Made by a program: the position numbers and the translations under genes. From Phaeacidiphilus oryzae TH49 (GTDB taxonomy: Bacteria; Actinomycetota; Actinomycetes; Streptomycetales; Streptomycetaceae): a stretch of DNA of 64,000 nt. The DNA lies in contig NZ_JQMQ01000005.1 in NCBI RefSeq assembly GCF_000744815.1, positions 442,055-506,054 on the forward strand, written 5' to 3'. Of the stretch, positions 1 through 64,000 are shown piece by piece; within the stretch, counting starts at the first letter, position 1; every line of letters begins with the position of its first letter. The notes under the pieces are model-generated. The model was not told where the DNA came from, made no database searches, and saw only the letters and a program-made list of their open reading frames with translations.

Positions 1-1939
1 GCACGTCCGGGTGGACGGCGACGTGGTAGGAGGCCAGGTCGCGCTGGGCGTGATCGCCGAACTCCGGGTCCATCGAGCTGAACTCGGTGAGCGCCATCGA
101 GAGCCCCATCACCATCCCGCCGACCAGCTGGGAGCGGGCCAGCCTGGGGTTGAGGATCCGCCCGGCCGCGAAGACCCCGAGCATCCGCGGCACCCGCACC
201 TCTCCGGTGTCCGGGTCCACCGTCACCTCGGCGAAGTGGGCGCCGAAGGCGTGCCGGGCGAACGCGGCGCCGAGCTCCAGGTCGTCGGTGGTGTCGGCCT
301 CCGCGGCCAGCCCCTCGACCGGCAGCGGCCGCCCGTTGTGCTCGGCCAGCCGGTCCCGCAGCAGCGAACCCGCCTTGTGCACCGCCCAGCCCCAGGAGGC
401 CGTCCCGGAGGAGCCACCGGCGACCGAGGCCGGCGGCAGGGTGCTGTTGCCGATCTCCGGCCTGATCCGCCGCGGGTCGACGCCCAGCGACTCGGCGGCG
501 ATCTGCGCCATCGCGGTCCGCGCCCCGGTGCCGATGTCGGTGGCGTTGACCAGGATCCGGAAGGTGCCGTCCGGCATCGCCCGGGCCTCCGCCCGGCCCG
601 GGTTGACCAGCACCGGATAGGTCGCGGCCGCCACCCCGCGGCCGATCAGCCGGCGACCCGGCCGCTCTCCCCCGTCGGTGCGCCCGGCCGCCGCCCCGCC
701 GCCGGGCCAGCCGAACCGCCGCGCGCCCTCGCGGAGGCACTCCGTCAGATGCCGGCTGCTGAACGGCCGTCCGCTGTCCGGCTCGGCCCCCGGATCGTTC
801 CTGATCCGCAGCTCGACCGGGTCCACCCCGCAGGCCTGGGCGAGCTCGTCCATCGCCGTCTCCAGCGCGAACATCCCCGGGCACTCCCCCGGCGCCCGCA
901 TCCAGGACGGCGTCGGCATGTCCAGCCGGGCCACCCGGTGCTCGGTACGGCTGTTCGGCGAGCGGTACATCACCCGGGCCGGCACCGCGGCCTGCTCGAC
1001 GAACTCCTTCAGCTGCGAGGTGCAGGTCTGCACCTCGTGCACCAGGGTCTGGATGGTGCCGTCCGGCGCGGCGCCGATCCGCACCCGGTGCCGGGTCTCC
1101 GCCCGGTGCCCCACCAGGGCCGGCATGTACCGCCTGGGGAGGGCGAGTTGGACCGGCCGCCCGGCCTCCCGGGCGGCCATCGCGGCCAGCACCGCGGTCG
1201 GCCGCGGGGTGCCCTTGCTGCCGAAGCCGCCGCCGACGTGCTCGCTGACCACCTCGACCTGCTCCGGTTCGAGGCCGAAGAGCTGCGCCAGCGCGGTCTG
1301 CACGGCGGTGGTGCCCTGGCTCGACTCGAAGAGGAGCAGCCGGTCGCCGTCCCAGGCGGCGGTGCCGGCGTGCGGCTCCATCGGATGGTTGTGCAGCGGC
1401 GGGACGTGGTAGCGCCGGTCGATCCGGACCGGCGCGTCCAGCAGCCCCGCGTCCGGCTCCCCGCGCTCCCGGACGGCCGGGTGGCCGCCGTTGACCTCGT
1501 CCGGCAGGTACAGCCCGGGGTGGTCCGCACCGAGCAGCACGTCGTGCGGCTCCTCCGCGTACTCCACCCGTACCCGGTTCGCCGCGCAGCGGGCCGCCTC
1601 CAGCGTGGCGGCCACGGCCAGCGCGACGACCTGCCCGCGGTGGTCGACCCGGGCCGACTGGAGGACGTTGAGCATCGGGTCGTCCGGCGGGGCCAGCCGG
1701 GGCGCGTTCTCGTGGGTGAGGACCAGCAGCGTCGCCGGGTCGGCCAGCGCCTCCGCGCAGTCCACGGCGGTGACCCGGCCGCGGGCGATGGCGGCGACCA
1801 CCGGCCAGGCGTAGACGAGGCCCTCCGGGTGCTGGTCGGCGGCGTAGCGGGCGGCACCGGTGACCTTCTCCCGGCTCTCCAGCCGGGCCGGGAAGGCGGC
1901 CTCGGGGTGCGTCCCGGTGTCGGTGTGCGCTGCGGTCAT
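1..1939 (-). CDS. Molybdopterin-binding large subunit of a PaoABC-type aldehyde oxidoreductase (partial)
   Basis: This is the molybdenum-cofactor subunit of a three-subunit xanthine-dehydrogenase-family enzyme whose two partner genes lie directly upstream. The family hydroxylates aldehydes or purines at molybdenum and passes electrons through iron-sulfur clusters to FAD. Visible family marks are KVTGAARYA near the N-terminus, NHPMEPHAG, the GGGFGSKG loop near residue 240 and ATDIGTGARTAMAQI near residue 470. The ATG overlaps the FAD-subunit stop (ATGA), so translation is probably coupled. There is no Tat signal, so I place it in the cytoplasm, unlike exported E. coli PaoABC. The window edge cuts it after about 646 codons; the C-terminal KGxGE segment with the catalytic Glu would lie outside. 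The substrate cannot be read; an aldehyde is favoured because the FAD partner is PaoB-like. Confidence 0.93.
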   Translation of the reverse strand, partial: MTAAHTDTGTHPEAAFPARLESREKVTGAARYAADQHPEGLVYAWPVVAAIARGRVTAVDCAEALADPATLLVLTHENAPRLAPPDDPMLNVLQSARVDHRGQVVALAVAATLEAARCAANRVRVEYAEEPHDVLLGADHPGLYLPDEVNGGHPAVRERGEPDAGLLDAPVRIDRRYHVPPLHNHPMEPHAGTAAWDGDRLLLFESSQGTTAVQTALAQLFGLEPEQVEVVSEHVGGGFGSKGTPRPTAVLAAMAAREAGRPVQLALPRRYMPALVGHRAETRHRVRIGAAPDGTIQTLVHEVQTCTSQLKEFVEQAAVPARVMYRSPNSRTEHRVARLDMPTPSWMRAPGECPGMFALETAMDELAQACGVDPVELRIRNDPGAEPDSGRPFSSRHLTECLREGARRFGWPGGGAAAGRTDGGERPGRRLIGRGVAAATYPVLVNPGRAEARAMPDGTFRILVNATDIGTGARTAMAQIAAESLGVDPRRIRPEIGNSTLPPASVAGGSSGTASWGWAVHKAGSLLRDRLAEHNGRPLPVEGLAAEADTTDDLELGAAFARHAFGAHFAEVTVDPDTGEVRVPRMLGVFAAGRILNPRLARSQLVGGMVMGLSMALTEFSSMDPEFGDHAQRDLASYHVAVHPDV

Positions 1940-2967
1940 CGGCCTGCTCCTGCTCCTGATCCTGCTCCTGCTCCCGGCGTCGGTTCGGCGGCCAGTCGGT
2001 CGAGGAGAGCGGTCGCGGTGGACACCGCCAGCCCGACCTTGAACTCGTTGTCGGGCAGCGGCCGGGCGCCGGCCAGCTCCCGTTCCACGGCCCGGCGGAA
2101 CGCGTCCCTCCCGGCCGGTCCGCCGCGCAGCGCCTCCTCGGCGATCCGGGCCCGCCAGGGCTTGGCGGCCACCCCGCCGAAGGCCAGCGCGGCCTCCGCC
2201 ACCACGCCGTCCTCGACCCGCAGCACGGCGGCGACCGAGACCAGCGCGAAGGCGTAGCTCGCCCGGTCCCGCACCTTGCGGTAGGCGGACACCGCGCCGG
2301 GCACGGGCGGGGGCAGCCGGACGGCGGTGATCAGGTCGCCGTGCTCCAGCACGGTGTCCCGCTCGGGGGTGTCGCCGGGCAGCCGGTGGAGTTCGGTGAC
2401 CGGCAGGGTGCGCCGGCCGCCGGCCGCCGTCAGCACCTCCACCTCGGCGTCCAGCGCGGCCATCGCCACCGCCATGTCCGAGGGATGGGTGGCCACGCAG
2501 TGCTCGGACCAGCCGAGGACGGCGAGTTCGCGGTGCTCGCCCCGGACGGCCGGGCAGCCGGTGCCGGGCTCCCGCTTGTTGCACGGCTTCCCGGTGTCCT
2601 GGAAGTAGAGGCAGCGGGTGCGCTGGAGGAGGTTGCCGCCGACCGTCGCCCGGTGGCGCAGCTGCGGCGAGGCGCCGTTCAGCAGCGCCTCGGAGAGCAC
2701 CGGGTAGCGCTGCCGGACGGCGGGGTGGACGGCGGTGGTGCTGTTGCGCGCGGTGGCGCCGATCCGCAGCCCGCCGCCGGGGGTCTCCTCGATGCCGTCC
2801 AGCCCGAGCCGCCCCAGGTCCACCAGCCGGGTGGGGCGCTCCACGTCCAGCTTCATCAGGTCGACGAGGTTGGTGCCGCCGCCGAGGTAACCCGCTCCGG
2901 GTGCGGCGGCGACCGCGGCCACCGCCTCGTCCGGGCTGTCCGCGTGCTGGAAGCCGAAGGGCCTCAT
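1936..2967 (-). CDS. FAD-binding medium subunit with [4Fe-4S] insert (PaoB/YagS-like)
   Basis: This 343-residue FAD subunit carries electrons from the iron-sulfur subunit to the final acceptor. The FAD-binding GAGYLGGGTNLVDLMK lies near residue 25, and RATVGGNLLQRTRC starts the segment that marks the PaoB/YagS branch. That segment is a four-cysteine insertion (RTRCLYF, KPCNKR, GTGCPA, SEHCVATHPSD), which in E. coli PaoB binds an extra [4Fe-4S] cluster; ordinary xanthine dehydrogenases lack it. The start overlaps the 2Fe-2S gene stop and the stop overlaps the large-subunit start, both ATGA. The C-terminus is a short Gly/Ala run (PGAGAGSGAGAGR). The paralogue at 35242-36243 has the same cysteine pattern. 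Confidence 0.93.
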   Translation of the reverse strand: MRPFGFQHADSPDEAVAAVAAAPGAGYLGGGTNLVDLMKLDVERPTRLVDLGRLGLDGIEETPGGGLRIGATARNSTTAVHPAVRQRYPVLSEALLNGASPQLRHRATVGGNLLQRTRCLYFQDTGKPCNKREPGTGCPAVRGEHRELAVLGWSEHCVATHPSDMAVAMAALDAEVEVLTAAGGRRTLPVTELHRLPGDTPERDTVLEHGDLITAVRLPPPVPGAVSAYRKVRDRASYAFALVSVAAVLRVEDGVVAEAALAFGGVAAKPWRARIAEEALRGGPAGRDAFRRAVERELAGARPLPDNEFKVGLAVSTATALLDRLAAEPTPGAGAGSGAGAGR

Positions 2968-3509
2968 CGGCTCGCCTCCAGCACCGCGGCGACGATCCCC
3001 GGATAGGCGGCGCAGCGGCAGAGGTTGCCGCTCATCCGCTCGCGCACCTCCTCCTCGGAGAGCCGCACCGGGGTCTCCGGCGGCCCCGGCGGGGTGACCG
3101 CGCTCGGCCGGCCCTCGGCCGCCTCGCGGATCGCCGCCACCCCGGAGCAGATCTGCCCGGGAGTGCAGTAGCCGCACTGGAAGGCGTCGTGGTCGATGAA
3201 GGCCTGCTGGAGGCGGTGGAGCCGGCCGTCCGGTTCGGCCAGCCCCTCCACGGTGACGACCCGGGAGCCGTCCACGGAGGCCGCGAGCACCAGGCAGCTG
3301 TTCACCCGCTCGCCGTCGAGCAGCACCGTGCAGGCACCGCACTGGCCGTGGTCGCAGCCCTTCTTGCTGCCGGTCAGTCCGAGCCGTTCGCGCAGGGCGT
3401 CCAGCAGCGTGGTCCGGGTGTCGAGGGACAGCTCCCGCCGCTCGCCGTTGACTGTCAGTTCGACGGGCAGCTCGACGGCCTGTGCGACGGTCGGGGTAGT
3501 GGAAGGCAT
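2964..3509 (-). CDS. (2Fe-2S)-binding small subunit of PaoABC-type oxidoreductase
   Basis: This is the 181-residue electron-transfer subunit with two [2Fe-2S] clusters. The plant-type cluster is built from GCDHGQCGACTVLL and the preceding ferredoxin-like fold. The second, all-helical domain carries QCGYCTPGQI and NLCRCAAYPGI. The ATG at 3509 gives a normal N-terminus; no Tat signal precedes it, so export is not expected. It is the first gene of the operon 3509 to 1 and is divergent from the gene at 3585, with only about 75 bp between the two starts, so their promoters must lie close together or overlap. A linker rich in Pro (near VTPPGPPETPV) joins the second domain to its last cysteine pair. 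Confidence 0.94.
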   Translation of the reverse strand: MPSTTPTVAQAVELPVELTVNGERRELSLDTRTTLLDALRERLGLTGSKKGCDHGQCGACTVLLDGERVNSCLVLAASVDGSRVVTVEGLAEPDGRLHRLQQAFIDHDAFQCGYCTPGQICSGVAAIREAAEGRPSAVTPPGPPETPVRLSEEEVRERMSGNLCRCAAYPGIVAAVLEASR

Positions 3510-3584
3510 GCAGCCACGTGTAACCGAGGGCCGCCCGGTGCAAACGCCGCAGAACACCCGGACCGCCGCACACCTGGAGGAGAG

Positions 3585-4430
3585 ATGACCACCGCCCGCA
3601 CACCCGGACCCGAGGCCGGCGCCCGCCTCCGCGTCGCCACCCTCAACCTCTGGGGCACCCGCGGCGACTGGCCGGCCCGGCGGGAGCGGCTGGCCGCCGG
3701 CTTCGCCGAGATCTCCCCCGATCTGGTGGTGCTTCAGGAGACCATCCTCACCGACGAGTACGACCAGGTGCGCGACCTCCTCGGCGAGGAGTACCACGTG
3801 GTCCACCAGAGCAAGCGGGAGCCGGACGGCCAGGGCGTGAGCACCGCCAGCCGGCTGCCGCTCGGCGAGGTCTCCGAGGTGGACCTCCAACTCACCCCGC
3901 GCACCCTCGACTTCGCCTGCACCAGCCTCCTCGCCGAGGTGCTGGCCCCGCCGCCGTTCGACCGGATCTGGCTGCTCAACCACTTCCCCAGCTGGCGCCT
4001 CGACCTGGCGTACGAGCGGGAGCGGCAGGCCGTGGTGGCGGCCCGGGTGCTCCAGGACGCCGCCGCCGCCCGGCCCGGGCACCAGCTGGTGGCCGGCGAC
4101 CTGGACGCCGACCCGGACTCCTCCTCGATCCGGTTCTGGACGGGCCGGCAGTCCCTGGAGTCGACCAGCGTCTGCTTCCGGGACGCCTGGGAGAGCACCC
4201 ACGGCCGGCACTCCGCCGACCGGTTCGGCCACACCTACGTCCCGGACAATCCGCACAGCGTGGACTGGGACTGGCCGTTCCGGCGGATCGACTACCTCCT
4301 GGTCGGCTGCGGCCACCACGGCGGGCCGACCCTCGCCGTCCGGCACTGCGTCCGGGCCTTCGACCGGCCCTGGGACACCGTCAGCGACCACTACGGCCTG
4401 GTCGCCGACCTGGTGCCGGCACCAGGCTGA
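3585..4430 (+). CDS. Endonuclease/exonuclease/phosphatase-family protein
   Basis: This 281-residue protein has the metal-dependent phosphoesterase fold shared by DNase I, ExoIII, sphingomyelinases and inositol phosphatases. Catalytic marks are present in order: the Asn in RVATLNLWG, the Glu in VVLQETIL, the Asp pair in VAGDLDADP, and the C-terminal SDHYGLVADL with the catalytic His. The ATG has a GGAGG ribosome site about five bases upstream. It has no signal peptide or membrane segment, so it is cytoplasmic. It is divergent from the molybdenum hydroxylase operon and faces the acyltransferase gene tail to tail, with two bases between the stop codons. The substrate (nucleic acid, phospholipid or sugar phosphate) cannot be told from the sequence. 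Confidence 0.88.
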   Translation: MTTARTPGPEAGARLRVATLNLWGTRGDWPARRERLAAGFAEISPDLVVLQETILTDEYDQVRDLLGEEYHVVHQSKREPDGQGVSTASRLPLGEVSEVDLQLTPRTLDFACTSLLAEVLAPPPFDRIWLLNHFPSWRLDLAYERERQAVVAARVLQDAAAARPGHQLVAGDLDADPDSSSIRFWTGRQSLESTSVCFRDAWESTHGRHSADRFGHTYVPDNPHSVDWDWPFRRIDYLLVGCGHHGGPTLAVRHCVRAFDRPWDTVSDHYGLVADLVPAPG

Positions 4431-4432
4431 GC

Positions 4433-5425
4433 TCAGGACCGCTCGCCGCCGTGGTCTATCCAGGCGTCCACCTCGCTCCACCGGGCCAGCAGCCAGTCGC
4501 CCAGCTCCCGGGACTCCGCCGGGATCCGGGCCCGGTCCAGCGGCCGCCACTCGACCCGGACCGGCTCGCGCAGCGGCAGCCCGTCCCACAGGGTGCGCAG
4601 CGAGACGACCCCGTCCAGGCCGGTGTGGGCGAGGAGCACCGGCTCCGCCCGGGGGGCCGCGCCGAGGGCGGCCGAGGCGCCGGCGGTGTGCGGCGGCAGT
4701 ACGTGCCGCAGCCGGGCGGCGGTGCGCGCCTCGCGGGGCCGCCCGGCGGCCCGCAGGCGGGCGACGGCCCGGGCCCGGCGGCCCGGGGTGAAGGTCCTGC
4801 CCTCGACGAAGATCAGCAGCGCGTCGTCCGGGCCCAGCCCCTCCGCCAGCTCGGCGACGGCCGCGCTCCGCGCGTGCGGGTCGGCGTTCCGCTGGGCCGG
4901 CAGGTAGCAGTGCGGAATCCGTCCGATCAGCAGGTCCAGCGCCGGGTCGAAGCGGAGCGCCGCCTTGAGCACCGGGCAGGGGCGCAGCCCGGCCTCCGCC
5001 AGCAGCCAGTGCACCAGCAGGAAGGAGTCCCCGAAGCCGCCGTGCCGGGCGAGCACCACGGCCGGGCCGCTCGGGTCGCCGTCGTCCCCGTGCCGGTCGG
5101 TCTCCACCCGCAGGCCCAGCGCCCAGCGGGCGTACCGGTGGAGGGTGTCGAGGAGGGTGCGCAGCCGCCGGTAGGCCCACTCGGGCTCCGGCCGCCGCCG
5201 GCAGCTGTCGTACGCCGCGGCCAGCACGCCCGCCGCGTCGACCAGCAGGTAGAGCAGCAGGCAGCCGGCGAATCTGAGCGGCCGGGCCGGGGTGGAGAAG
5301 AGCAGCGCCACCGGGCCGTCCAGCAGCGCGGCCACCAGCAGGAGGGCGGCGGCGAGCGGCAGCAGCACGGCGAGCAGACCGATCATCAGGGTCCGCCGGG
5401 CGGCCGTGCGCCAGGCGGCGGTCAC
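4433..5425 (-). CDS. PlsC-like glycerolipid acyltransferase-domain membrane protein
   Basis: This 330-residue protein has two N-terminal membrane helices (about residues 12-60) followed by an acyltransferase-like domain. The HX4D motif is present as RHGGFGD near residue 125, and the second motif appears as FVEGRTFTPG instead of the usual FPEGTRS. The family transfers acyl chains to lysophospholipids at the membrane. It starts with GTG overlapping the stop of the patatin gene (GTGA), so the two are co-translated. That pairing of a phospholipase-like and an acyltransferase-like protein suggests a deacylation-reacylation step in lipid remodelling, which is inference. The divergence of the second motif leaves room for another acyl acceptor. 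Confidence 0.8.
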   Translation of the reverse strand: MTAAWRTAARRTLMIGLLAVLLPLAAALLLVAALLDGPVALLFSTPARPLRFAGCLLLYLLVDAAGVLAAAYDSCRRRPEPEWAYRRLRTLLDTLHRYARWALGLRVETDRHGDDGDPSGPAVVLARHGGFGDSFLLVHWLLAEAGLRPCPVLKAALRFDPALDLLIGRIPHCYLPAQRNADPHARSAAVAELAEGLGPDDALLIFVEGRTFTPGRRARAVARLRAAGRPREARTAARLRHVLPPHTAGASAALGAAPRAEPVLLAHTGLDGVVSLRTLWDGLPLREPVRVEWRPLDRARIPAESRELGDWLLARWSEVDAWIDHGGERS

Positions 5426-6354
5426 GCCCCGCCCCGGTCCGCGCCGGGGGCGCCGGGCGCCCCGGGGGCCCCGGCAGCGCCGGTGCCGCTCTCGGCGAGC
5501 GTTTCCAGGTAGCCGAGGGAGGCCCGGTAGGCCCGTTCGATCCGCTCCTCGGCGGCGGCGAAGGTCTGGTGCCGCCACCAGCCTCGGCTGCCGGGGCGGG
5601 CCTGGCCGGCCGCGCCGGTCGGCAGCACATGGACGGCGACCGAGCCCGGCAGGTCGGACATGTCCCGGGCGAACCGGTGCCGCCGGGCGATCTCGAAGGC
5701 GACCGCCGCCACCTCGGCCGGATGCCTCGGCGGTTGCAGCGCCTGCTCCACCCGCCCCACCTGGAGGACGAAGACCTCGCGGGCGCCGAGCGCCACCGCC
5801 CGCCCGACCGGGATGCTGTTCACCAGGCCGCCGTCCAGGAAGTGGCGGTCGCCGATCCGCACCGGCGGCAGCAGGCCGGGCACCGCGGAGGAGGCCAGCA
5901 CCGCCGGCACCACGGGCCCCTCGGTGAACCAGTGCTCGGAGGCCTCCTCGATGCAGGCGGCGACGCACTGGAAGGGGACCGCAAGGGACTCCATCGGTAC
6001 CCCCGGCAGGTCCTCCTCGAGCATCCGCCGCAGCGGCTCGTGGCTGTAGAGGTGGGTGCGGGAGCGGGCCGCCGTCCCCACCCGCCGCCAGAGCGGCGCG
6101 GAGAACACGCCGGCCCGGCCGAGGCCCGTCCACAGCTCGGCCAGCCGCCCGACCGCCCGCACGCTGGGATCGGCCGCGACCACGGCGCCGTTCACCGCGC
6201 CCACCGAGGCGCCCACCACCAGGTCCGGCCGGTAGCCGGCCTCCAGCAGCGCCTTGAGCATCCCCACCTCGTACGCGCCGAGGGCGCCTCCGCCGCCCAG
6301 CACGAACGCGCACCGGTGCCCGCCCTCGTCCGCCCCGGCCACCGCCCACCTCAT
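5422..6354 (-). CDS. Patatin-like phospholipase family protein
   Basis: This 310-residue protein has the complete patatin machinery: the oxyanion-hole glycines GGGGALGAYE (residues 20-29), the nucleophile elbow GASVG with Ser50, and the catalytic Asp in FLDGGLVNS (Asp174). The family hydrolyses acyl esters of phospholipids. I chose the ATG at 6354, which has GGAG upstream and places the oxyanion loop close to the N-terminus as is normal; a longer frame reaching 6387 has no better ribosome site. The C-terminus ends in a short Gly-Ala-Pro repeat (GAAGAPGAPGAPGA). The stop overlaps the GTG of the acyltransferase, so the two genes form a coupled operon. No export signal is visible. Confidence 0.9.
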   Translation of the reverse strand: MRWAVAGADEGGHRCAFVLGGGGALGAYEVGMLKALLEAGYRPDLVVGASVGAVNGAVVAADPSVRAVGRLAELWTGLGRAGVFSAPLWRRVGTAARSRTHLYSHEPLRRMLEEDLPGVPMESLAVPFQCVAACIEEASEHWFTEGPVVPAVLASSAVPGLLPPVRIGDRHFLDGGLVNSIPVGRAVALGAREVFVLQVGRVEQALQPPRHPAEVAAVAFEIARRHRFARDMSDLPGSVAVHVLPTGAAGQARPGSRGWWRHQTFAAAEERIERAYRASLGYLETLAESGTGAAGAPGAPGAPGADRGGA

Positions 6355-6406
6355 CCCGCTCCGTCCGACGTGCGTCCGACCGCACACCTACCCGGCGCGG
6401 ACCGGA

Positions 6407-7062
6407 TCAGTAGCGCTGGGCCTGGGCGACCCGGGCGGTGAGGGTCTTCCCCTCGTCCTTGGTGCTGAAGGCGACCGGCTGGGCCCTGCCCCCGGCGGCG
6501 ACCTTCTGGGCGCCCACGACGTCGCTGTCCACCACCGCGCCGGAGGGGTCCCGGAACTCCACCTTCACCGCGTAGTCCGCCTCGGAGCCGCTGTGGTTGG
6601 TGATGTTGACGACCACCGCGTGGAGCCCGCCGGTCTGCGCCTTGGGCACGCCGGTGAGCTGGATGTCGCCGGTCGCGTTGCCCGCGCCGGAGACCTTCGC
6701 CAGCTCCGCCTTGGCGGCGTCGGCCGCCTGCTTGGTCTGCGCCGAGACGGAGGCCTCGAAGGAGGAGGCCGCGGCGGAGGCCGAGGAGGCCGCCGCGGAG
6801 GCGGAGGCCCGGGCCGAGGCGCTGATCGAGGCGAAGACCGAGTGGCTGGGCGTCGAGGTGACCTGGGTCGGCGTCGGGCTGCCCGAGCCGGAACCGGAGG
6901 AGCCGCCGCAGGCGGCGAGCGCGAGCACGGCCGCGGCGGCGAGCGCGGCCCGCCCGCGACGCGGATCCGGCGGCCGGCGCGGATCCGGCGGCCCTCGCGG
7001 TGCGGCACGGGCACGAGGGGGACGGCAGGGGCGGGGGCGGTGCGGGCGCCGATGCGGCTCAT
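6407..7062 (-). CDS. Secreted lipoprotein, FxLYD-like, with apparent frameshift
   Basis: The downstream part encodes a lipid-anchored extracellular domain: a lipobox LALAACGG, a Ser/Ala-rich linker (SASARASASAAASSASAAA), then a beta-sandwich with HAVVVNITNHSG and AVKVEFRDPSG, resembling FxLYD-type domains. Its frame has no usable start: the only one is a GTG at 6928, just six codons before the lipobox Cys and too short for a signal peptide. A convincing start (ATG at 7062 with GGAGG eight bases upstream) lies in another frame and encodes MSRIGARTAPAPAV and an Arg-rich n-region. One extra base near 6945-6960 would join them into a 218-residue lipoprotein with a twin-Arg-rich n-region. I read this as a sequencing error or a recent frameshift. 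Function is unknown. Confidence 0.7.
6961..6996 (-). repeat. 18-bp tandem duplication in lipoprotein leader
   Basis: Two near-identical 18-bp units begin at 6961 and 6979 with GCGGATCCGGCGGCC. In the frame of the ATG at 7062 they encode repeated RRIRAG/RRIRVAG. The duplication is a multiple of three and does not itself cause the frameshift, but it lies within about 40 bases of it. Confidence 0.8.
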
Positions 7063-7379
7063 TCGGCTTTCCTCCGATGACGGGCTGTCAGGCGGGCGAG
7101 CGGCTGCTCTGCTCCACGCTGACGCCTGGTCACCTCCCGCGCAGTCCGCATGCCGCCGGTCGGCGTACACCGGCCGACGCGGCCGGGGCCACGGCGGACC
7201 GGCGGCGGCACCGGCGGCGGACCGGCGGCCGGCCGGTCGCCGAGGGCGCGGCAGGGGCAGCGCGGGGCCGGCTGAGACCGGCCCCGCCCGGCCCCCGGCC
7301 CGCGGCCGTTCGGCCCCTCCTCCGGGGGAGCGCCGGGGCCAGGCTGAAGCCGAGGAGTCTCAGCGGAAGGGGTCCGGCC
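7063..7379. other. Intergenic region between divergent genes
   Basis: These 317 bases separate the lipoprotein start at 7062 from the small membrane gene at 7380. They hold the GGAGG ribosome site of the lipoprotein (7071-7075), a run of CGGCGG-rich low-complexity sequence (about 7195-7235), and a strong hairpin at 7262-7287. I find no convincing open frame with a ribosome site. Confidence 0.6.
7262..7287. promoter_or_regulatory. Strong GC hairpin in divergent intergenic region
   Basis: A perfect 10-bp stem (GCGGGGCCGG paired with CCGGCCCCGC) encloses the 6-base loop CTGAGA. It lies upstream of the gene at 7380 on the plus strand and upstream of the lipoprotein on the minus strand. No known gene ends here on either strand, so a simple terminator role is not obvious. 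It could be a leader structure, or the terminator of an unrecognised short RNA. Confidence 0.55.
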
Positions 7380-7583
7380 ATGGACGTGATGGTCCGTCAT
7401 CTGCTGGCGTGGTTGGCCGAGTCGGTGCTCTACGTGGTCGCCGTGCTGGCCCTGGTGATCGCGGTGGGGCTGGCGGTCTCGGTGATCGGCCTGCCGGCCG
7501 CGCCGTTCGTCGCGCTGTTCGCGATGCTGCTCTTCGGGCTGGCCCGGAAGATCGCCCACGCGGACCGGGCGGCCCGCGGCTGA
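7380..7583 (+). CDS. Small membrane protein, 67 residues
   Basis: I do not recognise a named family. The protein begins MDVMVRHLLAWLAES and has one long or two short hydrophobic helices between about residues 14 and 55, ending with the basic tail ARKIAHADRAARG. This fits a small integral membrane protein with a cytosolic basic C-terminus. The ATG is preceded by GGAAGG about eight bases upstream; an ATG nine bases downstream is an alternative start. The gene is convergent with the site-2 protease gene, whose stop is about 30 bases away. A strong hairpin lies about 95 bases upstream. Confidence 0.65.
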   Translation: MDVMVRHLLAWLAESVLYVVAVLALVIAVGLAVSVIGLPAAPFVALFAMLLFGLARKIAHADRAARG

Positions 7584-7613
7584 GGCGGTCGGGTACGGCC
7601 TCCCGGCAGCCCG

Positions 7614-8792
7614 TCACCAGGCGTTCTCCCACCTCCGGTGGGGGGACGCCGGCACGTCCAGGGCCCGTCCGCGGAGCAGGTTCCGCACGTCGTGCTCGGT
7701 GACGATGCCGAGCAGCCGGCGGCCGGCCGCCGGTTCGTCGACCACCAGCAGCCGGGTCCCGGTCTCCGGGGTGCACCGGGCCAGGGCCGGCGCCAGCGGC
7801 TCGCCCGGGATCGCGAAGGCGCAGCGCCCGGCCGGTACGGCCAGGTCGCGGACTCGCACCAGCGCCCGCCGCTCCCCCGGTACGGCCGAGATCCGGGCCG
7901 TGGTGACCAGCCCGGAGCAGCGGCCCACCACATCGGTCAGCGGCACCGCCGAATGCCGCCGCGCGCCCGGCACCTCGGCGACGAACCGCTCCAGGTCGAA
8001 CCAGTCCGGCCCGGAGTCCACCGGCGTCGACATCGCCTGGCCGACCAGGACCCCGCGCAGTGCGGCGGCCAGCGTCGCGGACCTCCGCTCGGCACCGGCC
8101 GCGCCGCTCAGGAACACCCCGATCAGCGCCAGCCAGAGCCCCTGGACCGCCGCGCCGGTGAACGTCGAGAGGAGGCCGAGGACCACCAGCGCGATGCCGA
8201 GGAACCGCCCGGCCGCGGCGGCCTGCGCGGCGCTCCGGTCGGGGTCGCCGCCGCGCGCCCACAGCACCGCCTGGAGCACCCGTCCGCCGTCCAGCGGCGC
8301 GCCCGGCAGCAGGTTGAAGCCGCCGAGCAGCAGGTCGACCCAGCCGAGCCAGGCCAGCACCGCGGCCGTCAGAGCCCCGCGGCCCCCGGTGGACCCGGCA
8401 CCGATCCCGGCCGCCGCGCCGAGCGCGGCGCCGCCCACCACCAGGCTGGCCAGCGGGCCGGCGAGGGAGATCGCCAGCAGCGCCCGGGGCCGCTCGGCCC
8501 GGCCCATCCGGGTCACCCCGCCGAGCGCCCACAGCGTCACGTCCTCGACCCGGACGCCGAACCGGCGGGCGGTCAGGGCGTGCGCGAACTCATGCGCGGC
8601 CAGCGCCGGGAGCAGTGCGGCGGCGGCCACCAGGGCGGCCAGCCCGTACGCCGCGCCGGAGCGGCCGGGCGCCCAGGCCGGCAGGGTGCCCCGGCCGAGG
8701 CCGTAGCCGAGGAAGAGCACCAGCAGCGGCACCGTCCAGTGCAGCCGGAGCGGGATGCCGAACAGCCGCCCGCAGGGGATGGCCCCGTTCAT
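7614..8792 (-). CDS. Site-2-type (M50) intramembrane zinc protease with C-terminal CBS-like region
   Basis: This 392-residue protein is a multi-pass membrane metalloprotease of the SpoIVFB/RseP group that cleaves membrane-embedded substrates. The zinc motif HEFAH is at residues 67-71, and the third ligand lies in NLLPGAPLDGGRVL near residue 170. Five or six hydrophobic segments fill the first 230 residues. The C-terminal 150 residues (LVGQAMSTPVD to LLGIVTEHDVRNLL) look like a degenerate CBS pair, the sensory domain typical of Rip3-type enzymes. The ATG lies 6 bases after the stop of the Rv1733c-like gene, so the two are co-transcribed and may act together at the membrane, which is inference. 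No anti-sigma factor that could serve as substrate is visible in the window. Confidence 0.92.
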   Translation of the reverse strand: MNGAIPCGRLFGIPLRLHWTVPLLVLFLGYGLGRGTLPAWAPGRSGAAYGLAALVAAAALLPALAAHEFAHALTARRFGVRVEDVTLWALGGVTRMGRAERPRALLAISLAGPLASLVVGGAALGAAAGIGAGSTGGRGALTAAVLAWLGWVDLLLGGFNLLPGAPLDGGRVLQAVLWARGGDPDRSAAQAAAAGRFLGIALVVLGLLSTFTGAAVQGLWLALIGVFLSGAAGAERRSATLAAALRGVLVGQAMSTPVDSGPDWFDLERFVAEVPGARRHSAVPLTDVVGRCSGLVTTARISAVPGERRALVRVRDLAVPAGRCAFAIPGEPLAPALARCTPETGTRLLVVDEPAAGRRLLGIVTEHDVRNLLRGRALDVPASPHRRWENAW

Positions 8793-8798
8793 CTCCGC

Positions 8799-9467
8799 TC
8801 ACCTGAACCGCCCGCGCCCGGACCAGGAGGGCTCCACCCGCTGCCACTCCCGCTCCCACGCGCGGTCCGCGCGCCGGTTGAGACGGTGCCGGGCCAGCAG
8901 GTCGGTGGAGCCGACCAGGACGCCGGCGCCGATCCAGGCCGCGGTGCCGACCAGGATGCCGTCCAGGGTGGCGGCGGACGCCGTGGTGGGAGCGCCCACC
9001 GCGGCACCGGTTCGGTCGGTCCAGGTGTGGACGCGGCCGCCCACCGGGGTTCCGTCGGGGACGGCGATGGTGGCGGTGTGGCGGTGGCCGTCCGGGCCGG
9101 TCCAGGCGGCGGTGGCGACCGAGGCGCCGCTGCCGCCGGTGACCGGCTGCGCGCCGGCCGGATAGGCGGGAGACGTGGTCACCGCGGTGACCAGCCGGCG
9201 GGTCGCGGCCTGGTGCGCCGCCAGGCTCTGCTCGCTGTGCAGCGCCAGCAGCCCGACCAGCAGGCCGACGGCCAGTGTGCCGAGCAGCAGTACCCCGGTG
9301 ATCAGTCCCAGCGCGCTGCGCGCCCGGTCGATCGGCCGGACCAGAGGGCTGCGGTCGCGGCCCGCGGCCCGGCGCAGGTCCGTCACGAAGCGCGAGCCGC
9401 GTCCGTGGTGAACGGAAGCGGAACTCGGCTCCTGGTGCCGGTGATGATGATGGGCGGCCCCGGGCAT
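8799..9467 (-). CDS. Rv1733c-like two-helix membrane protein
   Basis: This 222-residue protein resembles the actinobacterial Rv1733c family: an N-terminal cytosolic part, a helix near residues 50-75 (GLITGVLLLGTLAVGLL), an extracytoplasmic domain of about 80 residues and a second helix near residues 165-190. The N-terminus is His-rich (MPGAAHHHHRHQEP), a possible metal-binding tail. The extracytoplasmic part contains the TAAWTGPDGHRHTATI strand pattern common in the family. The ATG is preceded by AGGAGGTG six bases upstream, an almost ideal ribosome site. In Mycobacterium, Rv1733c belongs to the dormancy regulon. Here it leads a two-gene operon with the M50 protease; its biochemical role is unknown. 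Confidence 0.82.
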   Translation of the reverse strand: MPGAAHHHHRHQEPSSASVHHGRGSRFVTDLRRAAGRDRSPLVRPIDRARSALGLITGVLLLGTLAVGLLVGLLALHSEQSLAAHQAATRRLVTAVTTSPAYPAGAQPVTGGSGASVATAAWTGPDGHRHTATIAVPDGTPVGGRVHTWTDRTGAAVGAPTTASAATLDGILVGTAAWIGAGVLVGSTDLLARHRLNRRADRAWEREWQRVEPSWSGRGRFR

Positions 9468-9557
9468 CGACACACCTCCTTCGACTCTTCGCCTTACCAC
9501 TCATGGTCGGAGTAACGGTGTCTTCCGGACAGGATCCGCCGGGGCAGCGGAGGAGGG

Positions 9558-9588
9558 CCGGTCGGCCGTACCCGATACGGCCGACCGG
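9558..9588. promoter_or_regulatory. 13-bp perfect stem-loop between divergent genes
   Basis: CCGGTCGGCCGTA pairs perfectly with TACGGCCGACCGG around the 5-base loop CCCGA. It lies between the Rv1733c-like gene (minus) and the small membrane gene at 9696 (plus), where no gene ends on either strand, so it is more likely a leader structure or protein-binding site than a terminator. Confidence 0.6.
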
Positions 9589-9610
9589 TCACCGAGCGGG
9601 ACCGGTGGCC

Positions 9611-9630
9611 CCTCCCGCGCGCGCGGGAGG
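9611..9630. promoter_or_regulatory. 20-bp perfect palindrome
   Basis: CCTCCCGCGC followed by its exact complement GCGCGGGAGG forms a loopless palindrome about 65 bases upstream of the ATG at 9696 and 22 bases after the stem-loop at 9558-9588. A symmetric protein-binding site is plausible; the alternating GC core could also favour unusual helix geometry. Confidence 0.5.
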
Positions 9631-9695
9631 GCGGGCAGGGTCGACAGTGCAAGGAAGAGCGAGAGTGATGACCGACTCCGTCGCAGGGGGCGCAG

Positions 9696-10031
9696 ATGTA
9701 CGCGTTCGGCATGACGGTGCTGCTCGGGCTGGCGATCGTGGTGATCGCCAAGATCGCCGCGCGGTACCTGTCCCTGGCCCAGGAATACTGGGCGTTCGTG
9801 CTGGTGGCGCTGGGCGTGGGCGCGTCCTGGCTGGCAGGCTTCGACCTCTTCGCGGCCTGGCACCTCGCCGTCCGGAACGGTGACATCGGGATGACGGTGA
9901 CGGGCCTCGCCATCGCGGGCGCGGCCTACTTCTGGCGGGTCATCCTGGACTTCTTCTACGGGATCTCCCGCAAGTTCACCGACGAGGCAGCGAGCCTGGA
10001 GAAGTCCCAGCAGCTGCGCCGGGTCGCCTGA
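9696..10031 (+). CDS. Small conserved membrane protein, 111 residues
   Basis: I do not recognise a characterised family. Three hydrophobic helices are visible: residues 1-22 (MYAFGMTVLLGLAIVVIAKI), about 30-50 (YWAFVLVALGVGASWLAGF) and about 67-90 (MTVTGLAIAGAAYFWRVIL), followed by a charged cytosolic tail (SRKFTDEAASLEKSQQLRRVA). A weak GGGGGCG ribosome site precedes the ATG. The leader region carries two striking inverted repeats, and the gene is followed by a strong terminator hairpin, so it is probably monocistronic. Substrate or partner is unknown. Confidence 0.75.
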   Translation: MYAFGMTVLLGLAIVVIAKIAARYLSLAQEYWAFVLVALGVGASWLAGFDLFAAWHLAVRNGDIGMTVTGLAIAGAAYFWRVILDFFYGISRKFTDEAASLEKSQQLRRVA

Positions 10032-10082
10032 CCGAGGAGGCGGACGGCCCCTCGGGGGCGTCCGCGGCGCGACCCGATCCGG

Positions 10083-10124
10083 AGAGCGGCCGGTGGAGGG
10101 AGTGCTCCCCTCCACCGGCCTCTC
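10083..10124 (+). terminator. Rho-independent-type terminator after small membrane gene
   Basis: GGCCGGTGGAGGG and CCCTCCACCGGCC form a perfect 13-bp stem with loop AGTGCTC, extended by outer GAGA/TCTC pairs and followed by a short pyrimidine/T-rich tail (CTCCTTGTG). A second imperfect hairpin (CGGACG...CGTCCG) lies just upstream at 10041-10064. Both lie 10-90 bases after the stop at 10031. Confidence 0.85.
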
Positions 10125-10234
10125 CTTGTGTCGTGGCCGGCGGCGGAGGGCGCCGTTTCGGGTCGGGTCGGCGTGGTATCCGCAGCAGGATCGGCGGAGA
10201 CCGCCGATCCGCCTGCTTGGAGAGGAGGCCGGAG

Positions 10235-10582
10235 ATGACCGGGCATTCCGACGATCTCCCGCTGCCCGAATACGACCAGCTCTCGGTGAGCACCATCGCG
10301 CAGCGGATCCGCCCCCTGGGCGGCGAGCAGCTGGAGGAGCTGCTCACCCACGAGGGCGACCACGCCGCCCGGCCCGCCGTCCTGGAGGTGCTGACGGCGC
10401 GGCTGCACGAGCTGGAGAGCGGGGCCGAGCCGAGCCCCGGCGGGGAGGATCCGGCGGCCGGGCCGCCCGGACGGCCGGCGGGGGGCTCGCCCGTCTCTCC
10501 GTCCACCGCCCGCACGCCGGTGCATCCGCCGCCGCACGGCAACCCGGCGCAGCCGGCCCGCCCCAAGGGCGACCGGGGGTAG
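10235..10582 (+). CDS. Small acidic protein with LPLPEYDQL motif (DUF8129-like), Pro-rich tail
   Basis: This 115-residue protein has a short helical domain (about residues 6-62) starting LPLPEYDQLSVSTIAQRIR and containing LGGEQLEELLTHEGDHAARPAVLEVL. This pattern recurs in small actinobacterial proteins annotated as lipid-droplet-associated or DUF8129; I assign it only by resemblance. The rest is a disordered Pro/Gly/His-rich tail (HPPPHGNPAQPARPKGDRG). The ATG has GAGGAGGCCGGAG upstream. It is followed 30 bases later by the udgX gene on the same strand and may be co-transcribed with it. Function is unknown. Confidence 0.65.
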   Translation: MTGHSDDLPLPEYDQLSVSTIAQRIRPLGGEQLEELLTHEGDHAARPAVLEVLTARLHELESGAEPSPGGEDPAAGPPGRPAGGSPVSPSTARTPVHPPPHGNPAQPARPKGDRG

Positions 10583-10612
10583 CAGCAATGGAGGAAGAGG
10601 AGGTGCTCCGGG

Positions 10613-11260
10613 GTGCCCGGTGAGGAGTACGACGCCGGACCGTTCCTGCCGGCCGGGGGCGGCCGCAGCCTCACGGCACTCCGCCGGGCCGCGGCCGACT
10701 GCCGGGGCTGCCCGCTGCACGCCGACGCGACCCAGACCGTCTTCGGCCGGGGAAGCGCCGGCGCCCGGGTGATGCTCATCGGCGAGCAGCCGGGCGACCA
10801 GGAGGACCGGCGCGGCGAGCCGTTCGTCGGTCCGGCCGGAGGGGTGCTGCGCAAGGCCCTGGACGAGGCCGGGCTCGACCCGGACCAGGCCTATGTCACC
10901 AACGCCGTCAAGCACTTCAAGTTCAAGCTGGGCGGCAGCGGCGGCAAGCGCAGGCTCCACCAACCGCCGACGCTGCGCGAGGCGGCCGCCTGCCGCCCCT
11001 GGCTGGAGGCCGAACTGCGGCTGGTGGCCCCGGAGTTGCTGGTGGCGCTGGGCGCCACGGCCGGCCGGGCGCTGCTCGGCAGCGGCTTCCGGGTCACCCG
11101 GGACCGCGGCCGACTGCTGGAGGCGGAGGGCCGGCCGCTGATCGCGACCATCCATCCGTCCGCGGTCCTCCGCGCCGACCGGGACGCCCGCGAGGCGGCC
11201 CGCGAGGGCCTGGTGGCCGACCTCGAACTCGCCGCGAGGACCCTGGCCGGCGACGCCTGA
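10613..11260 (+). CDS. udgX: UdgX-type uracil-DNA glycosylase
   Basis: This 215-residue protein is a family-4-like uracil-DNA glycosylase of the UdgX branch. Motif A is GEQPGD (residues 57-62) and the C-terminal motif is HPSAVLR. The branch-defining loop is present as GGKRRLHQPP with His116; in mycobacterial UdgX the equivalent His bonds covalently to the abasic site after uracil removal. Cluster-ligand candidates are Cys30 and Cys33 (CRGC) and Cys127 (AACRPW). At the usual third cysteine of family 4 this sequence has VKHFKF with His101. The GTG start at 10613 has AGAGGAGG upstream. The protein is complete, cytoplasmic and followed by a bidirectional terminator. Confidence 0.93.
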   Translation: MPGEEYDAGPFLPAGGGRSLTALRRAAADCRGCPLHADATQTVFGRGSAGARVMLIGEQPGDQEDRRGEPFVGPAGGVLRKALDEAGLDPDQAYVTNAVKHFKFKLGGSGGKRRLHQPPTLREAAACRPWLEAELRLVAPELLVALGATAGRALLGSGFRVTRDRGRLLEAEGRPLIATIHPSAVLRADRDAREAAREGLVADLELAARTLAGDA

Positions 11261-11306
11261 GCCACGGCGCTCGATGAGCCCACCCCGATGAGCCCGCGAG
11301 GCCCAC

Positions 11307-11346
11307 GGCACGCGAGCCGATCGCGCGGCACCCGAGCCGATCGCGC
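11307..11346. repeat. 20-bp tandem duplication
   Basis: Two adjacent 20-bp units (11307-11326 and 11327-11346) share the core CGAGCCGATCGCGC and differ at one base. They lie in the spacer between the udgX and SRPBCC stops and probably arose by slippage. Confidence 0.8.
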
Positions 11347-11353
11347 CCGCACG

Positions 11354-11402
11354 CTCCGGCCCCGGCCGCACGCCCCGTCAGGGGTGCGGCCCGGGGCCGG
11401 AG
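11354..11402. terminator. Bidirectional terminator between convergent genes
   Basis: A long imperfect stem starts CTCCGGCCCCGGCCGCACG and returns as GTGCGGCCCGGGGCCGGAG around GTCA, with one or two bulges. It lies between the stop of udgX (plus) and the stop of the SRPBCC gene (minus), so it can end transcripts from both sides. There is no T tract, as is common in actinomycetes. Confidence 0.75.
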
Positions 11403-11407
11403 GCGGG

Positions 11408-12160
11408 TCAGTGGGCGGGCCGGTCCCGGTCGTCCAGGGCCTCGTCGACGTTCCCGGGGTCGCCGAGTCCGCCGGCCCCCTCCGCGGCGATCGCCTCCTC
11501 CTCGGGGGAGGTCACGTCGTCGGCGGCGGCGTGCGGCGGGCCCGGGGCCGGGCCGGGGTGCGGGGCGCCGGAAGGCTGCTCACCGGCCGGCGCCGGCGGG
11601 TAGCCCGGCGCCTGGGTGGCGTAGGGGCCGAGCGGCGGTGCGGGCTCGGGGCCGGCGTCCGCCTCCTCCTGGCGCCTGGCGCGGACTTCGTCCGGCGCCA
11701 GCTGGGTCGGCGGCTCGACGCGGCCGCGCCACGCGCCGGTCTCCTCGCCCCGGTCCTCGATGAACCGCTTGAAGTTCTTCAGGTCCCCCTCGATCCGCGA
11801 GCTGACGAAGCCGAGCTTGTCGCCCACCTGCTCCAGGACCCCCTGCGGGGCGAACTCCATCTGCACCATGATCCGCGTACGGAGGTCGTCAAGCCGGTGG
11901 AAGGTGACCACCCCGGCCTGCTCGGGGCCCTCCACCGCGTGCCAGGCGATCCGGTCGTCCGGGATCTGCTCGCTGATCTCGGTGTCGAACTCCCTGTCCA
12001 CCCCGGCGATGCTGGTCACCCAGTGCATCTGGGTCGGGGTGCGCTGCTCGATCCGCTTCACCCCGCGCATGAACGCCGGAAACTCCTCGAACTGCGTCCA
12101 CTGGTCGTACGCGGTACGGACCGGGACGGCGACGTCGATCGACTGCTCGACGCTGGCCAC
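11408..12160 (-). CDS. SRPBCC-family (polyketide cyclase/dehydrase-like) protein
   Basis: This 250-residue protein has an N-terminal SRPBCC helix-grip domain (residues 1-145): VEQSIDVAVPVRTAYDQWT, FEEFPAFMRGVKRIEQ and VGDKLGFVSSRIEGDLKNFKRFIE are typical. Such domains bind hydrophobic ligands in a deep pocket. Residues 150-250 are disordered and rich in Pro, Ala, Gly and Glu (PPLGPYATQAPGYPPAPAG). The GTG start follows GGGGAG nine bases upstream. The gene is divergent from the flavoprotein at 12360 across a 200-base region. The ligand cannot be inferred; similar proteins in Streptomyces are often near stress genes. Confidence 0.85.
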   Translation of the reverse strand: MASVEQSIDVAVPVRTAYDQWTQFEEFPAFMRGVKRIEQRTPTQMHWVTSIAGVDREFDTEISEQIPDDRIAWHAVEGPEQAGVVTFHRLDDLRTRIMVQMEFAPQGVLEQVGDKLGFVSSRIEGDLKNFKRFIEDRGEETGAWRGRVEPPTQLAPDEVRARRQEEADAGPEPAPPLGPYATQAPGYPPAPAGEQPSGAPHPGPAPGPPHAAADDVTSPEEEAIAAEGAGGLGDPGNVDEALDDRDRPAH

Positions 12161-12256
12161 AGGTCATCACTCCCCTTCTGCGCCTGTACTGCCTGCGTCC
12201 TGTCTCGGGTACCCCCGACCCGGCCGCCCACACGACCGACCGGGGTGACCTCCTCC

Positions 12257-12277
12257 ACCCCGCGCGCGTCGCGGGGT
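12257..12277. promoter_or_regulatory. Inverted repeat between divergent genes
   Basis: ACCCCGCG and CGCGGGGT flank the 5-base centre CGCGT in the 200-base divergent region between the SRPBCC gene and the flavoprotein gene, about 80 bases upstream of the latter. It may be an operator or a leader hairpin; nothing in the sequence decides. Confidence 0.4.
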
Positions 12278-12359
12278 TGCGCTTCCGGGCGCGTATGCGA
12301 GTCTCTCGGCGGGGTAGCGGAAGAGTCGGCCGCACGAGGCGCGCGCAGGAGGCGACGGG

Positions 12360-13718
12360 ATGTCCGAGGTTTTCGACGCGGTGGTGGTGGGCGCCGGTCC
12401 CGGCGGCGAGGTGGCGGTCAGCCGGCTCGCGGCGGGCGGCCTGCGCACGGCGCTGGTGGAGAAGGAGCTGATCGGCGGGGAGTGCGGCTACTACGGCTGC
12501 ATCCCGTCGAAGACACTGCTGCGCGGGCCGGAGGCGCAGGCCCAGGCGGAGCGGGTGGCCGGGCTCTCCCGGCCGGCGCTGGACTGGCCCGCCCTCCGCG
12601 ACTACCGGGACGTGATGGTGCGCCATCACGACGACTCCCGGCAGGTAGAGGAGTACCGCAAGAACGGCGTCGAGGTGGTGAAGGGCTCCGCGCGGTTCGT
12701 CGGCCGCGACCCGTGGACGCTGGCCGTCGGGGACCGGGTGCTCGCGGCCGAGCACGTGGTGCTGGCCACCGGCTCGCAGCCGGTCCGGCCGGACATCCCC
12801 GGACTCGACCGGGTCCCGGTGTGGACCAACCGGGAGGCGACCAGCCTGCGGGAGATCCCCGGGCGGGCGGCGCTGATCGGCGGCGGCCCGGTCGCCGTCG
12901 AGCTTGGGCACTTCCTGGCCCGGATGGGCTGCGAGGTGACGCTGCTGGTCCGCGGCGAGCGGCTGCTCGCGCGGGAGGACCCCAGGCTGGGCGAGGAGGC
13001 GGCCCGGCTGCTCTCCGCCGACGGCGCCACCGTGCTGACCGGACGTCAGGCCCGCTCGGCCCGCCCGTCCGGCTCGGGCGGCGCGGTGCTGGAACTCGAC
13101 GACGGCCGGGAGCTGACCGTCGACGTGGTCGTCCTCGGCACCGGCCGCCGGCCGGGGACCGCCGGGCTGGGCCTGGAGGACGTCGGCGTACCGGTCGACG
13201 TCCGCGGCGCGCTGCCGGTGGACGACCGCTGCCGGGCCGCTCCCGGACTGTGGGCGGTGGGCGACGTCACCGGGCGCCCGGCCTTCACCCATCTCGCCAA
13301 GTACCACGCGCGGGTGGCCGCGGACACCATCCTGGGCAAGCGGCGGGTGCGCAACGACGCGGTGCATCCGCGGGTGGTCTTCACCGAACCGGAGATCGCC
13401 GCGGTGGGGATGACCCCCGCCGAGGCGGAGCGGGCGGGGATCGACGCCGCCGAGGCGACGGTGGACCTGGCCGCGGCGCTGGCCCGGCCGTGGACCTTCG
13501 ACACCGAGCCGCACGGCCGGCTCAGCCTGCTGGCCGACCGCGAGCGGCGGGTGCTGGTGGGCGCCTGGGCGGTGGCCCCGATGGCCGGCGAGTTCATTCA
13601 CTACGCGGTGCTGGCCATCCGGGCCGCCGTGCCGATCGACGTCCTCCTCGACGACATCGCCCAGTTCCCCACGTACAGCGAGGGGTTCCTGAACGCGCTG
13701 GAGCAGTTGGAACTCTGA
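12360..13718 (+). CDS. Dihydrolipoamide-dehydrogenase-like pyridine nucleotide-disulfide oxidoreductase
   Basis: This 452-residue flavoprotein belongs to the class I disulfide reductases. It has the FAD motif GAGPGGEVAV (residues 11-20), the redox disulfide in GGECGYYGCIPSK (Cys42, Cys47), the NAD motif GGGPVAVELG near residue 175 and the FAD-ribityl motif GLWAVGDVTG near residue 298. The C-terminal interface differs from true dihydrolipoamide dehydrogenases: where they have HxHPTxSE, this protein has DIAQFPTYSEGF, so the catalytic His is replaced by Phe. It may therefore reduce quinones or another small electron acceptor. The ATG has AGGAGG seven bases upstream. No 2-oxoacid dehydrogenase complex genes are adjacent. 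Confidence 0.88.
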   Translation: MSEVFDAVVVGAGPGGEVAVSRLAAGGLRTALVEKELIGGECGYYGCIPSKTLLRGPEAQAQAERVAGLSRPALDWPALRDYRDVMVRHHDDSRQVEEYRKNGVEVVKGSARFVGRDPWTLAVGDRVLAAEHVVLATGSQPVRPDIPGLDRVPVWTNREATSLREIPGRAALIGGGPVAVELGHFLARMGCEVTLLVRGERLLAREDPRLGEEAARLLSADGATVLTGRQARSARPSGSGGAVLELDDGRELTVDVVVLGTGRRPGTAGLGLEDVGVPVDVRGALPVDDRCRAAPGLWAVGDVTGRPAFTHLAKYHARVAADTILGKRRVRNDAVHPRVVFTEPEIAAVGMTPAEAERAGIDAAEATVDLAAALARPWTFDTEPHGRLSLLADRERRVLVGAWAVAPMAGEFIHYAVLAIRAAVPIDVLLDDIAQFPTYSEGFLNALEQLEL

Positions 13719-13740
13719 GTGGGAACTCTGAGGCGGCGGG

Positions 13741-14217
13741 TCAGGCCGTCGGCGCGGGCTCGCCGCTCGGGGCGGGGAAGGGCTCGCGGAAGGTGAACGC
13801 CCGCTGGGTGGGCCCGAGTTCGCGGAGGAGGGCGAGCCGCGCGGTGGCCTCGGGGACGGTGGGGCGGTGGCCGGCCGGGACCCACCACAGGGCCTGGTGC
13901 GCCTCGACGTGCCGGACGAACCACTCGCGGCGGCGGCTGAGCACTCGCAGGTGGGCGCTCTGGTAGACGTACGCCCGCAGCGCCGCCAGGGACTCCCAGA
14001 CCGAGCAGTTGAGGAGGAGCAGCCGGTCCGCGCTGTCCGGACGCAGCATGGTGTTGTCCGCGCCGCCCTCGTCCACCATCCGCCAGACGAAGCCCGGCGA
14101 GCCGTCGGCGAGGGCGTTGATCTCGGGGAGGTTCGCGACGAAGTCGGCGAGTTCCGGGGACTCCAGCGGAGCGACGATGTGCCCGACGTTCACCTGGGCG
14201 AGTTGATAGCCGGTCAT
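13741..14217 (-). CDS. DUF3291 domain-containing protein
   Basis: This 158-residue protein begins MTGYQLAQVNVGHIVAPLES and contains the family pattern: GFVWRM, LLNCSVWESLAALRAYVY, and HxxVLSRRREWFVRHVEAHQALWWVPAGH. The domain has a dimeric alpha-beta barrel-like appearance and is often annotated as DUF3291; its reaction is not known to me. I chose the ATG at 14217 rather than the one at 14253 because the shorter form starts directly with the conserved YQLAQVN. It lies 32 bases after the stop of the Cys-rich HTH regulator and is probably co-transcribed with it, so it may be a target or partner of that regulator. Confidence 0.85.
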   Translation of the reverse strand: MTGYQLAQVNVGHIVAPLESPELADFVANLPEINALADGSPGFVWRMVDEGGADNTMLRPDSADRLLLLNCSVWESLAALRAYVYQSAHLRVLSRRREWFVRHVEAHQALWWVPAGHRPTVPEATARLALLRELGPTQRAFTFREPFPAPSGEPAPTA

Positions 14218-14249
14218 GGGCCAAGCATGGCAAGGCCGTTGCTCTAACG

Positions 14250-14942
14250 TCAATCACTATTCGTTTTAGAGTGGAGGGCCACGCAGCAGCCGCCGGGCGC
14301 CGGGTCCATCTCGGCGGACCAGGGCGCGGCGGCCGCGCCTCCGCCGCCCGCCAGCAGGCCCCGGACCAGCGCCAGGTTCATCCCGCAGACCAGCGCGGGG
14401 AACTCCTCGGCGAGGGCGCGGAAGGGGCAGTTGTGGAGCCGGACCGCGCCTTCGCCGTCCGCGTACGGCTGATAGCCGCGCTCGCGCAGGAGCGCGAGGA
14501 CGTCGGCCTCCGCGCCGGAGTCCGCGGCCCGCGCCCCCACCGCATGCGCGGCACACTGCAACTCCCGGTCCAGGCCCGCCTGTTCGACCACCTCGGCGAG
14601 GAGGCGGCCGGCGTCGCCGTAGCTGCGGGGCGGAACCGTCACGGCGTGCTCGCCCGCCGCCCGCCGGTACAGCTTGGCCGGGCGGCCGGCGCCGGGGCCG
14701 GAACGGCCGGAGAGGCGGCGGTAGGAGACCTCCAGCAGGCCCGCCTCGACCAGCTTGTCCAGGTGGAAGGCGGCCAGCGAGCGGGACACCCCGGCCGCCT
14801 CCGCCGCCGCCTCCCGGCCGCTCTCCCCCGGGCGCCCCGCGACGAAGCGGTACAGGGCCCGGCGCACCGGATCGCCCAGCACGCCCAGCGTCGTGAACTC
14901 CTCGTCCTCGCCCCCGACTTGGGGTTCCACCGCGTCAGCCAT
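14250..14942 (-). CDS. Winged-helix regulator with C-terminal cysteines (SufR-like)
   Basis: This 230-residue protein has an N-terminal winged helix (residues 15-75: LGVLGDPVRRALYRFVAG, AAGVSRSLAAFHLDKLVEAGLLEV) like ArsR/DeoR-type repressors. The C-terminal half carries conserved cysteines: HNCPFRALAEEFPALVCGMN and GGCCVAL. The spacing resembles iron-sulfur-binding repressors such as SufR, so a redox or iron-sulfur sensing role is plausible but not proved. A -10-like TAGAAT places transcription start at about the ATG and no ribosome site is seen, so the mRNA is probably leaderless. The downstream DUF3291 gene is in the same operon. Confidence 0.85.
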   Translation of the reverse strand: MADAVEPQVGGEDEEFTTLGVLGDPVRRALYRFVAGRPGESGREAAAEAAGVSRSLAAFHLDKLVEAGLLEVSYRRLSGRSGPGAGRPAKLYRRAAGEHAVTVPPRSYGDAGRLLAEVVEQAGLDRELQCAAHAVGARAADSGAEADVLALLRERGYQPYADGEGAVRLHNCPFRALAEEFPALVCGMNLALVRGLLAGGGGAAAAPWSAEMDPAPGGCCVALHSKTNSD

Positions 14943-14948
14943 CCAGGA

Positions 14949-14954
14949 ATTCTA
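14949..14954 (-). promoter_or_regulatory. Probable -10 element of a leaderless HTH-DUF3291 transcript
   Basis: Read on the minus strand this is TAGAAT, ending six bases before the ATG at 14942. The gene has no ribosome site, which fits a leaderless mRNA starting at the ATG. The -35 region is weak (TGCCGG at 14972-14977). Confidence 0.5.
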
Positions 14955-15028
14955 TGACCAACGGGTGTTGACCGGCACGCATCCGGGCGAGCCCTGCGCA
15001 CGGTCGGCGCGCGCCCGCGCGGCGCGGG

Positions 15029-15577
15029 TCATCCCGGGGAGCGCAGGCCCGCGACGGCGATCTCCAGACCCAGGCCGCGGCGGGCGGGGGGCAGCCGGCC
15101 CTCGGCGGCCAGCACCCCGGAGAGGATGGCGTGCAGCTCGGCGGCGGTGACGTCGCGGCGGACGCCCCCGGCCCGCTGGGCGGCCGCGAGGAGGGACTCC
15201 AGGGCGGCGGCGAGGCGGGCGGCGGAGGCCTCGCCCTCGGTGCCGAAGGTCCCGTCCAGCGCGGAGGCGAGCGCGAGGTTGTCCCGGGCGGAGTCGGTCA
15301 GCTCGGCGAGGAAGGCGAAGAAGTCCCCGACCGGGTCGGCGCCGTCGAACTCGGCCGCGCGGTCCGCCAGCCGGTCGAGGCGATCCGCGATCACCGCCGT
15401 CACCAGGGCCTCCTTGGTCGGGAAGTGGCGATGGACGGTGCCGGCGCCGACACCGGCCCGCTCGGCCACGGCGTCCAGCGGGACGTCGACCCCGTCGTGG
15501 GCGAAGGCCTCACGGGCCGCGGCCAGGATCCGTGCCCGATTGCGGAGCGCGTCCGCGCGGGGGGCCCGTGGAGCCAT
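15029..15577 (-). CDS. TetR-family transcriptional regulator
   Basis: This 182-residue repressor has the TetR helix-turn-helix at residues 12-55 (RARILAAAREAFAHDGVDVPLDAVAERAGVGAGTVHRHFPTKEAL region). The C-terminal ligand domain resembles the TetR_C SCO1712-like group (FFAFLAELTDSARDNLALA, ELHAILSGVLAAE). The ATG is preceded by GGAGGG seven bases upstream. It is divergent from the NAD(P)H-binding protein gene across an 83-base region that holds two matching palindromes flanking overlapping -10 boxes, so it very probably represses both itself and its neighbour. The inducing ligand is unknown. Confidence 0.92.
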   Translation of the reverse strand: MAPRAPRADALRNRARILAAAREAFAHDGVDVPLDAVAERAGVGAGTVHRHFPTKEALVTAVIADRLDRLADRAAEFDGADPVGDFFAFLAELTDSARDNLALASALDGTFGTEGEASAARLAAALESLLAAAQRAGGVRRDVTAAELHAILSGVLAAEGRLPPARRGLGLEIAVAGLRSPG

Positions 15578-15594
15578 CTTCTTTCCCTCCCTGT

Positions 15595-15643
15595 TAAGCG
15601 GGGCGCGCGCCCCGTATAGTAACCGGGGTCATCGCCCCGCTTA
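15595..15643. promoter_or_regulatory. Divergent promoter with paired operators for the TetR regulator
   Basis: An 11-bp perfect inverted repeat (TAAGCGGGGCG and CGCCCCGCTTA) brackets the region. Inside are two related palindromes, CGGGGCGCGCGCCCCG (15599-15614) and CGGGGTCATCGCCCCG (15624-15639), with centres 25 bp apart. Between them is GTATAGTAAC, which contains TATAGT on the plus strand and TACTAT on the minus strand, both good -10 boxes. Repressor bound at the palindromes would cover both promoters. Confidence 0.75.
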
Positions 15644-15660
15644 CAGTCTAGGAGTAGCGG

Positions 15661-16533
15661 ATGACCATCGCAGTCACCGGCGGCAACGGCGCGTTCGGAT
15701 CGGCCGTGCTCGCCCATCTCCGCCACCGCACCGATGAGAGGCTCGTGGCCACCGTGCGGGACGTCGCCGGGTCGGCGGCCCACCCGCCGCGCCACGAGGA
15801 CGTCGCCTACCGGTTCGGCGACTTCGACGACCCGGCGGCCCTGCGGACGGCCCTCGCGGACGTGGACACCGTCCTGCTGAACGCCACCTTCTTCGGCCCC
15901 GACCCCGGCCTGCGGCTGCCCCGGGTCACCGCCGCCGTCGGCGCGGCCGCGGACGCCGGGGTCCGCCGGATCGTCCTCACCAGCTGGCCCGATCTGCCCA
16001 ATGCCACAGTGCCGGTCGTCCAGGACTACCACCGCCTGGAGGCGGCAGTGCGGGAGGCCGGGCCGGACTGGACCGTCCTCCGGCTCAGTGCGGGCATCGC
16101 CGACGCGATCGCCCGGGACGTGGTGTGGGGCCGGAGCAGCGGAGAGGTGGTGGCGCCCGCGGCGGGCGCCCGGGCCACCCCGGCCGCCGCCGACGACCTC
16201 GGCGACGCGGCCGCGGCCGTCCTCGCGGAGCCGGAGCGGCACCGCGGCCGGATCCTCGAACTGACCGGCCCGGACGCGATCGGCTGGGAGGAGGTGGCGA
16301 AGGCGGCGGGCGTACCGTTCCGCGCCGTCGGCGAGGAGGAGTACCTCCGCCATGTGCGGGAGAGGTTCGGCGTCCCCGAGTCGACCGCCCGGCAGCTGGT
16401 GGAGCTCTACAGAGACTTCCGGGGCCCGTGGGGCAGCACCCCGACGGCCACCCTCACCGAGCTGACCGGGCGGCCGGCACTGCCCGCGATCGAGGCGGTG
16501 CGGCAGCGGGTGGCAGCCTTCCCGGCCGGCTGA
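15661..16533 (+). CDS. NmrA/QOR2-like NAD(P)H-binding oxidoreductase
   Basis: This 290-residue protein is an atypical short-chain dehydrogenase. It starts directly with the nucleotide-binding loop (TIAVTGGNGAFGSAVLAHL) and continues with the NmrA-like layout: RFGDFDDPAALRTAL, DVDTVLLNATFF, and VRRIVLTSWPDLPN. A helical C-terminus follows (LRHVRERFGVPESTARQLVELYRDF). Such proteins are NAD(P)H sensors or quinone and small-molecule reductases. The ATG has AGGAG seven bases upstream. Its expression is probably controlled by the divergent TetR through the operator at 15595-15643. It stands alone before the beta-oxidation gene. Confidence 0.88.
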   Translation: MTIAVTGGNGAFGSAVLAHLRHRTDERLVATVRDVAGSAAHPPRHEDVAYRFGDFDDPAALRTALADVDTVLLNATFFGPDPGLRLPRVTAAVGAAADAGVRRIVLTSWPDLPNATVPVVQDYHRLEAAVREAGPDWTVLRLSAGIADAIARDVVWGRSSGEVVAPAAGARATPAAADDLGDAAAAVLAEPERHRGRILELTGPDAIGWEEVAKAAGVPFRAVGEEEYLRHVRERFGVPESTARQLVELYRDFRGPWGSTPTATLTELTGRPALPAIEAVRQRVAAFPAG

Positions 16534-16613
16534 GCGCCGCAGCCGGGCGGCCCGCCCCCCCGGAACCGGTCCGGCCTTGACCCGCGGGTGGTCGAGGCGG
16601 ATTACTGAACCGC

Positions 16614-18728
<2,115 letters not shown>

Positions 18729-18752
18729 ACCCGGGCTTCGGCGGCGCACCCC

Positions 18753-18801
18753 TTGCCTGCCTCGTTGGTTCATTAGTAAAGTAAGGAACCAACGAGGCAG
18801 G
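18753..18801 (+). promoter_or_regulatory. Promoter and operator of the GntR-ABC cassette
   Basis: A 16-bp perfect inverted repeat, CCTGCCTCGTTGGTTC (18756-18771) and GAACCAACGAGGCAGG (18786-18801), encloses 14 bases. The promoter is embedded in it: -35 TTGCCT at 18753-18758 and -10 TAAAGT at 18777-18782 with 18-base spacing. The right arm ends nine bases before the ATG of the GntR gene. This is the likely binding site of that regulator. Confidence 0.8.
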
Positions 18802-18810
18802 GGAGGGTCG

Positions 18811-19203
18811 ATGTCGCAGTTGGATGGCGGTTCGCCGATCTTCGTCCAGATCGCGGACGAGCTTGCGAACCAGATCGCCGACGGGAGTGTCGGGGAGGGG
18901 GAACGGGTCGCGTCCAGCAATGAGCTGGCGGCGTACTACCGGGTGAATCCGGCGACGGCCGCGCGCGGGCTGACCGTGCTGCTGGACGAGGGGCTGGTGG
19001 AGAAGCGGCGGGGGGTCGGGATGTTCGTCGCGCCCGGGGCGCGGGAGAAGCTGGTGCGCGCCCGGCGGCAGCGGTTCACCGAGCGGTATGTGCGGCCGCT
19101 GGTGGTCGAGGCGGCGCGGCTCGGGATCCGGCGGGAGGAACTCCTCGGGATCGTCCGCGAGGAGCAGGACTCGGCCGAGGTCACGACGGGGGCGAAGGCG
19201 TGA
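18811..19203 (+). CDS. GntR-family regulator, YtrA subfamily
   Basis: This 130-residue protein has the GntR winged helix at residues 8-75 (PIFVQIADELANQIADGSV, VASSNELAAYYRVNPATAARGLTVL) followed by only a short dimerisation tail of about 50 residues. That small size defines the YtrA subfamily, which usually controls an adjacent ABC transporter. The ATG has GGGGAGGG upstream. The stop overlaps the GTG of the ABC ATPase gene (GTGA), so the three-gene cassette is one operon. The 16-bp inverted repeat just upstream gives a direct autoregulation site. The signal sensed is not apparent. Confidence 0.93.
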   Translation: MSQLDGGSPIFVQIADELANQIADGSVGEGERVASSNELAAYYRVNPATAARGLTVLLDEGLVEKRRGVGMFVAPGAREKLVRARRQRFTERYVRPLVVEAARLGIRREELLGIVREEQDSAEVTTGAKA

Positions 19204-20105
19204 CGCCGCCGACGGTCGCCCTCGACGGGGTCGAGCGCCGCTACCGCGACCACCAGGCCCTGGCCGGCGTCGGATTCGAGCTCGACGGGCCCTGCGTCGC
19301 CGGACTCCTCGGCCGCAACGGCGCCGGGAAGACCACACTGCTGCGGCTGCTCTCCGGCCAGGAGTTCGCCACCGCCGGGCGGGTGCGGGTCTTCGGCGAC
19401 GATCCCCGGGAGAGCGGCGCCGCACTGCGCCGTACGGTGCTGATCCGGGAGGACCAGACCTACCCCGACCTGCGGGTGCGGCAGGCGGTCCGGGCCGCCG
19501 CACTGCTCTACCCGAACTGGGACGAGAAGCTGGCCGGCACCCTGCTGGACGCGTACGAGCTGCCGCCGTGCCGGCAGGTCAAGAAGCTCTCCCGCGGGAT
19601 GCGGACCGCCCTCGGCATCGTCATCGGGCTGGCCGCCCGCGCCGAGCTCACCCTCTTCGACGAGCCGTACTCGGGCCTGGACGCGGTCGCCCGCACCTTC
19701 TTCTACGACCAGCTGCTGGCCGACTACGCCGCCCATCCGCGCTGCATCCTCCTCTCCACCCACCTCATCGACGAGGCCGCCGACCTCCTGGAGCGGGTGC
19801 TGGTGCTGGACCGCGGCCGGCTGGTCCTCGACGCGCCCGCCGACGACCTGCGCGGCAGCGCCACCGCCGTGTCCGGCCCGGCCGACGGGGTGGAACGGTT
19901 CGTCGCCGGGCGGACCACGCTGAGCCGGCGCGCGATCGGCGCCCGGGCCAGCGTGGTGATGGCCGGCCGGCTGGACGAGCGGGACCGCGAGCTCGCCGGC
20001 CACCTGCGGCTGCGGCTGGAGCCGGTCACCCTCCAGCAGCTCGCCGTGTACGCGGCCGAGCGGGCCGACGACCCGTCCGGACTCCTGACAGCGAGGGCCT
20101 CCTGA
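19200..20105 (+). CDS. ABC transporter ATP-binding protein (YtrB-like)
   Basis: This 301-residue ATPase has Walker A LLGRNGAGKTT near residue 40, the signature KKLSRGMR near 130, Walker B LTLFDEPYSG near 155 and the switch His in LLSTHLIDEA near 185. The 100-residue C-terminal tail beyond the ATPase is typical of drug- or lipid-exporting YtrB/CcmA-like subunits. Its partner is the membrane protein encoded next, with the stop and start codons overlapping (TGATG). The cassette most likely exports a toxic or cell-envelope compound. Transported substrate is unknown. Confidence 0.93.
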   Translation: MTPPTVALDGVERRYRDHQALAGVGFELDGPCVAGLLGRNGAGKTTLLRLLSGQEFATAGRVRVFGDDPRESGAALRRTVLIREDQTYPDLRVRQAVRAAALLYPNWDEKLAGTLLDAYELPPCRQVKKLSRGMRTALGIVIGLAARAELTLFDEPYSGLDAVARTFFYDQLLADYAAHPRCILLSTHLIDEAADLLERVLVLDRGRLVLDAPADDLRGSATAVSGPADGVERFVAGRTTLSRRAIGARASVVMAGRLDERDRELAGHLRLRLEPVTLQQLAVYAAERADDPSGLLTARAS

Positions 20106-20803
20106 TGCGTTCCACTTCTGTCGTCCCGGTCGTGCGCTATCTGCTCCTGGACCGCTTCACCTATCTGGTGCTGCCCTGGGAGTGGGCCGGATTCGGGTTC
20201 GTCCTCGACGCGGTGATCCTGCGGCTCACCCCGGCCGGCGACGGCGGCCAGCGCTGGGTGGGCGGGCTGGCCGCGGCGTTCCTGGTGGTCTTCGTCATCG
20301 GCCTGCAGTCGGTGGCCAAGGCGCTGCCGTTCGCGATGGCCCTCGGCGTCGGCCGGCGTACCTACCACCTCGCCGCCGGGGCGGTGGCGGTCGGGCTCGG
20401 GGTGTGCTTCGGGCTGGTCGTCACCCTCGGCCGGCTGGTCGAACGGGCCACCGGCGGCTGGGGGTTGCGGATGGCGTACTTCCGCGTCCCGTTCCTCCTG
20501 GACGGGCCCTGGTACCTCGCCTGGCTCACCGCCTCGGTCTCCTTCGTCCTCCTCTTCGCCTACGGCATGGCGTACGGGTTGGTGCACCGCCGGGCCGGGC
20601 TGACCGGGACGATGATCTTCGGGGCGGGGCAGCTCGCGGTCCTGACGCTGGCCGCGGTCGTCACGACCTGGCTGCACGGCTGGGCGGACGTCGGCCGCTT
20701 CCTGACCGGTCTGACGGCCGCCGGGCTCACCGCCGTGCTGGCCGCGGTCGCCGCCCTCCTCCTCGCCGGAGGCTACGCCGGCATGCGGCGGCTGACGGTG
20801 TGA
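20105..20803 (+). CDS. ABC transporter membrane subunit of the GntR cassette
   Basis: This 232-residue protein has six hydrophobic segments (for example WEWAGFGFVLDAVILRL, WVGGLAAAFLVVFVIGL, LAAGAVAVGLGVCFGLVV, LTASVSFVLLFAYGMAYGL, and two near the C-terminus), which fits an ABC-2-type permease half. There is no close named family that I recognise. It is the last gene of the GntR-ATPase-permease operon, read through a TGATG overlap. It converges on the 2-oxoacid oxidoreductase operon, with a GC palindrome between them. It probably works as a dimer with two ATPase subunits. Confidence 0.85.
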   Translation: MRSTSVVPVVRYLLLDRFTYLVLPWEWAGFGFVLDAVILRLTPAGDGGQRWVGGLAAAFLVVFVIGLQSVAKALPFAMALGVGRRTYHLAAGAVAVGLGVCFGLVVTLGRLVERATGGWGLRMAYFRVPFLLDGPWYLAWLTASVSFVLLFAYGMAYGLVHRRAGLTGTMIFGAGQLAVLTLAAVVTTWLHGWADVGRFLTGLTAAGLTAVLAAVAALLLAGGYAGMRRLTV

Positions 20804-20818
20804 GCCCGCCCGGCGGGA

Positions 20819-20838
20819 GGCCGGGGCCGGCGCCGGCC
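20819..20838. terminator. Possible terminator palindrome between convergent operons
   Basis: GGCCGG and CCGGCC arms flank the segment, and a perfect 14-bp palindrome GGCCGGCGCCGGCC (20825-20838) lies inside. It lies between the ABC membrane gene stop and the stop of the minus-strand flavoprotein gene. No T tract is present. Confidence 0.4.
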
Positions 20839-20862
20839 GTGTTCTCGGCCGCCCTCGGCGCG

Positions 20863-22524
20863 CTACGCCCGCGGCTCCGGGATCATCTCGATCGCGCCGC
20901 AGGGGCATTCCTCGGCGCAGAGGCCGCAGCCCTTGCAGTAGTCGAGGTCGACCGAGAAGCCCCGGCCGGGGCCCAGCTTGCGGATGGCGTTGTCGGGGCA
21001 GACCGCGTAGCAGTTGTCGCACTCGAAGCAGTTGCCGCAGGAGAGGCAGCGCCGAGCCTCGTAGAGGGCGGTGCTCTCGTCCAGGCCCTGGGCGATCTCG
21101 TCGAAGGTGCCGGTGCGCCGGGCGAGTTCGAGCCGGGGCCGGACCGCGGCCGGGGCGTCCGAGTAGTACCAGGTGTTGAGGCGGTCGTACTCGGCCGGCG
21201 GCCGGTCCGCGGGGGCCGCCCGGTGCGGCACCGGCCCCGCCAGCCGCTCGTGGATGGCACGGGCGGCCCGCGCGCCGTGGCCCACGGCGTGGGCGGCGGT
21301 GCGCTCGCCGGGGATCATGTCGCCGCCGGCGAAGACGCCCGGCAGCCCGGTCCCGAGGTCCGCGCCGACCTGGAGGACCCCGTCCCGGACCGTGAGCCCG
21401 GCATCGTCGCCCAGCAGCGAGAGGTCGCTCTGCTGGCCGAGGGCGAGGATCACGCTGTCCGCCTCCAGCGTCTCCAACTCGCCGGTGGGCTGAGGGAATC
21501 CGGTCTCGTCGAGGGCCATCCGCTCGACGGTGATCCGGCCCTCGTCGGCGTGGGCGATGGTGGAGAGCCAGCGCATCCGCACGCCCTCCTCCAGCGCCTC
21601 CTCCAGCTCGCTGTCCTGGGCCGGCATCCGGTCCCTGGTCCTGCGGTAGACGACGACCGCGTCGCTCGCGCCGAGCCGGCGGGCCGTACGGGCGGCGTCC
21701 ATCGCGGTGTTGCCACCGCCGTAGACCGCGACCCGGCGGCCGAGCAGTGGGGGCTCGCCGTCGGCGGTGCTGTGCAGCAGGCGGACCGCGTCCAGGATCC
21801 GCGCGCTGTCCCCCGCCGGAAGGTACGCGCGGCGGCCGAGGCCGGCGCCGACGGCCAGGAAGACCGCGTCGTAGCCGCCGTCCTCCTGGCGGGCGGCGGC
21901 CAGGTCGGCGACCCGGTCGTCGGTGCGCAGCACGATGCCCAGGCCGAGCAGCCGCTCGATCTCGGCGTCCAGCACCACCCGGGGCAGCCGGTAGGCGGGG
22001 ATGCCGTAGCGGAGCATCCCGCCGGGGCGGTGCTCGGCCTCCCGGATCGTCACCTCATGGCCGAGCAGCCGCAGCTGGTAGGCGGCGGAGAGCCCGGCCG
22101 GACCGGAGCCGACCACCAGCACCCGCCGGCCGGAGTCCGGGCGGCTGGGCCGGGGCAGCTGCCAGCCGTGCCGGATGGCCTCGTCGCCGAGGAAGCGCTC
22201 GATCGAGGAGATCCCGACCGCCTGGTCGAGCCGCGCCCGGTTGCAGGCGGTCTCGCAGGGCCGGTAGCAGATCCGGCCGAGGACGGCGGGCAGCGGATCG
22301 GCGGTGGCCAGGATCCGCCAGGCGCGCTCGTAGTCCCCGCTCTCGGCGTGGTACAGCCACTGCTGGATGTCCTGCCCGGCCGGGCAGGCGCCGTTGCAGG
22401 GCGGCTGCAGGCTCACATAGCGCGGGCGCTCGGTGCGCCAGGCGCCGGTGAGGTTGGCGGTGCTGGAACCGGGCCCGAGGGTGGTGGCGAAGGGCAGCCG
22501 GCCGGGACGGGACGTGTCGGTCAT
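20863..22524 (-). CDS. GltD-like NAD(P)H flavoprotein fused to a 2x[4Fe-4S] ferredoxin (PorD-like) domain
   Basis: This 553-residue protein has three parts. Residues 40-115 form the Fer4_20 domain of glutamate-synthase small subunits (PPCNGACPAGQDIQ, CYRPCETACNRARLD). Residues 130-430 hold the FAD loop VVGSGPAGLSAAYQL and the NAD(P) loop YGGGNTAMDAARTARRLG. The last 80 residues bind two [4Fe-4S] clusters: CGNCFECDNCYAVCP and CKGCGLCAEECPCGAIE, the delta-subunit pattern of four-subunit 2-oxoacid:ferredoxin oxidoreductases. No separate delta gene exists in the operon. I infer that it links the oxidoreductase to the NAD(P)H pool. It is the last gene of the five-gene operon starting at 26052. Confidence 0.92.
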   Translation of the reverse strand: MTDTSRPGRLPFATTLGPGSSTANLTGAWRTERPRYVSLQPPCNGACPAGQDIQQWLYHAESGDYERAWRILATADPLPAVLGRICYRPCETACNRARLDQAVGISSIERFLGDEAIRHGWQLPRPSRPDSGRRVLVVGSGPAGLSAAYQLRLLGHEVTIREAEHRPGGMLRYGIPAYRLPRVVLDAEIERLLGLGIVLRTDDRVADLAAARQEDGGYDAVFLAVGAGLGRRAYLPAGDSARILDAVRLLHSTADGEPPLLGRRVAVYGGGNTAMDAARTARRLGASDAVVVYRRTRDRMPAQDSELEEALEEGVRMRWLSTIAHADEGRITVERMALDETGFPQPTGELETLEADSVILALGQQSDLSLLGDDAGLTVRDGVLQVGADLGTGLPGVFAGGDMIPGERTAAHAVGHGARAARAIHERLAGPVPHRAAPADRPPAEYDRLNTWYYSDAPAAVRPRLELARRTGTFDEIAQGLDESTALYEARRCLSCGNCFECDNCYAVCPDNAIRKLGPGRGFSVDLDYCKGCGLCAEECPCGAIEMIPEPRA

Positions 22525-22533
22525 GACGGCTCA

Positions 22534-23544
22534 TCAACTTCCTTGCGCGGCTTGCTCGTCAGGGTCCAGGAGGTGGTAGCGGACGATATTGCGGTCCGCG
22601 GCCTGCTGGATGCGGGCGATCACGTCGGGCCGCGGCTCCGGCTTGAAGAGGTGGGCGTAGCGGCGCTGCGGTCGCAGGTACTCCTCGACCGGGACCGGCC
22701 GCCGGATCCGCTCGACTCCGGTGATCTCGCCGTCCACGGCCTCGAAGACCGGGAAGACCCCGGACTCCACGGCCAGCCGGGCGATCCGGACCGCCTCCCC
22801 CGAGCCGGTCCCCCAGCCGAGCGGGCAGGGCGAGAGGACGTGGAGGTAGCGGGCGCCGTGGAGGTCCATCGCCCGGGCCGCCTTGGCCTCCAGATCGCGC
22901 AGTCCGGCCACGGTGGCGGTGGCCACGTACGGGATGCCGTGCGCCAGGGCGATCCGCGGCAGGTCCTTGCCCTGGCCGAAGGGGGCTCCGGGGTCCCCGC
23001 CGACCGGCAGGGTGGTGGCGGTGCGGGCGGCCGGCGGGGTGGCGCCGGAGCGCTGCACCCCGGTGTTCATGTAGGCCTGGTTGTCGTAGCAGACGTAGAG
23101 GACGTCGTCGTTGCGCTCGAACATGCCGGAGAGGCAGCCGAACCCGATGTCCACCGTGCCGCCGTCGCCGCCCTGGCCGATCACCCGCACCTCCGTGCGC
23201 CCCTGGGCCCGCAGCGCGGCGGCCACCCCGGCGGCCACCGCCGGAGCGTTGCCGAAGAGCGAGTGGAGCCACGGCAGCCGCCAGGCCGACTCCGGGTAGG
23301 GCGTGGAGAAGACCTCCAGGCAGCCGGTGGCGTTGACGGTGACGATCCGGCCGCCGGTGGCGCGTTCGGCGGCGTCCAGCACATAGCGGGCGGCCAGCGC
23401 CTCGCCGCAGCCGCGGCAGGCGCGGTGGCCCATGGTCAGGCTGTTCGGCCGGCCGGCCCTGGACTGCTCCGCCCGGCTCGCCGGGTCCAGCAGCCGGTTT
23501 CCGGCGGCGTAGCTGCCCACCTGGTAGAACCTGGTCCCGGTCAC
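22534..23544 (-). CDS. 2-oxoacid:ferredoxin oxidoreductase beta subunit (thiamine diphosphate-binding)
   Basis: This 336-residue subunit binds thiamine diphosphate and the proximal [4Fe-4S] cluster. All four cluster cysteines of the family are visible: Cys43 and Cys46 (CRGCGE), Cys75 (NATGC) and one in LSPCPLGWG. The thiamine diphosphate-Mg site is GQGGDGGTVDIG with YDNQAYMNTG. The enzyme makes acyl-CoA and CO2 from a 2-oxoacid while reducing ferredoxin, or the reverse. The start overlaps the alpha-subunit stop (ATGA). Pyruvate is the likeliest substrate from overall similarity, but other 2-oxoacids cannot be excluded. Confidence 0.94.
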   Translation of the reverse strand: MTGTRFYQVGSYAAGNRLLDPASRAEQSRAGRPNSLTMGHRACRGCGEALAARYVLDAAERATGGRIVTVNATGCLEVFSTPYPESAWRLPWLHSLFGNAPAVAAGVAAALRAQGRTEVRVIGQGGDGGTVDIGFGCLSGMFERNDDVLYVCYDNQAYMNTGVQRSGATPPAARTATTLPVGGDPGAPFGQGKDLPRIALAHGIPYVATATVAGLRDLEAKAARAMDLHGARYLHVLSPCPLGWGTGSGEAVRIARLAVESGVFPVFEAVDGEITGVERIRRPVPVEEYLRPQRRYAHLFKPEPRPDVIARIQQAADRNIVRYHLLDPDEQAAQGS

Positions 23545-24773
23545 GTCGCGCCCTCCTCGTCCGGCGCCTTCTCCAGCAGCCCCGACTCCCGTTCCACCAC
23601 GTCCCGTTCGAGATCGAGGAAGAGCAGTTCGGGCAGTCGCCCGGCGGTCGCGTCGGCCAGCATCCGGCAGAGCGACGCCTTGGTGATCGGCCGCCCGCCG
23701 AGGCCGGCGATCACGGTGCGGATCTCCGGCGGGTCGGGCAGCCCGTGCAGCGCGGCGGCCAGGTCGGCGCTGACGATCCCGCCCACGCCGGGGGCGAGCG
23801 CGCGTTCCAGCACCACCACCCGGCCCGCCCGGGCCAGCGCGAGACGCAGCGCCTCGGCCGGGAACGGCCGGTACAGGGTCAGCCCGAGCAAGCCCACCGG
23901 CAGCCCCTCTGCCCGCAGTTCGTCGACCGCGTCGGCCAGCGTGCCCAGCACGGAGCCCATGGCCAGCACGACGGTGCCGCCCGGTTCCAGGTGGGCTTCG
24001 CCGAGGACGGCGTGCGGGTCGCGGCCGAAGGCCGCCCGGAACTCCTCCGCCAGCCGGGGCAGTACGGTCAGCGCCCGCAGATGCCGGGTGTGGGCGAGAT
24101 AGCGGACCTCGGTGAAGGCCTCAGGACCGACCATCGCCCCGATGGTCATCGGCTGCTCCGGGGCCAGCAGCTGGGCCGGCCGGAAGGGCGGCAGGAAGGC
24201 GTCGACGGCCTCCTGTCCGGGGAGCTCGACCCGCTCGACGGCGTGGGTGAGGACGAAGCCGTCCATGCACACCATCACCGGCAGCGAGAGCTCCTCGGCC
24301 AGCCGGAAGGCCAGCGGGTGGAGGTCCACGGCCTGCTGGTTGTCCCGCGCGTAGAGCTGGATCCAGCCGGAGTCGCGCTGGGAGAGCGAGTCGCTGTGGT
24401 CGTTCCAGATGTTGATCGGCGCGCCCAGCGCCCGGTTGGCCACCGTCAGCACGATCGGCAGGCCGAGGCCGGAGGCGTTGAAGAGCGCCTCCGCCATGAA
24501 GAGCAGCCCCTGGCTGGCCGTCGCGGTGTAGGCCCGGGAGCCGGCCGCGGAGGCCCCGATGCACATCGACATGGCGGCGAACTCGGACTCCACGTTGACG
24601 TACTGACAGGGCGTCAGCTCACCGGTCCGGACCAGCCGGCTGACCTCCTCGACGATGTGGGTCTGCGGCGAGATCGGGTACGCGGCCACCACCTGCGGCC
24701 GGCAGGCGGCGACGGCCCGCGCCACGGCCTTGGACCCCTCGATCTGCTCGATCCGCTCAACTCGCGAAGCCAC
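23541..24773 (-). CDS. 2-oxoacid:ferredoxin oxidoreductase alpha subunit
   Basis: This 410-residue subunit has the pyrimidine-binding domain with AAYPISPQTHIVEE (compare YPITPST in pyruvate:ferredoxin oxidoreductases), NVESEFAAMSMCIGASAAGSR, and ATASQGLLFMAEALFNASG. The C-terminal half contains the transketolase-C-like domain (VLAMGSVLGTLADAVDELR). It completes the active site with the beta subunit. The GTG start at 24773 lies 17 bases inside the gamma gene, consistent with coupled translation. Length is normal for the separate alpha subunit of archaeal-type enzymes, as opposed to the single-chain bacterial type. Confidence 0.94.
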   Translation of the reverse strand: MASRVERIEQIEGSKAVARAVAACRPQVVAAYPISPQTHIVEEVSRLVRTGELTPCQYVNVESEFAAMSMCIGASAAGSRAYTATASQGLLFMAEALFNASGLGLPIVLTVANRALGAPINIWNDHSDSLSQRDSGWIQLYARDNQQAVDLHPLAFRLAEELSLPVMVCMDGFVLTHAVERVELPGQEAVDAFLPPFRPAQLLAPEQPMTIGAMVGPEAFTEVRYLAHTRHLRALTVLPRLAEEFRAAFGRDPHAVLGEAHLEPGGTVVLAMGSVLGTLADAVDELRAEGLPVGLLGLTLYRPFPAEALRLALARAGRVVVLERALAPGVGGIVSADLAAALHGLPDPPEIRTVIAGLGGRPITKASLCRMLADATAGRLPELLFLDLERDVVERESGLLEKAPDEEGAT

Positions 24774-25347
24774 CGCGGGCCTCCCCCACCCGTACCGCCG
24801 CGTGGTCGCGCCCGCGGGCCCGCTCGCGCACCCAGGCGTAGGCCTCCCGGGCCGCCGCCACGTTGCCCTCGAGCGCCGGCCCCTCGAACCGCTCCGAGAT
24901 CGCGGTGACCAGCGAGGCCAGCGAGACGCAGCCGGTCTGCGCGGAGAGCGCGCCCAGCAGCGCGGTGTTGGGCAGCGGCCGCCCCAGGCAGCGCAGGGCG
25001 ATCCGGCTGGCCGGCACCGCGACGCTCCGGTGGGCGGCGTCGGCCGGCGCGGACTCGCCGTCGATCAGCGCGCAGCCGTCCGGGCGCAGCCCGGCGAGGA
25101 CGTCCACCCGGCCGAGCAGCGTCGGGTCCTGGACGATCACCGCGTCCGGTTCGCTGACCGGCTCGCGGGAGCGGATCGGGCGCGCGTCGATCCGGCAGAA
25201 CGCGGCGACCGGTGCCCCGGTGCGCTCCGAGCCGAAGCTCGGGAACGCGAGGGCGTAGCGGCCGTCGTGGAAGGCCGCGATGGAGAGGAGATCGGCCGCG
25301 GTGACCGCGCCCTGCCCGCCTCTGCCGTGGATCCGCACCTCGAACAT
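24757..25347 (-). CDS. 2-oxoacid:ferredoxin oxidoreductase gamma subunit
   Basis: This 196-residue subunit starts with the family signature MFEVRIHGRGGQGAVTAADLL and has the AFPSFGSERTGAPVAAFCRI motif that contributes to coenzyme A and subunit contacts. LGRPLPNTALLGAL is another conserved block. It is the second gene of the operon, 18 bases after the flavodoxin stop, and its stop lies inside the alpha gene. Its presence as a separate gene confirms the heterotetrameric architecture with the delta domain supplied by the flavoprotein at 20863-22524. Confidence 0.94.
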   Translation of the reverse strand: MFEVRIHGRGGQGAVTAADLLSIAAFHDGRYALAFPSFGSERTGAPVAAFCRIDARPIRSREPVSEPDAVIVQDPTLLGRVDVLAGLRPDGCALIDGESAPADAAHRSVAVPASRIALRCLGRPLPNTALLGALSAQTGCVSLASLVTAISERFEGPALEGNVAAAREAYAWVRERARGRDHAAVRVGEARGGFAS

Positions 25348-25365
25348 CTCGCTCTCCCCGCCCTC

Positions 25366-26052
25366 TCAGGCCCCGCTGTCCTGCGCCCCGCGCGCCCCGC
25401 CGTCCTTCGCCCCGCCGTCCTTCGCCCCGCCGTCCTTCGCCCCGCCGTCCTTCGCCCCGCGGTCCGGGCCGGCCGCGGACTCCTTCGCGAGGGTCCTGGC
25501 GATCTCGTGGCCCCAGGCGCGGATCTGCTCGGGGTTGCGGTAGTCGCCCTCGACGCCGCGCCGGGCCATGTTGCGCCCGATCCGCCCGGCGTCCTCGGAG
25601 TTCAGCCGCCCGCCGAAGGTCCGGTGGCCGCGGGCGTGCAGCCGGCTCATGATCCGCAGCACCCCGGCGATCGGCGGGATGTCCTTCTCCTCCGCGCTCC
25701 GGTCCAGCGGCCCGCTGCTGAAGATCCACACCGGCATCCGGCGCAGCTCGGCGGAGTGCCGGCGGGCGAACCTGCGGGCGTCCCGGTGCCAGCGGTACAT
25801 GTACAGGGCCCCGCCGAGGACCACCGCGTCGTACGCCTTGAGCTCGCCCACCACGGTGGCCGGCAGCACGTCGACGGCCAGACCGTCCTCGCGGAAGGCC
25901 TCCCCCAGCTCCACGGCGATCCCCCGGGTCCCGCCGCGCCGGGTGCCGTACGCGACCAGGATCCGTCCTCCGCCCTGGTCGGCCGCCGGGTCGGTGCCGC
26001 GCTCGGGGCCGGGCTCGGGCTCGGTGCCGCGCTCGGGCTGACGATCGTTCAT
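25366..26052 (-). CDS. Flavodoxin-domain protein with AKDGG-repeat tail
   Basis: This 228-residue protein has an FMN-binding flavodoxin domain (about residues 30-190): the phosphate loop is VAYGTRRGGTRGIAVELG and VVLGGALYMYRWHRDARRF resembles HemG/menaquinone-dependent protoporphyrinogen oxidase-like flavodoxins. An acidic, disordered N-terminus (EPEPGPERGTDPAADQ) precedes it, and the C-terminus carries four AKDGG repeats encoded by a 15-bp tandem repeat. The ATG has GAGGAG six bases upstream. It is the first gene of the operon with the 2-oxoacid oxidoreductase, so it could be that enzyme's one-electron carrier instead of or besides ferredoxin. It is divergent from the response regulator gene. 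Confidence 0.88.
   Translation of the reverse strand: MNDRQPERGTEPEPGPERGTDPAADQGGGRILVAYGTRRGGTRGIAVELGEAFREDGLAVDVLPATVVGELKAYDAVVLGGALYMYRWHRDARRFARRHSAELRRMPVWIFSSGPLDRSAEEKDIPPIAGVLRIMSRLHARGHRTFGGRLNSEDAGRIGRNMARRGVEGDYRNPEQIRAWGHEIARTLAKESAAGPDRGAKDGGAKDGGAKDGGAKDGGARGAQDSGA
25394..25465 (-). repeat. 15-bp tandem repeat encoding AKDGG units
   Basis: Four identical copies of GCCCCGCCGTCCTTC (25394-25453) and a partial fifth lie at the 3' end of the flavodoxin gene. On the coding strand each encodes Ala-Lys-Asp-Gly-Gly. Identity at the DNA level, including third positions, indicates recent slippage expansion. Confidence 0.9.
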
Positions 26053-26193
26053 GGGTCACTCCTCACCGGGAGTCGGAGGCGCCCCCGCGCTGTCCCTGCC
26101 AGCCTCGCCGCCGGCGGCCCGGCGGGGGCAGGGTCCGTTGGGCTCCGGGACCGGGTCCGGTGGGCCCTGCCCGCAGGACCCGCTCGCGGGCCC

Positions 26194-26199
26194 TACGAT
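26194..26199 (+). promoter_or_regulatory. -10 element of a leaderless two-component operon
   Basis: TACGAT ends six bases before the GTG at 26206, which has no ribosome site. This is the standard spacing for a leaderless actinomycete transcript beginning at the start codon. Confidence 0.6.
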
Positions 26200-26205
26200 G
26201 GCGGC

Positions 26206-26955
26206 GTGCACGTGCTGGTGGTGGAGGACGACAAGGGCATCGCCGACTCGCTGGTGCGCGGGTTGGAGCGGGACGGCTACCGCGCGCGGACGGTGGGCAC
26301 CGGGCAGGAGGCGCTGGAGGCCTCGGGCGAGGCGGACGTCGTCCTCCTCGACCTCGGCCTGCCCGACCTGGACGGGGTGGAGGTCTGCCGGCGGATCCGC
26401 ACCCGCTCGGACGCCGCGATCATCGTGGTGACCGCGCGCGGCGAGGAGGCCGACCGGGTCGCGGCACTGGACGAGGGCGCCGACGACTACCTGGTCAAGC
26501 CCTTCGGCCTGGCCGAGCTGCTGGCCCGGATCCGGGCCGTGCTGCGCCGCACCCGCCCGGCCGAACCGGAGCTGCTGCGGCACGGGCCGCTCGCGGTCGA
26601 CCTCCGCACCCGCAAGGTGCTGGTCGACGACCGCGAGATCGCCCTCACCCCCAAGGAGTTCGACATCCTGGAATGCCTGGCCACCGACCCCGGAAGGGTG
26701 GTCACCAGGCAGGAGATCCTGGAGCGCGCCTGGGACGCCCACTGGTACGGGCCGACCAAGGTGCTCGACGTCCACATCGCCGCCCTGCGCCGGAAGCTGG
26801 GCGTCCCCGGCCTGGTCGAGACGGTGTACGGGCGCGGCTTCCGGCTCGGCGACCGCGACCAGTGGCCCGACTCCGGCTCCGGACCCGACTCCCGCTCCGG
26901 CTCCGGGCCCGCCTCGCGGCCGGGCTCCGCGGGTTCGACCTCCGAGCCGCGATGA
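26206..26955 (+). CDS. OmpR-family response regulator
   Basis: This 249-residue regulator has a receiver domain (residues 1-115) with acidic pocket Glu7-Asp8-Asp9, phospho-acceptor Asp49 (VVLLDLGLPD), the Thr in IIVVTARG and the Lys in LVKPFG. A winged helix follows at about 128-220 (IALTPKEFDILECLATDPGRVVTRQEI, LDVHIAALRRKLG, ETVYGRGFRL). The tail is Ser/Gly/Pro-rich. It starts with GTG and is probably leaderless. Its stop overlaps the kinase start (ATGA). The pair stands between the 2-oxoacid oxidoreductase operon and the membrane redox operon and may control either or both. Confidence 0.94.
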   Translation: MHVLVVEDDKGIADSLVRGLERDGYRARTVGTGQEALEASGEADVVLLDLGLPDLDGVEVCRRIRTRSDAAIIVVTARGEEADRVAALDEGADDYLVKPFGLAELLARIRAVLRRTRPAEPELLRHGPLAVDLRTRKVLVDDREIALTPKEFDILECLATDPGRVVTRQEILERAWDAHWYGPTKVLDVHIAALRRKLGVPGLVETVYGRGFRLGDRDQWPDSGSGPDSRSGSGPASRPGSAGSTSEPR

Positions 26956-28343
26956 CCCGCCGGATCGCGCTGGTCGTCCTGGCGCTCATCGCGGTGCTCC
27001 TCACCGCCGCCGTGGTCCCCCTCGGCCTGTCGCTGAGCGGGCGCGAGCGGACCTCCTTCCGGGACGAGACGGCCGGCACCGCCCGCTCCATCTCCTCGGC
27101 CGCCGAGGAGCATCTCTCCGACCATCAGAACGCCCCCTCCCTCCACGAGACCCTCGCCGAGGCGGAGGAGCACGGCCAGTGCGCGGTGGTCTACGACACC
27201 CGGATGCGCCTGGACGCCGCGACCGCCTGCCCGTCCTCCGCCGACGGCGGACCCGGCCAGTCCGACCGGCTGGAGGACCTCTCCCGCCAGGTGCTCGCCC
27301 ACCCGGAGACGGCCTTCGCCCAGTACGGCGACCGGCTGCTGGTGGCGGTGCCGGTCGGCGACGAGACCCGTCCGGTCGGCGCGGTCGCGCTCTCCCGCTC
27401 CGCCGACCCGCTGGACGACCGGATCGGCGCGATGTGGATGCGGCTCGCCCTGATCGGCGCCCTCGGCCTGGTCGCCGGGGCGCTGGTCTCGGTGGCGCTG
27501 GCCCGCTGGGTCGGCCGCCCGCTGCTCGCCGTGGACGCCGCCGCGGACCGGCTCGGCGAGGGCGACCTGGAGGCGCGCGCCCCGGACGACCACGGGCCGG
27601 CCGAGGTGCGGCGGCTCGGCAGCACCTTCAACACCATGGCCGCCCGGCTGGAGGCCCTGGTGCACGGCCACCGGGCGGTCGTCGCCGACGTCGCCCACCA
27701 GCTGCGCACCCCGCTGGCCGCGCTGCGGCTGCGGTTGGACCTGCTGGCCGCCGACGCCGAGCCGGGCGCCGACGCCGAGCGCGAGCTGACCGCCGCCCAG
27801 GAGGAGATCGCCCGGCTCTCCCGGCTGGTGGACGGCTTGCTCGCGGTCGAGCGGGCGGAGAACGCCGTGCCGCGGCCGGTCACCGTCCGGGTCGACCGGG
27901 TGATCATGGACCGGGTGAGCGCCTGGGAGCCGGTCGCCCAGGAGCGCTCGGTGGCCCTCGAGGTACGCCGCCGGGAACCCCGGCTGGCCGCCCGGATGGG
28001 CGAGGGCGACCTGGAGCAGATCCTGGACAACCTGATCGCCAACGCCCTGGACGCGCTCCCGGAGGGCGCCCACGTCCGGATCGGCGCCGAGGCGCTGCCC
28101 CGCCGGGGCGCGGTGGTGGTCCGGGTGGTGGACGACGGGCCGGGGATGAGCGCCGAGGCCCGGAGCACGGCCTTCCACCGGTTCGGCAATCCGGAGGCCT
28201 CCGGCAGCGGCCTCGGCCTGGCCATCGTCCACCGCCTGGCCACCGCCAACGGTGGCCGGGTCCGACTGGCCGACACGCCCGGCGGCGGGCTCACCGCGGT
28301 GATCGAACTTCCCGCGGAGCGCGGAATCTTTACCGGTTCTTAG
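26952..28343 (+). CDS. HAMP-domain sensor histidine kinase
   Basis: This 463-residue kinase has a helix at residues 5-28, an extracytoplasmic sensor of about 130 residues (with two Cys, in GQCAVVYD and ATACPSS), a second helix near 160-183, a HAMP linker, and the dimerisation box VVADVAHQLRTPLAALR with phospho-acceptor His249. The ATPase domain shows N-box DNLIANALDALP, G1 VVDDGPGMS and G2 SGSGLGLAIVHRL. The two sensor-domain cysteines could respond to redox state, which is inference. It is co-translated with the response regulator. The membrane redox genes start 108 bases downstream. Confidence 0.93.
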   Translation: MTRRIALVVLALIAVLLTAAVVPLGLSLSGRERTSFRDETAGTARSISSAAEEHLSDHQNAPSLHETLAEAEEHGQCAVVYDTRMRLDAATACPSSADGGPGQSDRLEDLSRQVLAHPETAFAQYGDRLLVAVPVGDETRPVGAVALSRSADPLDDRIGAMWMRLALIGALGLVAGALVSVALARWVGRPLLAVDAAADRLGEGDLEARAPDDHGPAEVRRLGSTFNTMAARLEALVHGHRAVVADVAHQLRTPLAALRLRLDLLAADAEPGADAERELTAAQEEIARLSRLVDGLLAVERAENAVPRPVTVRVDRVIMDRVSAWEPVAQERSVALEVRRREPRLAARMGEGDLEQILDNLIANALDALPEGAHVRIGAEALPRRGAVVVRVVDDGPGMSAEARSTAFHRFGNPEASGSGLGLAIVHRLATANGGRVRLADTPGGGLTAVIELPAERGIFTGS

Positions 28344-28451
28344 GAGGTCCCGAACGGGATCCCGAGGAGCTCCCTCGCAGGCTGTAACTCGGATCGGCAG
28401 GACGAGAGCCGTGCCGGTCCGAGCCCTGGCAGCCTCTCGGAAGGAGCCTCC

Positions 28452-28903
28452 GTGACCAGCGAGCACGCCCCCTTCGGCCAGGCCGTCCGCAGACGCGACC
28501 GCGGACTGCGCCGAGTCCGCGGCACCACCCGTCTCGCGGCCCTCGCGGCCGCCGCGGGGACCGCGGCGCTGGGTGTGGGCTACGCGCAGGCCGTCCCCGG
28601 CAAGACCGGCGGATCCGGCAGCACGACCGGCACCACGAGCACCAGCAGCCCCACCCCGTCGGCCGCGCCGAGCAGCGCCCCCGCCTCCGCCCCTGCGAGC
28701 AGGCACCCGAGCCCCTCGCGGACGGCCGGCACCCGGCACCACTCGACGAGGACGTCCACGGGCACCTCGTCCGGGAGCGGCCTGCGGGCCCCGACCCACG
28801 CGCCGACGGCCGCCCCCACCACGCAGGCCCCGCGCCCGCACCGACCACGCAGGCCCCGGCGCCCGCACCGGCGCCGACCCACACCCGCTCGGGGGCCTCG
28901 TGA
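28452..28903 (+). CDS. Secreted Ser/Thr/Pro-rich protein with apparent frameshift, upstream of ApbE
   Basis: The GTG at 28452 has AAGGAG upstream and starts MTSEHAPFGQAVRRRDRGL, followed by a signal-peptide-like helix (TTRLAALAAAAGTAALGVGYAQA) and a long Ser/Thr/Pro/Ala-rich stalk. At about 28832 the frame is lost: the repeat segment reads CAGGCCCCGCGCCC, while its second copy 33 bases on reads CAGGCCCCGGCGCCC. Adding the missing G continues the stalk (APAPTTQAPAPAPAP) to TGA at 28901-28903, giving 150 residues and a GTGA overlap with the ApbE start. That exact overlap argues for a single-base error or recent mutation. No FMN-binding domain is visible. In related operons this position often holds the ApbE substrate, so the stalk could anchor a flavin; that is inference. 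Confidence 0.65.
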
Positions 28904-29868
28904 CGGCCGCGGTCTTCCGCGCCCTGGGCACGAACGCCGAGGTCCACACCGCCCTCCCGGACCGCCGGGCGCTGGCGGCGGCGGAGGCGGAGGCACGCGC
29001 CGAACTGTCCGCGATCGACCTGGCCTGCAGCCGGTTCCGCGCGGACTCCGAGCTCTCCTGGGCGAACGCCGCCGCCGGCGGCGGCCCGGTCTCCGTCGGC
29101 CCGGTGCTGGCGGAGGCGCTGGACGCGGCCTGGCGGGCGGCCGAGCTGACCGGCGGAGCGGTCGACCCCACGGTCGGCCGGTCCGTCGCCGCCCTCGGCT
29201 ACGACCGGGACTTCTCCCTGGTCGCCGCCCGCCGCCCGGAGGAGTTCGGCCCGCTGACGGCGGCCCGTCCGGCCCCCGGGATCGCCTCGGTGGACTGGGA
29301 CCCCGCGTCCCGCACCCTCACCCTCCCCGCCGGCACGGCGCTCGACCTGGGCGCCACCGCCAAGGCCCTGGCCGCCGACCGCTGCGCCCGGCGCGCGGCC
29401 CGCGCGGCCGGCTGCGGGGTCATGGTCAACCTCGGCGGGGACCTGTCCATCGCCGGGGAGCCGCCGGAGGGCGGCTGGCGGGTGGAGATCGCCGACGACC
29501 ACGCCGCGCCGGACCCCGAGCCCGGCCCGGTGGTGGTGCTCCGCGACGGCGGGCTGGCCACCTCCGGCACGGCGGTACGCCGCTGGCAGCGCGCCGGCGG
29601 CGGCACCGTCCACCACATCGTCGACCCCCGCACCGGCCGCACCCCGCCAGCGGTCTGGCGCACCGTCAGCATCGCCGCCGCCGACTGCGTGGACGCCAAC
29701 ACGGCGGCCACCGCGGCCCTGGTGCTCGGCGAGGACGCGGCCGACTGGCTGCGCGGCACGGGGCTGCCGGCCCGGCTGGTCCAGGAGGACGGCGCCGTCC
29801 TCCGTCTCGGTGACTGGCCGGAGCCCGAGCGGCTGTTGGAGCAACACACGAAGGGAGGCCGCGGATGA
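28900..29868 (+). CDS. apbE: FAD:protein FMN transferase (ApbE family)
   Basis: This 322-residue enzyme attaches FMN from FAD to a Thr or Ser of target proteins by a phosphoester bond. Family marks are FRALGTNAEV at the N-terminus, SCSRF-like CSRFRADSELS, DPTVGRSVAALGYD, DLGATAKALAADR, MVNLGGDLSIAG, GGLATSGTAVRRW and the Mg-binding HHIVDPRTGRTPP. No signal peptide is obvious, so it may act inside or be presented by another route. The GTG at 28900 overlaps the repaired stop of the previous gene, and the stop overlaps the next ATG (ATGA). Its substrate in this operon is not obvious because no classical FMN-binding domain gene is adjacent. Confidence 0.93.
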   Translation: MTAAVFRALGTNAEVHTALPDRRALAAAEAEARAELSAIDLACSRFRADSELSWANAAAGGGPVSVGPVLAEALDAAWRAAELTGGAVDPTVGRSVAALGYDRDFSLVAARRPEEFGPLTAARPAPGIASVDWDPASRTLTLPAGTALDLGATAKALAADRCARRAARAAGCGVMVNLGGDLSIAGEPPEGGWRVEIADDHAAPDPEPGPVVVLRDGGLATSGTAVRRWQRAGGGTVHHIVDPRTGRTPPAVWRTVSIAAADCVDANTAATAALVLGEDAADWLRGTGLPARLVQEDGAVLRLGDWPEPERLLEQHTKGGRG

Positions 29869-30425
29869 CCTGGCTCTGGTATGCCACCCGCGCGGGCGGA
29901 ACCGTCGCCCTGGTGCTGCTCACCGCGACCGTGGTACTCGGGATCGCCGCCGGAGGGCGGTACGCCCCGCGCAGGATCGCCCGCTTCGAGGTCTCGGCGC
30001 TGCACCGCAACCTGTCGGTGCTGTCGCTGGTCTTCCTGGCCCTCCACATCACCACCGCGATCGCGGACAGCTTCGTCCCGATGACCTGGACGGACGCCTT
30101 CCTGCCGTTCACCTCCGCGTACCGCTCGTTCTGGGTCGGGCTGGGGGCGGTGGCCCTGGACCTGCTGCTGGCGGTCGCGCTGACCAGCGCGGTCCGGCTG
30201 CGGCTCGGCCGCCGCCGCTGGAAGGCCGTCCACTGGCTGGCGTACGGCGCCTGGCCGGTGGCCATGCTCCATGGCTACGGCATCGGCACCGACAGCAAGC
30301 TCGGCCCGCAGCTGGTGCTCTACCTGATCTGCGCGGCGGCCGTCGGCTTCGCCGGTGTGCTGCGGCTGCGCCGGGCCCGCCCGGCCCGGCAGCGGAGCCG
30401 GTCCACCGAAGGGAGCCGGGCATGA
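29865..30425 (+). CDS. Ferric-reductase-like transmembrane heme protein
   Basis: This 186-residue protein has about five membrane helices. His residues suited to bind heme b are in ALHRNLSVLSLVFLALHITT and in WKAVHWLAYGAWPVAMLHGYG, the paired-His arrangement of the FRD/MsrQ-type domain. Such proteins pass electrons across the membrane. It is coupled to ApbE upstream and to the NuoF-like gene downstream by ATGA overlaps, so it belongs to the same redox unit. It lacks the cytosolic FAD/NAD domains of full ferric reductases; the NuoF-like protein could supply that function. Confidence 0.9.
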   Translation: MTWLWYATRAGGTVALVLLTATVVLGIAAGGRYAPRRIARFEVSALHRNLSVLSLVFLALHITTAIADSFVPMTWTDAFLPFTSAYRSFWVGLGAVALDLLLAVALTSAVRLRLGRRRWKAVHWLAYGAWPVAMLHGYGIGTDSKLGPQLVLYLICAAAVGFAGVLRLRRARPARQRSRSTEGSRA

Positions 30426-31744
30426 CCTCCTACGCCCAGACCGCGCGCCCGAACGGCGGGCAGCCGAGGCCCGCCGACGGCCCGTACGGCTCCCGGCTGC
30501 TCGCCGGCTGGTACGAGACCGGGCGCAGCGCGGACCTGACCGAGCATCTGCGCCGGCACGGCGCGCCGCCCCGCTACCCCGCCGAGGTCCTGCTGGACGC
30601 CGTCGAGCGCTCCGGGCTGACCGGGCGCGGCGGCGGCGGCTTCCCCACCGGCCGCAAGCTGCGCACCGTCGCGGCGGCCGGCGCGCGCCGCCGCCGCGGG
30701 GTGCCGGTGGTGGTCGGCAACGGCATGGAGAGCGAGCCGGCCAGCCGCAAGGACGACACCCTGCTGGCCATCGCCCCGCACCTGGTGCTGGACGGGCTGG
30801 TGCTGGCCGCCGCCGCGGTCGGCGCCGACGAGGCCCATCTGTGCCTGCCGCGGACCGAGCCGGAGCGGATAGCCCAGCTGGAGGCCGCCGTGGCCGAGCG
30901 CGAGCGCCGCCGGGTGGACCCGTCGGGCCTGTCCGTCCAGGTGCACGCGCTGCCGCACCACTTCGTCTCCAGCGAGGAGACCTCGCTGGTGCGCTGGCTG
31001 AACGGCGGCGAGGCCCGTCCGCTGGCCACTCCCCCGCGCCCGTTCGAACGCGGGGTCGGCAAGCGGCCCACGCTGATCGACAACGTGGAGACCCTCGCCC
31101 AGCTCGCCCTGATAGCCCGTCACGGACCGGACTGGTTCCGGGCCGTGGGCACCGCCGAGGACCCCGGCACCGCACTGGTGACGGTCTCCGGAGCGGTCGC
31201 CGTGCCCGGCGTCTACGAGGCGCCGCTGGGGACCCCGGTGGCCGGGCTCCTCCAGCTGGCCGGCGGGGTGACCGCCGCTCCGCTGGCGCTGCTGGCCGGC
31301 GGCAGCTTCGGCACCTGGCTGCCCGCGGACACCCCGCAGGCCACCGGCCGGCGCGGGGCGGGCATCCTGACCGCGCTGCCGCAGGGCGCCTGCGGCCTGT
31401 CCGAGACCGCGGCCATGCTGCGCTATCTCGCCGGGCAGAGCGCCCGGCAGTGCGGGCCGTGCCGCCTCGGGCTGCCCGCGGCGGCCGAGGACTTCGCCCA
31501 ACTGGCCTGGGGCTCGGCCGATCCCGAGCTGCCGTACCGGCTGCGCGAGCGGCTGGGGCTGCTGCCCGGGCGGGGCGCCTGCCGGCATCCGGACGGCGCC
31601 TCCCGGCTGGCCGCGTCCGCGCTCGAGCTGTTCGCCGAGGACGCCCAGCGGCACCTGTACCACGGCCCCTGCCCGGGGGCGCACCGTCCGATCACGGTGC
31701 CGCTGCCCGAGGTGGCGGTCCCCGGAGAGGATGAGTGGCGATGA
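30422..31744 (+). CDS. NuoF-like NADH dehydrogenase (FMN/SLBB/iron-sulfur) protein
   Basis: This 440-residue protein resembles the NADH-oxidising subunit of complex I. The FMN/NADH fold shows TGRGGGGFPTGRKL (residues 63-76) and VVVGNGMESEPASRKDD, an SLBB region follows (VTVSGAVAVPGVYEAPLG), then the cluster-binding helix bundle with SARQCGPCRLGLP and RGACRHPDG. NuoF has C-x2-C-x2-C plus a distant Cys; here the first Cys is missing, leaving three. That would suit a [3Fe-4S] cluster or an outside ligand. It is flanked by ATGA overlaps on both sides. I infer that it feeds electrons from NAD(P)H to the ferredoxin and the membrane hemes. Confidence 0.88.
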   Translation: MTSYAQTARPNGGQPRPADGPYGSRLLAGWYETGRSADLTEHLRRHGAPPRYPAEVLLDAVERSGLTGRGGGGFPTGRKLRTVAAAGARRRRGVPVVVGNGMESEPASRKDDTLLAIAPHLVLDGLVLAAAAVGADEAHLCLPRTEPERIAQLEAAVAERERRRVDPSGLSVQVHALPHHFVSSEETSLVRWLNGGEARPLATPPRPFERGVGKRPTLIDNVETLAQLALIARHGPDWFRAVGTAEDPGTALVTVSGAVAVPGVYEAPLGTPVAGLLQLAGGVTAAPLALLAGGSFGTWLPADTPQATGRRGAGILTALPQGACGLSETAAMLRYLAGQSARQCGPCRLGLPAAAEDFAQLAWGSADPELPYRLRERLGLLPGRGACRHPDGASRLAASALELFAEDAQRHLYHGPCPGAHRPITVPLPEVAVPGEDEWR

Positions 31745-31959
31745 GCCAGTCCACCGGATACCGGCTGACCCTCGATCAGGTCGCCTGCGAGGGCCACGGG
31801 CTCTGCGCCGAGCTGCTGCCCGAGCTGATCGACCTGGACGAGTGGGGCTACCCGGTGTTCCGCGGCACCGAGGTGCCCGCGGAGCTGCTGGCGCACGCCC
31901 GGCGTGCGACCGCGGCCTGCCCCGTCCTGGCCCTGCGCCTGGACCAGGCCCGGTCCTGA
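31741..31959 (+). CDS. [3Fe-4S]-type ferredoxin
   Basis: This 72-residue ferredoxin has exactly three cysteines in the pattern C-x5-C...C-P: Cys16 and Cys22 (VACEGHGLCAEL) and Cys60 (AACPVLAL). This is the small actinobacterial single-cluster type, usually [3Fe-4S], best known as partner of cytochromes P450; no P450 gene is in the window. The ATG overlaps the stop of the NuoF-like gene, so here it is more likely the acceptor of that dehydrogenase. It is acidic and cytoplasmic. Confidence 0.93.
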   Translation: MSQSTGYRLTLDQVACEGHGLCAELLPELIDLDEWGYPVFRGTEVPAELLAHARRATAACPVLALRLDQARS

Positions 31960-32017
31960 CGGAGGGTCGGCCGGCCTGAAGAAGTTCTTAACCACCGCTA
32001 CGGGAGACTGCCCGATC

Positions 32018-32668
32018 GTGATCACCAGTTCGACCAGGGACGCCCGGGAGACGGAGCCGGCACCCGCCGGGGGAAGCGGCACGGCGGGGCCCGAGGGGAA
32101 CGAGCGGCTCACCGCGCTCACCGGTGCCGTGCTGCTCGTCCTCTTCGCCGCCCAGGGCGTCACCCTCCTCTCCATCAGCTCCCTGCTCACCGAGCACTTC
32201 TTCATCGGCCTGCTGCTGGTCGGCCCGGTCTGCCTGAAACTCGGCAGCACCTGCTACCGGGCGGTGCGCTACTACACCGGCCATGCCCCGTACCGCCGCA
32301 AGGGGCCGCCGGCCCCGCTGCTGCGGCTGGTGGGGCCGCTGGTCGCGCTGCTCAGCATCGCGGTGCTGGGCAGCGGCCTGCTGCTGGCCTTCGGCTGGCG
32401 GGAGATCGGCCCGTTCCCGGTGCTCTTCCTCCACAAGGCGAGCTTCTGGGCCTGGGCCGCCGTGATGGCCGTGCATGTGCTGGCGTACATCTGGCGGCTG
32501 CCCCGGCTGATCGCCGCCGACCTGGGCCGGCGCCGCGGCTCGCGGCACGGGGCCCCGGGACCCGGCCGGGCGGGGCTGCGCTGGTCGCTGGTGGCCGCCT
32601 CGCTGGCCGCGGGGACACTGCTGGCCATGGCCGAGGTGCACCTGGTCACCACCTGGCGGCAGGGCTAG
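32018..32668 (+). CDS. Cytochrome b561-like membrane protein
   Basis: This 216-residue protein has about four or five hydrophobic helices after a 35-residue soluble N-terminus. Candidate heme-ligand His residues lie in LLTEHFFIGLLLVG, VLFLHKASFWAW, VMAVHVLAYIW and MAEVHLVTTW, the layout of di-heme cytochrome b561/formate-dehydrogenase gamma-like proteins. I chose the GTG at 32018 with GGGAG upstream; upstream frame to 31904 lies mostly inside the ferredoxin gene. It ends the redox operon, 58 bases after the ferredoxin, and gives the module a second membrane electron carrier beside the ferric-reductase-like protein. Confidence 0.82.
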   Translation: MITSSTRDARETEPAPAGGSGTAGPEGNERLTALTGAVLLVLFAAQGVTLLSISSLLTEHFFIGLLLVGPVCLKLGSTCYRAVRYYTGHAPYRRKGPPAPLLRLVGPLVALLSIAVLGSGLLLAFGWREIGPFPVLFLHKASFWAWAAVMAVHVLAYIWRLPRLIAADLGRRRGSRHGAPGPGRAGLRWSLVAASLAAGTLLAMAEVHLVTTWRQG

Positions 32669-32805
32669 GGCCGCGGGCGGGGCGGGCGGACGACGGCCGC
32701 GGCCGGCTGTCGGCGATCCGTCGGCGATCCGTCGGCGTCATGTCGGCGGCCGCCGGCACTCTCGCCCTGAACAGCGAGAACGCCAGCAAGAGGAGCGCCG
32801 CCGCC

Positions 32806-33756
32806 ATGTCGTCCGCATCCCCCGTCCCGCCCTGGGACGTCCACCGCCCGCCGGCCGCCGAGGGCAGGGTCTTCCTGGTCACCGGCGGCAACGCCGGCAT
32901 CGGGTACTTCACCGCCGAGCAGCTGGCGGCGACCGGGGCGACCGTCGTGCTCGGCAGCCGGAGTCCGGCCCGGGCCGAGGCCGCCGAGTCCTCGATCCGG
33001 TCCCGCGTCCCCGGGGCGCGGGTGCGCTCGGTACGGCTGGACCTCGCCGACCTGTCCTCGCTGCCGGGGGCGGTGGAGTCGCTGGGGGTGGCACGCCTGG
33101 ACGCGGTGGTGCACAACGCCGGCGTGGCCCTCGACCACCCGCCCCGCCGGGAGACCGCGGACGGCCACGAGCTGATGTTCGGCACCAACCACCTCGGACA
33201 CTTCGCGCTCACCCGGTGGCTGATGCCGCTGCTCTCGGCCGCGCCCGCGGCCCGGGTGGTGACCGTGGGCAGCTTCGCGGCCAAGTCGGAGCGGCTCGAC
33301 CTGGACGACCTGCAGTCCCGGCGGGGGTACCGGCCCAAGCGCGGCTACGGCCGCTCCAAGCTGGCGCAGATGTACTTCGGGCTGGAGCTCGACCGCCGCC
33401 TCCGCGCCGCCGGCAGCACCGTGAGCAGCGTGGTGGTCCATCCCGGCGGGGCGCTGGACGGCCTCGCCCCGGCCCGGCCGCCGCTGCACCGGCCCACCGC
33501 CGGCGCGCGGCTGCGGGCGGCCCCCGCGGCCCTCCTCGTCCAGGGGAAGCAGGCGGGCGCGTGGCCGGCGGTCCGGGCGGTGCTGGACCCCGCGGTGCGC
33601 GGCGGCCGGTTGTGGGGCCCGCGGGTCCTCGGGCTGCGCGGCCGGCCGCGAGCCGAACCGCTGTGGGCCCAGCTGACCGAGTACTTCGTCGCGGAGCGGC
33701 TGTGGGCGGCCTCCCGCGAGCTGACCGGGGAGGACCCGGGGGCCGTCACGGTTTGA
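32806..33756 (+). CDS. SDR-family NAD(P)-dependent oxidoreductase
   Basis: This 316-residue short-chain dehydrogenase resembles the retinol-dehydrogenase-like group. It has FLVTGGNAGIGYFTAEQL, AVVHNAGVAL, the Ser in VVTVGSFAAK, the catalytic YGRSK, and VVHPGG after the active site. I chose the ATG at 32806, with GAGGAG about 12 bases upstream; a frame beginning at 32740 adds an unconserved N-terminus. The stop overlaps the convergent DUF1801 gene stop by 11 bases, so there is no room for a terminator between them. Substrate is unknown. Confidence 0.88.
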   Translation: MSSASPVPPWDVHRPPAAEGRVFLVTGGNAGIGYFTAEQLAATGATVVLGSRSPARAEAAESSIRSRVPGARVRSVRLDLADLSSLPGAVESLGVARLDAVVHNAGVALDHPPRRETADGHELMFGTNHLGHFALTRWLMPLLSAAPAARVVTVGSFAAKSERLDLDDLQSRRGYRPKRGYGRSKLAQMYFGLELDRRLRAAGSTVSSVVVHPGGALDGLAPARPPLHRPTAGARLRAAPAALLVQGKQAGAWPAVRAVLDPAVRGGRLWGPRVLGLRGRPRAEPLWAQLTEYFVAERLWAASRELTGEDPGAVTV

Positions 33757-34093
33757 GCAACTCCCGGAAGAGCTCCCGCAGTTCGTCGTCCGGGATGCCC
33801 TCGGCGTCCCGGTCCCGCAGCCGCAGGGTGGCCTTTCCCGACAGCAGCTCCGGATGCCGCCCGGCGAATCCGCCGTCCCGGCCCTGCCAGCCGTAGAGGG
33901 ACACCCCGTGCGCCCACACCCCGAGGTGGAACCGGCGCGGGCCGGCGGTGTAGGTCGGCATCCGGTAGGCCAGGGTGACGGCGGCCTCCGGATGGACCTC
34001 CAGGATCAGCCGGTGGATCCGCTCGAAGAGCGCCCGCTGCTCGGGGGCGATGCCCTCGATGTAGGCGCGTACCTCGTCGTCCGGGTCGCGCAT
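33746..34093 (-). CDS. DUF1801 (YdhG-like) domain protein
   Basis: This 115-residue protein has the DUF1801 pattern: VRAYIEGIAPEQRALFERIHRLIL, VTLAYRMPTYTAGPRRFHLGVWAHGVSLYGW, and the C-terminal LRLRDRDAEGIPDDELRELFREL. The fold resembles YdhG/frataxin-like proteins; the activity is unknown to me. I chose the ATG at 34093, which has GGAG nine bases upstream; an in-frame ATG at 34114 would add seven residues. Its 3' end overlaps the SDR gene. It is divergent from the monooxygenase-like gene at 34187 across about 90 bases. Confidence 0.85.
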   Translation of the reverse strand: MRDPDDEVRAYIEGIAPEQRALFERIHRLILEVHPEAAVTLAYRMPTYTAGPRRFHLGVWAHGVSLYGWQGRDGGFAGRHPELLSGKATLRLRDRDAEGIPDDELRELFRELLKP

Positions 34094-34186
34094 GCCGTCC
34101 GTCTCCACCCCCATATTCTGCGCCCCCACGCGGCCGGCGGCCGGGTAGGCTCGCAGGCGGATCGCGGCGGCGAAGGGGGAGCGCAC

Positions 34187-34513
34187 GTGTCCGACCAGGA
34201 AATGTTCAGCGTCTACGGGCGGATGACCGCCCTGCCGGGGCGGCGCGAGGAGCTGGTCGACCGGCTTCTCGACGGGTTCCGCGCCGGGGGCACCGACAGC
34301 GGGCTGCTCGCCTTCAGCATCAACACCGCCCCCGACGACCCGGACACGGTCTGGCTGACCCAGCTGTGGAAGGACAGGGCGGCGCACGACGCCGTCACCC
34401 GTTCCGAGCCGGTCGCGGCGGCCACCCGCCGGGTGCTCCCGCTCCTGGCCCAGCCGCCCGAGGGCTCGTACGGCCATGCCCTCCACGTCCACGGCTGGGT
34501 GCCCGGGGCCTGA
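34187..34513 (+). CDS. Antibiotic biosynthesis monooxygenase (ABM)-domain protein
   Basis: This 108-residue protein is a ferredoxin-like ABM-domain monomer: MFSVYGRMTALPGRREELVDRLLDGF, LLAFSINTAPDDPDTVWLTQLWKDRAAHDAV. Proteins of this fold form dimers and act as cofactor-free oxygenases, heme-degrading enzymes or quinol scavengers. The GTG at 34187 has AAGGGGGA six bases upstream. Its stop codon lies in the small inverted repeat CTGACGGAACGTCAG. It stands alone before the second molybdenum hydroxylase operon. Confidence 0.85.
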   Translation: MSDQEMFSVYGRMTALPGRREELVDRLLDGFRAGGTDSGLLAFSINTAPDDPDTVWLTQLWKDRAAHDAVTRSEPVAAATRRVLPLLAQPPEGSYGHALHVHGWVPGA

Positions 34514-34524
34514 CGGAACGTCAG
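34510..34524. promoter_or_regulatory. Short inverted repeat CTGACG-GAA-CGTCAG
   Basis: This 6+3+6 palindrome covers the stop codon of the ABM-domain gene. A 14-of-15 match lies at the start of the amino-acid permease gene (51188-51202) and a weaker one after that gene (52756-52770). It could be a dispersed protein-binding site or chance. Confidence 0.3.
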
Positions 34525-34657
34525 CCGCCGGTCCCGCCGCACTCGGCCGCCCGGCCGTCGTGCGCGGTGGTTACGATGCCGACGAGCGATCTCAAGAGCA
34601 GGACCGGGACCGGCATCCGGAACCCCGGGGACCCCGGAACACCAGAGAAGGACGAGC

Positions 34658-35245
34658 ATGCCCCTGCCGAGTGAATCCGGCGGCATCACCATCACCCTGA
34701 CCATCAACGGCGAGAAGCGCACCCTTCCCGTCGACTCCCGCAGCACCCTCCTTGACGTGCTGCGCGAGCGGCTCGACCTGACCGGCAGCAAGAAGGGCTG
34801 CGACCAGGGCCAGTGCGGCGCCTGCACGGTGCTGCTTGACGGCCGGCGGGCGCTGTCCTGCCTGCAGCTGGCGGTCGCGGCCGAGGGCCGCGAGATCACC
34901 ACCATCGAGGGCGTCGCCGACGGCGACACCCTCCACCCGGTGCAGCAGGCCTTCCTCGAACTCGACGGCTACCAGTGCGGATACTGCACTCCCGGGCAGA
35001 TCTGCTCGGCGATAGCCGTCCTCGACGAGCACGCGGCCGGCTGGCCCTCCGCGGCCACCGAGGACGTCCGCCCGGAGGCCGGACCGCCACCGCTGACCGC
35101 CGAGGAGATCCGCGAGCGGATGAGCGGGAACCTCTGCCGCTGCGGGGCGTATGTGTCGATCGTCAAGGCCGTGCAGCAGGCGGCGGGCGCCGGCGGCGGC
35201 AAGGACGGTAAGGACGGCAAGGGCGTCAAGGAGGCCTCCGCGTGA
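34658..35245 (+). CDS. (2Fe-2S)-binding small subunit of second PaoABC-type oxidoreductase
   Basis: This 195-residue subunit parallels the gene at 2964-3509: GSKKGCDQGQCGACTVLLDG for the plant-type cluster, YQCGYCTPGQICSAI and GNLCRCGAYVSIV for the second [2Fe-2S] cluster. It differs by a Lys/Gly/Asp tail (KDGKDGKGVKEASA) encoded by short repeats. No Tat signal is present. The ATG has GAAGGACG upstream. The stop overlaps the GTG of the FAD gene. It is the first gene of the three-gene operon. Confidence 0.95.
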   Translation: MPLPSESGGITITLTINGEKRTLPVDSRSTLLDVLRERLDLTGSKKGCDQGQCGACTVLLDGRRALSCLQLAVAAEGREITTIEGVADGDTLHPVQQAFLELDGYQCGYCTPGQICSAIAVLDEHAAGWPSAATEDVRPEAGPPPLTAEEIRERMSGNLCRCGAYVSIVKAVQQAAGAGGGKDGKDGKGVKEASA

Positions 35246-36243
35246 GGGAGTTCGCATACCGCAGGGCCACCGACCTGGACGGCGCCCTGGCGCTGCTGGC
35301 GGAGGCGCCGGACCCGGCCGAGGCGCGGTTCCTCGGTGGGGGCACCAATCTGGTGGATCTGATGAAGTCCGGGGTGGAGCGGCCGTCGCTGCTGGTGGAT
35401 GTGCGGGAACTGCCGTTGGGCGGGATCGAGTCGACCGCGGAGGGCGGATTGCGGATCGGGGCCACGGTCAGCAACAGCGACCTGGCCGCAGATGGGGAGG
35501 TGCGGCGGCGCTATCCGCTGCTGGCGCAGGCGGTGCTGGCCGGGGCCTCGGGCCAGCTGCGCAACATGGCCACGGTCGGCGGCAACCTGCTGCAGCGCAC
35601 CCGCTGCGGCTACTTCGCCGACGTCAGCCGCCCGTGCAACAAGCGGGTCCCGGGCAGCGGCTGCCCGGCCATCCAGGGCGAGCACCACAACCACGCCATC
35701 CTGGGCGCCTCCCCGCACTGCGTGGCCGTCCACCCCTCCGACATGGGGGTGGCGCTGGCCGCGCTGGACGCCGTGGTGACCTACCGCACCGCGCAGGGCG
35801 AGGGGCGGCTCCCGCTCACCGACTTCTACCTCCCGGTCGGGGACTCCCCGCACCGGGAGACCGCGCTGCCGCCGGGCGCCCTGATCACCGGTGTGGTCCT
35901 GCCGCCGGCCCCGGTCGCCGCCCACTCGCGCTACCGCAAGGTGCGCGAGCGCGCCTCCTACGCCTTCGCGATCGGCTCGGTGGCGGCCGCCCTGGCGGTC
36001 GAGGGGGGCACGGTGCGGCAGGTGCGCCTGGCCCTGGGCGCGGTCGCCTCCCACCCCTGGCGGGCCCGGGCCGCCGAGGCGGCGCTGACCGGCCGCCCGG
36101 CCACCCCCGCCTCCTTCGCGGCCGCCGCCGAGGCCGAACTGGCCACCGCCGCACCCCTGCCCCACAACGGCTACAAGGTCACCCTCCTCCACAACCTCAT
36201 GGTCGCCGTCCTGACCGAACTCACCCAGGAGGCCACCCGATGA
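35242..36243 (+). CDS. FAD-binding medium subunit with [4Fe-4S] insert, second copy
   Basis: This 333-residue subunit matches the paralogue at 1936-2967. It has the FAD loop FLGGGTNLVDLMK, the core MATVGGNLLQRTRC, and the same four-cysteine insertion (RTRCGYF, RPCNKR, GSGCPA, SPHCVAVHPSD) that marks the PaoB/YagS type with an additional [4Fe-4S] cluster. It starts with GTG overlapping the small-subunit stop and ends with ATGA overlapping the large subunit. From 35320 to 35520 codon use is somewhat less GC-biased at third positions (CTGGTGGATCTGATG-type runs), perhaps a mosaic segment. Confidence 0.95.
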   Translation: MREFAYRRATDLDGALALLAEAPDPAEARFLGGGTNLVDLMKSGVERPSLLVDVRELPLGGIESTAEGGLRIGATVSNSDLAADGEVRRRYPLLAQAVLAGASGQLRNMATVGGNLLQRTRCGYFADVSRPCNKRVPGSGCPAIQGEHHNHAILGASPHCVAVHPSDMGVALAALDAVVTYRTAQGEGRLPLTDFYLPVGDSPHRETALPPGALITGVVLPPAPVAAHSRYRKVRERASYAFAIGSVAAALAVEGGTVRQVRLALGAVASHPWRARAAEAALTGRPATPASFAAAAEAELATAAPLPHNGYKVTLLHNLMVAVLTELTQEATR

Positions 36244-38384
36244 CCGTCAGCACCGGTGTCACCGGCACCGCCGCCACCCGCCTCCGGGAGGTCGGCGCGG
36301 CCCGCACCCGGGTCGAGGGCCTGGCCAAGGTGACCGGCGCGGCCCGCTACGCCGGCGAGCACGAGTTCGCCGAACTCGCCCACGGCTGGCTGGCGCTGTC
36401 CACCATCGCGCGCGGCCGGATCACCGCCCTGGACGACGGGCCGATCCTCGCCATGCCCGGCGTGCTCACCGTCCTCCACCACGGCAACGCCCCGCACCTG
36501 GAGCCGACCGAGAACCGGTTCGGCACCGACCCGACGCTGATGCTGCTGCAGAACGACCGGGTGCCGCACGCCGGCTGGCCGGTCGCGCTGGTCGTGGCGG
36601 AGACCTCGGAGCAGGCCCGGGAGGCCGCCGAGGCGCTGGCCGCCCACATCGAGTACGAGGAGGAGCCGCACGACACGGTCCTCACCGCGGACCACCCCGG
36701 CCTGCGCTCCGACGACTCGCGGCAGACCGAGAAGGGCGACGTGGAGGCCGGGCTCGCGGCCTCGGCGGTGGTCGTGGACGAGGAGTACACCACCCCCGAG
36801 GAGCACCACAACGCGATGGAGCCGCACGCCAGCACGGCCCGCTGGGAGGGCGGCCGGCTGGAGGTGGTGGACTCCAACCAGGGCTCCTTCCTGGTCGCCC
36901 AGGACCTGGCGAAGATCTTCTCGCTGGACGCCGCCTCGGTCCGGGTCCGCGCCGAGCACGTCGGCGGCGCCTTCGGCTCCAAGGGCTCGACCCGCCCGCA
37001 GGCGGTGCTGGCGGCCATGGCCGCGACGGTCCTCCAGCGTCCGGTACGGGTGGTGCTGACCAGGCGTCAGATGTTCTCGCTGGTCGGCTACCGCAGCCCC
37101 ACCGTGCAGCGGGTCCGGCTCGGCGCCGACGCCGACGGGCGGCTGCGCGCCTTCGACCACACCTCGTCCTGCCTGACCTCCTCCGTCTACGAGTTCGTCG
37201 AGCAGTGCTCGGCCTTCGGCCGGGTGATGTACGACGCGTCGGACGGCCACCGCACGGCGGACCGGGTGGTGCCGCTGGACGTCCCCACCCCGCGCTGGAT
37301 GCGGGGCCCCGCCCAGGCGCCCGGCTCCTTCGCGGTGGAGTCGGCGCTCGACGAGCTGGCCGAGAAGTGCGGGATCGACCCGGTCGAGCTGCGGGTGCGC
37401 AACGACCCGGCCGCCGGGCCGGTCTCCGGACTGCCGTTCAGCACCCGGCGGCTGCCGGAGTGCTTCCGGGAGGGTGCCCGCCGCTTCGGCTGGGCGGACC
37501 GGGACCCGCGCCCGGGCGTCCGCCGGGACGGCCGCTGGCTGCTCGGCACCGGCACCGCCGCGGCCGTCTACCACTCCAGCGCGGCCCCCTCGACGGCCTC
37601 GGTGACGGCGGAGCCGGACGGCGGCTTCACCGTCCGGATCACCGCCGCCGACATCGGCACCGGCGCGCGCACGGCGCTCACCCAGATCGCCGCCGACGCG
37701 CTGGAGGTGGCGCCGGGCCGGATCCGGATGCGGATCGCGGACAGCGACTTCGGCCCGGCGATGATCGCCGGCGGCTCGATGGGCACCCGCTCCTGGGCCT
37801 GGGCGATCACCGCGGCCGCGGCTGAGCTGCGCGAGCGGCTGGCGCTGCTGGGCCCCGGCGGAGCGGTGCCGCCGGAGGGGATCACCGTCCGCTCGGACAC
37901 CACGGACGCCATCCGCGCCCTCGCCCAGCGCGAACGGCACACCTTCGGCGCCCAGTTCGCGGAGGTGGCGGTGGACCCGCTGACCGGCGAGGTGCGGGTG
38001 CGGCGGATGCTCGGGATGTTCGCGGCCGGCCAGGTGGTCAACCCGCTGACCGCCCGCAACCAGCTGGTCGGCGGAATGATCTGGGGCATCTCGATGGCGC
38101 TCCACGAGGAGGCCGTCCGCGACCCGGCCACCGGCGCGCTGGCCAACGGCGATCTGGCGGGCTACCACGTGGCGGCCAACGCCGACGTCCCGCTGGTCGA
38201 GGCGGACTGGGTGGACGACCCGGACCCGGAGGACCCGGTGGGGGTGAAGGGCGTCGGCGAGGTCGGCATCGTCGGAGTGGCGGCGGCCATCGCCAACGCC
38301 GTGTGGCATGCGACCGGCGTCCGGCACCGGCGGCTTCCGCTGCGCCCGGACCGGATCCTGACGGCGGGCACCGCCGTCGGCTGA
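36240..38384 (+). CDS. Molybdopterin-binding large subunit of second PaoABC-type oxidoreductase
   Basis: This complete 714-residue subunit shows what the truncated copy at the left edge would look like. Marks are KVTGAARYAGEHEF, NAMEPHAS, EHVGGAFGSKG, ADIGTGARTALTQIAAD and, near the C-terminus, GVKGVGEVGIVGVAAAIANA, whose Glu is the expected catalytic base at molybdenum. No export signal is present. It closes the operon 34658-38384 and is followed by a strong hairpin. No XdhC-type maturation gene is adjacent to either operon, although PaoABC enzymes need one (PaoD); it must be encoded elsewhere. Confidence 0.95.
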   Translation: MTVSTGVTGTAATRLREVGAARTRVEGLAKVTGAARYAGEHEFAELAHGWLALSTIARGRITALDDGPILAMPGVLTVLHHGNAPHLEPTENRFGTDPTLMLLQNDRVPHAGWPVALVVAETSEQAREAAEALAAHIEYEEEPHDTVLTADHPGLRSDDSRQTEKGDVEAGLAASAVVVDEEYTTPEEHHNAMEPHASTARWEGGRLEVVDSNQGSFLVAQDLAKIFSLDAASVRVRAEHVGGAFGSKGSTRPQAVLAAMAATVLQRPVRVVLTRRQMFSLVGYRSPTVQRVRLGADADGRLRAFDHTSSCLTSSVYEFVEQCSAFGRVMYDASDGHRTADRVVPLDVPTPRWMRGPAQAPGSFAVESALDELAEKCGIDPVELRVRNDPAAGPVSGLPFSTRRLPECFREGARRFGWADRDPRPGVRRDGRWLLGTGTAAAVYHSSAAPSTASVTAEPDGGFTVRITAADIGTGARTALTQIAADALEVAPGRIRMRIADSDFGPAMIAGGSMGTRSWAWAITAAAAELRERLALLGPGGAVPPEGITVRSDTTDAIRALAQRERHTFGAQFAEVAVDPLTGEVRVRRMLGMFAAGQVVNPLTARNQLVGGMIWGISMALHEEAVRDPATGALANGDLAGYHVAANADVPLVEADWVDDPDPEDPVGVKGVGEVGIVGVAAAIANAVWHATGVRHRRLPLRPDRILTAGTAVG

Positions 38385-38401
38385 CCGGTCGCGGCCCGTT
38401 C

Positions 38402-38438
38402 CGCTCCCGGGGTCGACGCGAGGTCGACGCCGGGAGCG
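38402..38438. terminator. Bidirectional terminator after second PaoABC operon
   Basis: CGCTCCCGGGGTCGAC and GTCGACGCCGGGAGCG form a 16-bp stem with one mismatch and loop GCGAG. It lies between the large-subunit stop (plus) and the glycosidase-like gene stop (minus). Confidence 0.85.
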
Positions 38439-38478
38439 GGCCGGCCGCCGGTCGGGGGCGAGCGGCCGGAACCGGCGG

Positions 38479-39762
38479 TCAGCCCTGCCGGCCGTCGATC
38501 GAGCGGAACTCGTCGAACCAGGTGAGGTTCCGGCCGGGCAGCCCGTCCGAGCCCTGCTGGACGGTGTGCGGGCAGAAGACGCTGTTCAGCACCCACGGCG
38601 TCTTGTGCGGCCCGAACTGCGAGGACATCGCGGCGTCCTGGCTGATCCCGTAGCCGGCCACGGCCAGCTTGCCGGTCTTGCGGAACCGCGCCATCTGCGC
38701 GGTCAGGAAGCTCCGGTGGGCCTGGAACCAGTCGCAGGAGTCGACGAACTCGTTCCACTTCTGCTCGCTGAACGGCTGCTTCAGGGCGTCCTGGATCACC
38801 TGCCAGACGAGGGTGCCGGCGGGCAGCCCGTAGCGCTTGGCGAAGTCGCTCGGCGCCGGGTCGGAGAGGTGCGCCTTCCAGAGCTGCACCAGGGAGAACT
38901 CGGTGGCCAGGAACCGCTGGTCGTCGCGGAGGTAGGGACGGACGTAGTCCACGTACTCCTGCGCCTCGGCGGCGCTGGCCACGTGCGGGTGGATGTCCAC
39001 CCCTGAGATCGCGCGGTTCTGCGCGACGAAGGTCATCCAGCGCTTGGTCTGCGGGGTGCGCTGCTCGGGCTTGTCGAGCCCGGTGAGCGCGCCCATGTAG
39101 ATCCGCGTCCGGGAGCCCGAACCGAAGTGGGCGTCCCGGTACTGGATGACGTGCTGGGCGAGGGACTCGTAGAACTCGTTGATCCGGCTGCTCTCGCGGT
39201 CGGCCTTGGCGGTCTCGTAGAAGGGCTCGTTGCCCACGCCCAGGATCGAGACCTTGTCCATGGCCACCGCGAGCACCTTGTCCAGGCGGTCCAGGGCGGT
39301 CCGCATCTCCGGGCTGCCGGGGGCGGGGAGGCCGCTGTCGTAGTTGAACTTCAGGGTCAGCACCGTGCCGTAGCCGCGGTCGACGGCCTCCAGCAGCTTC
39401 CGCATGCCGGTCTGCCCGGCGACCGTGCCGTGGTCGGCGTCCTGCATCAGGTAGAAGCAGCGCACCCAGGTCGCCGAGACGGCCTCCAGCTCACTGAAGT
39501 CGATCGCGTCCAGGCTCTGGTTGTAGTTGGCCGCCAGCACGCCGGTCGCGGCGGGCGCGGAGACCCTCGCCGTCGCGTCCGCCCCCGTGCTCGCGCTCGC
39601 GGAGGGCGAGCCGCCGGCGCCTCCGCCCTGCGCCGAGGCGCAGCCGGCCGCGCCGAGGGCGACCGCCGCCCCCGCTCCCGCCGACCATCCGAACACCCGC
39701 CGCCGCGAGGGCCGTCGCATCGCCGACCCGATCGGGCCCTCGCCCGACTCGCCGTCTCCCAC
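38479..39762 (-). CDS. Tat-exported glycosidase-like (GH-A clan-type) protein
   Basis: This 427-residue protein has a twin-arginine signal (RRPSRRRVFGWSAG then a hydrophobic stretch) ending at a possible lipobox AAGCAS. After a Ser/Ala linker comes a TIM-barrel-like domain: TWVRCFYLMQD, VLTLKFNYDSGLP, SILGVGNEPF, GVDIHPHV and FLATEFSLVQLW. The NEP in strand 4 and the Glu of ATEFS fit the acid/base and nucleophile of clan GH-A hydrolases, so a secreted polysaccharide-cleaving enzyme is likely, but no exact family can be named. The GTG at 39762 is used here; an in-frame ATG at 39720 would start right at the Tat signal and is a real alternative. Confidence 0.8.
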   Translation of the reverse strand: MGDGESGEGPIGSAMRRPSRRRVFGWSAGAGAAVALGAAGCASAQGGGAGGSPSASASTGADATARVSAPAATGVLAANYNQSLDAIDFSELEAVSATWVRCFYLMQDADHGTVAGQTGMRKLLEAVDRGYGTVLTLKFNYDSGLPAPGSPEMRTALDRLDKVLAVAMDKVSILGVGNEPFYETAKADRESSRINEFYESLAQHVIQYRDAHFGSGSRTRIYMGALTGLDKPEQRTPQTKRWMTFVAQNRAISGVDIHPHVASAAEAQEYVDYVRPYLRDDQRFLATEFSLVQLWKAHLSDPAPSDFAKRYGLPAGTLVWQVIQDALKQPFSEQKWNEFVDSCDWFQAHRSFLTAQMARFRKTGKLAVAGYGISQDAAMSSQFGPHKTPWVLNSVFCPHTVQQGSDGLPGRNLTWFDEFRSIDGRQG

Positions 39763-39972
39763 CGCTACCGTTTCCTCTCCGCCTCCGACTCAAGAACGCG
39801 GTCACTCAACCGCGCCCGGTGCCCGGCGGACCGGGCGACACGCGGAGCGCGGCCGCGGCGTGACGCCGCTCACGTCGAGTTCCGACCTTTCCGCGGGGAG
39901 GGCATGGCGGCCCCTCGAAGATCCTGCGAAGCCCTAAGCTGGCGGGCATCGACGAGGGTGAGGGGGCCCGGG

Positions 39973-41166
39973 GTGGGCGATGTGCTGGTGATCGGCGGGG
40001 GGATCGCGGGGCCGGCCACCGCGCTCGCCCTGCAGCGGGCCGGCCTCGACGGGATCGAGGTCTTCGAGGCGCAGCCGGAGGGCGGGGCGGACGCCGGCGC
40101 CTTCCTCACCCTGGCCGGCAACGGGGTGTTCGCCCTGGACCAGTTCGGAGCCGCCGGGCTGCTGGACCCGCTGGGCTTTCCGGTGCTGCGGATGAGCGTC
40201 CTCGGCGCGGACGGCTCGGCGCTCGCCGAGGACGTCCCGCTCGGCGACGCCGGTGACCCGCTCACCCACTACCGCTGCCTCCGCCGCGCCGAGCTGGCCC
40301 GGGCGCTGCGCGAGGAGGCGGTCCGGCGCGGCATCCCCGTCCGGCACGGCGCCCGGCTGACCGGGATCGCCCCGGACGACTCCGGAGAGAGCGTCACCGC
40401 CCTTTTCGCGGACGGCGGTTCGGCGACCGGACGGCTGCTGGTCGGCGCGGACGGGCTGCGCTCCGCCGTCCGCGCGGCGCTCTCCCCGGACGCGCCGGAC
40501 GCGGCTCCGGCCTACGCCGGCCAGCAGGTCTACTACGGCTACACCGACCAGGCCGATCCCCCGCACCGGGACTCGGCGCGGATCACCATGGTCCGGGGCA
40601 GCGGCGCCGCCTTCGGCTACCTCGTCTCGCCGGCCGGCGAGGCGCTGTGGTTCGCCAGGGTGCCGGGCCCGCCGCTCGGCCCGGAGGAGCTGGCCGGGAA
40701 CGGACCCGACGACTGGCGCCGCCGGCTGCTGCCGCTGCTCGCCGGCGACCGCACTCCGGCGGCCGGCCTGGTGGCCGCGACCGGTGCGGAGCTGATGGCC
40801 ACCAACGCCTGGCAGCTCACCCCTGGCCTGGTCTGGCGCGGTCCGCGCACGGTGCTGATCGGGGACGCCGCCCACGCCGCCTCCCCGGCCACCGGCCAGG
40901 GCGCCTCGATGGCCCTGGAGGACGCGGTGGTGCTCGCCAAGGCGCTGCGCGAGCTGCCCGTCCGGCAGGCGCTGCCGCGCTTCGAGGAGCTGCGCCGGCC
41001 GCGGGTGGAACGCAATATCGAGGTGAGCGGCGCCCTGACGGCACGGCGGCCCGCCGACCGCGGCCCGGTGGCCGACGCCGAGCGCGGTTCCCGCGGCCCG
41101 GTCACCCGGCTCGATCCGGAGCTGCGCGAACTCCTGGACTGGGGCCGGCAGTTGCCGACCCGCTGA
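39973..41166 (+). CDS. FAD-dependent monooxygenase (PHBH-like)
   Basis: This 397-residue flavoprotein has the three signatures of aromatic-hydroxylase-type monooxygenases: the N-terminal FAD loop LVIGGGIAGPATALAL, the DG motif in LVGADGLRSAVR near residue 160 and the GD motif in VLIGDAAHAASPATGQGASMALEDA near residue 300. The family inserts one oxygen atom using NAD(P)H. The GTG start follows GAGGGGG. It stands alone, divergent from the glycosidase-like gene and convergent with pyruvate carboxylase across a terminator. No aromatic-degradation or biosynthetic cluster is adjacent, so the substrate is unknown. Confidence 0.9.
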   Translation: MGDVLVIGGGIAGPATALALQRAGLDGIEVFEAQPEGGADAGAFLTLAGNGVFALDQFGAAGLLDPLGFPVLRMSVLGADGSALAEDVPLGDAGDPLTHYRCLRRAELARALREEAVRRGIPVRHGARLTGIAPDDSGESVTALFADGGSATGRLLVGADGLRSAVRAALSPDAPDAAPAYAGQQVYYGYTDQADPPHRDSARITMVRGSGAAFGYLVSPAGEALWFARVPGPPLGPEELAGNGPDDWRRRLLPLLAGDRTPAAGLVAATGAELMATNAWQLTPGLVWRGPRTVLIGDAAHAASPATGQGASMALEDAVVLAKALRELPVRQALPRFEELRRPRVERNIEVSGALTARRPADRGPVADAERGSRGPVTRLDPELRELLDWGRQLPTR

Positions 41167-41172
41167 GCGGTC

Positions 41173-41220
41173 CCGCGGGCTCCCGGCCGGGCCGCCGGCA
41201 GCGGCCAGGAGAGCCCGCGG
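41173..41220. terminator. Bidirectional terminator between monooxygenase and pyc
   Basis: CCGCGGGCTC and GAGCCCGCGG form a perfect 10-bp outer stem; the 28 bases between are themselves GC-rich and partly self-complementary. It starts seven bases after the monooxygenase stop and ends about 50 bases before the pyruvate carboxylase stop. Confidence 0.7.
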
Positions 41221-41278
41221 TCAGGACAGCCGGCCGTCAGGACAACCGGCGGTCAGGACAGCCCGCCGTCAGGACAGC
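41221..41278. repeat. 16-bp tandem repeat reaching into the pyc stop codon
   Basis: Three full 16-bp copies starting TCAGGACA at 41221, 41237 and 41253, and a partial fourth at 41269, form a direct array. The fourth copy contains the stop codon and last codons of pyruvate carboxylase, so the array appears to be a duplication of the gene's own 3' end that left several out-of-use stop codons behind. Confidence 0.85.
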
Positions 41279-44200
41279 TCGATCAGCAGGTCGCCGCCCT
41301 CCACCTGCTGGATCCTGGTGATCGCCAGCCGGCCCACGGTGCCGGCCTGCTGGGCGGTGATGCCGGCCTCCATCTTCATCGCCTCGATGGTGCCCACGGT
41401 CTGGCCCGCCTCCACCCGGTCGCCCTCGGCGACGTTGAGGGTGACCACGCCCGCGAACGGGGCCGCGACCTGCCGGGGGTTCCCCGGGTCGGCCTTCTCG
41501 GTGGCCGGGATGTCGGCCGCCGCCGAGCGGTCCACCACCTGGATCGGCCGCAGCTGGCCGTTGAGGGTGGCCATCACGGTCCGCTCGCCGCGCTCGTCGG
41601 CCTCGCCGATCGCCTGCAGGCCGATCAGCAGTCGCACCCCGGGCTCCAGGTCCACGGCGTACTCGGTGTCCGGGGCGAGACCGTAGAAGAACTCCAGCGA
41701 CTCCAGCACGCCGGTGTCGCCGAACTCCTGGCGGCGGGCCAGGAACTCCTTGTTCGGGCCGGGGAAGAGCAGCCGGTTGAGGGTGCCGCGGGGGTCCTTC
41801 TCCAGGCCCTCCCGGTCCTCGTCGGTGAGCTCGCGCATCGGCTTGGCCTCGGCCCGGCCGCGCAGCGCCCTGGTCCGGAACGGCTCCGGCCAGCCACCGG
41901 GCGGGGTGCCCAGCTCGCCGCGGAGGAAGCCGATCACCGAGTCCGGGATGTCGAAGCGGTCCGGCTCCCGCTCGAAGTCCTCGGGTGCCACCCCGGCCCC
42001 GACCAGGTGGAGCGCGAGGTCGCCGACCACCTTGGAGGACGGGGTGACCTTGACCAGCCGGCCGAGCATCCGGTCGGCCGCCTCGTACATCGCCTCGATC
42101 TCCTCGAAGCGGTCGCCCAGGCCCAGCGCCTTGGCCTGGGTGCGCAGGTTGGAGAGCTGCCCGCCGGGGATCTCGTGGTGGTAGACCCGCCCGGTGGGCG
42201 CGGCGAGACCGGCCTCGAAGGGCGCGTACACCTTGCGGACGCTCTCCCAGTACGGCTCCAGGTCCTCCACCGCAGCCAGGCTGAGCCCGGTCGGCCGCTC
42301 GGAGTGGTCGGTGGCGGCGACCAGCGCGGTCAGCGAGGGCTGCGAGGTGGTGCCGGCCATCGAGGCGACCGCCCCGTCCACCGCGTCCGCCCCGGCCTGG
42401 ATCGCGGCCAGGTAGGTGGCCAGCTGGCCGCCCGCGGTGTCGTGGGTGTGGATGTGGACGGGCAGGCCGAACTCCCGGCGCAGCGCCGAGACCAGCTTGG
42501 TCGCGGCGGGCGCGCGGAGCAGCCCGGCCATGTCCTTGACCGCCAGCACATGCGCGCCGGCCTGGACGATCCGCTCGGCCAGACGCAGGTAGTAGTCCAG
42601 GGTGTAGAGCCGCTCGGAGGGGTCGGAGAGGTCCGAGGTGTAGCAGAGGGCGACCTCGGCGACGGCCTTGCCGGTGCCGCGCACGGCCTCGATCGCCGGG
42701 CGCATCTGCTCGACGTCGTTCAGCGCGTCGAAGATCCGGAAGATGTCGATGCCGGTGGCGGCGGCCTCCGCCACGAAGGCGTCCGTCACCTCGGTCGGGT
42801 ACGGGGTGTAGCCGACGGTGTTGCGGCCGCGCAGCAGCATCTGCAGGCAGATGTTGGGCACCGCCTCGCGCAGCGCGGCCAGCCGCTCCCAGGGGTCCTC
42901 GGCCAGGAAGCGCAGCGCCACGTCGTAGGTCGCGCCGCCCCAGCACTCCAGCGAGAGGAGCTCGGGGAGGGTGCGGGCGACCACCGGGGCGACCGCCAGC
43001 AGGTCCTTCGTCCGCACCCGGGTGGCCAGCAGGGACTGGTGGGCGTCCCGGAAGGTGGTGTCGGTGACGCCGACGGTCGGCGACTCGCGGAGCATCCGGG
43101 CGAAGCCCTCCGGCCCGAGCTCCACCAGCCGCTGCCGGGAGCCGGCGGGCGGCTCCGAGCCGTCCCCGCCCGCGACCGCCGGCAGCTTGGCGGTCGGCGC
43201 CAGCAGCTGCGGCCGGCGGCCGTGCGGCTGATTGACCGTCATGTCGGCCAGGTAGGTCAGCAGCTTGGTGCCGCGGTCGGCGGAGTGCCGGGCGGTCAGC
43301 AGCTGCGGCCGCTGCTCGATGAAGGAGGTGGTGACCCGCCCGGCCTGGAAGTCCGGGTCGTCCAGCACGGCCTGGAGGAACGGGATGTTGGTGGCCACCC
43401 CGCGGATCCGGAACTCGGCGACGGCGCGGCGGGCCCGGCCGATGGCCGCCCGCAGGTCGCTGCCCCGGCAGGTGAGCTTCACCAGCATCGAGTCGAAGTG
43501 GGCGTTGATCTCCGTGCCGGCGTGGGTGGTGCCGCCGTCCAGGCGGATGCCGGAGCCGCCCGGCGAGCGGTAGGCGCTGATCCGGCCGGTGTCCGGGCGG
43601 AAGCCGTTGGCCGGGTCCTCGGTGGTGATCCGGCACTGCAGCGCGGCCCCGCGCAGCCGCACGGTGTCCTGGCTCAGGCCGAGGTCGGCGAGGGTCTCGC
43701 CGGAGGCGATCCGCATCTGCGCCTGCACCAGGTCGACATCGGTGACCTCCTCGGTGACCGTGTGCTCGACCTGGATCCGCGGGTTCATCTCGATGAAGAC
43801 GTGGTTGCCGTCCCGGTCGACCAGGAACTCCACGGTCCCGGCGTTGCGGTAGCCGATCTCCTTCGCGAACCGCACCGCGTCCCCGCAGATCCGCTCGCGC
43901 AGCGCCGGGTCCAGGTTGGGGGCCGGCGCCAGCTCGATGACCTTCTGGTGGCGGCGCTGCACCGAGCAGTCCCGCTCGAACAGGTGGATGACGTTCCCCT
44001 CGCCGTCGGCGAGGATCTGCACCTCGATGTGGCGCGGCTCGACCACGGCCTTCTCGATGAAGACGGTCGGGTCGCCGAAGGCCGAGGCGGCCTCGCGCGA
44101 GGCCGCCTCGATCGACTCGCGGAGCACCGCCGGGTCCTCCACCCGGCGCATCCCGCGGCCGCCGCCACCCGCGACCGCCTTCACGAACACCGGGAAGCCC

Positions 44201-44652
44201 AGCTCCTCGGCGGCCCTGGCCAGCTCGTCCACGTCGTCCGAGGGCTCCGAGGAGCCGAGCACCGGAACCCCGGCCGCCCGGGCGGCGGCCACCGCCCGGG
44301 CCTTGTTGCCGGTCAGCTCCAGGGTGCCGGCGTCCGGCCCGACGAAGGTGATGCCGGCCTCCTCGCAGGCCCGGGCCAGCCCCGGGTTCTCGGAGAGGAA
44401 GCCGTATCCGGGGTAGACGGCGTCCGCGCCGGCCCGGCGGGCCGCGCCGACGATCTCCTCCGCCGACAGGTACGCCCGCACGGGGTGGCCCGGCTCGCCG
44501 ATCTCGTAGGCCTGGTCGGCCTTCAACCGGTGCAGCGAGTTGCGGTCCTCGTGCGGGAAGACCGCGACGGTGCGCGTGCCGAGCTCGTAGGCGGCGCGGA
44601 AGGCGCGAATCGCGATCTCACCGCGGTTCGCGACCAGTACCTTGCGGAACAT
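41269..44652 (-). CDS. pyc: Pyruvate carboxylase
   Basis: This complete 1127-residue enzyme makes oxaloacetate from pyruvate, bicarbonate and ATP to refill the citric acid cycle. The biotin carboxylase part is residues 1-455 (KVLVANRGEIAIRAFRAA, VKAVAGGGGRGMR, EMNPRIQVEHTVTEEVT). The carboxyltransferase part follows at about 530-800 (TDTTFRDAHQSLLATRVRT, AVKDMAGLL, HTHDTAG). The biotin domain ends with EAMKMEA, biotin Lys1093. All key residues are present. The ATG has AAGGGG upstream. An inverted repeat lies about 105-130 bases upstream. The gene is followed by a 16-bp repeat array and a terminator. Confidence 0.98.
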   Translation of the reverse strand: MFRKVLVANRGEIAIRAFRAAYELGTRTVAVFPHEDRNSLHRLKADQAYEIGEPGHPVRAYLSAEEIVGAARRAGADAVYPGYGFLSENPGLARACEEAGITFVGPDAGTLELTGNKARAVAAARAAGVPVLGSSEPSDDVDELARAAEELGFPVFVKAVAGGGGRGMRRVEDPAVLRESIEAASREAASAFGDPTVFIEKAVVEPRHIEVQILADGEGNVIHLFERDCSVQRRHQKVIELAPAPNLDPALRERICGDAVRFAKEIGYRNAGTVEFLVDRDGNHVFIEMNPRIQVEHTVTEEVTDVDLVQAQMRIASGETLADLGLSQDTVRLRGAALQCRITTEDPANGFRPDTGRISAYRSPGGSGIRLDGGTTHAGTEINAHFDSMLVKLTCRGSDLRAAIGRARRAVAEFRIRGVATNIPFLQAVLDDPDFQAGRVTTSFIEQRPQLLTARHSADRGTKLLTYLADMTVNQPHGRRPQLLAPTAKLPAVAGGDGSEPPAGSRQRLVELGPEGFARMLRESPTVGVTDTTFRDAHQSLLATRVRTKDLLAVAPVVARTLPELLSLECWGGATYDVALRFLAEDPWERLAALREAVPNICLQMLLRGRNTVGYTPYPTEVTDAFVAEAAATGIDIFRIFDALNDVEQMRPAIEAVRGTGKAVAEVALCYTSDLSDPSERLYTLDYYLRLAERIVQAGAHVLAVKDMAGLLRAPAATKLVSALRREFGLPVHIHTHDTAGGQLATYLAAIQAGADAVDGAVASMAGTTSQPSLTALVAATDHSERPTGLSLAAVEDLEPYWESVRKVYAPFEAGLAAPTGRVYHHEIPGGQLSNLRTQAKALGLGDRFEEIEAMYEAADRMLGRLVKVTPSSKVVGDLALHLVGAGVAPEDFEREPDRFDIPDSVIGFLRGELGTPPGGWPEPFRTRALRGRAEAKPMRELTDEDREGLEKDPRGTLNRLLFPGPNKEFLARRQEFGDTGVLESLEFFYGLAPDTEYAVDLEPGVRLLIGLQAIGEADERGERTVMATLNGQLRPIQVVDRSAAADIPATEKADPGNPRQVAAPFAGVVTLNVAEGDRVEAGQTVGTIEAMKMEAGITAQQAGTVGRLAITRIQQVEGGDLLIELS

Positions 44653-44756
44653 GGCTCATCGGCCCCTTCTGTCGATGGGCGGCATCCGTCACACGACGTG
44701 AGCTGCGGCGGACGGCCGCCCGGCTGCGGGCCCGCCGGGCCGCTCCCGGCGCCGCC

Positions 44757-44781
44757 ATCCCGGAAATTGACTGCCCGGGAT
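44757..44781. promoter_or_regulatory. Inverted repeat upstream of pyc
   Basis: ATCCCGG and CCGGGAT arms, 11 bases apart, lie 105-130 bases upstream of the pyruvate carboxylase ATG, in an AT-richer patch (AAATTGACTG). This may be an operator or part of the promoter region. Evidence is only the symmetry and position. Confidence 0.35.
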
Positions 44782-44815
44782 GTCTACACGTAAGCCCGGA
44801 CCGTCGAAACGTGGG

Positions 44816-45769
44816 TCAGGACACACCGGTATCCGGTACATCGGGGTTCGCTCCGGTGAGCCGGCGCTCGGCGGACCGCTCGGCGGCCGCCCGCCGGCCC
44901 GCCCCCCAGGCCCGGCGGCGGTACTCGCGCGGCGGCAGCCCGTAGGCGGCCGCGAAGCAGCGGGAGAGGTAGGTGTGGCTGGCGAAGCCGCACCGCTGGG
45001 CGATCGCGGTCACCGGCTGCCGCGTGGCGCAGAGCAGCCGGGCCGCGTGTTCCAGCCGCAGCACCCGGACGTACTCGGTCGGCGTGGTGCCGTAGTGCTC
45101 GCGCATCGAGCGGGAGAGGTGGGCGGGGCTGACCGCAGCCAGGCGCCGCAGCCGCGGCACGCCGTCGCGCAGCGCCTCCTCGGTCCGCATCGCCGCGCAG
45201 GCACGGGTGAGCCACTCCGGCCGCCGCACCTCGGCGGGGCGCAGGCCCGCCGCGGCCTCCTCGGCGTACGGGGCGGTCAGCTCGGCCAGCTCGGTCCAGA
45301 ACCCGACCAGGTCCAGGGCGCTCGCCCCGCGTTCGTACCGGCCCAGGTACTTGCGGAACACCCGCTCGGCGCGCCGGGCCGGACGCCCCGTCAGATGCCA
45401 GCAGGGCGGCAGGGCGCCGCCCTCCCAGCGGTACGGCTCCGGGAGGTCGGCCAGCTCGATGAAGCCGCGCCAGGCCGCCGCCGGAAAGGCCAGGTTGACG
45501 TAGAGCATCCCCTCCGTGCCGGTGCCCCGCAGGGCGTGCCGGTCGCCGGGGCCGACCAGCACCACGTCGCCGGCCCGGAGCCGCTGCACCCCGTGCGACA
45601 GCAGCTGGACCCCGGTTCCGCGCAGCACCCCGACGAACTCGAAGTAGTCCGCGTGCCCGTGGATCTCGGGCGCCGCCGCCCGCGCCGACCGCCCGACCAG
45701 CGCCGCGTGGTACGGGCCGCCCTGGGCCTGGTCCGCGATGCGCAGCAGGGGGACGGGACTGGGTGCCAT
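44816..45769 (-). CDS. AraC-family transcriptional regulator with cupin sensor
   Basis: This 317-residue regulator has an N-terminal cupin-like ligand domain (IHGHADYFEFVGVLRGTGVQLL, LRAGDVVLVGPGDRHALRG) and two C-terminal helix-turn-helix motifs (LRRLAAVSPAHLSRSMREHYG and VTAIAQRCGFASHTYLSRCF with PPREYRRRA). It resembles regulators of sugar or inositol catabolism. I favour the ATG at 45769, though neither it nor the GTG at 45796 has a good ribosome site. It is divergent from the isomerase/dehydrogenase pair at 45928 and most likely activates it; the 160-base intergenic region is AT-richer than its surroundings. Confidence 0.9.
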   Translation of the reverse strand: MAPSPVPLLRIADQAQGGPYHAALVGRSARAAAPEIHGHADYFEFVGVLRGTGVQLLSHGVQRLRAGDVVLVGPGDRHALRGTGTEGMLYVNLAFPAAAWRGFIELADLPEPYRWEGGALPPCWHLTGRPARRAERVFRKYLGRYERGASALDLVGFWTELAELTAPYAEEAAAGLRPAEVRRPEWLTRACAAMRTEEALRDGVPRLRRLAAVSPAHLSRSMREHYGTTPTEYVRVLRLEHAARLLCATRQPVTAIAQRCGFASHTYLSRCFAAAYGLPPREYRRRAWGAGRRAAAERSAERRLTGANPDVPDTGVS

Positions 45770-45927
45770 GGCCGCCAGTAGATCAACACAGTGCACAAAC
45801 CTGCAATCCCCTGACTAGTGCCCGTTCCCTCCGCGCGGTGACCATGGCTGCCGTTGCCGCCGGTGGGCGCCCGTGCCGTGCACAGCGGGTCGAACCACGC
45901 CTCCGTCACCACCAAGGAGCGACCTCC

Positions 45928-46755
45928 ATGTGGACCCTCTCCGGCTTCGCCGACGAGATCTCCCCCGACCTCGACGAGCAGTGCCGGGTGCTGCGCGAAC
46001 TCGGCATCGGCTACGTCGAGTTCCGCAGCGCCTGGGACACCAACGTCCTGGACCTGGACGACGGGCAGCTCGAACTGGTGGCCAAGACCCTCGGCGACAG
46101 CGGGCTGCGCACCTCCTCGGTCGGCTCACCGATCGGCAAGATCGACATCACCGGCGACTTCGACGAGCACCTCCGCCGCTTCGACCGGGCCCTGCGGGTG
46201 GCCGAGCGCCTGGAGGCGCCGTACATCCGGCTCTTCTCCTTCTTCCTGCCCGAGGAGGACGACCCGGCCGCGCACCGCACCGAGGTGCTGCGCCGGATGT
46301 CCGCCCTGGCCGAGCGCGCCCGCGGGCACGAGGTCGTCCTGCTGCACGAGAACGAGAAGCGGATCTACGGCGACACCCCGGAGCGCTGCCTCGACCTGGT
46401 CGAGTCGGTCGGCTCCGAGCAGCTCCGACTCGCCTGGGACGCGGCCAACTTCGTGCAGTGCGGAGTCCGGCCCTTCACCGAGGCGTACCCGATGCTCCGC
46501 CCGCACCTGGAGTACATCCAGATCAAGGACGCCGATCGGAGCAGCAGCGAGCCGGTGCCGGCCGGCGAGGGTGACGGCGAGATCAGGGAGACGCTGCGCG
46601 CGCTGCACGAGGACGGCTTCGACGGCTTCTTCTCCCTCGAACCGCATCTGGTCGCGGCCGGGCCGATGGGCGGGTTCAGCGGGGCCGAGCTGTTCGGCAC
46701 CGCGCACCGCGCTTTCACCGGGCTGCTCGACGAAGCGCGTCTGGAGTACAAGTGA
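45928..46755 (+). CDS. Sugar phosphate isomerase/epimerase (xylose isomerase-like TIM barrel)
   Basis: This 275-residue protein has the AP-endonuclease-2/xylose-isomerase barrel: LGIGYVEFRSAWD, VGSPIGKIDI, IRLFSFFLPEED, VVLLHENEKRIYGDTPERC (metal-binding Glu), LAWDAANFVQCG, YIQIKDAD and GFFSLEPHL. The pattern fits IolE/IolH-type epimerases and isomerases acting on keto sugars or inositols. The ATG has AAGGAG nine bases upstream. The next gene, a Gfo/Idh dehydrogenase, overlaps or follows directly, so the two probably perform consecutive steps. The divergent AraC gene is the likely regulator. Confidence 0.92.
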   Translation: MWTLSGFADEISPDLDEQCRVLRELGIGYVEFRSAWDTNVLDLDDGQLELVAKTLGDSGLRTSSVGSPIGKIDITGDFDEHLRRFDRALRVAERLEAPYIRLFSFFLPEEDDPAAHRTEVLRRMSALAERARGHEVVLLHENEKRIYGDTPERCLDLVESVGSEQLRLAWDAANFVQCGVRPFTEAYPMLRPHLEYIQIKDADRSSSEPVPAGEGDGEIRETLRALHEDGFDGFFSLEPHLVAAGPMGGFSGAELFGTAHRAFTGLLDEARLEYK

Positions 46756-46781
46756 GCACCGCGGCACAGCGGGGAGAGCCG

Positions 46782-47911
46782 ATGCGATTCGCGATCATCG
46801 GCGCGGGCGTGATCGGCGGCACCCACGCCGCCGCCGTCCGCTCCCTCGGCGAGCGGGCTGAACTGGCCCTGGTCGTGGACCGGCTGCCGGACCGGGCCCG
46901 CAAGCTGGCGGCCGAGCACGGGGCGGAGCATGCCGACTCGGCCGAGGCGGCCTTCGCCCGGGAGGACATCGACGCCGTGGCCGTCTGCACGCCGAGCGGC
47001 CACCACGCCGACCTCGCGGTGGCCGCGCTGGACGCCGGGAAGCACGTGGTGGTGGAGAAGCCGCTGGACGTGAGCCTGAAGGCGGCCTTCCGGGTGGCCG
47101 AGGCGGAGCGCCGCAGCGGCCGCACGGTGACGGTGATCAGCCAGCACCGCTTCGACCTGGCGAGTCGGCTGGTCCGCCGGGCGGTGGAGGACGGCCGCTT
47201 CGGCCGGCTGACCTCGGCGGTGGCCAGCCTGGCCTGGTGGCGCAGCCAGGGCTACTACGACTCCGGTGACTGGCGCGGAAGTTGGGCGCTGGACGGCGGC
47301 GGGGCGCTGATGAACCAGGGCGTCCACACCATCGACCTGCTGGTCTGGATGCTGGGCGACCCGGTCGAGGTGTACGCGCAGACCGGCTGCCTGGCGCACG
47401 AGCGGATCGAGGTGGAGGACACCGCGGTGGCCACGGTCCGGTTCGCCGGCGGCGCGCTGGCGGTGATCCACGGCACCACGGCGGCCTACCCGGGCCTCAC
47501 CGCCCGTCTGCAGATCCACGGCGACCGCGGATCCGCGGTCATCGACGACGACCGGCTGGCGTACTTCCACTCCGCCGACGACGCCGCCGGCGGCGAGTCC
47601 CCCGCCTACGGGGCGGGCGAGTCCGCGAACCAGGCCGCGGACCTCCTCGCCGCGCACGGCGGCGGCGCGCCGGCGGCCCCGGCGGGGCCGCGGCCGCGGC
47701 CGGCCTCGCGAGCGCGGGCGCCCACGCCGACCAGTACCGCGACTTCGCGGACGCCGTGACCGAGGGCCGCCCCCCGGTCGTCACCGTCGCCGAGGCCACC
47801 AAGACCCTGGCGGTGGTCCGCGCGATCTACGACTCCGCCCGGAGCGGCCGCCCCGAGCCGGTGACCTGGCGGGACGCCCCGCTGGACGGGCCGGAGCAGG
47901 CTCACTCCTGA
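46782..47911 (+). CDS. Gfo/Idh/MocA-family sugar dehydrogenase with apparent frameshift
   Basis: The N-terminal Rossmann part is intact (MRFAIIGAGVIGGTHAAAV, CTPSGHHADLAVAALDAGKHVVVEKP), followed by the catalytic-domain sequence GGGALMNQGVHTIDLLVW. After AAHGGGAPAAPAG the frame is lost at the G run 47685-47688; as written, translation stops at 47759. Adding one G continues as AAAAGLASAGAHADQYRDFADA and VTVAEATKTLAVVRAIYDSA, the normal Gfo/Idh C-terminus, to a stop at 47911, giving 376 residues. I chose the ATG at 46782 (GGGGAG six bases upstream); a GTG at 46752 overlapping the isomerase stop is possible. The family oxidises cyclic polyols with NAD(P). Confidence 0.85.
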
Positions 47912-48009
47912 GCCGTGCGGCCGCGGCCGGCCGGCCTGCTCCCGCCCCGGCCGCGGTCCCCCTCTTGGCGCCGGCTGGGGCGGCCCCAGCGTTCCGCCGA
48001 CAGCCGGGG

Positions 48010-48049
48010 CCGTGCGGGCGTCGCGTCGGCCGTGCGGGCGTCGCGTCGG
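48010..48049. repeat. 20-bp tandem duplication
   Basis: Two identical adjacent copies of CCGTGCGGGCGTCGCGTCGG lie at 48010-48029 and 48030-48049, in the spacer just after the 3' end of the CoA-transferase remnant. Confidence 0.9.
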
Positions 48050-48062
48050 CCGCGCAAACCGG

Positions 48063-48348
48063 TCAGCTCAGCCCCAGTTCGGCCAGCACCTCCTCGGTGT
48101 GCCGGCCAGGGGCCGGGACCGGGCCGCTGCCGTCGCCGCGGCCGTATGCGCGGCTGCGCCGGGATCGCGAAGGACTCGCCCTCGGCGGTGGCGGACCGGG
48201 TGAAGGTCTCGTTGGCGAGGACGTCCGGCGACTCCAGCACCTGGTCCTAGCCGCGTACCGCGCCGGTGACCAGGCCGGCCCCGGAGAGCTCGGCGACGCA
48301 CTGATCGGTCGTCAGGTGGCCCAGCCCGGCGGCGATCCGCTCCTCCAC
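48063..48348 (-). pseudogene. Remnant of a CaiB/BaiF-type CoA-transferase (C-terminal part only)
   Basis: On the minus strand the sequence reads VEERIAAGLGHLTTDQCV, AELSGAGLVTGAVRG, an in-frame TAG, then DQVLESPDVLANETF, TRSATAEGESFAIPAQPR, and, after a one-base shift near 48140, DGSGPVPAPGRHTEEVLAEL ending GLS and a stop. The last two blocks are the typical C-terminus of type III CoA-transferases (VLESPxVxARExF and GxHTxEVLxELG). Only about 95 of the usual 380-400 residues remain, with one nonsense codon and one frameshift, so this is a decayed fragment. No N-terminal part is found nearby. Confidence 0.75.
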
Positions 48349-48424
48349 GTCCGCTCTCCCCTCCCCGCCATCCCGGACGGCGGCTCACGCGGGCCCGCCG
48401 CCGGACGTCCGCCGCGCCGGGCGG

Positions 48425-49168
48425 TCAGCGCCCGCCGGAGACCGTGACCGTGGTGCCGGTGACGAAGGAGGCGGCCGGCGAGGCCAGCCAGGAGACCGCC
48501 TCGGCGATCTCCTCCGGCTCGCCGATCCTCCGCATCGGGACCTGGGTGCGCGCGGCCTCCTCGGCGAACTCGGTGGTCATCTCGCTCCGCACCACCCCCG
48601 GGGCCACTCCCACCACCCGGACGCCCTCAGCGGCCACCTCGTTGGAGAGCCCGTGGACGAAGCTGTCCAGGGCGCCCTTGGTGGCGGCGTAGGAGACCAG
48701 CCCGTCCAGGCCGCCGGTGCGCGCGGCCACCGAGGAGATCAGCACGATGGTGCCGCCGCGGCCGCCGTGCCGGGTGGACATCCGCAGGACGGCCTCCCGG
48801 GCGCAGAGGATGGTGCCCAGGACGTTGACCGCGACCAGCCGGCGGATCCCCTCCGGGGTCTGCGCGTCCACCCGGTTCTTCTCGCCCAGCACCCCGGCGT
48901 TGCCGACCAGCAGCCCGGGTGTCCCCAACTCGCCCTCCACGGCGGCGAAGAGCGCCTGCACCTCGGCCGGCTCGGCCTGGTCCGCCCGGTAGGCGCGGGC
49001 CGTGCCGCCGGCCGCCTCGATCTCCGCGACGGTCCGCTGTGCGCCCTCGGCCCCGCTCGCGTAGCCGACCGCGACGGCGTAGCCGTCCGCCGCCAGCCGG
49101 CGGCAGATCCGCCGGCCGATCCCCCGGGAGCCGCCGGTCACCAGCGCCACCCGCCGCTCGTCGCCCAT
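48425..49168 (-). CDS. SDR-family 3-oxoacyl-ACP reductase-like oxidoreductase
   Basis: This 247-residue classical short-chain dehydrogenase has VALVTGGSRGIGRRI, VGNAGVL, the catalytic Ser in VLISSVAAR, YAATKGAL (Tyr and Lys), and the C-terminal GEPEEIAEAVSWLASPAASFVTGTT with VSGGR. It resembles FabG-type reductases. I chose the ATG at 49168, which has GGGAGGG upstream; an in-frame ATG at 49240 would add an Ala-Asp-Gly repeat with no ribosome site. It lies downstream of the alcohol dehydrogenase on the same strand, 178 bases away. Substrate unknown. Confidence 0.92.
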   Translation of the reverse strand: MGDERRVALVTGGSRGIGRRICRRLAADGYAVAVGYASGAEGAQRTVAEIEAAGGTARAYRADQAEPAEVQALFAAVEGELGTPGLLVGNAGVLGEKNRVDAQTPEGIRRLVAVNVLGTILCAREAVLRMSTRHGGRGGTIVLISSVAARTGGLDGLVSYAATKGALDSFVHGLSNEVAAEGVRVVGVAPGVVRSEMTTEFAEEAARTQVPMRRIGEPEEIAEAVSWLASPAASFVTGTTVTVSGGR

Positions 49169-49184
49169 CAGCGCCAGCCCTCCC

Positions 49185-49229
49185 GCACCGTCCGCACCGT
49201 CCGCACCGTCCGCGCCGTCCGCGCCGTCC
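49185..49229 (-). repeat. 9-bp tandem repeat upstream of the SDR start
   Basis: Five 9-bp units (GCACCGTCC, the last two GCGCCGTCC) lie just upstream of the SDR ribosome site. If the upstream ATG at 49240 were used they would encode (Ala-Asp-Gly) repeats; I think they are in the untranslated leader. Confidence 0.85.
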
Positions 49230-49346
49230 GCACCCGCCATCGCCGGAACGGGGGACAGCCTCCGCCCCGGCGGCGTGGTCTGGCAAGGAGGCGCGGCGGG
49301 CTGAGCCGGGACCCGCGGTCGGGGGGCCGGTGGCCGGGGGCCCGGG

Positions 49347-50399
49347 TCAGGTGGCCGCGGTCAGCACGATCCGGCCCGGTACCGCCCCCCTGGCGAGGTC
49401 GTCCAGCGAGTCGTTGACGGACTCGGCGGTCAGCGGCCGGCTGATGATCGGGGTCCGGGGCAGCCGGCCCGAGCGGGCCAGCTCCACCACCGCGCGCAGC
49501 TCCTCCAGGGTGCCGACGTAACTGCCCTGCAGAGTCAGCCGCTTGAGCGGCATCAGGTTGGTCGGCAGGGCCATCTCGCCGCCGAACAGGCCGACCTGGA
49601 CCAGCTTGCCGTCCCGGGCCAGCGAGTCGAGGGCGAACCGGGCGGTGGCGCCGCTGTTCACGAAGTCCACGATGCCCGCGGCCCCGCCCCCGGTGACCGC
49701 GCGCAGCCGCTTGCGGGCGGCGTCGGTCGAGCCGTCGACCGGCGAGCTGTCGACGGTGTCGGCCGCGCCCAGTTCGCGGGCCGTGGCCAGCCGGTCCCGG
49801 TCGACGTCCACGGCGGTGATCCGGCGGTGGCCGAGGGCCTTGAGCACCGCGACCGCCATCAGCCCGACCCCGCCGGTGCCGAGGACCACGATCTCGTCGT
49901 CCGGGCGGCCCTCCCGCAGCACCTTGCGCACCGCGGAGTACGCGGTCAGCCCCGAGCAGGCGAGGGTGGCCGCCCAGGCGGTGTCCACCCCCGCGACGTC
50001 CAGCAGGTAGCGCTCGTGCGGGACGTGCACCATCTCGGCGTAGCCGCCGAACCGGCGGACGCCCAGGTTGCGCTGGTCCGGGCAGCGTTCGTCGTGCCCG
50101 GCCAGGCAGTCCTCGCACTCGGCGCAGCCGGTCCACGGGAAGACCAGCCGCACGTCGCCGACGGCGACGCCGGTGACGGCCTCGCCGACCGCGACCACCT
50201 CGCCGGCCATCTCGTGCCCGGCGACCACCGGCTCGTCGCCGAGGGAGGCGCCGAGCTGCCCGTCCCGGATGTGGACGTCGCTGTGGCAGACCCCGCTGTG
50301 CGTCAGCCGCAGCAGCACCTCGTGCCCGACCGGGGCCGGCGTCGGGATCTCCCGCTCGCGTGCCTGACCGCCCGCTCCCTCGAAGGCGTAGATCTTCAC
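49347..50399 (-). CDS. Zinc-dependent alcohol dehydrogenase
   Basis: This 350-residue enzyme is a medium-chain dehydrogenase oxidising an alcohol with NAD(P). Catalytic-zinc ligands are visible in GVCHSDVH and AGHEMAGEV; the structural zinc lobe is GCAECEDCLAGHDERC, four cysteines. The cofactor loop is VVLGTGGVGLMAVAVLKALG followed by an Asp (AVDVDRDR), which favours NAD+ over NADP+. The GTG at 50399 has GAGGGG five bases upstream. It is divergent from a TetR regulator, and a palindrome lies between them, so the regulator probably controls it. The natural substrate is unknown. Confidence 0.94.
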   Translation of the reverse strand: MKIYAFEGAGGQAREREIPTPAPVGHEVLLRLTHSGVCHSDVHIRDGQLGASLGDEPVVAGHEMAGEVVAVGEAVTGVAVGDVRLVFPWTGCAECEDCLAGHDERCPDQRNLGVRRFGGYAEMVHVPHERYLLDVAGVDTAWAATLACSGLTAYSAVRKVLREGRPDDEIVVLGTGGVGLMAVAVLKALGHRRITAVDVDRDRLATARELGAADTVDSSPVDGSTDAARKRLRAVTGGGAAGIVDFVNSGATARFALDSLARDGKLVQVGLFGGEMALPTNLMPLKRLTLQGSYVGTLEELRAVVELARSGRLPRTPIISRPLTAESVNDSLDDLARGAVPGRIVLTAAT

Positions 50400-50472
50400 G
50401 GTGACCCCTCGTCCTCTCCTGCGCCGCCCTGGACTCCCGAACCGCCCGGTCCGGGTCCGGCGCACGCTACTC

Positions 50473-50512
50473 CCGGACCAACTGGTTCGGCAACGGTCCC
50501 GCTGGCTACACT
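50473..50512. promoter_or_regulatory. Operator palindrome and leaderless promoter of the TetR/ADH pair
   Basis: CCGGACCAACTGGTTCGG (50473-50490) is an imperfect palindrome with conserved CCG-ACCA and TGGT-CGG halves. TACACT at 50507-50512 is a -10 box ending seven bases before the TetR ATG at 50520, which has no ribosome site, so the TetR transcript is probably leaderless. The palindrome covers the -35 region, fitting autorepression and control of the divergent dehydrogenase. Confidence 0.55.
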
Positions 50513-50519
50513 CCGCCGC

Positions 50520-51092
50520 ATGCGCCGAGCCGGTCACGCCACCCGCAGCCGCCTGCTGGCGGCCGCCCGCCGGGAGTTCGCCGAGCACGGCCCGGCCGGG
50601 GCCCGGATCAACCGGATCGCGGCCGAGGCCCATGCCAGCAAGGACCGGCTGTACGCGTACTTCCCCAGCAAGGAGGAGCTCTTCGGGGAGGTGATCCGGC
50701 AGTGGCTGCTGGAGTTGGAGGCCGCGGCCCAGCCCTCCCCGGACGACATGCCGGGCTACGTCGGCCGGCTCTTCGACCACTTCGTCGAGCACCCGCGGGA
50801 CGGCCGGCTCGCCGCCTGGGCCCAGTTGGAGGCCGAACAGCACCTCCTCGGACCGGACTTCGACATCCTCGGCAGCGCCGTCGAGGCCGTCCGGGAGGGC
50901 CAGCGCGGCGGCACCGTCGACCGCGCCTGGGCCCCCCGCGACCTGGTGCTGCTGCTGATCGGCATCGCCCGCGGGATGAGCGTCCCCGGCTGGTCGCACC
51001 CGCCGTCCGGCGCCGGGCGGCAGCCCACCGTCGACCGGCGCCGGGCGGCGGCGGTGGAGGCCGCGCGGCGGCTGATCACGGCGGCGCCGTAA
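50520..51092 (+). CDS. TetR-family transcriptional regulator
   Basis: This 190-residue regulator has the TetR DNA-binding domain in residues 6-52 (ATRSRLLAAARREFAEHGPAG, INRIAAEAHASKDRLYAYFPSKEELF). The C-terminal domain resembles TetR_C_17-like proteins (FDHFVEHPRDGRLAAWAQLEAE). The ATG lies seven bases after a TACACT -10 box, so the mRNA is probably leaderless. It is divergent from the zinc alcohol dehydrogenase, the likely regulated gene. The ligand is unknown. Confidence 0.92.
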   Translation: MRRAGHATRSRLLAAARREFAEHGPAGARINRIAAEAHASKDRLYAYFPSKEELFGEVIRQWLLELEAAAQPSPDDMPGYVGRLFDHFVEHPRDGRLAAWAQLEAEQHLLGPDFDILGSAVEAVREGQRGGTVDRAWAPRDLVLLLIGIARGMSVPGWSHPPSGAGRQPTVDRRRAAAVEAARRLITAAP

Positions 51093-51183
51093 GCCGCACG
51101 GTCGGCGTTCTGGCGCGCCGGGCGGGTGCTCCCTACTCTGCTCCCATAGTTGCCGTCACCAGTGGCGCCGGGGGCCTAAGAGA

Positions 51184-52674
51184 ATGACTGACGAAACGTC
51201 AGGCGCCGTGGGCGCCAAGCCGATCGGCACGGCCTCCGGCCCCGCCGCGCGCGGACTGCGCCGGGACGCGGTGGGGCTGCGCGAGGTCCTCTTCCAGTCG
51301 ATCACCGCGATGGCGCCCGGCGCCGCGGTGGCCGCCTCCATCCCGGCCGGCGCCGCCTGGGCCGGCGGCAGCCTTCCGCTCGCCGTGCTGGCCGCACTGG
51401 TGGCCTGCCTCTTCACCGCCAACTCGGTGGCCGAGCTGGCCCGGCACATGCCGGCCGCCGGCTCCGTGGCCACCTACTCCGCACAGGGCCTCCACCCCGC
51501 CGTCGGCTTCCTGGTCGCCTGGGGCTACGTGGCCGTACAGGCGATGATCCCGACCCTGCTGCTGCTCCAGCTCGGCTTCACCACCGCGGGCACCCTCAGC
51601 ACCGAGTGGCACGGCTACCCGGCCGGCCTGTGGTGGCCGTGGGCGCTGGCCGGCGCGGTGGTGATCGGCCTCGCCGGGGTGTACGGGATCCGCGGTTCGG
51701 CTCGGCTCGGCACCGTGCTCGGCGCCTTCGAGATCGCCGTCTTCGTGGTCTTCGCCGTCCTGCTGATCGTCGACGCCGGCGGCCACAACACCCTCTCGGT
51801 CTTCGGCACCGGCCACACCCCGGCCGCCCACCACGGGCTGAGCGGCGTGATCGCCGGATCGGTCTACACCGTGCTGGCCTTCGCGGGCTTCGAGGCCGCC
51901 GCCCCGCTCGCCGAAGAGGCCGCGGACCCCCGGCGGACGGTACGCCGGGCGGTGCTGGGGGCGGCGGTCGCGATCGGCGCGGTGTACGTCCTCACCACGT
52001 ACGCCATGGACGTCTACTTCGGCCCCGGCCGGTTCTCCGGCTTCGGCACCGACGGGCCCGCCTCCTGGGGCGGGGTGGCCCGCGCCTCGTACGGGCTGCT
52101 GTGGCTCTTCGTCTTCCTGGCCGTGGTCAACTCGACCATCGCCAACGCCAACGCGGGGGCCAACGTCTCCACCAGGACCGGCTTCGCGCTGGGGCGGATC
52201 GGCGTGCTGCCGCGCGGCTTCGCCTACGTCTCCGAGCGGCACCGCTCGCCGCTGGTCGCGGTCGGCGTGCAGTTCGCGATCGCGGTGGGCGCGACGCTGG
52301 CGATCGGGCTGGGATTCGGCCCGGTGAACGGCTTCCTGCTGGTGGCCACGGCGATCGTGGTGGTCGTGGTCTCGGTCTACATCGTGGTGAACCTGGCCTG
52401 CGTCGGCTACTTCCTGCGCCGCCGGCGGTCGGACTTCCGGGTGCTGCGGCATCTGGTGCTGCCGGTCCTCGGCGTGCTGGTGCTGATACCGGCGCTGCTC
52501 ACCGCGGCCGGCATCCCGGCCTTCTCCTTCATCGCCCGGCTCACCGCCCCGGTCTCCTACGCCGGTCCGGCGGTGCTGGTCTGGATGGCCCTCGGCGTGC
52601 TGCTCCTGGCCTGGCTGTGGGCCCGTCACCGGCAGTCCGTGCTGGACACCGCCCGGGTGCACGCCGAGGAGTGA
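51184..52674 (+). CDS. APC-family amino acid permease
   Basis: This 496-residue membrane protein has 12 predicted hydrophobic segments and the amino acid-polyamine-organocation signature near the N-terminus (VLFQSITAMAPGAAVAASIPAGAAWAGG region) and NSVAELARHMPAAGSVATYSAQG. FAGFEAAAPLAEEAADPRR is the conserved helix-6/loop segment. The start lies in an inverted repeat (CTGACG-AAA-CGTCAG), and no strong ribosome site is seen (only GGGGGCC upstream). It stands alone, followed by a strong terminator. The transported amino acid cannot be told. Confidence 0.92.
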   Translation: MTDETSGAVGAKPIGTASGPAARGLRRDAVGLREVLFQSITAMAPGAAVAASIPAGAAWAGGSLPLAVLAALVACLFTANSVAELARHMPAAGSVATYSAQGLHPAVGFLVAWGYVAVQAMIPTLLLLQLGFTTAGTLSTEWHGYPAGLWWPWALAGAVVIGLAGVYGIRGSARLGTVLGAFEIAVFVVFAVLLIVDAGGHNTLSVFGTGHTPAAHHGLSGVIAGSVYTVLAFAGFEAAAPLAEEAADPRRTVRRAVLGAAVAIGAVYVLTTYAMDVYFGPGRFSGFGTDGPASWGGVARASYGLLWLFVFLAVVNSTIANANAGANVSTRTGFALGRIGVLPRGFAYVSERHRSPLVAVGVQFAIAVGATLAIGLGFGPVNGFLLVATAIVVVVVSVYIVVNLACVGYFLRRRRSDFRVLRHLVLPVLGVLVLIPALLTAAGIPAFSFIARLTAPVSYAGPAVLVWMALGVLLLAWLWARHRQSVLDTARVHAEE

Positions 52675-52717
52675 CGGCCGGCGCCGACGACGGACGCCCG
52701 TCGAGCCACGCGGCAGC

Positions 52718-52756
52718 GGGCCCGGCCCCCGTGGTCAGCCTGTGGGGACCGGGCCC
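52718..52756. terminator. Bidirectional terminator after APC permease
   Basis: GGGCCCGGCCCCC and GGGGACCGGGCCC form a 13-bp stem with one mismatch and a 13-base loop. It lies between the permease stop and the convergent mutarotase gene. Confidence 0.85.
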
Positions 52757-52791
52757 TGACGTTGCGTCACCGATGGTTGTTCAGCCGGCGC

Positions 52792-54036
52792 TCAGCCCGC
52801 GCTCAGTCCGAAGACCGTGGTCTGGTCGTAGACCTGGCCCGGCCGCAGTTCGGTGGACGGGAAGTTGCCGTGGTTCGGGGAGTCCGGGTAGTGCTGGGTC
52901 TCCAGCGCGAACCCGTCGCCCTGCCGGTAGGTGTGGCCGCTGATCCCCACCAGTGACCCGGTGAGGAAGTTGCCCGAGTAGAACTGGACGCCCGGCTGGG
53001 TGGTCCAGATCGTCAACCGCCGCCCGGAGGACGGGTCCGACGCCTTCGCGGCCAGCGAGAGCCCGCCGCCGGAGCGGTTGAGCACCCAGTTGAGGTCGTA
53101 GCCCTGACCCGTCAGCATCTGCGGGTCGCTGGAGTTGATCCGGGCACCGATCGCGGTGGGCGAGGTGAAGTCCATCGGGGTGCCCTTGACCGTGGCGATC
53201 TGCCCGGTCGGGATCTGCGTCGTGTCGGTCGGGGTGTACTTGTCGGCGTTGAGGTACAGCCGCTGGTCGTAGACGTCGCCGGAGGCCTCGCCCGCCAGGT
53301 TCCAGTAGGTGTGGTTGGTCAGGTTGACCACCGTCGGCTTGTCGGTGGTCGCCTGGTAGTGGACGGTCAGCTTGTTGTCCTGGCCCAGGGTGTAGGTCAC
53401 CTCGCTCTTGAGCGTCCCCGGGTAGCCCATCTCGCCGTCCGGACTGGTGTAGTCGAGCTTCAGGCCGACCGAGCCGTCCTTGCCCTTGACCTCGGTCGCG
53501 GACCAGATCTTCTTGTCGAAGCCCACCGTCCCGCCGTGGAGGCTGTTGCCGTTGTTGTTGACCGGGACGTGGTAGGTCTTGCCGTCCAGGGTGAAGGTGC
53601 CCTTGGCGATGCGGTTGGCGTACCGGCCGATGAGCGCGCCGAAGTACACCCCGCCGCCCGCGGTCGGGCTGTTGTACTTCACGTAGTCGTCAAGGGTGCG
53701 GAAGCCCAGCACGACGTCGGCCTCCCGGCCGTGCCGGTCCGGCGCGTCCAACTGCTGGATGATCCCGCCGTAGGTCAGGATCCTGACGGTGACCCCGTGC
53801 CCGCTGTCCAGCGTGTAGCGGTACACGGACTGCCCGCCCGTGCTGCCGAAGTACTGCTTGCCGATGGAGGCCGGGCCACCGCCCCCGTGGCCCTCACCTC
53901 CCCTGTGCGCGGCGGTCGGTGTGGTGGCCGCCGTGGCGCCGACCACGGCGGCCACCGCCGCCGGCAACGCCACGGCGGCGACCAGGCCCCGCCGCCCCCT
54001 CGGCAGTCTCGCTGTCCGGAGAAGTCGTACCCGCAC
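52792..54036 (-). CDS. Secreted aldose 1-epimerase (galactose mutarotase-like)
   Basis: This 414-residue enzyme interconverts alpha and beta anomers of an aldohexose. A signal peptide is visible (RRGLVAAVALPAAVAAVVGATAA region) followed by a Gly/His-rich linker. The catalytic domain has LTYGGIIQQLDAPDR, GRYANRIAKGTF, NNGNSLHGG, the catalytic His in VNLTNHTYWNLAG, GYDLNWVLN and the C-terminal Glu in STELRPGQVY. The GTG at 54036 has GAGGAGG upstream. It lies 39 bases after the ABC ATPase stop and is probably the last gene of the sugar operon, preparing the right anomer outside the cell for the binding protein. Confidence 0.93.
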   Translation of the reverse strand: MRVRLLRTARLPRGRRGLVAAVALPAAVAAVVGATAATTPTAAHRGGEGHGGGGPASIGKQYFGSTGGQSVYRYTLDSGHGVTVRILTYGGIIQQLDAPDRHGREADVVLGFRTLDDYVKYNSPTAGGGVYFGALIGRYANRIAKGTFTLDGKTYHVPVNNNGNSLHGGTVGFDKKIWSATEVKGKDGSVGLKLDYTSPDGEMGYPGTLKSEVTYTLGQDNKLTVHYQATTDKPTVVNLTNHTYWNLAGEASGDVYDQRLYLNADKYTPTDTTQIPTGQIATVKGTPMDFTSPTAIGARINSSDPQMLTGQGYDLNWVLNRSGGGLSLAAKASDPSSGRRLTIWTTQPGVQFYSGNFLTGSLVGISGHTYRQGDGFALETQHYPDSPNHGNFPSTELRPGQVYDQTTVFGLSAG

Positions 54037-54075
54037 TGCCCCCTCCTCAGATAGGTCGCTAGCTTCTCTGCCCTC

Positions 54076-54939
54076 TCAGTCGTCCACCCGGTACTCGGCG
54101 TGGACGAGCTCCAGCAGTTCGGCCACCGAGGTCTCCTTGGTCGGCCGATCGAAGGTGATCTCTCCGTGCTGGAGCAGGTTGACCCGGTCGCAGATGTCCA
54201 CGACCTGGGCGTAGTTGTGGGCGATCAGGATGATCGCCAGGTCCCCGCGCTCCTTGAGCCGGCGCAGTAGCCGCAGGATCAGGCCGGCCTCCTTGGCGCC
54301 CATCGCCGCCAGCGGCTCGTCGAGCAGCAGCAGCTTGGCGCCCTCCGCGTACACCGAGCGGGCCACCGCGATCGCCTGCCGCTGGCCGCCGGAGAGCTGG
54401 CCGACCTCGGTGCTGACGTTGGGGATGCGGATCCCGATCGAGTCCAGTGCCTGCCGGGACTGGCGGCGCATCTCGGCCCGGCGCAGGAACGGCAGCGGAC
54501 GGTAGGTCAGCTCCCGGTTGAGGAACAGGTTCAGATACACCGGCAGGTCGTTGACCATGGCCAGGTCCTGGTACACGGTCTCGACCCCCATCGAGCGGGC
54601 GTGCACCACGGACCGGAAGGAGGCCGGCCGCCCCTCGAAGCGGATCGTTCCCGAGTCCGGCTGGTGGAAGCCGGAGAGGATCTTGATCAGGGTGGACTTG
54701 CCCGCGCCGTTGTCGCCGATCAGGCCCAGGATCTCGCCCCGGTGGGCGCGCAAGGTGATGTCGTGCAGCGCCTCGACCGGGCCGAAGCGCTTGGACACGT
54801 GCTCGACCGCGATCACCTCGGGGCCGAACTCCTCCGTCCCCTCCGGACGCTGGTCCGGGATCCGGCCCTCGGCCCGGCCGTGCTCTCGTGCCTGGTCCTG
54901 GTCCTGGCCCTGGTCCTGCTCCTGTGCGTTGTCGCTCAT
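54076..54939 (-). CDS. Sugar ABC transporter ATP-binding protein (single-domain RbsA-like)
   Basis: This 287-residue ATPase resembles one half of RbsA/XylG-type double ATPases. It has Walker A GLIGDNGAGKST, ETVYQDLAMVNDLPVYLNLFL (the typical Q-loop region), signature GQLSGGQRQ, Walker B LLLLDEPLAAMG and switch His in IAHNYAQV. The N-terminal 35 residues are a Gln/Asp/Arg-rich disordered leader (QEQDQGQDQDQAREHG). Full-length partners have two such domains; here only one is encoded, so it would work as a homodimer. It overlaps the permease stop by four bases. Confidence 0.93.
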   Translation of the reverse strand: MSDNAQEQDQGQDQDQAREHGRAEGRIPDQRPEGTEEFGPEVIAVEHVSKRFGPVEALHDITLRAHRGEILGLIGDNGAGKSTLIKILSGFHQPDSGTIRFEGRPASFRSVVHARSMGVETVYQDLAMVNDLPVYLNLFLNRELTYRPLPFLRRAEMRRQSRQALDSIGIRIPNVSTEVGQLSGGQRQAIAVARSVYAEGAKLLLLDEPLAAMGAKEAGLILRLLRRLKERGDLAIILIAHNYAQVVDICDRVNLLQHGEITFDRPTKETSVAELLELVHAEYRVDD

Positions 54940-55958
54940 CTGCTCGCCCGCTTCCGCGCGATGCTCAGGTACACGTTGAGAAGCATGGCCACCACGATCG
55001 CGACTCCCAGCACCACGTCGAAGGCGTTGGCGTTGACGCCGGTGAGGTTGAACCCGTCGTAGACGATCCCCAGCAGCAGCGCGCCGAGCAGCGCGCCGAC
55101 CACGGTCCCGGAGCCGCCGAGGAGGGCGGTCCCGCCGATCACGGCGGAGGCGACGGCCAGGAACATCGTCTCGTTGCCGCCGTTGGTCGGGTCGAAGGAG
55201 CCGACCCGGATTCCGTCCAGGATTCCGCCGAAGCCGGCCAGCGTGCTGGCCATGATGAAATTGATGATCTTAATTCGGTTGATCCGGATTCCGCTTTCCG
55301 CGGCCCCGATCGGATTGCTGCCCACCGCCTGACTGCCGATTCCGAACCGGGTCGCGGAGAGCACGACCTGCATCACGGCCACGATCGCCAGCGCCCAGAT
55401 CAGCTCCGACCACCGGGCCTTGCCGAGCACCTGGACCAGCCAGCCGCTGGCCGGCGCCGCCACCGGCTGGGCGTTGGAGGCGATCAGCGACATCCCCTCC
55501 AGGAAGAAGCCCATCCCCAGGGTGACGATGAACGAGGCCAAGTTGAAGATCGTGTGCACCAGCCCGTTCACCAGGCCCACCCCGGCGCACAGCAGCAGTG
55601 CCACGATCAGCGCGGCCAGCAGCGGCAGCCCGTCCCCGGTGAAGGTGGTGACCAGGAACGGGGCCAGGGTGAAGACGAACCCGGCCGAGAGGTCGATCTG
55701 CCCGCAGACCAGCAGCATCGTCTCGCCGCAGGCGACGATGATCCACGGCGCCACGTACTGCGCGATGGTGTGGTAGTTGCCGGTGCTGGTGAATCCGGTA
55801 CTGGTCACCGCGAAGTACACCGCGGCGGCCAGGCACACCACGAAGATGCTGAGCTCGCGGCGGCGGACCAGCCCCCGGCCGGTCGCCGCCGCGATCTCCC
55901 GCACCCGGTCGGTTCCCCGTGCCCGTTCGGTTCCCCGGGCCTCGTCGACCCGGGTCAC
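54936..55958 (-). CDS. Sugar ABC transporter permease (RbsC-like)
   Basis: This 340-residue protein has 8-10 hydrophobic helices and the branched-chain/ribose-type permease signature: CGQIDLSAGFVFTLAPFLV, NGLVHTIFNLASFIVTLGMGF, ATRFGIGSQAVGSNPIGAAESGI and GGTALLGGSGTVVGALLGALLLG. It forms the membrane channel of the sugar uptake system together with the ATPase downstream. The GTG start overlaps the stop of the binding-protein gene (GTGA). Complete length. Confidence 0.94.
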   Translation of the reverse strand: MTRVDEARGTERARGTDRVREIAAATGRGLVRRRELSIFVVCLAAAVYFAVTSTGFTSTGNYHTIAQYVAPWIIVACGETMLLVCGQIDLSAGFVFTLAPFLVTTFTGDGLPLLAALIVALLLCAGVGLVNGLVHTIFNLASFIVTLGMGFFLEGMSLIASNAQPVAAPASGWLVQVLGKARWSELIWALAIVAVMQVVLSATRFGIGSQAVGSNPIGAAESGIRINRIKIINFIMASTLAGFGGILDGIRVGSFDPTNGGNETMFLAVASAVIGGTALLGGSGTVVGALLGALLLGIVYDGFNLTGVNANAFDVVLGVAIVVAMLLNVYLSIARKRASR

Positions 55959-57130
55959 AGCTGGACGGTGGACGCGGGCGGCAGCGGGAGCGTACTCGGC
56001 ATGTTGATGATCCCCTTGCTGCTCCCGCCCTCGAAGGCGCTGTTGGCGCTGGCGTAGATCCCGGCATTGGCCTTGGTCACGAAGGTGAGGCCGGTGTCGG
56101 TGGCCGGCGGCGTGACCAGTGTCCCGGACAGCCGGTAGAGGTAGAGGTAGAGCACCGGCAGGAAGCCCTGGAGGTACGCGGACTGGTCGATGGTGAAGTC
56201 CATGGCCCCGGACTTCACGCCGTTGATGGTGTCGGTGAGGGTGTCGAAGCCCCCCGCGTGCACCTTGCCGATCAGGTTGTGGGTGGTGATCAGCTGGGCG
56301 ATGGAGGCGGTGCTTCCGGCGTCCACCGCGTACAGCCCCTTGGCCCCGGGGTGGCCGGAGTACGCCGCCGTCATCGCGTTCAGCTCGCCGGCCTGCGCGG
56401 CGCCGGTGTTGATCGAGGTGATCTTGACCCCCGGGGCCTTCTGCTTGAGGGCCGCGGTGAGACCGTTCAGCCGGGGCTGGACGTTGTTGCCGCCCGGCTG
56501 CGAGATCCCGACCAGGATCTCCCCCGAGGTGATGGACTCCGCGATCCGCAGGCCCATCTGGAAGCCGGACTGGTAGAGGTCCTGCCCCACATAGGTCAGC
56601 GGGTAGTTGTTCGGCGCCGTGGCGTTGTAGGCGATGACCGGGATGCCCTTCTGGAAGGCCGCCTTGGTCGGCCCCACGAAGGCGTTGTTGTCGGTGAGCG
56701 AGATGGCGATGCCGTGGGCGCCGCTGTCGATGGCGGTCTGCATGGCGTTGGCCATCTGCGAGACGTCACCGCTCTCCGAACCGGTCCACTGCGGGGTGGG
56801 CAGCCCGAGCAGTGCCGCCGCGTCGGCCAGGCCGGTGCGGGTCGGGCTGAAGAAGGAGTTGGTGGTGACGTGGTTGACGAAGACGAACTTCCACTTCGGG
56901 GTGGACGGGAAGTTGCCGGCGCCGCCGCCTCCGGAGGAGCTCGCCCCCCCACCGCCGCCGCCGCCCGAGCTGGTGCATGCCGAGAGGAGTCCGGCGGCGC
57001 CGGCCGCCGCGGCGCTTCCGCCGAGCCAGGCGAGCGCCCTGCGGCGCGCTATACCCCTGCTCTCCGGCTCCTCCGCCGCGTCGAGTCTTTCGAGCTCAAC
57101 GGGTTCCTGGGAATTCTGATGATCTCTCAT
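55955..57130 (-). CDS. Sugar-binding lipoprotein of ABC transporter
   Basis: This 391-residue protein is a periplasmic-binding-protein family member (ribose/galactose type) exported with an RRR-containing signal and anchored through the lipobox GLLSACTSS. A Gly/Ser linker (GGGGGGGASSSGGGG) follows, then the two-lobe domain: KFVFVNHVTTNSFFSP, IAISLTDNNAFVGPTKAAFQKGIPVIAYNA, GISQPGGNNVQPRLNGL and GLYAVDAGSTASIAQLI. It is the first gene of the operon with permease, ATPase and mutarotase. A LacI-type operator lies about 30-40 bases upstream of the start. The sugar is unknown; an aldose is likely because of the mutarotase. Confidence 0.93.
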   Translation of the reverse strand: MRDHQNSQEPVELERLDAAEEPESRGIARRRALAWLGGSAAAAGAAGLLSACTSSGGGGGGGASSSGGGGAGNFPSTPKWKFVFVNHVTTNSFFSPTRTGLADAAALLGLPTPQWTGSESGDVSQMANAMQTAIDSGAHGIAISLTDNNAFVGPTKAAFQKGIPVIAYNATAPNNYPLTYVGQDLYQSGFQMGLRIAESITSGEILVGISQPGGNNVQPRLNGLTAALKQKAPGVKITSINTGAAQAGELNAMTAAYSGHPGAKGLYAVDAGSTASIAQLITTHNLIGKVHAGGFDTLTDTINGVKSGAMDFTIDQSAYLQGFLPVLYLYLYRLSGTLVTPPATDTGLTFVTKANAGIYASANSAFEGGSSKGIINMPSTLPLPPASTVQL

Positions 57131-57157
57131 CTCGCCGCCCCCAAAAGGGAGTTGTCG

Positions 57158-57171
57158 TGTTAGCGCTCACA
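57158..57171. promoter_or_regulatory. LacI/GalR-type operator upstream of sugar ABC operon
   Basis: TGTTAGCGCTCACA is a near-perfect palindrome (one mismatched pair) with the AGCGCT core and TGTnA/TnACA arms of LacI-family sites, and it closely resembles the lac operator half-site TTGTGAGCGCT. It lies 28-41 bases upstream of the binding-protein ATG. No LacI-family gene is in the window, so the regulator must be elsewhere. Confidence 0.7.
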
Positions 57172-57386
57172 ATTTGGCACTGAGCCCCCGGGGCGTCAAG
57201 ACACATGACGACTACCGTGCGGCAACAGATGAGAAGTCGTAAGCGGGCCCCCGGATATCGCCTGCCGCCTCCGCTGCCTCCCGGGGCCGCCGAAGCGGTC
57301 AGGATCGGAGAAGCGCCCTCCGCCCGCCCCACCTAGCATGGGAGCGCTTCCAGGCGTACGGGTGGACGGACGGAGACGCGAGGGTC

Positions 57387-59822
<2,436 letters not shown>

Positions 59823-60392
59823 CGGGCCCCGGCGCGGACGTCAGCCGCCGTCCGGGCCGCCGGTGTCGGTGCGGGCCAGGTGACCAGCCAGGCCGGCACG
59901 CCGAGCGGTGAGCCCAGCGTCAGCCACCGACGGGTCGCCGGCCGAGTGGGCCGGAACGCGACCCGGCCGCGCGCCTCGTCCTCGCCGTCCTCCTCGCCGC
60001 CCCCGAGGCCGGCTCCCCCGGTCGTTCGATCCACCCGGAACCCACTCCCTCCGACGTGTCCGCTGCCAGGCACATCGGACATCGCCACCGTATTGCCCGG
60101 CACCTGTGGATTTCCAGGAGGAAAGCCCTGGATTCGGGCTTTCGGGATTCTCGATCCGATTCCCACTCATCCTGCCTTCGGCCCTCGCGCGCCTTCCGCC
60201 CGCGCAATTCCGCGCGAGCCCGCGCAGCCTCCGCGCCCTCCGGCGAATTCACAGGTCAGCCCCGCGCCACCGGCCCCCCGCCCCGCGTAACCCGGCGGAA
60301 AGACCCGGGTGACCGGGCGGCAATCGCCGATTTCTAACGTCTCGCCCGGTTCGACGAGACCTGAGGCGAGACGAGAGGAGGGGGTGGGGCGG
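59823..60392. other. Non-coding region upstream of the NCS1 permease operon
   Basis: These 570 bases hold no gene that I can support. The part around 60080-60180 is AT-richer than the surroundings, as promoter regions here usually are. Near 60335-60390 there are short complementary segments (GTCTCG, CGACGAGAC) just before the permease ribosome site, which could form a leader structure. I looked for guanidine, purine or other riboswitch cores because of the permease function and did not recognise one. Confidence 0.5.
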
Positions 60393-62072
60393 ATGGGACT
60401 TGCCGACAACCCGGCGATGGAGGACTGCTCACTGCGCTACGCACCCAGAGCCCAACGGAGCTGGTCCCCCGGCATGATCTTCCTGAGCTGCCTGGTGGGC
60501 CTCTCCGCGATGGCCGGGTACGCATTGGACGCCGCCTTCGTCGGAGAGTACGGATTCGGGAACGCGCTCGGCGGCTTCGCCGTGGCGACACTGATCTGCG
60601 TACCGCTCACGGTGGTGATCGCCTTCCACATCGCCCGCGAGCACATCGACATCGACCTGCTGACCCGCGGCTCCGGCTTCGGCTATCTGGGTTCGACGGT
60701 GACCTCGCTGGTGTACGCGAGCTACACGCTGATCTTCCTCGCCTACGAGGGCGCCATCATGGCGCAGGCGGTCACCGCGCTGACCGGCGGCGCGCTCGAC
60801 GTCCGCCTCTCCTACGCCGTGGTGTCGGTGGCGATGGTGCCGCTGACCCTCTACGGGATGTCCTTCAGCACCCGCTTCCAGGCCTGGACCTGGCCGCTGT
60901 GGGCGGCACTGATCGTGCTGGCAGTGGTCTCCGCGGTCAGCGCCCCGCACGCCTGGCACGCGATGACCGCACTGCACGGCCCGGCCACCGGCGCGATCGG
61001 CCTCTCCACGGTGGCGGTCTTCGCCATCGCCGCCGCCCAGCTCTCCACCGCCGCGCAGATCGGCGAGCAGGGCGACTACCTGCGGTTCATGCCGGACCCC
61101 GAGCCGACCCGCCGCTCCCGCAGGATCTGGCGGCTGGCCGTGGTCTTCGGCGGACCGGGGCTCTCGCTCTTCTTCATCGTGGTCTTCTTCGCCTCCACCC
61201 TGCTGGTGGGCTACGCGCAGCCGCGGATCGGCGCGACCGGCGCGATGGTGCCGGTGGACCTCTTCACCTCGGTCTACCAGCGGGTGACGGGCAGTCACAC
61301 GCTGGCCCTGATCCTCTCCGGGGTCCTGGTGCTGGTCTCGCAGATCAAGATCAACATCATGAACACCTACTCCGGCTCGCTCTCCTGGTCCAACTTCTTC
61401 TCCCGGCTGCTGCACCGCCACCCCGGGCGGGCGGCCTGGGTCTTCCTCCAGGTCGGCCTCTCCCTGGTGCTGATGGAGAGCGGCATCTTCGCCCACATCA
61501 CCACAGTGCTGGCCTGGTACGCCAACATCGGCATCGCCTGGATCGGCGCGATGACCTCCGACCTGGTGGTCAACAAGCGCTGGCTGCGGCTGAGCCCGCC
61601 AGGGATCGAGTTCAAGCGGGCGCACCTCTACCACGTCAACCCGGTCGGCTTCGGCTCGATGGTGCTGTCCGGGAGCGTCGCGATGGCCGCCTACTACGGT
61701 GCCTTCGGGCACACCGCCGCCGCGCTCTCCGCCTTCGTCGCGCTGATCCTGGCCCTGGTGCTGCCGCCACTGCTGGCGCTGGCCACCCGCGGCCGCTGGT
61801 ACCTGGCGCGGACCAGCACCCTGCCGGCCGGAGAGGCCGAACTCCGGTGCGCGGTCTGCGAGGAGACCTTCGACGTTCCCGACATGGCCGCCTGCCCGGT
61901 GCACGAGGGGGCGATCTGCTCGCTCTGCTGCTCCACCGATGCCACCTGCCACGACGCCTGCAAGCCCAGCCCCTGGCGGCCGGTGGGCGGGGGACCGCCG
62001 CCGACGGTCGTCCTGCCCTGGCCGACGGCACGGACCGCCGAGCGGCTGCCCGCCGAGGAGCCCGCCGGATGA
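60393..62072 (+). CDS. NCS1-family purine/cytosine/hydantoin permease with Cys-rich C-terminal domain
   Basis: This 559-residue protein has about 12 helices of the nucleobase:cation symporter-1 fold: WSPGMIFLSCLVGLSAMAGYALD, ARGSGFGYLG-like TRGSGFGYLGSTVTSLVYAS, and IKINIMNTYSGSLSWSNFFSR. The last 75 residues carry ten cysteines: CAVCEETFDVPDMAACPVHE, ICSLCC and CHDACKP, a zinc-ribbon or treble-clef-like cytosolic domain unusual for transporters. The ATG at 60393 has GAGGAGGGGG upstream. The stop overlaps the GntR start (ATGA), and an amidase follows, so the operon imports and hydrolyses an amide-containing heterocycle or its product. Confidence 0.9.
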   Translation: MGLADNPAMEDCSLRYAPRAQRSWSPGMIFLSCLVGLSAMAGYALDAAFVGEYGFGNALGGFAVATLICVPLTVVIAFHIAREHIDIDLLTRGSGFGYLGSTVTSLVYASYTLIFLAYEGAIMAQAVTALTGGALDVRLSYAVVSVAMVPLTLYGMSFSTRFQAWTWPLWAALIVLAVVSAVSAPHAWHAMTALHGPATGAIGLSTVAVFAIAAAQLSTAAQIGEQGDYLRFMPDPEPTRRSRRIWRLAVVFGGPGLSLFFIVVFFASTLLVGYAQPRIGATGAMVPVDLFTSVYQRVTGSHTLALILSGVLVLVSQIKINIMNTYSGSLSWSNFFSRLLHRHPGRAAWVFLQVGLSLVLMESGIFAHITTVLAWYANIGIAWIGAMTSDLVVNKRWLRLSPPGIEFKRAHLYHVNPVGFGSMVLSGSVAMAAYYGAFGHTAAALSAFVALILALVLPPLLALATRGRWYLARTSTLPAGEAELRCAVCEETFDVPDMAACPVHEGAICSLCCSTDATCHDACKPSPWRPVGGGPPPTVVLPWPTARTAERLPAEEPAG

Positions 62073-62989
62073 GCACCGCGCCGCGGCCGCCGGCCGCTCC
62101 CCCCGCACGCCGGACCCGCTTCCGCCACCCCGGTAACCTCCCGCACACGCTCCCGCCACGCCTGCGAAACCGCCCGCCCGCAGCGTCGGAGGGCATGAGC
62201 GGCACCGCTTCCCCCTCCCCCTCCCCCTCGTCCGGCAGACCCGCCTCCGCCGACGCCCGGCGGCTGCGCGACCTGCTGCGCTCGCACATCCTCCACGGCG
62301 GCCACCCCGACGGCCGACTCCCCTCCGAGCCGGAGCTGATGCGCCGGCACAGCGCCAGCCGGACCGCCGTCCGCGAGGCGCTGGCCCTGCTCCGCGACGA
62401 GGGCCTGGTCGAGCGGCTGCGCGGGGTCGGCACCCACGCGGTCTGCCACTCCGTCACCACCCGGCTGGCCGAGGCGCACGGCGTCGCCGCGCCCGACCCC
62501 CGGCAGGCGCGGGCGCACGAGGTGCGGGTGCGGGTGCTCGACCGCTCCGCGCTGCCCGCCCCGGACGCGGTGGCCGAGCGGCTGGGCGTGCCGGTCGGCA
62601 GCCCGTGCATCCGCTACGAGTACCTCTCGCTCCGGGACGGCCGGCCGGTCTTCGTCGCCACCAACTACGCCCTGGCCCCCGAGGGCGAGCGGCTGCTCGG
62701 CGTCCCCTTCCGCACCGACTGGTACCGGCTGCTCGGGGACGCCGGGCTGACGGTGGGACAGTCCGAGTTCCTGATCGGCTCCGGGCTGGCCGATTCGACC
62801 AACGCGCCGCTGCTGGGGCTCGAACCCGGCAGCCCCGTGATGCTGCTCGAACAGATCATCCGCGATCCGGAGGGACGGCCCTGGGACCTCGCCTTCGTGG
62901 TGATCCGCTCCGACCGCTTCCTCTTCCTCTCCCAGGAGTTCGCCGAGTTCGCCCAGTCCGCCCCCTTGCCCACCCGGAGGAACCCATGA
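62069..62989 (+). CDS. GntR-family regulator, HutC type with UTRA domain
   Basis: This 306-residue protein has a winged helix near residues 62-130 (LRSHILHGGHPDGRLPSEPELMRRHSASRTAVREAL region) and a C-terminal UTRA ligand domain (VGSPCIRYEYLSLRDGRPVFVATNYALAP, VGQSEFLIGSGLAD, MLLEQIIRDPEGRPWDLAFV). The N-terminal 55 residues are Pro/Arg/Ser-rich and disordered. The start at 62069 overlaps the permease stop; a second ATG at 62195 is too close to its GGAGG. It probably represses the permease-GntR-amidase operon in response to its substrate. Confidence 0.9.
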   Translation: MSTAPRPPAAPPARRTRFRHPGNLPHTLPPRLRNRPPAASEGMSGTASPSPSPSSGRPASADARRLRDLLRSHILHGGHPDGRLPSEPELMRRHSASRTAVREALALLRDEGLVERLRGVGTHAVCHSVTTRLAEAHGVAAPDPRQARAHEVRVRVLDRSALPAPDAVAERLGVPVGSPCIRYEYLSLRDGRPVFVATNYALAPEGERLLGVPFRTDWYRLLGDAGLTVGQSEFLIGSGLADSTNAPLLGLEPGSPVMLLEQIIRDPEGRPWDLAFVVIRSDRFLFLSQEFAEFAQSAPLPTRRNP

Positions 62990-64000
62990 CCGACACCCCC
63001 GCCGACGGCCTGCCGTCGACCGTCACGGCGGCCGCCGCGGCACTCCGCGCCGGCACCGTCACCAGCACCGCACTGGTCGAGCACGCGGTGCGCACCGCCG
63101 ACCGGCTGGACCCGCGGGTGGGCAGCTTCATCTCGCGCTACCGCGAGGAGTCGCTGGCCGCCGCCGCCCGGGCGGACGCCGACTTCGCGGCCGGCACCGA
63201 CCGCGGCCCTCTGCAGGGCATCCCCTTCGGCGTCAAGGACATCATCGCCAGCACGGACGGCCCGACCACCGCGCAGAGCCTGGTCCTCGACCCGGCCTGG
63301 GGGGAGGAGACCGGGGACGCGGTCGTCGTCTCCCGGCTCAGGGCGGCCGGCGCGATCGTCGTCGGCAAGGCCTCCACCATGGAGTTCGCCATCGGCTCGC
63401 CCGATCCGGAGAAGCCCTTCCCGATCCCGGCCAACCCCTGGGACCTGGAGCGCTGGGCGGGCGGATCGAGTTCGGGCACCGGCAGCGGGGTGGCGGCCGG
63501 GATGTTCCTGGCCGGACTCGGCACCGACACCGCGGGCAGCATCCGCATCCCGTCCGCGTACTGCGGGATCACCGGGCTGAAGCCCACCTTCGGCCGGGTG
63601 CCCAAGTCCGGTTGCGTACCGCTGGGTTACACCCTGGACAACATCGGCCCGATGGCCCGCAGCGCGGCGGACTGCGCCCTGCTGCTCGGGTTGATCGCCG
63701 GTCCGGACGCGAGCGACCACTACAGCGCGGACGTCCAGGTGGACGACTACAGCGGTGCGCTGGCGGACGGTGCCGGCGACCTCTCCGGCCTCACCATCGG
63801 CGTGGACGACCTGGTGGCGGCCTCCGACGGGCACGTCGACCCCGCGTTCCGCGCCCGCTTCGACGCGGCCCTCGGCGAACTGGCCGCCGCCGGGGCGCGG
63901 ATCGTCCCGCTCTCGCTGCCGCTGTACGCCGAACTCACCGCCGCCGACATGGTGGTGATGCTCAGTGAGGCGCTCGCCTACCACCAGGGCGACCTGTCGA
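62986..64000 (+). CDS. Amidase-signature enzyme (partial, 3' end outside window)
   Basis: The first 338 codons of an amidase-signature hydrolase are present. The Ser-Ser-Lys triad is visible: Lys in IPFGVKDIIAST, the cis-Ser in WAGGSSSGTGSGVAAG and the nucleophile Ser in TDTAGSIRIPSAYCG. GLKPTFGRVPKSGCVPLGYTLD follows as usual. The ATG has GGAGG five bases upstream and overlaps the GntR stop (ATGA). In this operon it would hydrolyse an imported amide or ureide; candidates include allophanate-, biuret- or hydantoin-derived amides, which is inference. The C-terminal part is cut off. Confidence 0.93.
   Translation, partial: MTDTPADGLPSTVTAAAAALRAGTVTSTALVEHAVRTADRLDPRVGSFISRYREESLAAAARADADFAAGTDRGPLQGIPFGVKDIIASTDGPTTAQSLVLDPAWGEETGDAVVVSRLRAAGAIVVGKASTMEFAIGSPDPEKPFPIPANPWDLERWAGGSSSGTGSGVAAGMFLAGLGTDTAGSIRIPSAYCGITGLKPTFGRVPKSGCVPLGYTLDNIGPMARSAADCALLLGLIAGPDASDHYSADVQVDDYSGALADGAGDLSGLTIGVDDLVAASDGHVDPAFRARFDAALGELAAAGARIVPLSLPLYAELTAADMVVMLSEALAYHQGDLS

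Follow-up and report, generated by a model that had tools for sequence, protein, structure and literature searches.

We analyzed a 64,000-nucleotide stretch of the Phaeacidiphilus oryzae TH49 genome (the window), in which the first-pass annotation had described a six-gene electron-transfer module centered on an ApbE flavin transferase. Sequence reading and Pfam searches confirmed the six genes in the described order, and a putative regulatory pair lies upstream:

26206..26955, + strand: OmpR-type response regulator, identified by eye, with an ATGA overlap with the kinase start
26952..28343, + strand: sensor histidine kinase, identified by eye, a possible regulator of the module
28452..28903, + strand: tether, with a basic short N-terminus, one hydrophobic segment, a Ser/Thr/Pro/Ala linker and an SGAS C-terminus; frame broken once in a tandem repeat near 28835
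28880..28900, + strand: seven-residue tail H-T-R-S-G-A-S, then TGA; the proposed FMN acceptor Ser is at 28898-28900
28900..29868, + strand: ApbE-type FAD:protein FMN transferase, its core domain beginning at the very start, with no visible signal peptide or lipobox
29865..30425, + strand: heme b membrane protein of MsrQ-like or ferric-reductase-like type, in which His 47, 61, 123 and 136 are conserved
30422..31744, + strand: NuoF-like NAD(P)H dehydrogenase with FMN, SLBB and Fe-S domains and Ala at the first Cys of the N3-type CxxCxxC
31741..31959, + strand: single-cluster three-Cys ferredoxin (Fer4_15)
32018..32668, + strand: cytochrome-b561-like membrane protein, accessory, with conserved His 60, 139 and 153; Pfam score below cut-off

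In the sequence, the first five genes overlap one another, by GTGA at 28900 (tether and apbE) and by ATGA at 29865 (apbE and MsrQ-like), 30422 (MsrQ-like and nuoF-like) and 31741 (nuoF-like and ferredoxin); the b561-like gene follows the ferredoxin gene after 58 bases. The ApbE scored 174.7 bits against PF02424 (gathering cut-off 25.6) and matched the ApbEs of the PDB with a best E of 8e-22, the others being weaker; it is a member of the FAD:protein FMN transferase family, predicted to transfer FMN to Ser or Thr. The suggested families were also recovered for the MsrQ-like protein (Ferric_reduct, PF01794, 33.6 bits against a cut-off of 28), for the NuoF-like protein (Complex1_51K, 109.9 bits, and SLBB, 36.1 bits, both above cut-off; NADH_4Fe-4S, PF10589, 44.4 bits against 23.5) and for the ferredoxin, the latter as Fer4_15 (54.2 bits against 22.4). 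The b561 assignment fell below its cut-off (Ni_hydr_CYTB, PF01292, 20.3 bits against 30.1), and a cytochrome b561 fold was dropped, as the AlphaFold2 model was too poor (pLDDT 63.4) and gave no Foldseek match at E <= 0.001.

The true coding frame of the first open reading frame leaves the one that stops at 29813, the change falling inside two near-identical tandem units at about 28820-28870. Up to 28835, GC content by codon position in the starting frame was 0.65/0.82/0.95; after this point it was 0.91/0.91/0.68 in the starting frame versus 0.74/0.91/0.91 in the frame ending with TGA at 28903. The native tether end is thus ...APTHTRSGAS before the stop, which overlaps the apbE start and resembles the ends of intact relatives, such as ...QPSHTRTGGS (L044). 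The other apbE copy in this genome (L064) has a frame break as well, which makes assembly base errors a likely cause.

Since a related-locus search with the single ApbE gave one locus, the survey of relatives was built on whole-genome searches, with genes called by a simple ORF caller; because loci L037-L070 were picked via the NuoF-like protein, gene-order counts were repeated on the ApbE-selected loci alone. The MsrQ-like, NuoF-like and ferredoxin genes followed an apbE of the class seen in the window (class 1) in 61 of 74 loci (35 of 45 among ApbE-selected loci only), and a PF01794 membrane protein was found near the related apbE in 67 of the 74. The genes were thus rightly seen as one module of conserved order; separate conservation in other genomes, which had been named as a refuting outcome, was not what the survey showed, although a few genomes do have apbE apart from the tether, MsrQ and NuoF genes (L055 and L101). 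The conserved core is, however, of five genes, namely the tether, a cytosolic-looking ApbE, the MsrQ-like and NuoF-like proteins and the three-Cys ferredoxin; the b561-like gene, originally counted as a full member, lay within 9 kb of only 8 of the 74 related apbE genes. The module is widespread in actinobacteria. A complete ApbE-MsrQ-NuoF-ferredoxin block without an adjoining tether was seen once (L105), no tether was found in L111 and L147, and tether-like reading frames without the tail were present in L106, L054 (TSKHG) and L154 (PSGG). A response regulator and histidine kinase pair preceded apbE in 18 of 74 loci (6 of 48 when ApbE-selected loci alone are counted), the window pair being at 26206-28343. 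Against plasmids, the NuoF-like protein gave no match at E 1e-60 and the ApbE gave seven records at 1e-20, all seven with a matching tether tail. Within the 71 MsrQ-like relatives, His 47, 61, 123 and 136 were kept in 51/51, 50/50, 43/43 and 43/43 aligned sequences, and the protein is predicted to hold two heme sites formed by these four residues; the first Cys of the N3 motif was replaced in 65 of 65 NuoF-like relatives.

The first-pass annotation had sought a new type of flavin acceptor in the secreted protein, perhaps in its repetitive stalk. The secreted protein is probably the acceptor, and probably one of a new type, but the stalk is not conserved and was rejected, there being no positional conservation ahead of the last seven residues; the evidence favors the last tether residue, within a C-terminus of the form [ST]-x-[AG]-S. 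We selected 68 tethers without use of their last four residues and found Ser at the end of 64 and the pattern [ST]-x-[AGST]-S in 63 (38 of 42 in ApbE-selected loci alone); 37 also fitted the narrower [ST]G[AG]S. Ser frequency was 0.94 at the tether end versus 0.06-0.44 elsewhere in the linker. Internal four-residue words of the same low-complexity tails matched the two patterns in 299 and 10 of 2,516 cases, and the ends of other same-strand genes near a next gene in 8 and 4 of 400, at least 5 and 3 of these being themselves tethers. The ApbEs adjoining the tails had a median pairwise identity of 46%, and among their 39 clusters at >60% identity, 36 had a matching tail and 34 matched throughout.

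The tail might be a nucleotide by-product, with Gly-Gly-Ser codons by the stop serving as the ribosome-binding site and start overlap of apbE, and the tether stop does overlap the apbE start in 41 of 68 loci (35 ATGA/GTGA and 6 TGATG). The scarcity of the pattern at the control gene ends speaks against this, as do the two codon families used for the terminal Ser (TCN 53, AGY 11) and the tails kept where no gene start follows: at L064 the tether lies downstream of apbE and ends HTTTGAS, and at L141 two tethers downstream of the ferredoxin gene end AQSGGS and AHSGGS. Given the mixed Ser codons, the 27 of 68 loci with neither overlap and the gene order of L064 and L141, the tail is conserved at the protein and not the nucleotide level; the by-product reading is already largely refuted and we consider it extremely improbable.

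As published, the target motif of ApbE is D-x-x-[ST]-G-A-[ST] with a strictly conserved Asp (PMC12052999). The tether tail mirrors this motif, most often with His or Gln in place of the Asp, and ends at the putative acceptor Ser. In the window, SGAS meets the [ST]-G-A-[ST] core and the first-position Asp is replaced by His; the seventh-from-last residue was H in 25, Q in 11, D in 4 and N in 2 of the 68 tethers, and position -3 was Gly in only 39. For the classical motif, an Asp-to-Ala change is described as having only a minor effect, Ser as being accepted and tags as working best at termini (PMC12052999). The C-terminus of the L121 tether reads HATSGATS; in an ApbE subfamily further removed, the same string is internal, as in ATHTTTGASGVIK before the stop (L102) and SHTSTGASGSSS... 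(L171). Outside class 1, the tail matched in 10 of 25 loci, one probably by chance, and 5 loci had Cys-flanked PSG/ASG ends instead. Of the six module proteins in the window plus the kinase, the tether alone contained [ST]GA[ST], and the occurrence of this string in relatives (MsrQ-like 0/71, ferredoxin 0/82, b561-like 0/9, NuoF-like 4/78, ApbE 3/84) shows no conserved site that would make another module protein the acceptor.

The absence of the published Asp and the partial degeneracy at -3 would also suit a tail that is not flavinylated but is recognized by, or docks onto, ApbE, the MsrQ-like protein or some assembly factor, the FMN going to a linker Ser/Thr or to a protein encoded at a distance; FMN_bind proteins did occur somewhere in 24 of 27 tether-bearing genomes of the first set. 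We regard this as possible but unlikely: the linker lacks positional conservation, FMN_bind genes adjoin a different ApbE class, and 22 of 57 genomes have neither FMN_bind nor NqrB/RnfD as a distant target. Flavinylation of the tail, for its part, gained no support from an AlphaFold2 model of a read-through tether-ApbE fusion (L143), a single low-power test in which the tail had a pLDDT of about 27 and did not dock.

The partition of ApbE classes was computed from hand-sorted sequences, excluding short fragments and N-terminal halves of split matches. FMN_bind was encoded within 2.5 kb of 49 of 60 class-2 ApbEs versus 0 of 103 class-1 ApbEs (strictly 48/59 versus 1/104, since one continuous match beside FMN_bind, G329:C22:203292, was labeled class 2), and the reported lack of an FMN-binding domain by the window ApbE was confirmed. 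Signal peptides were judged by hydropathy, with 0 of 68 ApbEs above 2.0. Furthermore, 22 of the 57 genomes, themselves part of 79 with a match, encoded one ApbE and no FMN_bind; 18 of these orphan genomes had a completeness of 90% or more and a contamination of 5% or less, and in a search that covered FMN_bind, NqrB/RnfD and DUF2271, none of the 22 had NqrB/RnfD or, above cut-off, DUF2271. A matching tail adjoined the sole ApbE in 18 of the 22; of the remaining four, G340 lay at a contig edge, G054 had the tail at another locus, and none was found in G207 and G279. These numbers weigh against the idea that the module is an ordinary reductase of assimilatory or respiratory type, such as a ferric reductase, with the tether only as a wall-spanning anchor and the ApbE serving a conventional FMN_bind protein encoded elsewhere. 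In favor of it, flavinylation clusters of the MsrQ-like kind that have NAD donors are described, a part of them linked to iron transporters (PMC8238504), and a single FMN_bind protein, bearing the classical motif IDAVSGATYTS, is encoded in the window genome at C5:5564932, some 5 Mb away. Nevertheless, the missing FMN_bind neighbors of class-1 ApbEs and the genomes wholly without FMN_bind make this reading improbable.

The gene block, conserved tail, ApbE class partition and orphan genomes are computed results; flavinylation and electron flow are inferred. We consider it likely that the module carries out NADH-fed transmembrane electron transfer, the outside carrier being an FMN bound covalently to the terminal Ser of an intrinsically disordered, membrane-anchored tether. 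The ApbE, lacking a signal peptide, would move FMN from FAD onto the last tether Ser in the cytosol, before or during tail export, the acceptor consensus being [HQ]-x-[ST]-[ST]-G-[AG]-S-COOH (HTRSGAS in the window); a cytosolic ApbE and an exported tail would require that the flavinylated peptide be translocated, which is a point against this reading. The net charge was higher before the transmembrane segment than after it in 60 of 63 tethers, and this charge pattern suggests that the tether inserts N-in/C-out, which would put the flavin on the outer side, carried by a flexible arm. Judging from protein families and gene order, the NuoF-like protein would oxidize NAD(P)H and pass electrons to the three-Cys ferredoxin, the bis-heme MsrQ-like protein and across the membrane to the tail flavin, which may hand them to some extracellular acceptor. 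The components of the electron route outlined in the first-pass annotation, an NAD(P)H-type NuoF-like donor, a ferredoxin and a bis-heme MsrQ-like protein, were identified, and the flow through them is proposed. It seems on balance probable that, across Actinomycetota, a cytosolic ApbE class puts FMN on the C-terminal Ser of disordered single-pass tethers, giving a domain-free, NADH-fed swinging arm that works via the MsrQ-like protein.

If so, a terminal tail of four to seven residues on a disordered arm would represent the smallest flavoprotein design in nature, akin to the swinging arms of lipoyl and phosphopantetheine, yet outside the membrane. The tethers would form an unrecognized class of ApbE substrates and a concrete acceptor for orphan ApbEs, and would explain why many genomes of the phylum have an orphan ApbE (4% of flavinylation genomes were left orphan in the survey of PMC8238504), and the published motif would tolerate Asp loss in nature. 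The module would also be a candidate route of extracellular electron transfer in actinobacteria. In the literature searched, we found no description of a flavin carried at the end of a disordered membrane-anchored protein, and the ApbE substrates that we found described have a folded domain or a motif joined to one.

Flavinylation clusters with MsrQ-like and NuoF-like proteins are known (PMC8238504); the domain-free tail acceptor appears to be new. Among the closest known systems are the actinobacterial MsrQ-like ones (Meheust et al. 2021, PMC8238504), where apbE lies by a PF01794 membrane protein and NAD(P)H is the proposed donor; a NuoF-like protein (PF10589) is reported in 31 of 1,797 clusters. 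An FMN-binding-domain gene is typical there, whereas the acceptor of the window module is domain-free. For a cluster to be retained in that survey, ApbE, FMN_bind, DUF2271 or DUF3570 had to carry a signal peptide or a lipidation site, and, the ApbE and tether pair being without such signals, it probably missed most tether-type clusters. The NuoF-like protein resembles the 51 kDa NuoF of complex I (PDB 2fug chain 1, E 2.5e-45) in its FMN/NADH, SLBB and Fe-S domains, but falls below the cut-off of the NCBIfam nuoF equivalog (173.9 against 558.65 bits), and the module genes include no NuoE or other complex I genes. ApbE-associated FMN_red proteins of Firmicutes (PMC11334425) likewise have motif-like sequences on a C-terminal extension that is unstructured, but that extension serves a flavin-binding domain that is folded, whereas the tether has no folded domain. 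Finally, the trypanosomatid fumarate reductase FRDg (PMC8065229) has a short motif at the very end of the protein, D3(g/s)x(s/t)(s/g)AS9 in Leptomonas pyrrhocoris, whose Ser carries FMN, with an ApbE-like domain as the proposed transferase; that motif is N-terminal, contains the Asp and belongs to a large soluble enzyme, whereas the tether motif is C-terminal, mostly without Asp, and sits on a membrane-anchored, disordered protein.

The six-gene run described in the first-pass annotation is present, with GTGA or ATGA overlaps joining the first five genes and the b561-like gene starting 58 bases after the ferredoxin gene. The genome is 7.8 Mb long and assembled into 6 contigs, of which C5 carries the window; the module and other features of the window are as follows.

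28452-32668: six-gene ApbE module
30422-31744: NuoF-like gene of the module
34658-38384: three overlapping genes resembling, by eye, the 2Fe-2S, FAD and molybdopterin subunits of a molybdenum hydroxylase
25366-26052, minus strand: by eye, a protein resembling flavodoxin (MNDRQPERG...GGRILVAYGTRRGGT), with KDGGA repeated in its tail

Pfam searches identified ApbE, Ferric_reduct (the MsrQ-like protein), a three-Cys Fer4_15 ferredoxin and all three domains expected of the NuoF-like protein; of the proposed families, only the b561-like one scored below the cut-off. The first gene product, a membrane-anchored Ser/Thr/Pro-rich protein (the tether), matched no Pfam family up to E = 1 and gave one weak NCBIfam match, below cut-off.

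For gene order, we searched 61 genomes with the NuoF-like protein, and 296 genomes from the class and 396 from the phylum with ApbE; the counts are based on the 74 related apbE genes that have 3.6 kb or more of sequence downstream. MsrQ-like, NuoF-like and ferredoxin genes followed in 67, 64 and 64 cases, and all three in 61. Because some loci had been picked via NuoF, we counted the ApbE-selected subset separately, and all three followed in 35/45. Core membership of the b561-like gene was not borne out, as it lay within 9 kb of apbE at 8/74 loci (1/45 in the subset). RR and HK genes stood upstream on the same strand at 18/74 loci with sufficient upstream sequence (6/48 in the subset). Three loci (L125, L126 and L127, from genomes G320, G304 and G225) carry apbE and an MsrQ-like gene without a NuoF-like gene, their tethers ending TKSS, TKTS and SKGS; L127 has a second low-complexity protein ending TTKGS. 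At L051, L137 and L148 the MsrQ-like protein has a long C-terminal extension, apparently an extracytosolic beta-rich domain.

The absence of a classical FMN-binding domain, remarked on in the first-pass annotation, extends to the relatives. Partitioning the ApbEs of 84 genome entries (27 + 57, four genomes being in both sets) by Pfam match into class 1, the module's type, and class 2, we found FMN_bind within 2.5 kb of 0/103 class-1 and 49/60 class-2 ApbEs, or, as the classes were hand-sorted, strictly 1/104 and 48/59. FMN_bind occurred somewhere in 24/27 genomes of the first set, and the window genome has one such protein, with the classical motif IDAVSGATYTS. Among 57 genomes with a class-1 ApbE, 22 lacked FMN_bind and had just one ApbE match; searches of these 22 for NqrB/RnfD found none, and DUF2271 gave a single match, under cut-off, in one genome. 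In 18 of the 22, the sole ApbE adjoins a protein with the tail described below.

An ORF was picked as a tether if it ended near the apbE start and had both a hydrophobic segment and a body of low complexity; its last four residues were not used. Of 68 tethers picked at 80 starts, 64 ended in Ser, 63 in [ST]-x-[AGST]-S and 37 in [ST]G[AG]S. The second-last residue was G in 49 and A in 10, the third-last G in 39 and S in 12, the fourth-last S in 46 and T in 18, and the seventh-last H in 25, Q in 11, A in 8 and D in 4. In the 40 residues preceding the tail, 299 of 2516 4-mers matched the loose pattern and 10 the strict one; among 400 other genes with a same-strand gene close behind, 8 and 4 did, of which at least five and at least three were tethers outside the picked set. 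The terminal Ser was encoded by TCA (19), TCC (17), TCG (16), AGC (10), TCT (1) and AGT (1), and tether stop and apbE start met as ATGA/GTGA in 35 cases, TGATG in 6 and neither in 27; the tail does not depend on the two genes overlapping. The adjoining ApbEs had a median pairwise identity of 46%, and, clustered at 60% identity, 36/39 clusters contained a matching tail and 34/39 matched in every member.

The five misses were L106; L102, with TGAS four residues short of the end; L121, ending HATSGATS; L154, ending PSGG; and L141, where the wrong gene was picked and both real tethers, downstream, end SGGS. Re-inspecting the 12 starts without a pick, we found matching tails in the window and at L040, L050, L056 and L064, an end TSKHG at L054 and a tether elsewhere in the locus, ending VTSGGS, at L110; no tether adjoined apbE at L101, L105 and L156, and none was found at L111 and L147. 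The tether-less loci weigh against strict tether-ApbE pairing. Five additional loci (L161, L163, L164, L166 and L167) had matching tails, and two others run off the contig edge. Outside the class, tails matched at 10/25 loci of the phylum, one of them (L195) probably by chance. At L180, L182, L184, L189 and L190, all from other classes within the phylum, the tethers next to apbE end in a Cys-flanked PSG/ASG loop, such as CYTSPSGNVTCY, without a Ser tail, possibly a second type of acceptor end. Class-1 ApbEs also occur on seven plasmid records (four Rhodococcus, three Arthrobacter), in all of which the ORF just upstream ends HARSAGS, QTATRAS, HTTTRAS or HTSTRAS; two are annotated as hypothetical proteins (WP_236803067.1 and WP_058037339.1), and the incomplete PLSDB gene table has no gene entered at the position of the remaining five.

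The window tether requires a change of frame. The codon-position GC signature of the ORF from 28452 disappears after about 28835, at two near-identical tandem units, and is carried on in another frame to a TGA at 28903 within the GTGA overlap with apbE, giving the native end ...APTHTRSGAS. This may be a true frameshift; since the second apbE of the genome (L064; G000:C4, about 472 kb) is likewise frame-broken, an assembly error is likely. The L064 tether lies downstream of its apbE, ends HTTTGAS and has no MsrQ/NuoF genes alongside, and its stop is not followed by a gene start.

As the N-terminus was strongly hydrophobic (hydropathy >2.0) in 0/68 class-1 ApbEs, the simplest reading is that ApbE would modify the tail in the cytosol. 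The tethers average a net charge of +3.6 ahead of the hydrophobic segment and -0.6 beyond it (higher ahead in 60/63), predicting an N-in, C-out orientation. Protein families and gene order suggest that electrons might pass from NAD(P)H through the NuoF-like protein, ferredoxin and heme, four His being kept in the MsrQ-like protein, to the proposed tail FMN. Counting against the tail as acceptor, an AlphaFold2 prediction did not dock it to ApbE; so do the 10/25 matches and the five Cys-flanked ends outside the class. We found no description of a domain-free C-terminal ApbE acceptor in titles and opening abstracts of the open-licence literature; an earlier account may exist elsewhere. Meheust et al. 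(PMC8238504) describe 31 MsrQ-like clusters with NuoF, state that some substrates remain unidentified and apply a signal-peptide filter, which would miss most tether/ApbE pairs like the window's.

The Fe-S site of the NuoF-like proteins differs from that of complex I, because the first N3 Cys ligand is missing in the window protein and in 65/65 relatives, [AS]xQCGPC replacing CxxCxxC. The tail itself resembles a known target. According to PMC12052999, ApbE recognizes D-x-x-[ST]-G-A-[ST] and places FMN on the last residue, Asp-to-Ala changes have minor effects only, Ser is accepted, and tags work best at protein ends; spacing in the tether tail is identical, and the tether terminates at the acceptor position. 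At two distant ApbE loci (L102 and L171) the same string is internal, a few residues before the end, and this speaks for a target motif and against a signal for C-terminal sorting. Leptomonas offers a precedent both for an acceptor at a protein terminus and for S as the third-last residue: PMC8065229 reports D(g/s)x(s/t)(s/g)AS right at the N-terminal end, Ser9 carrying the FMN.
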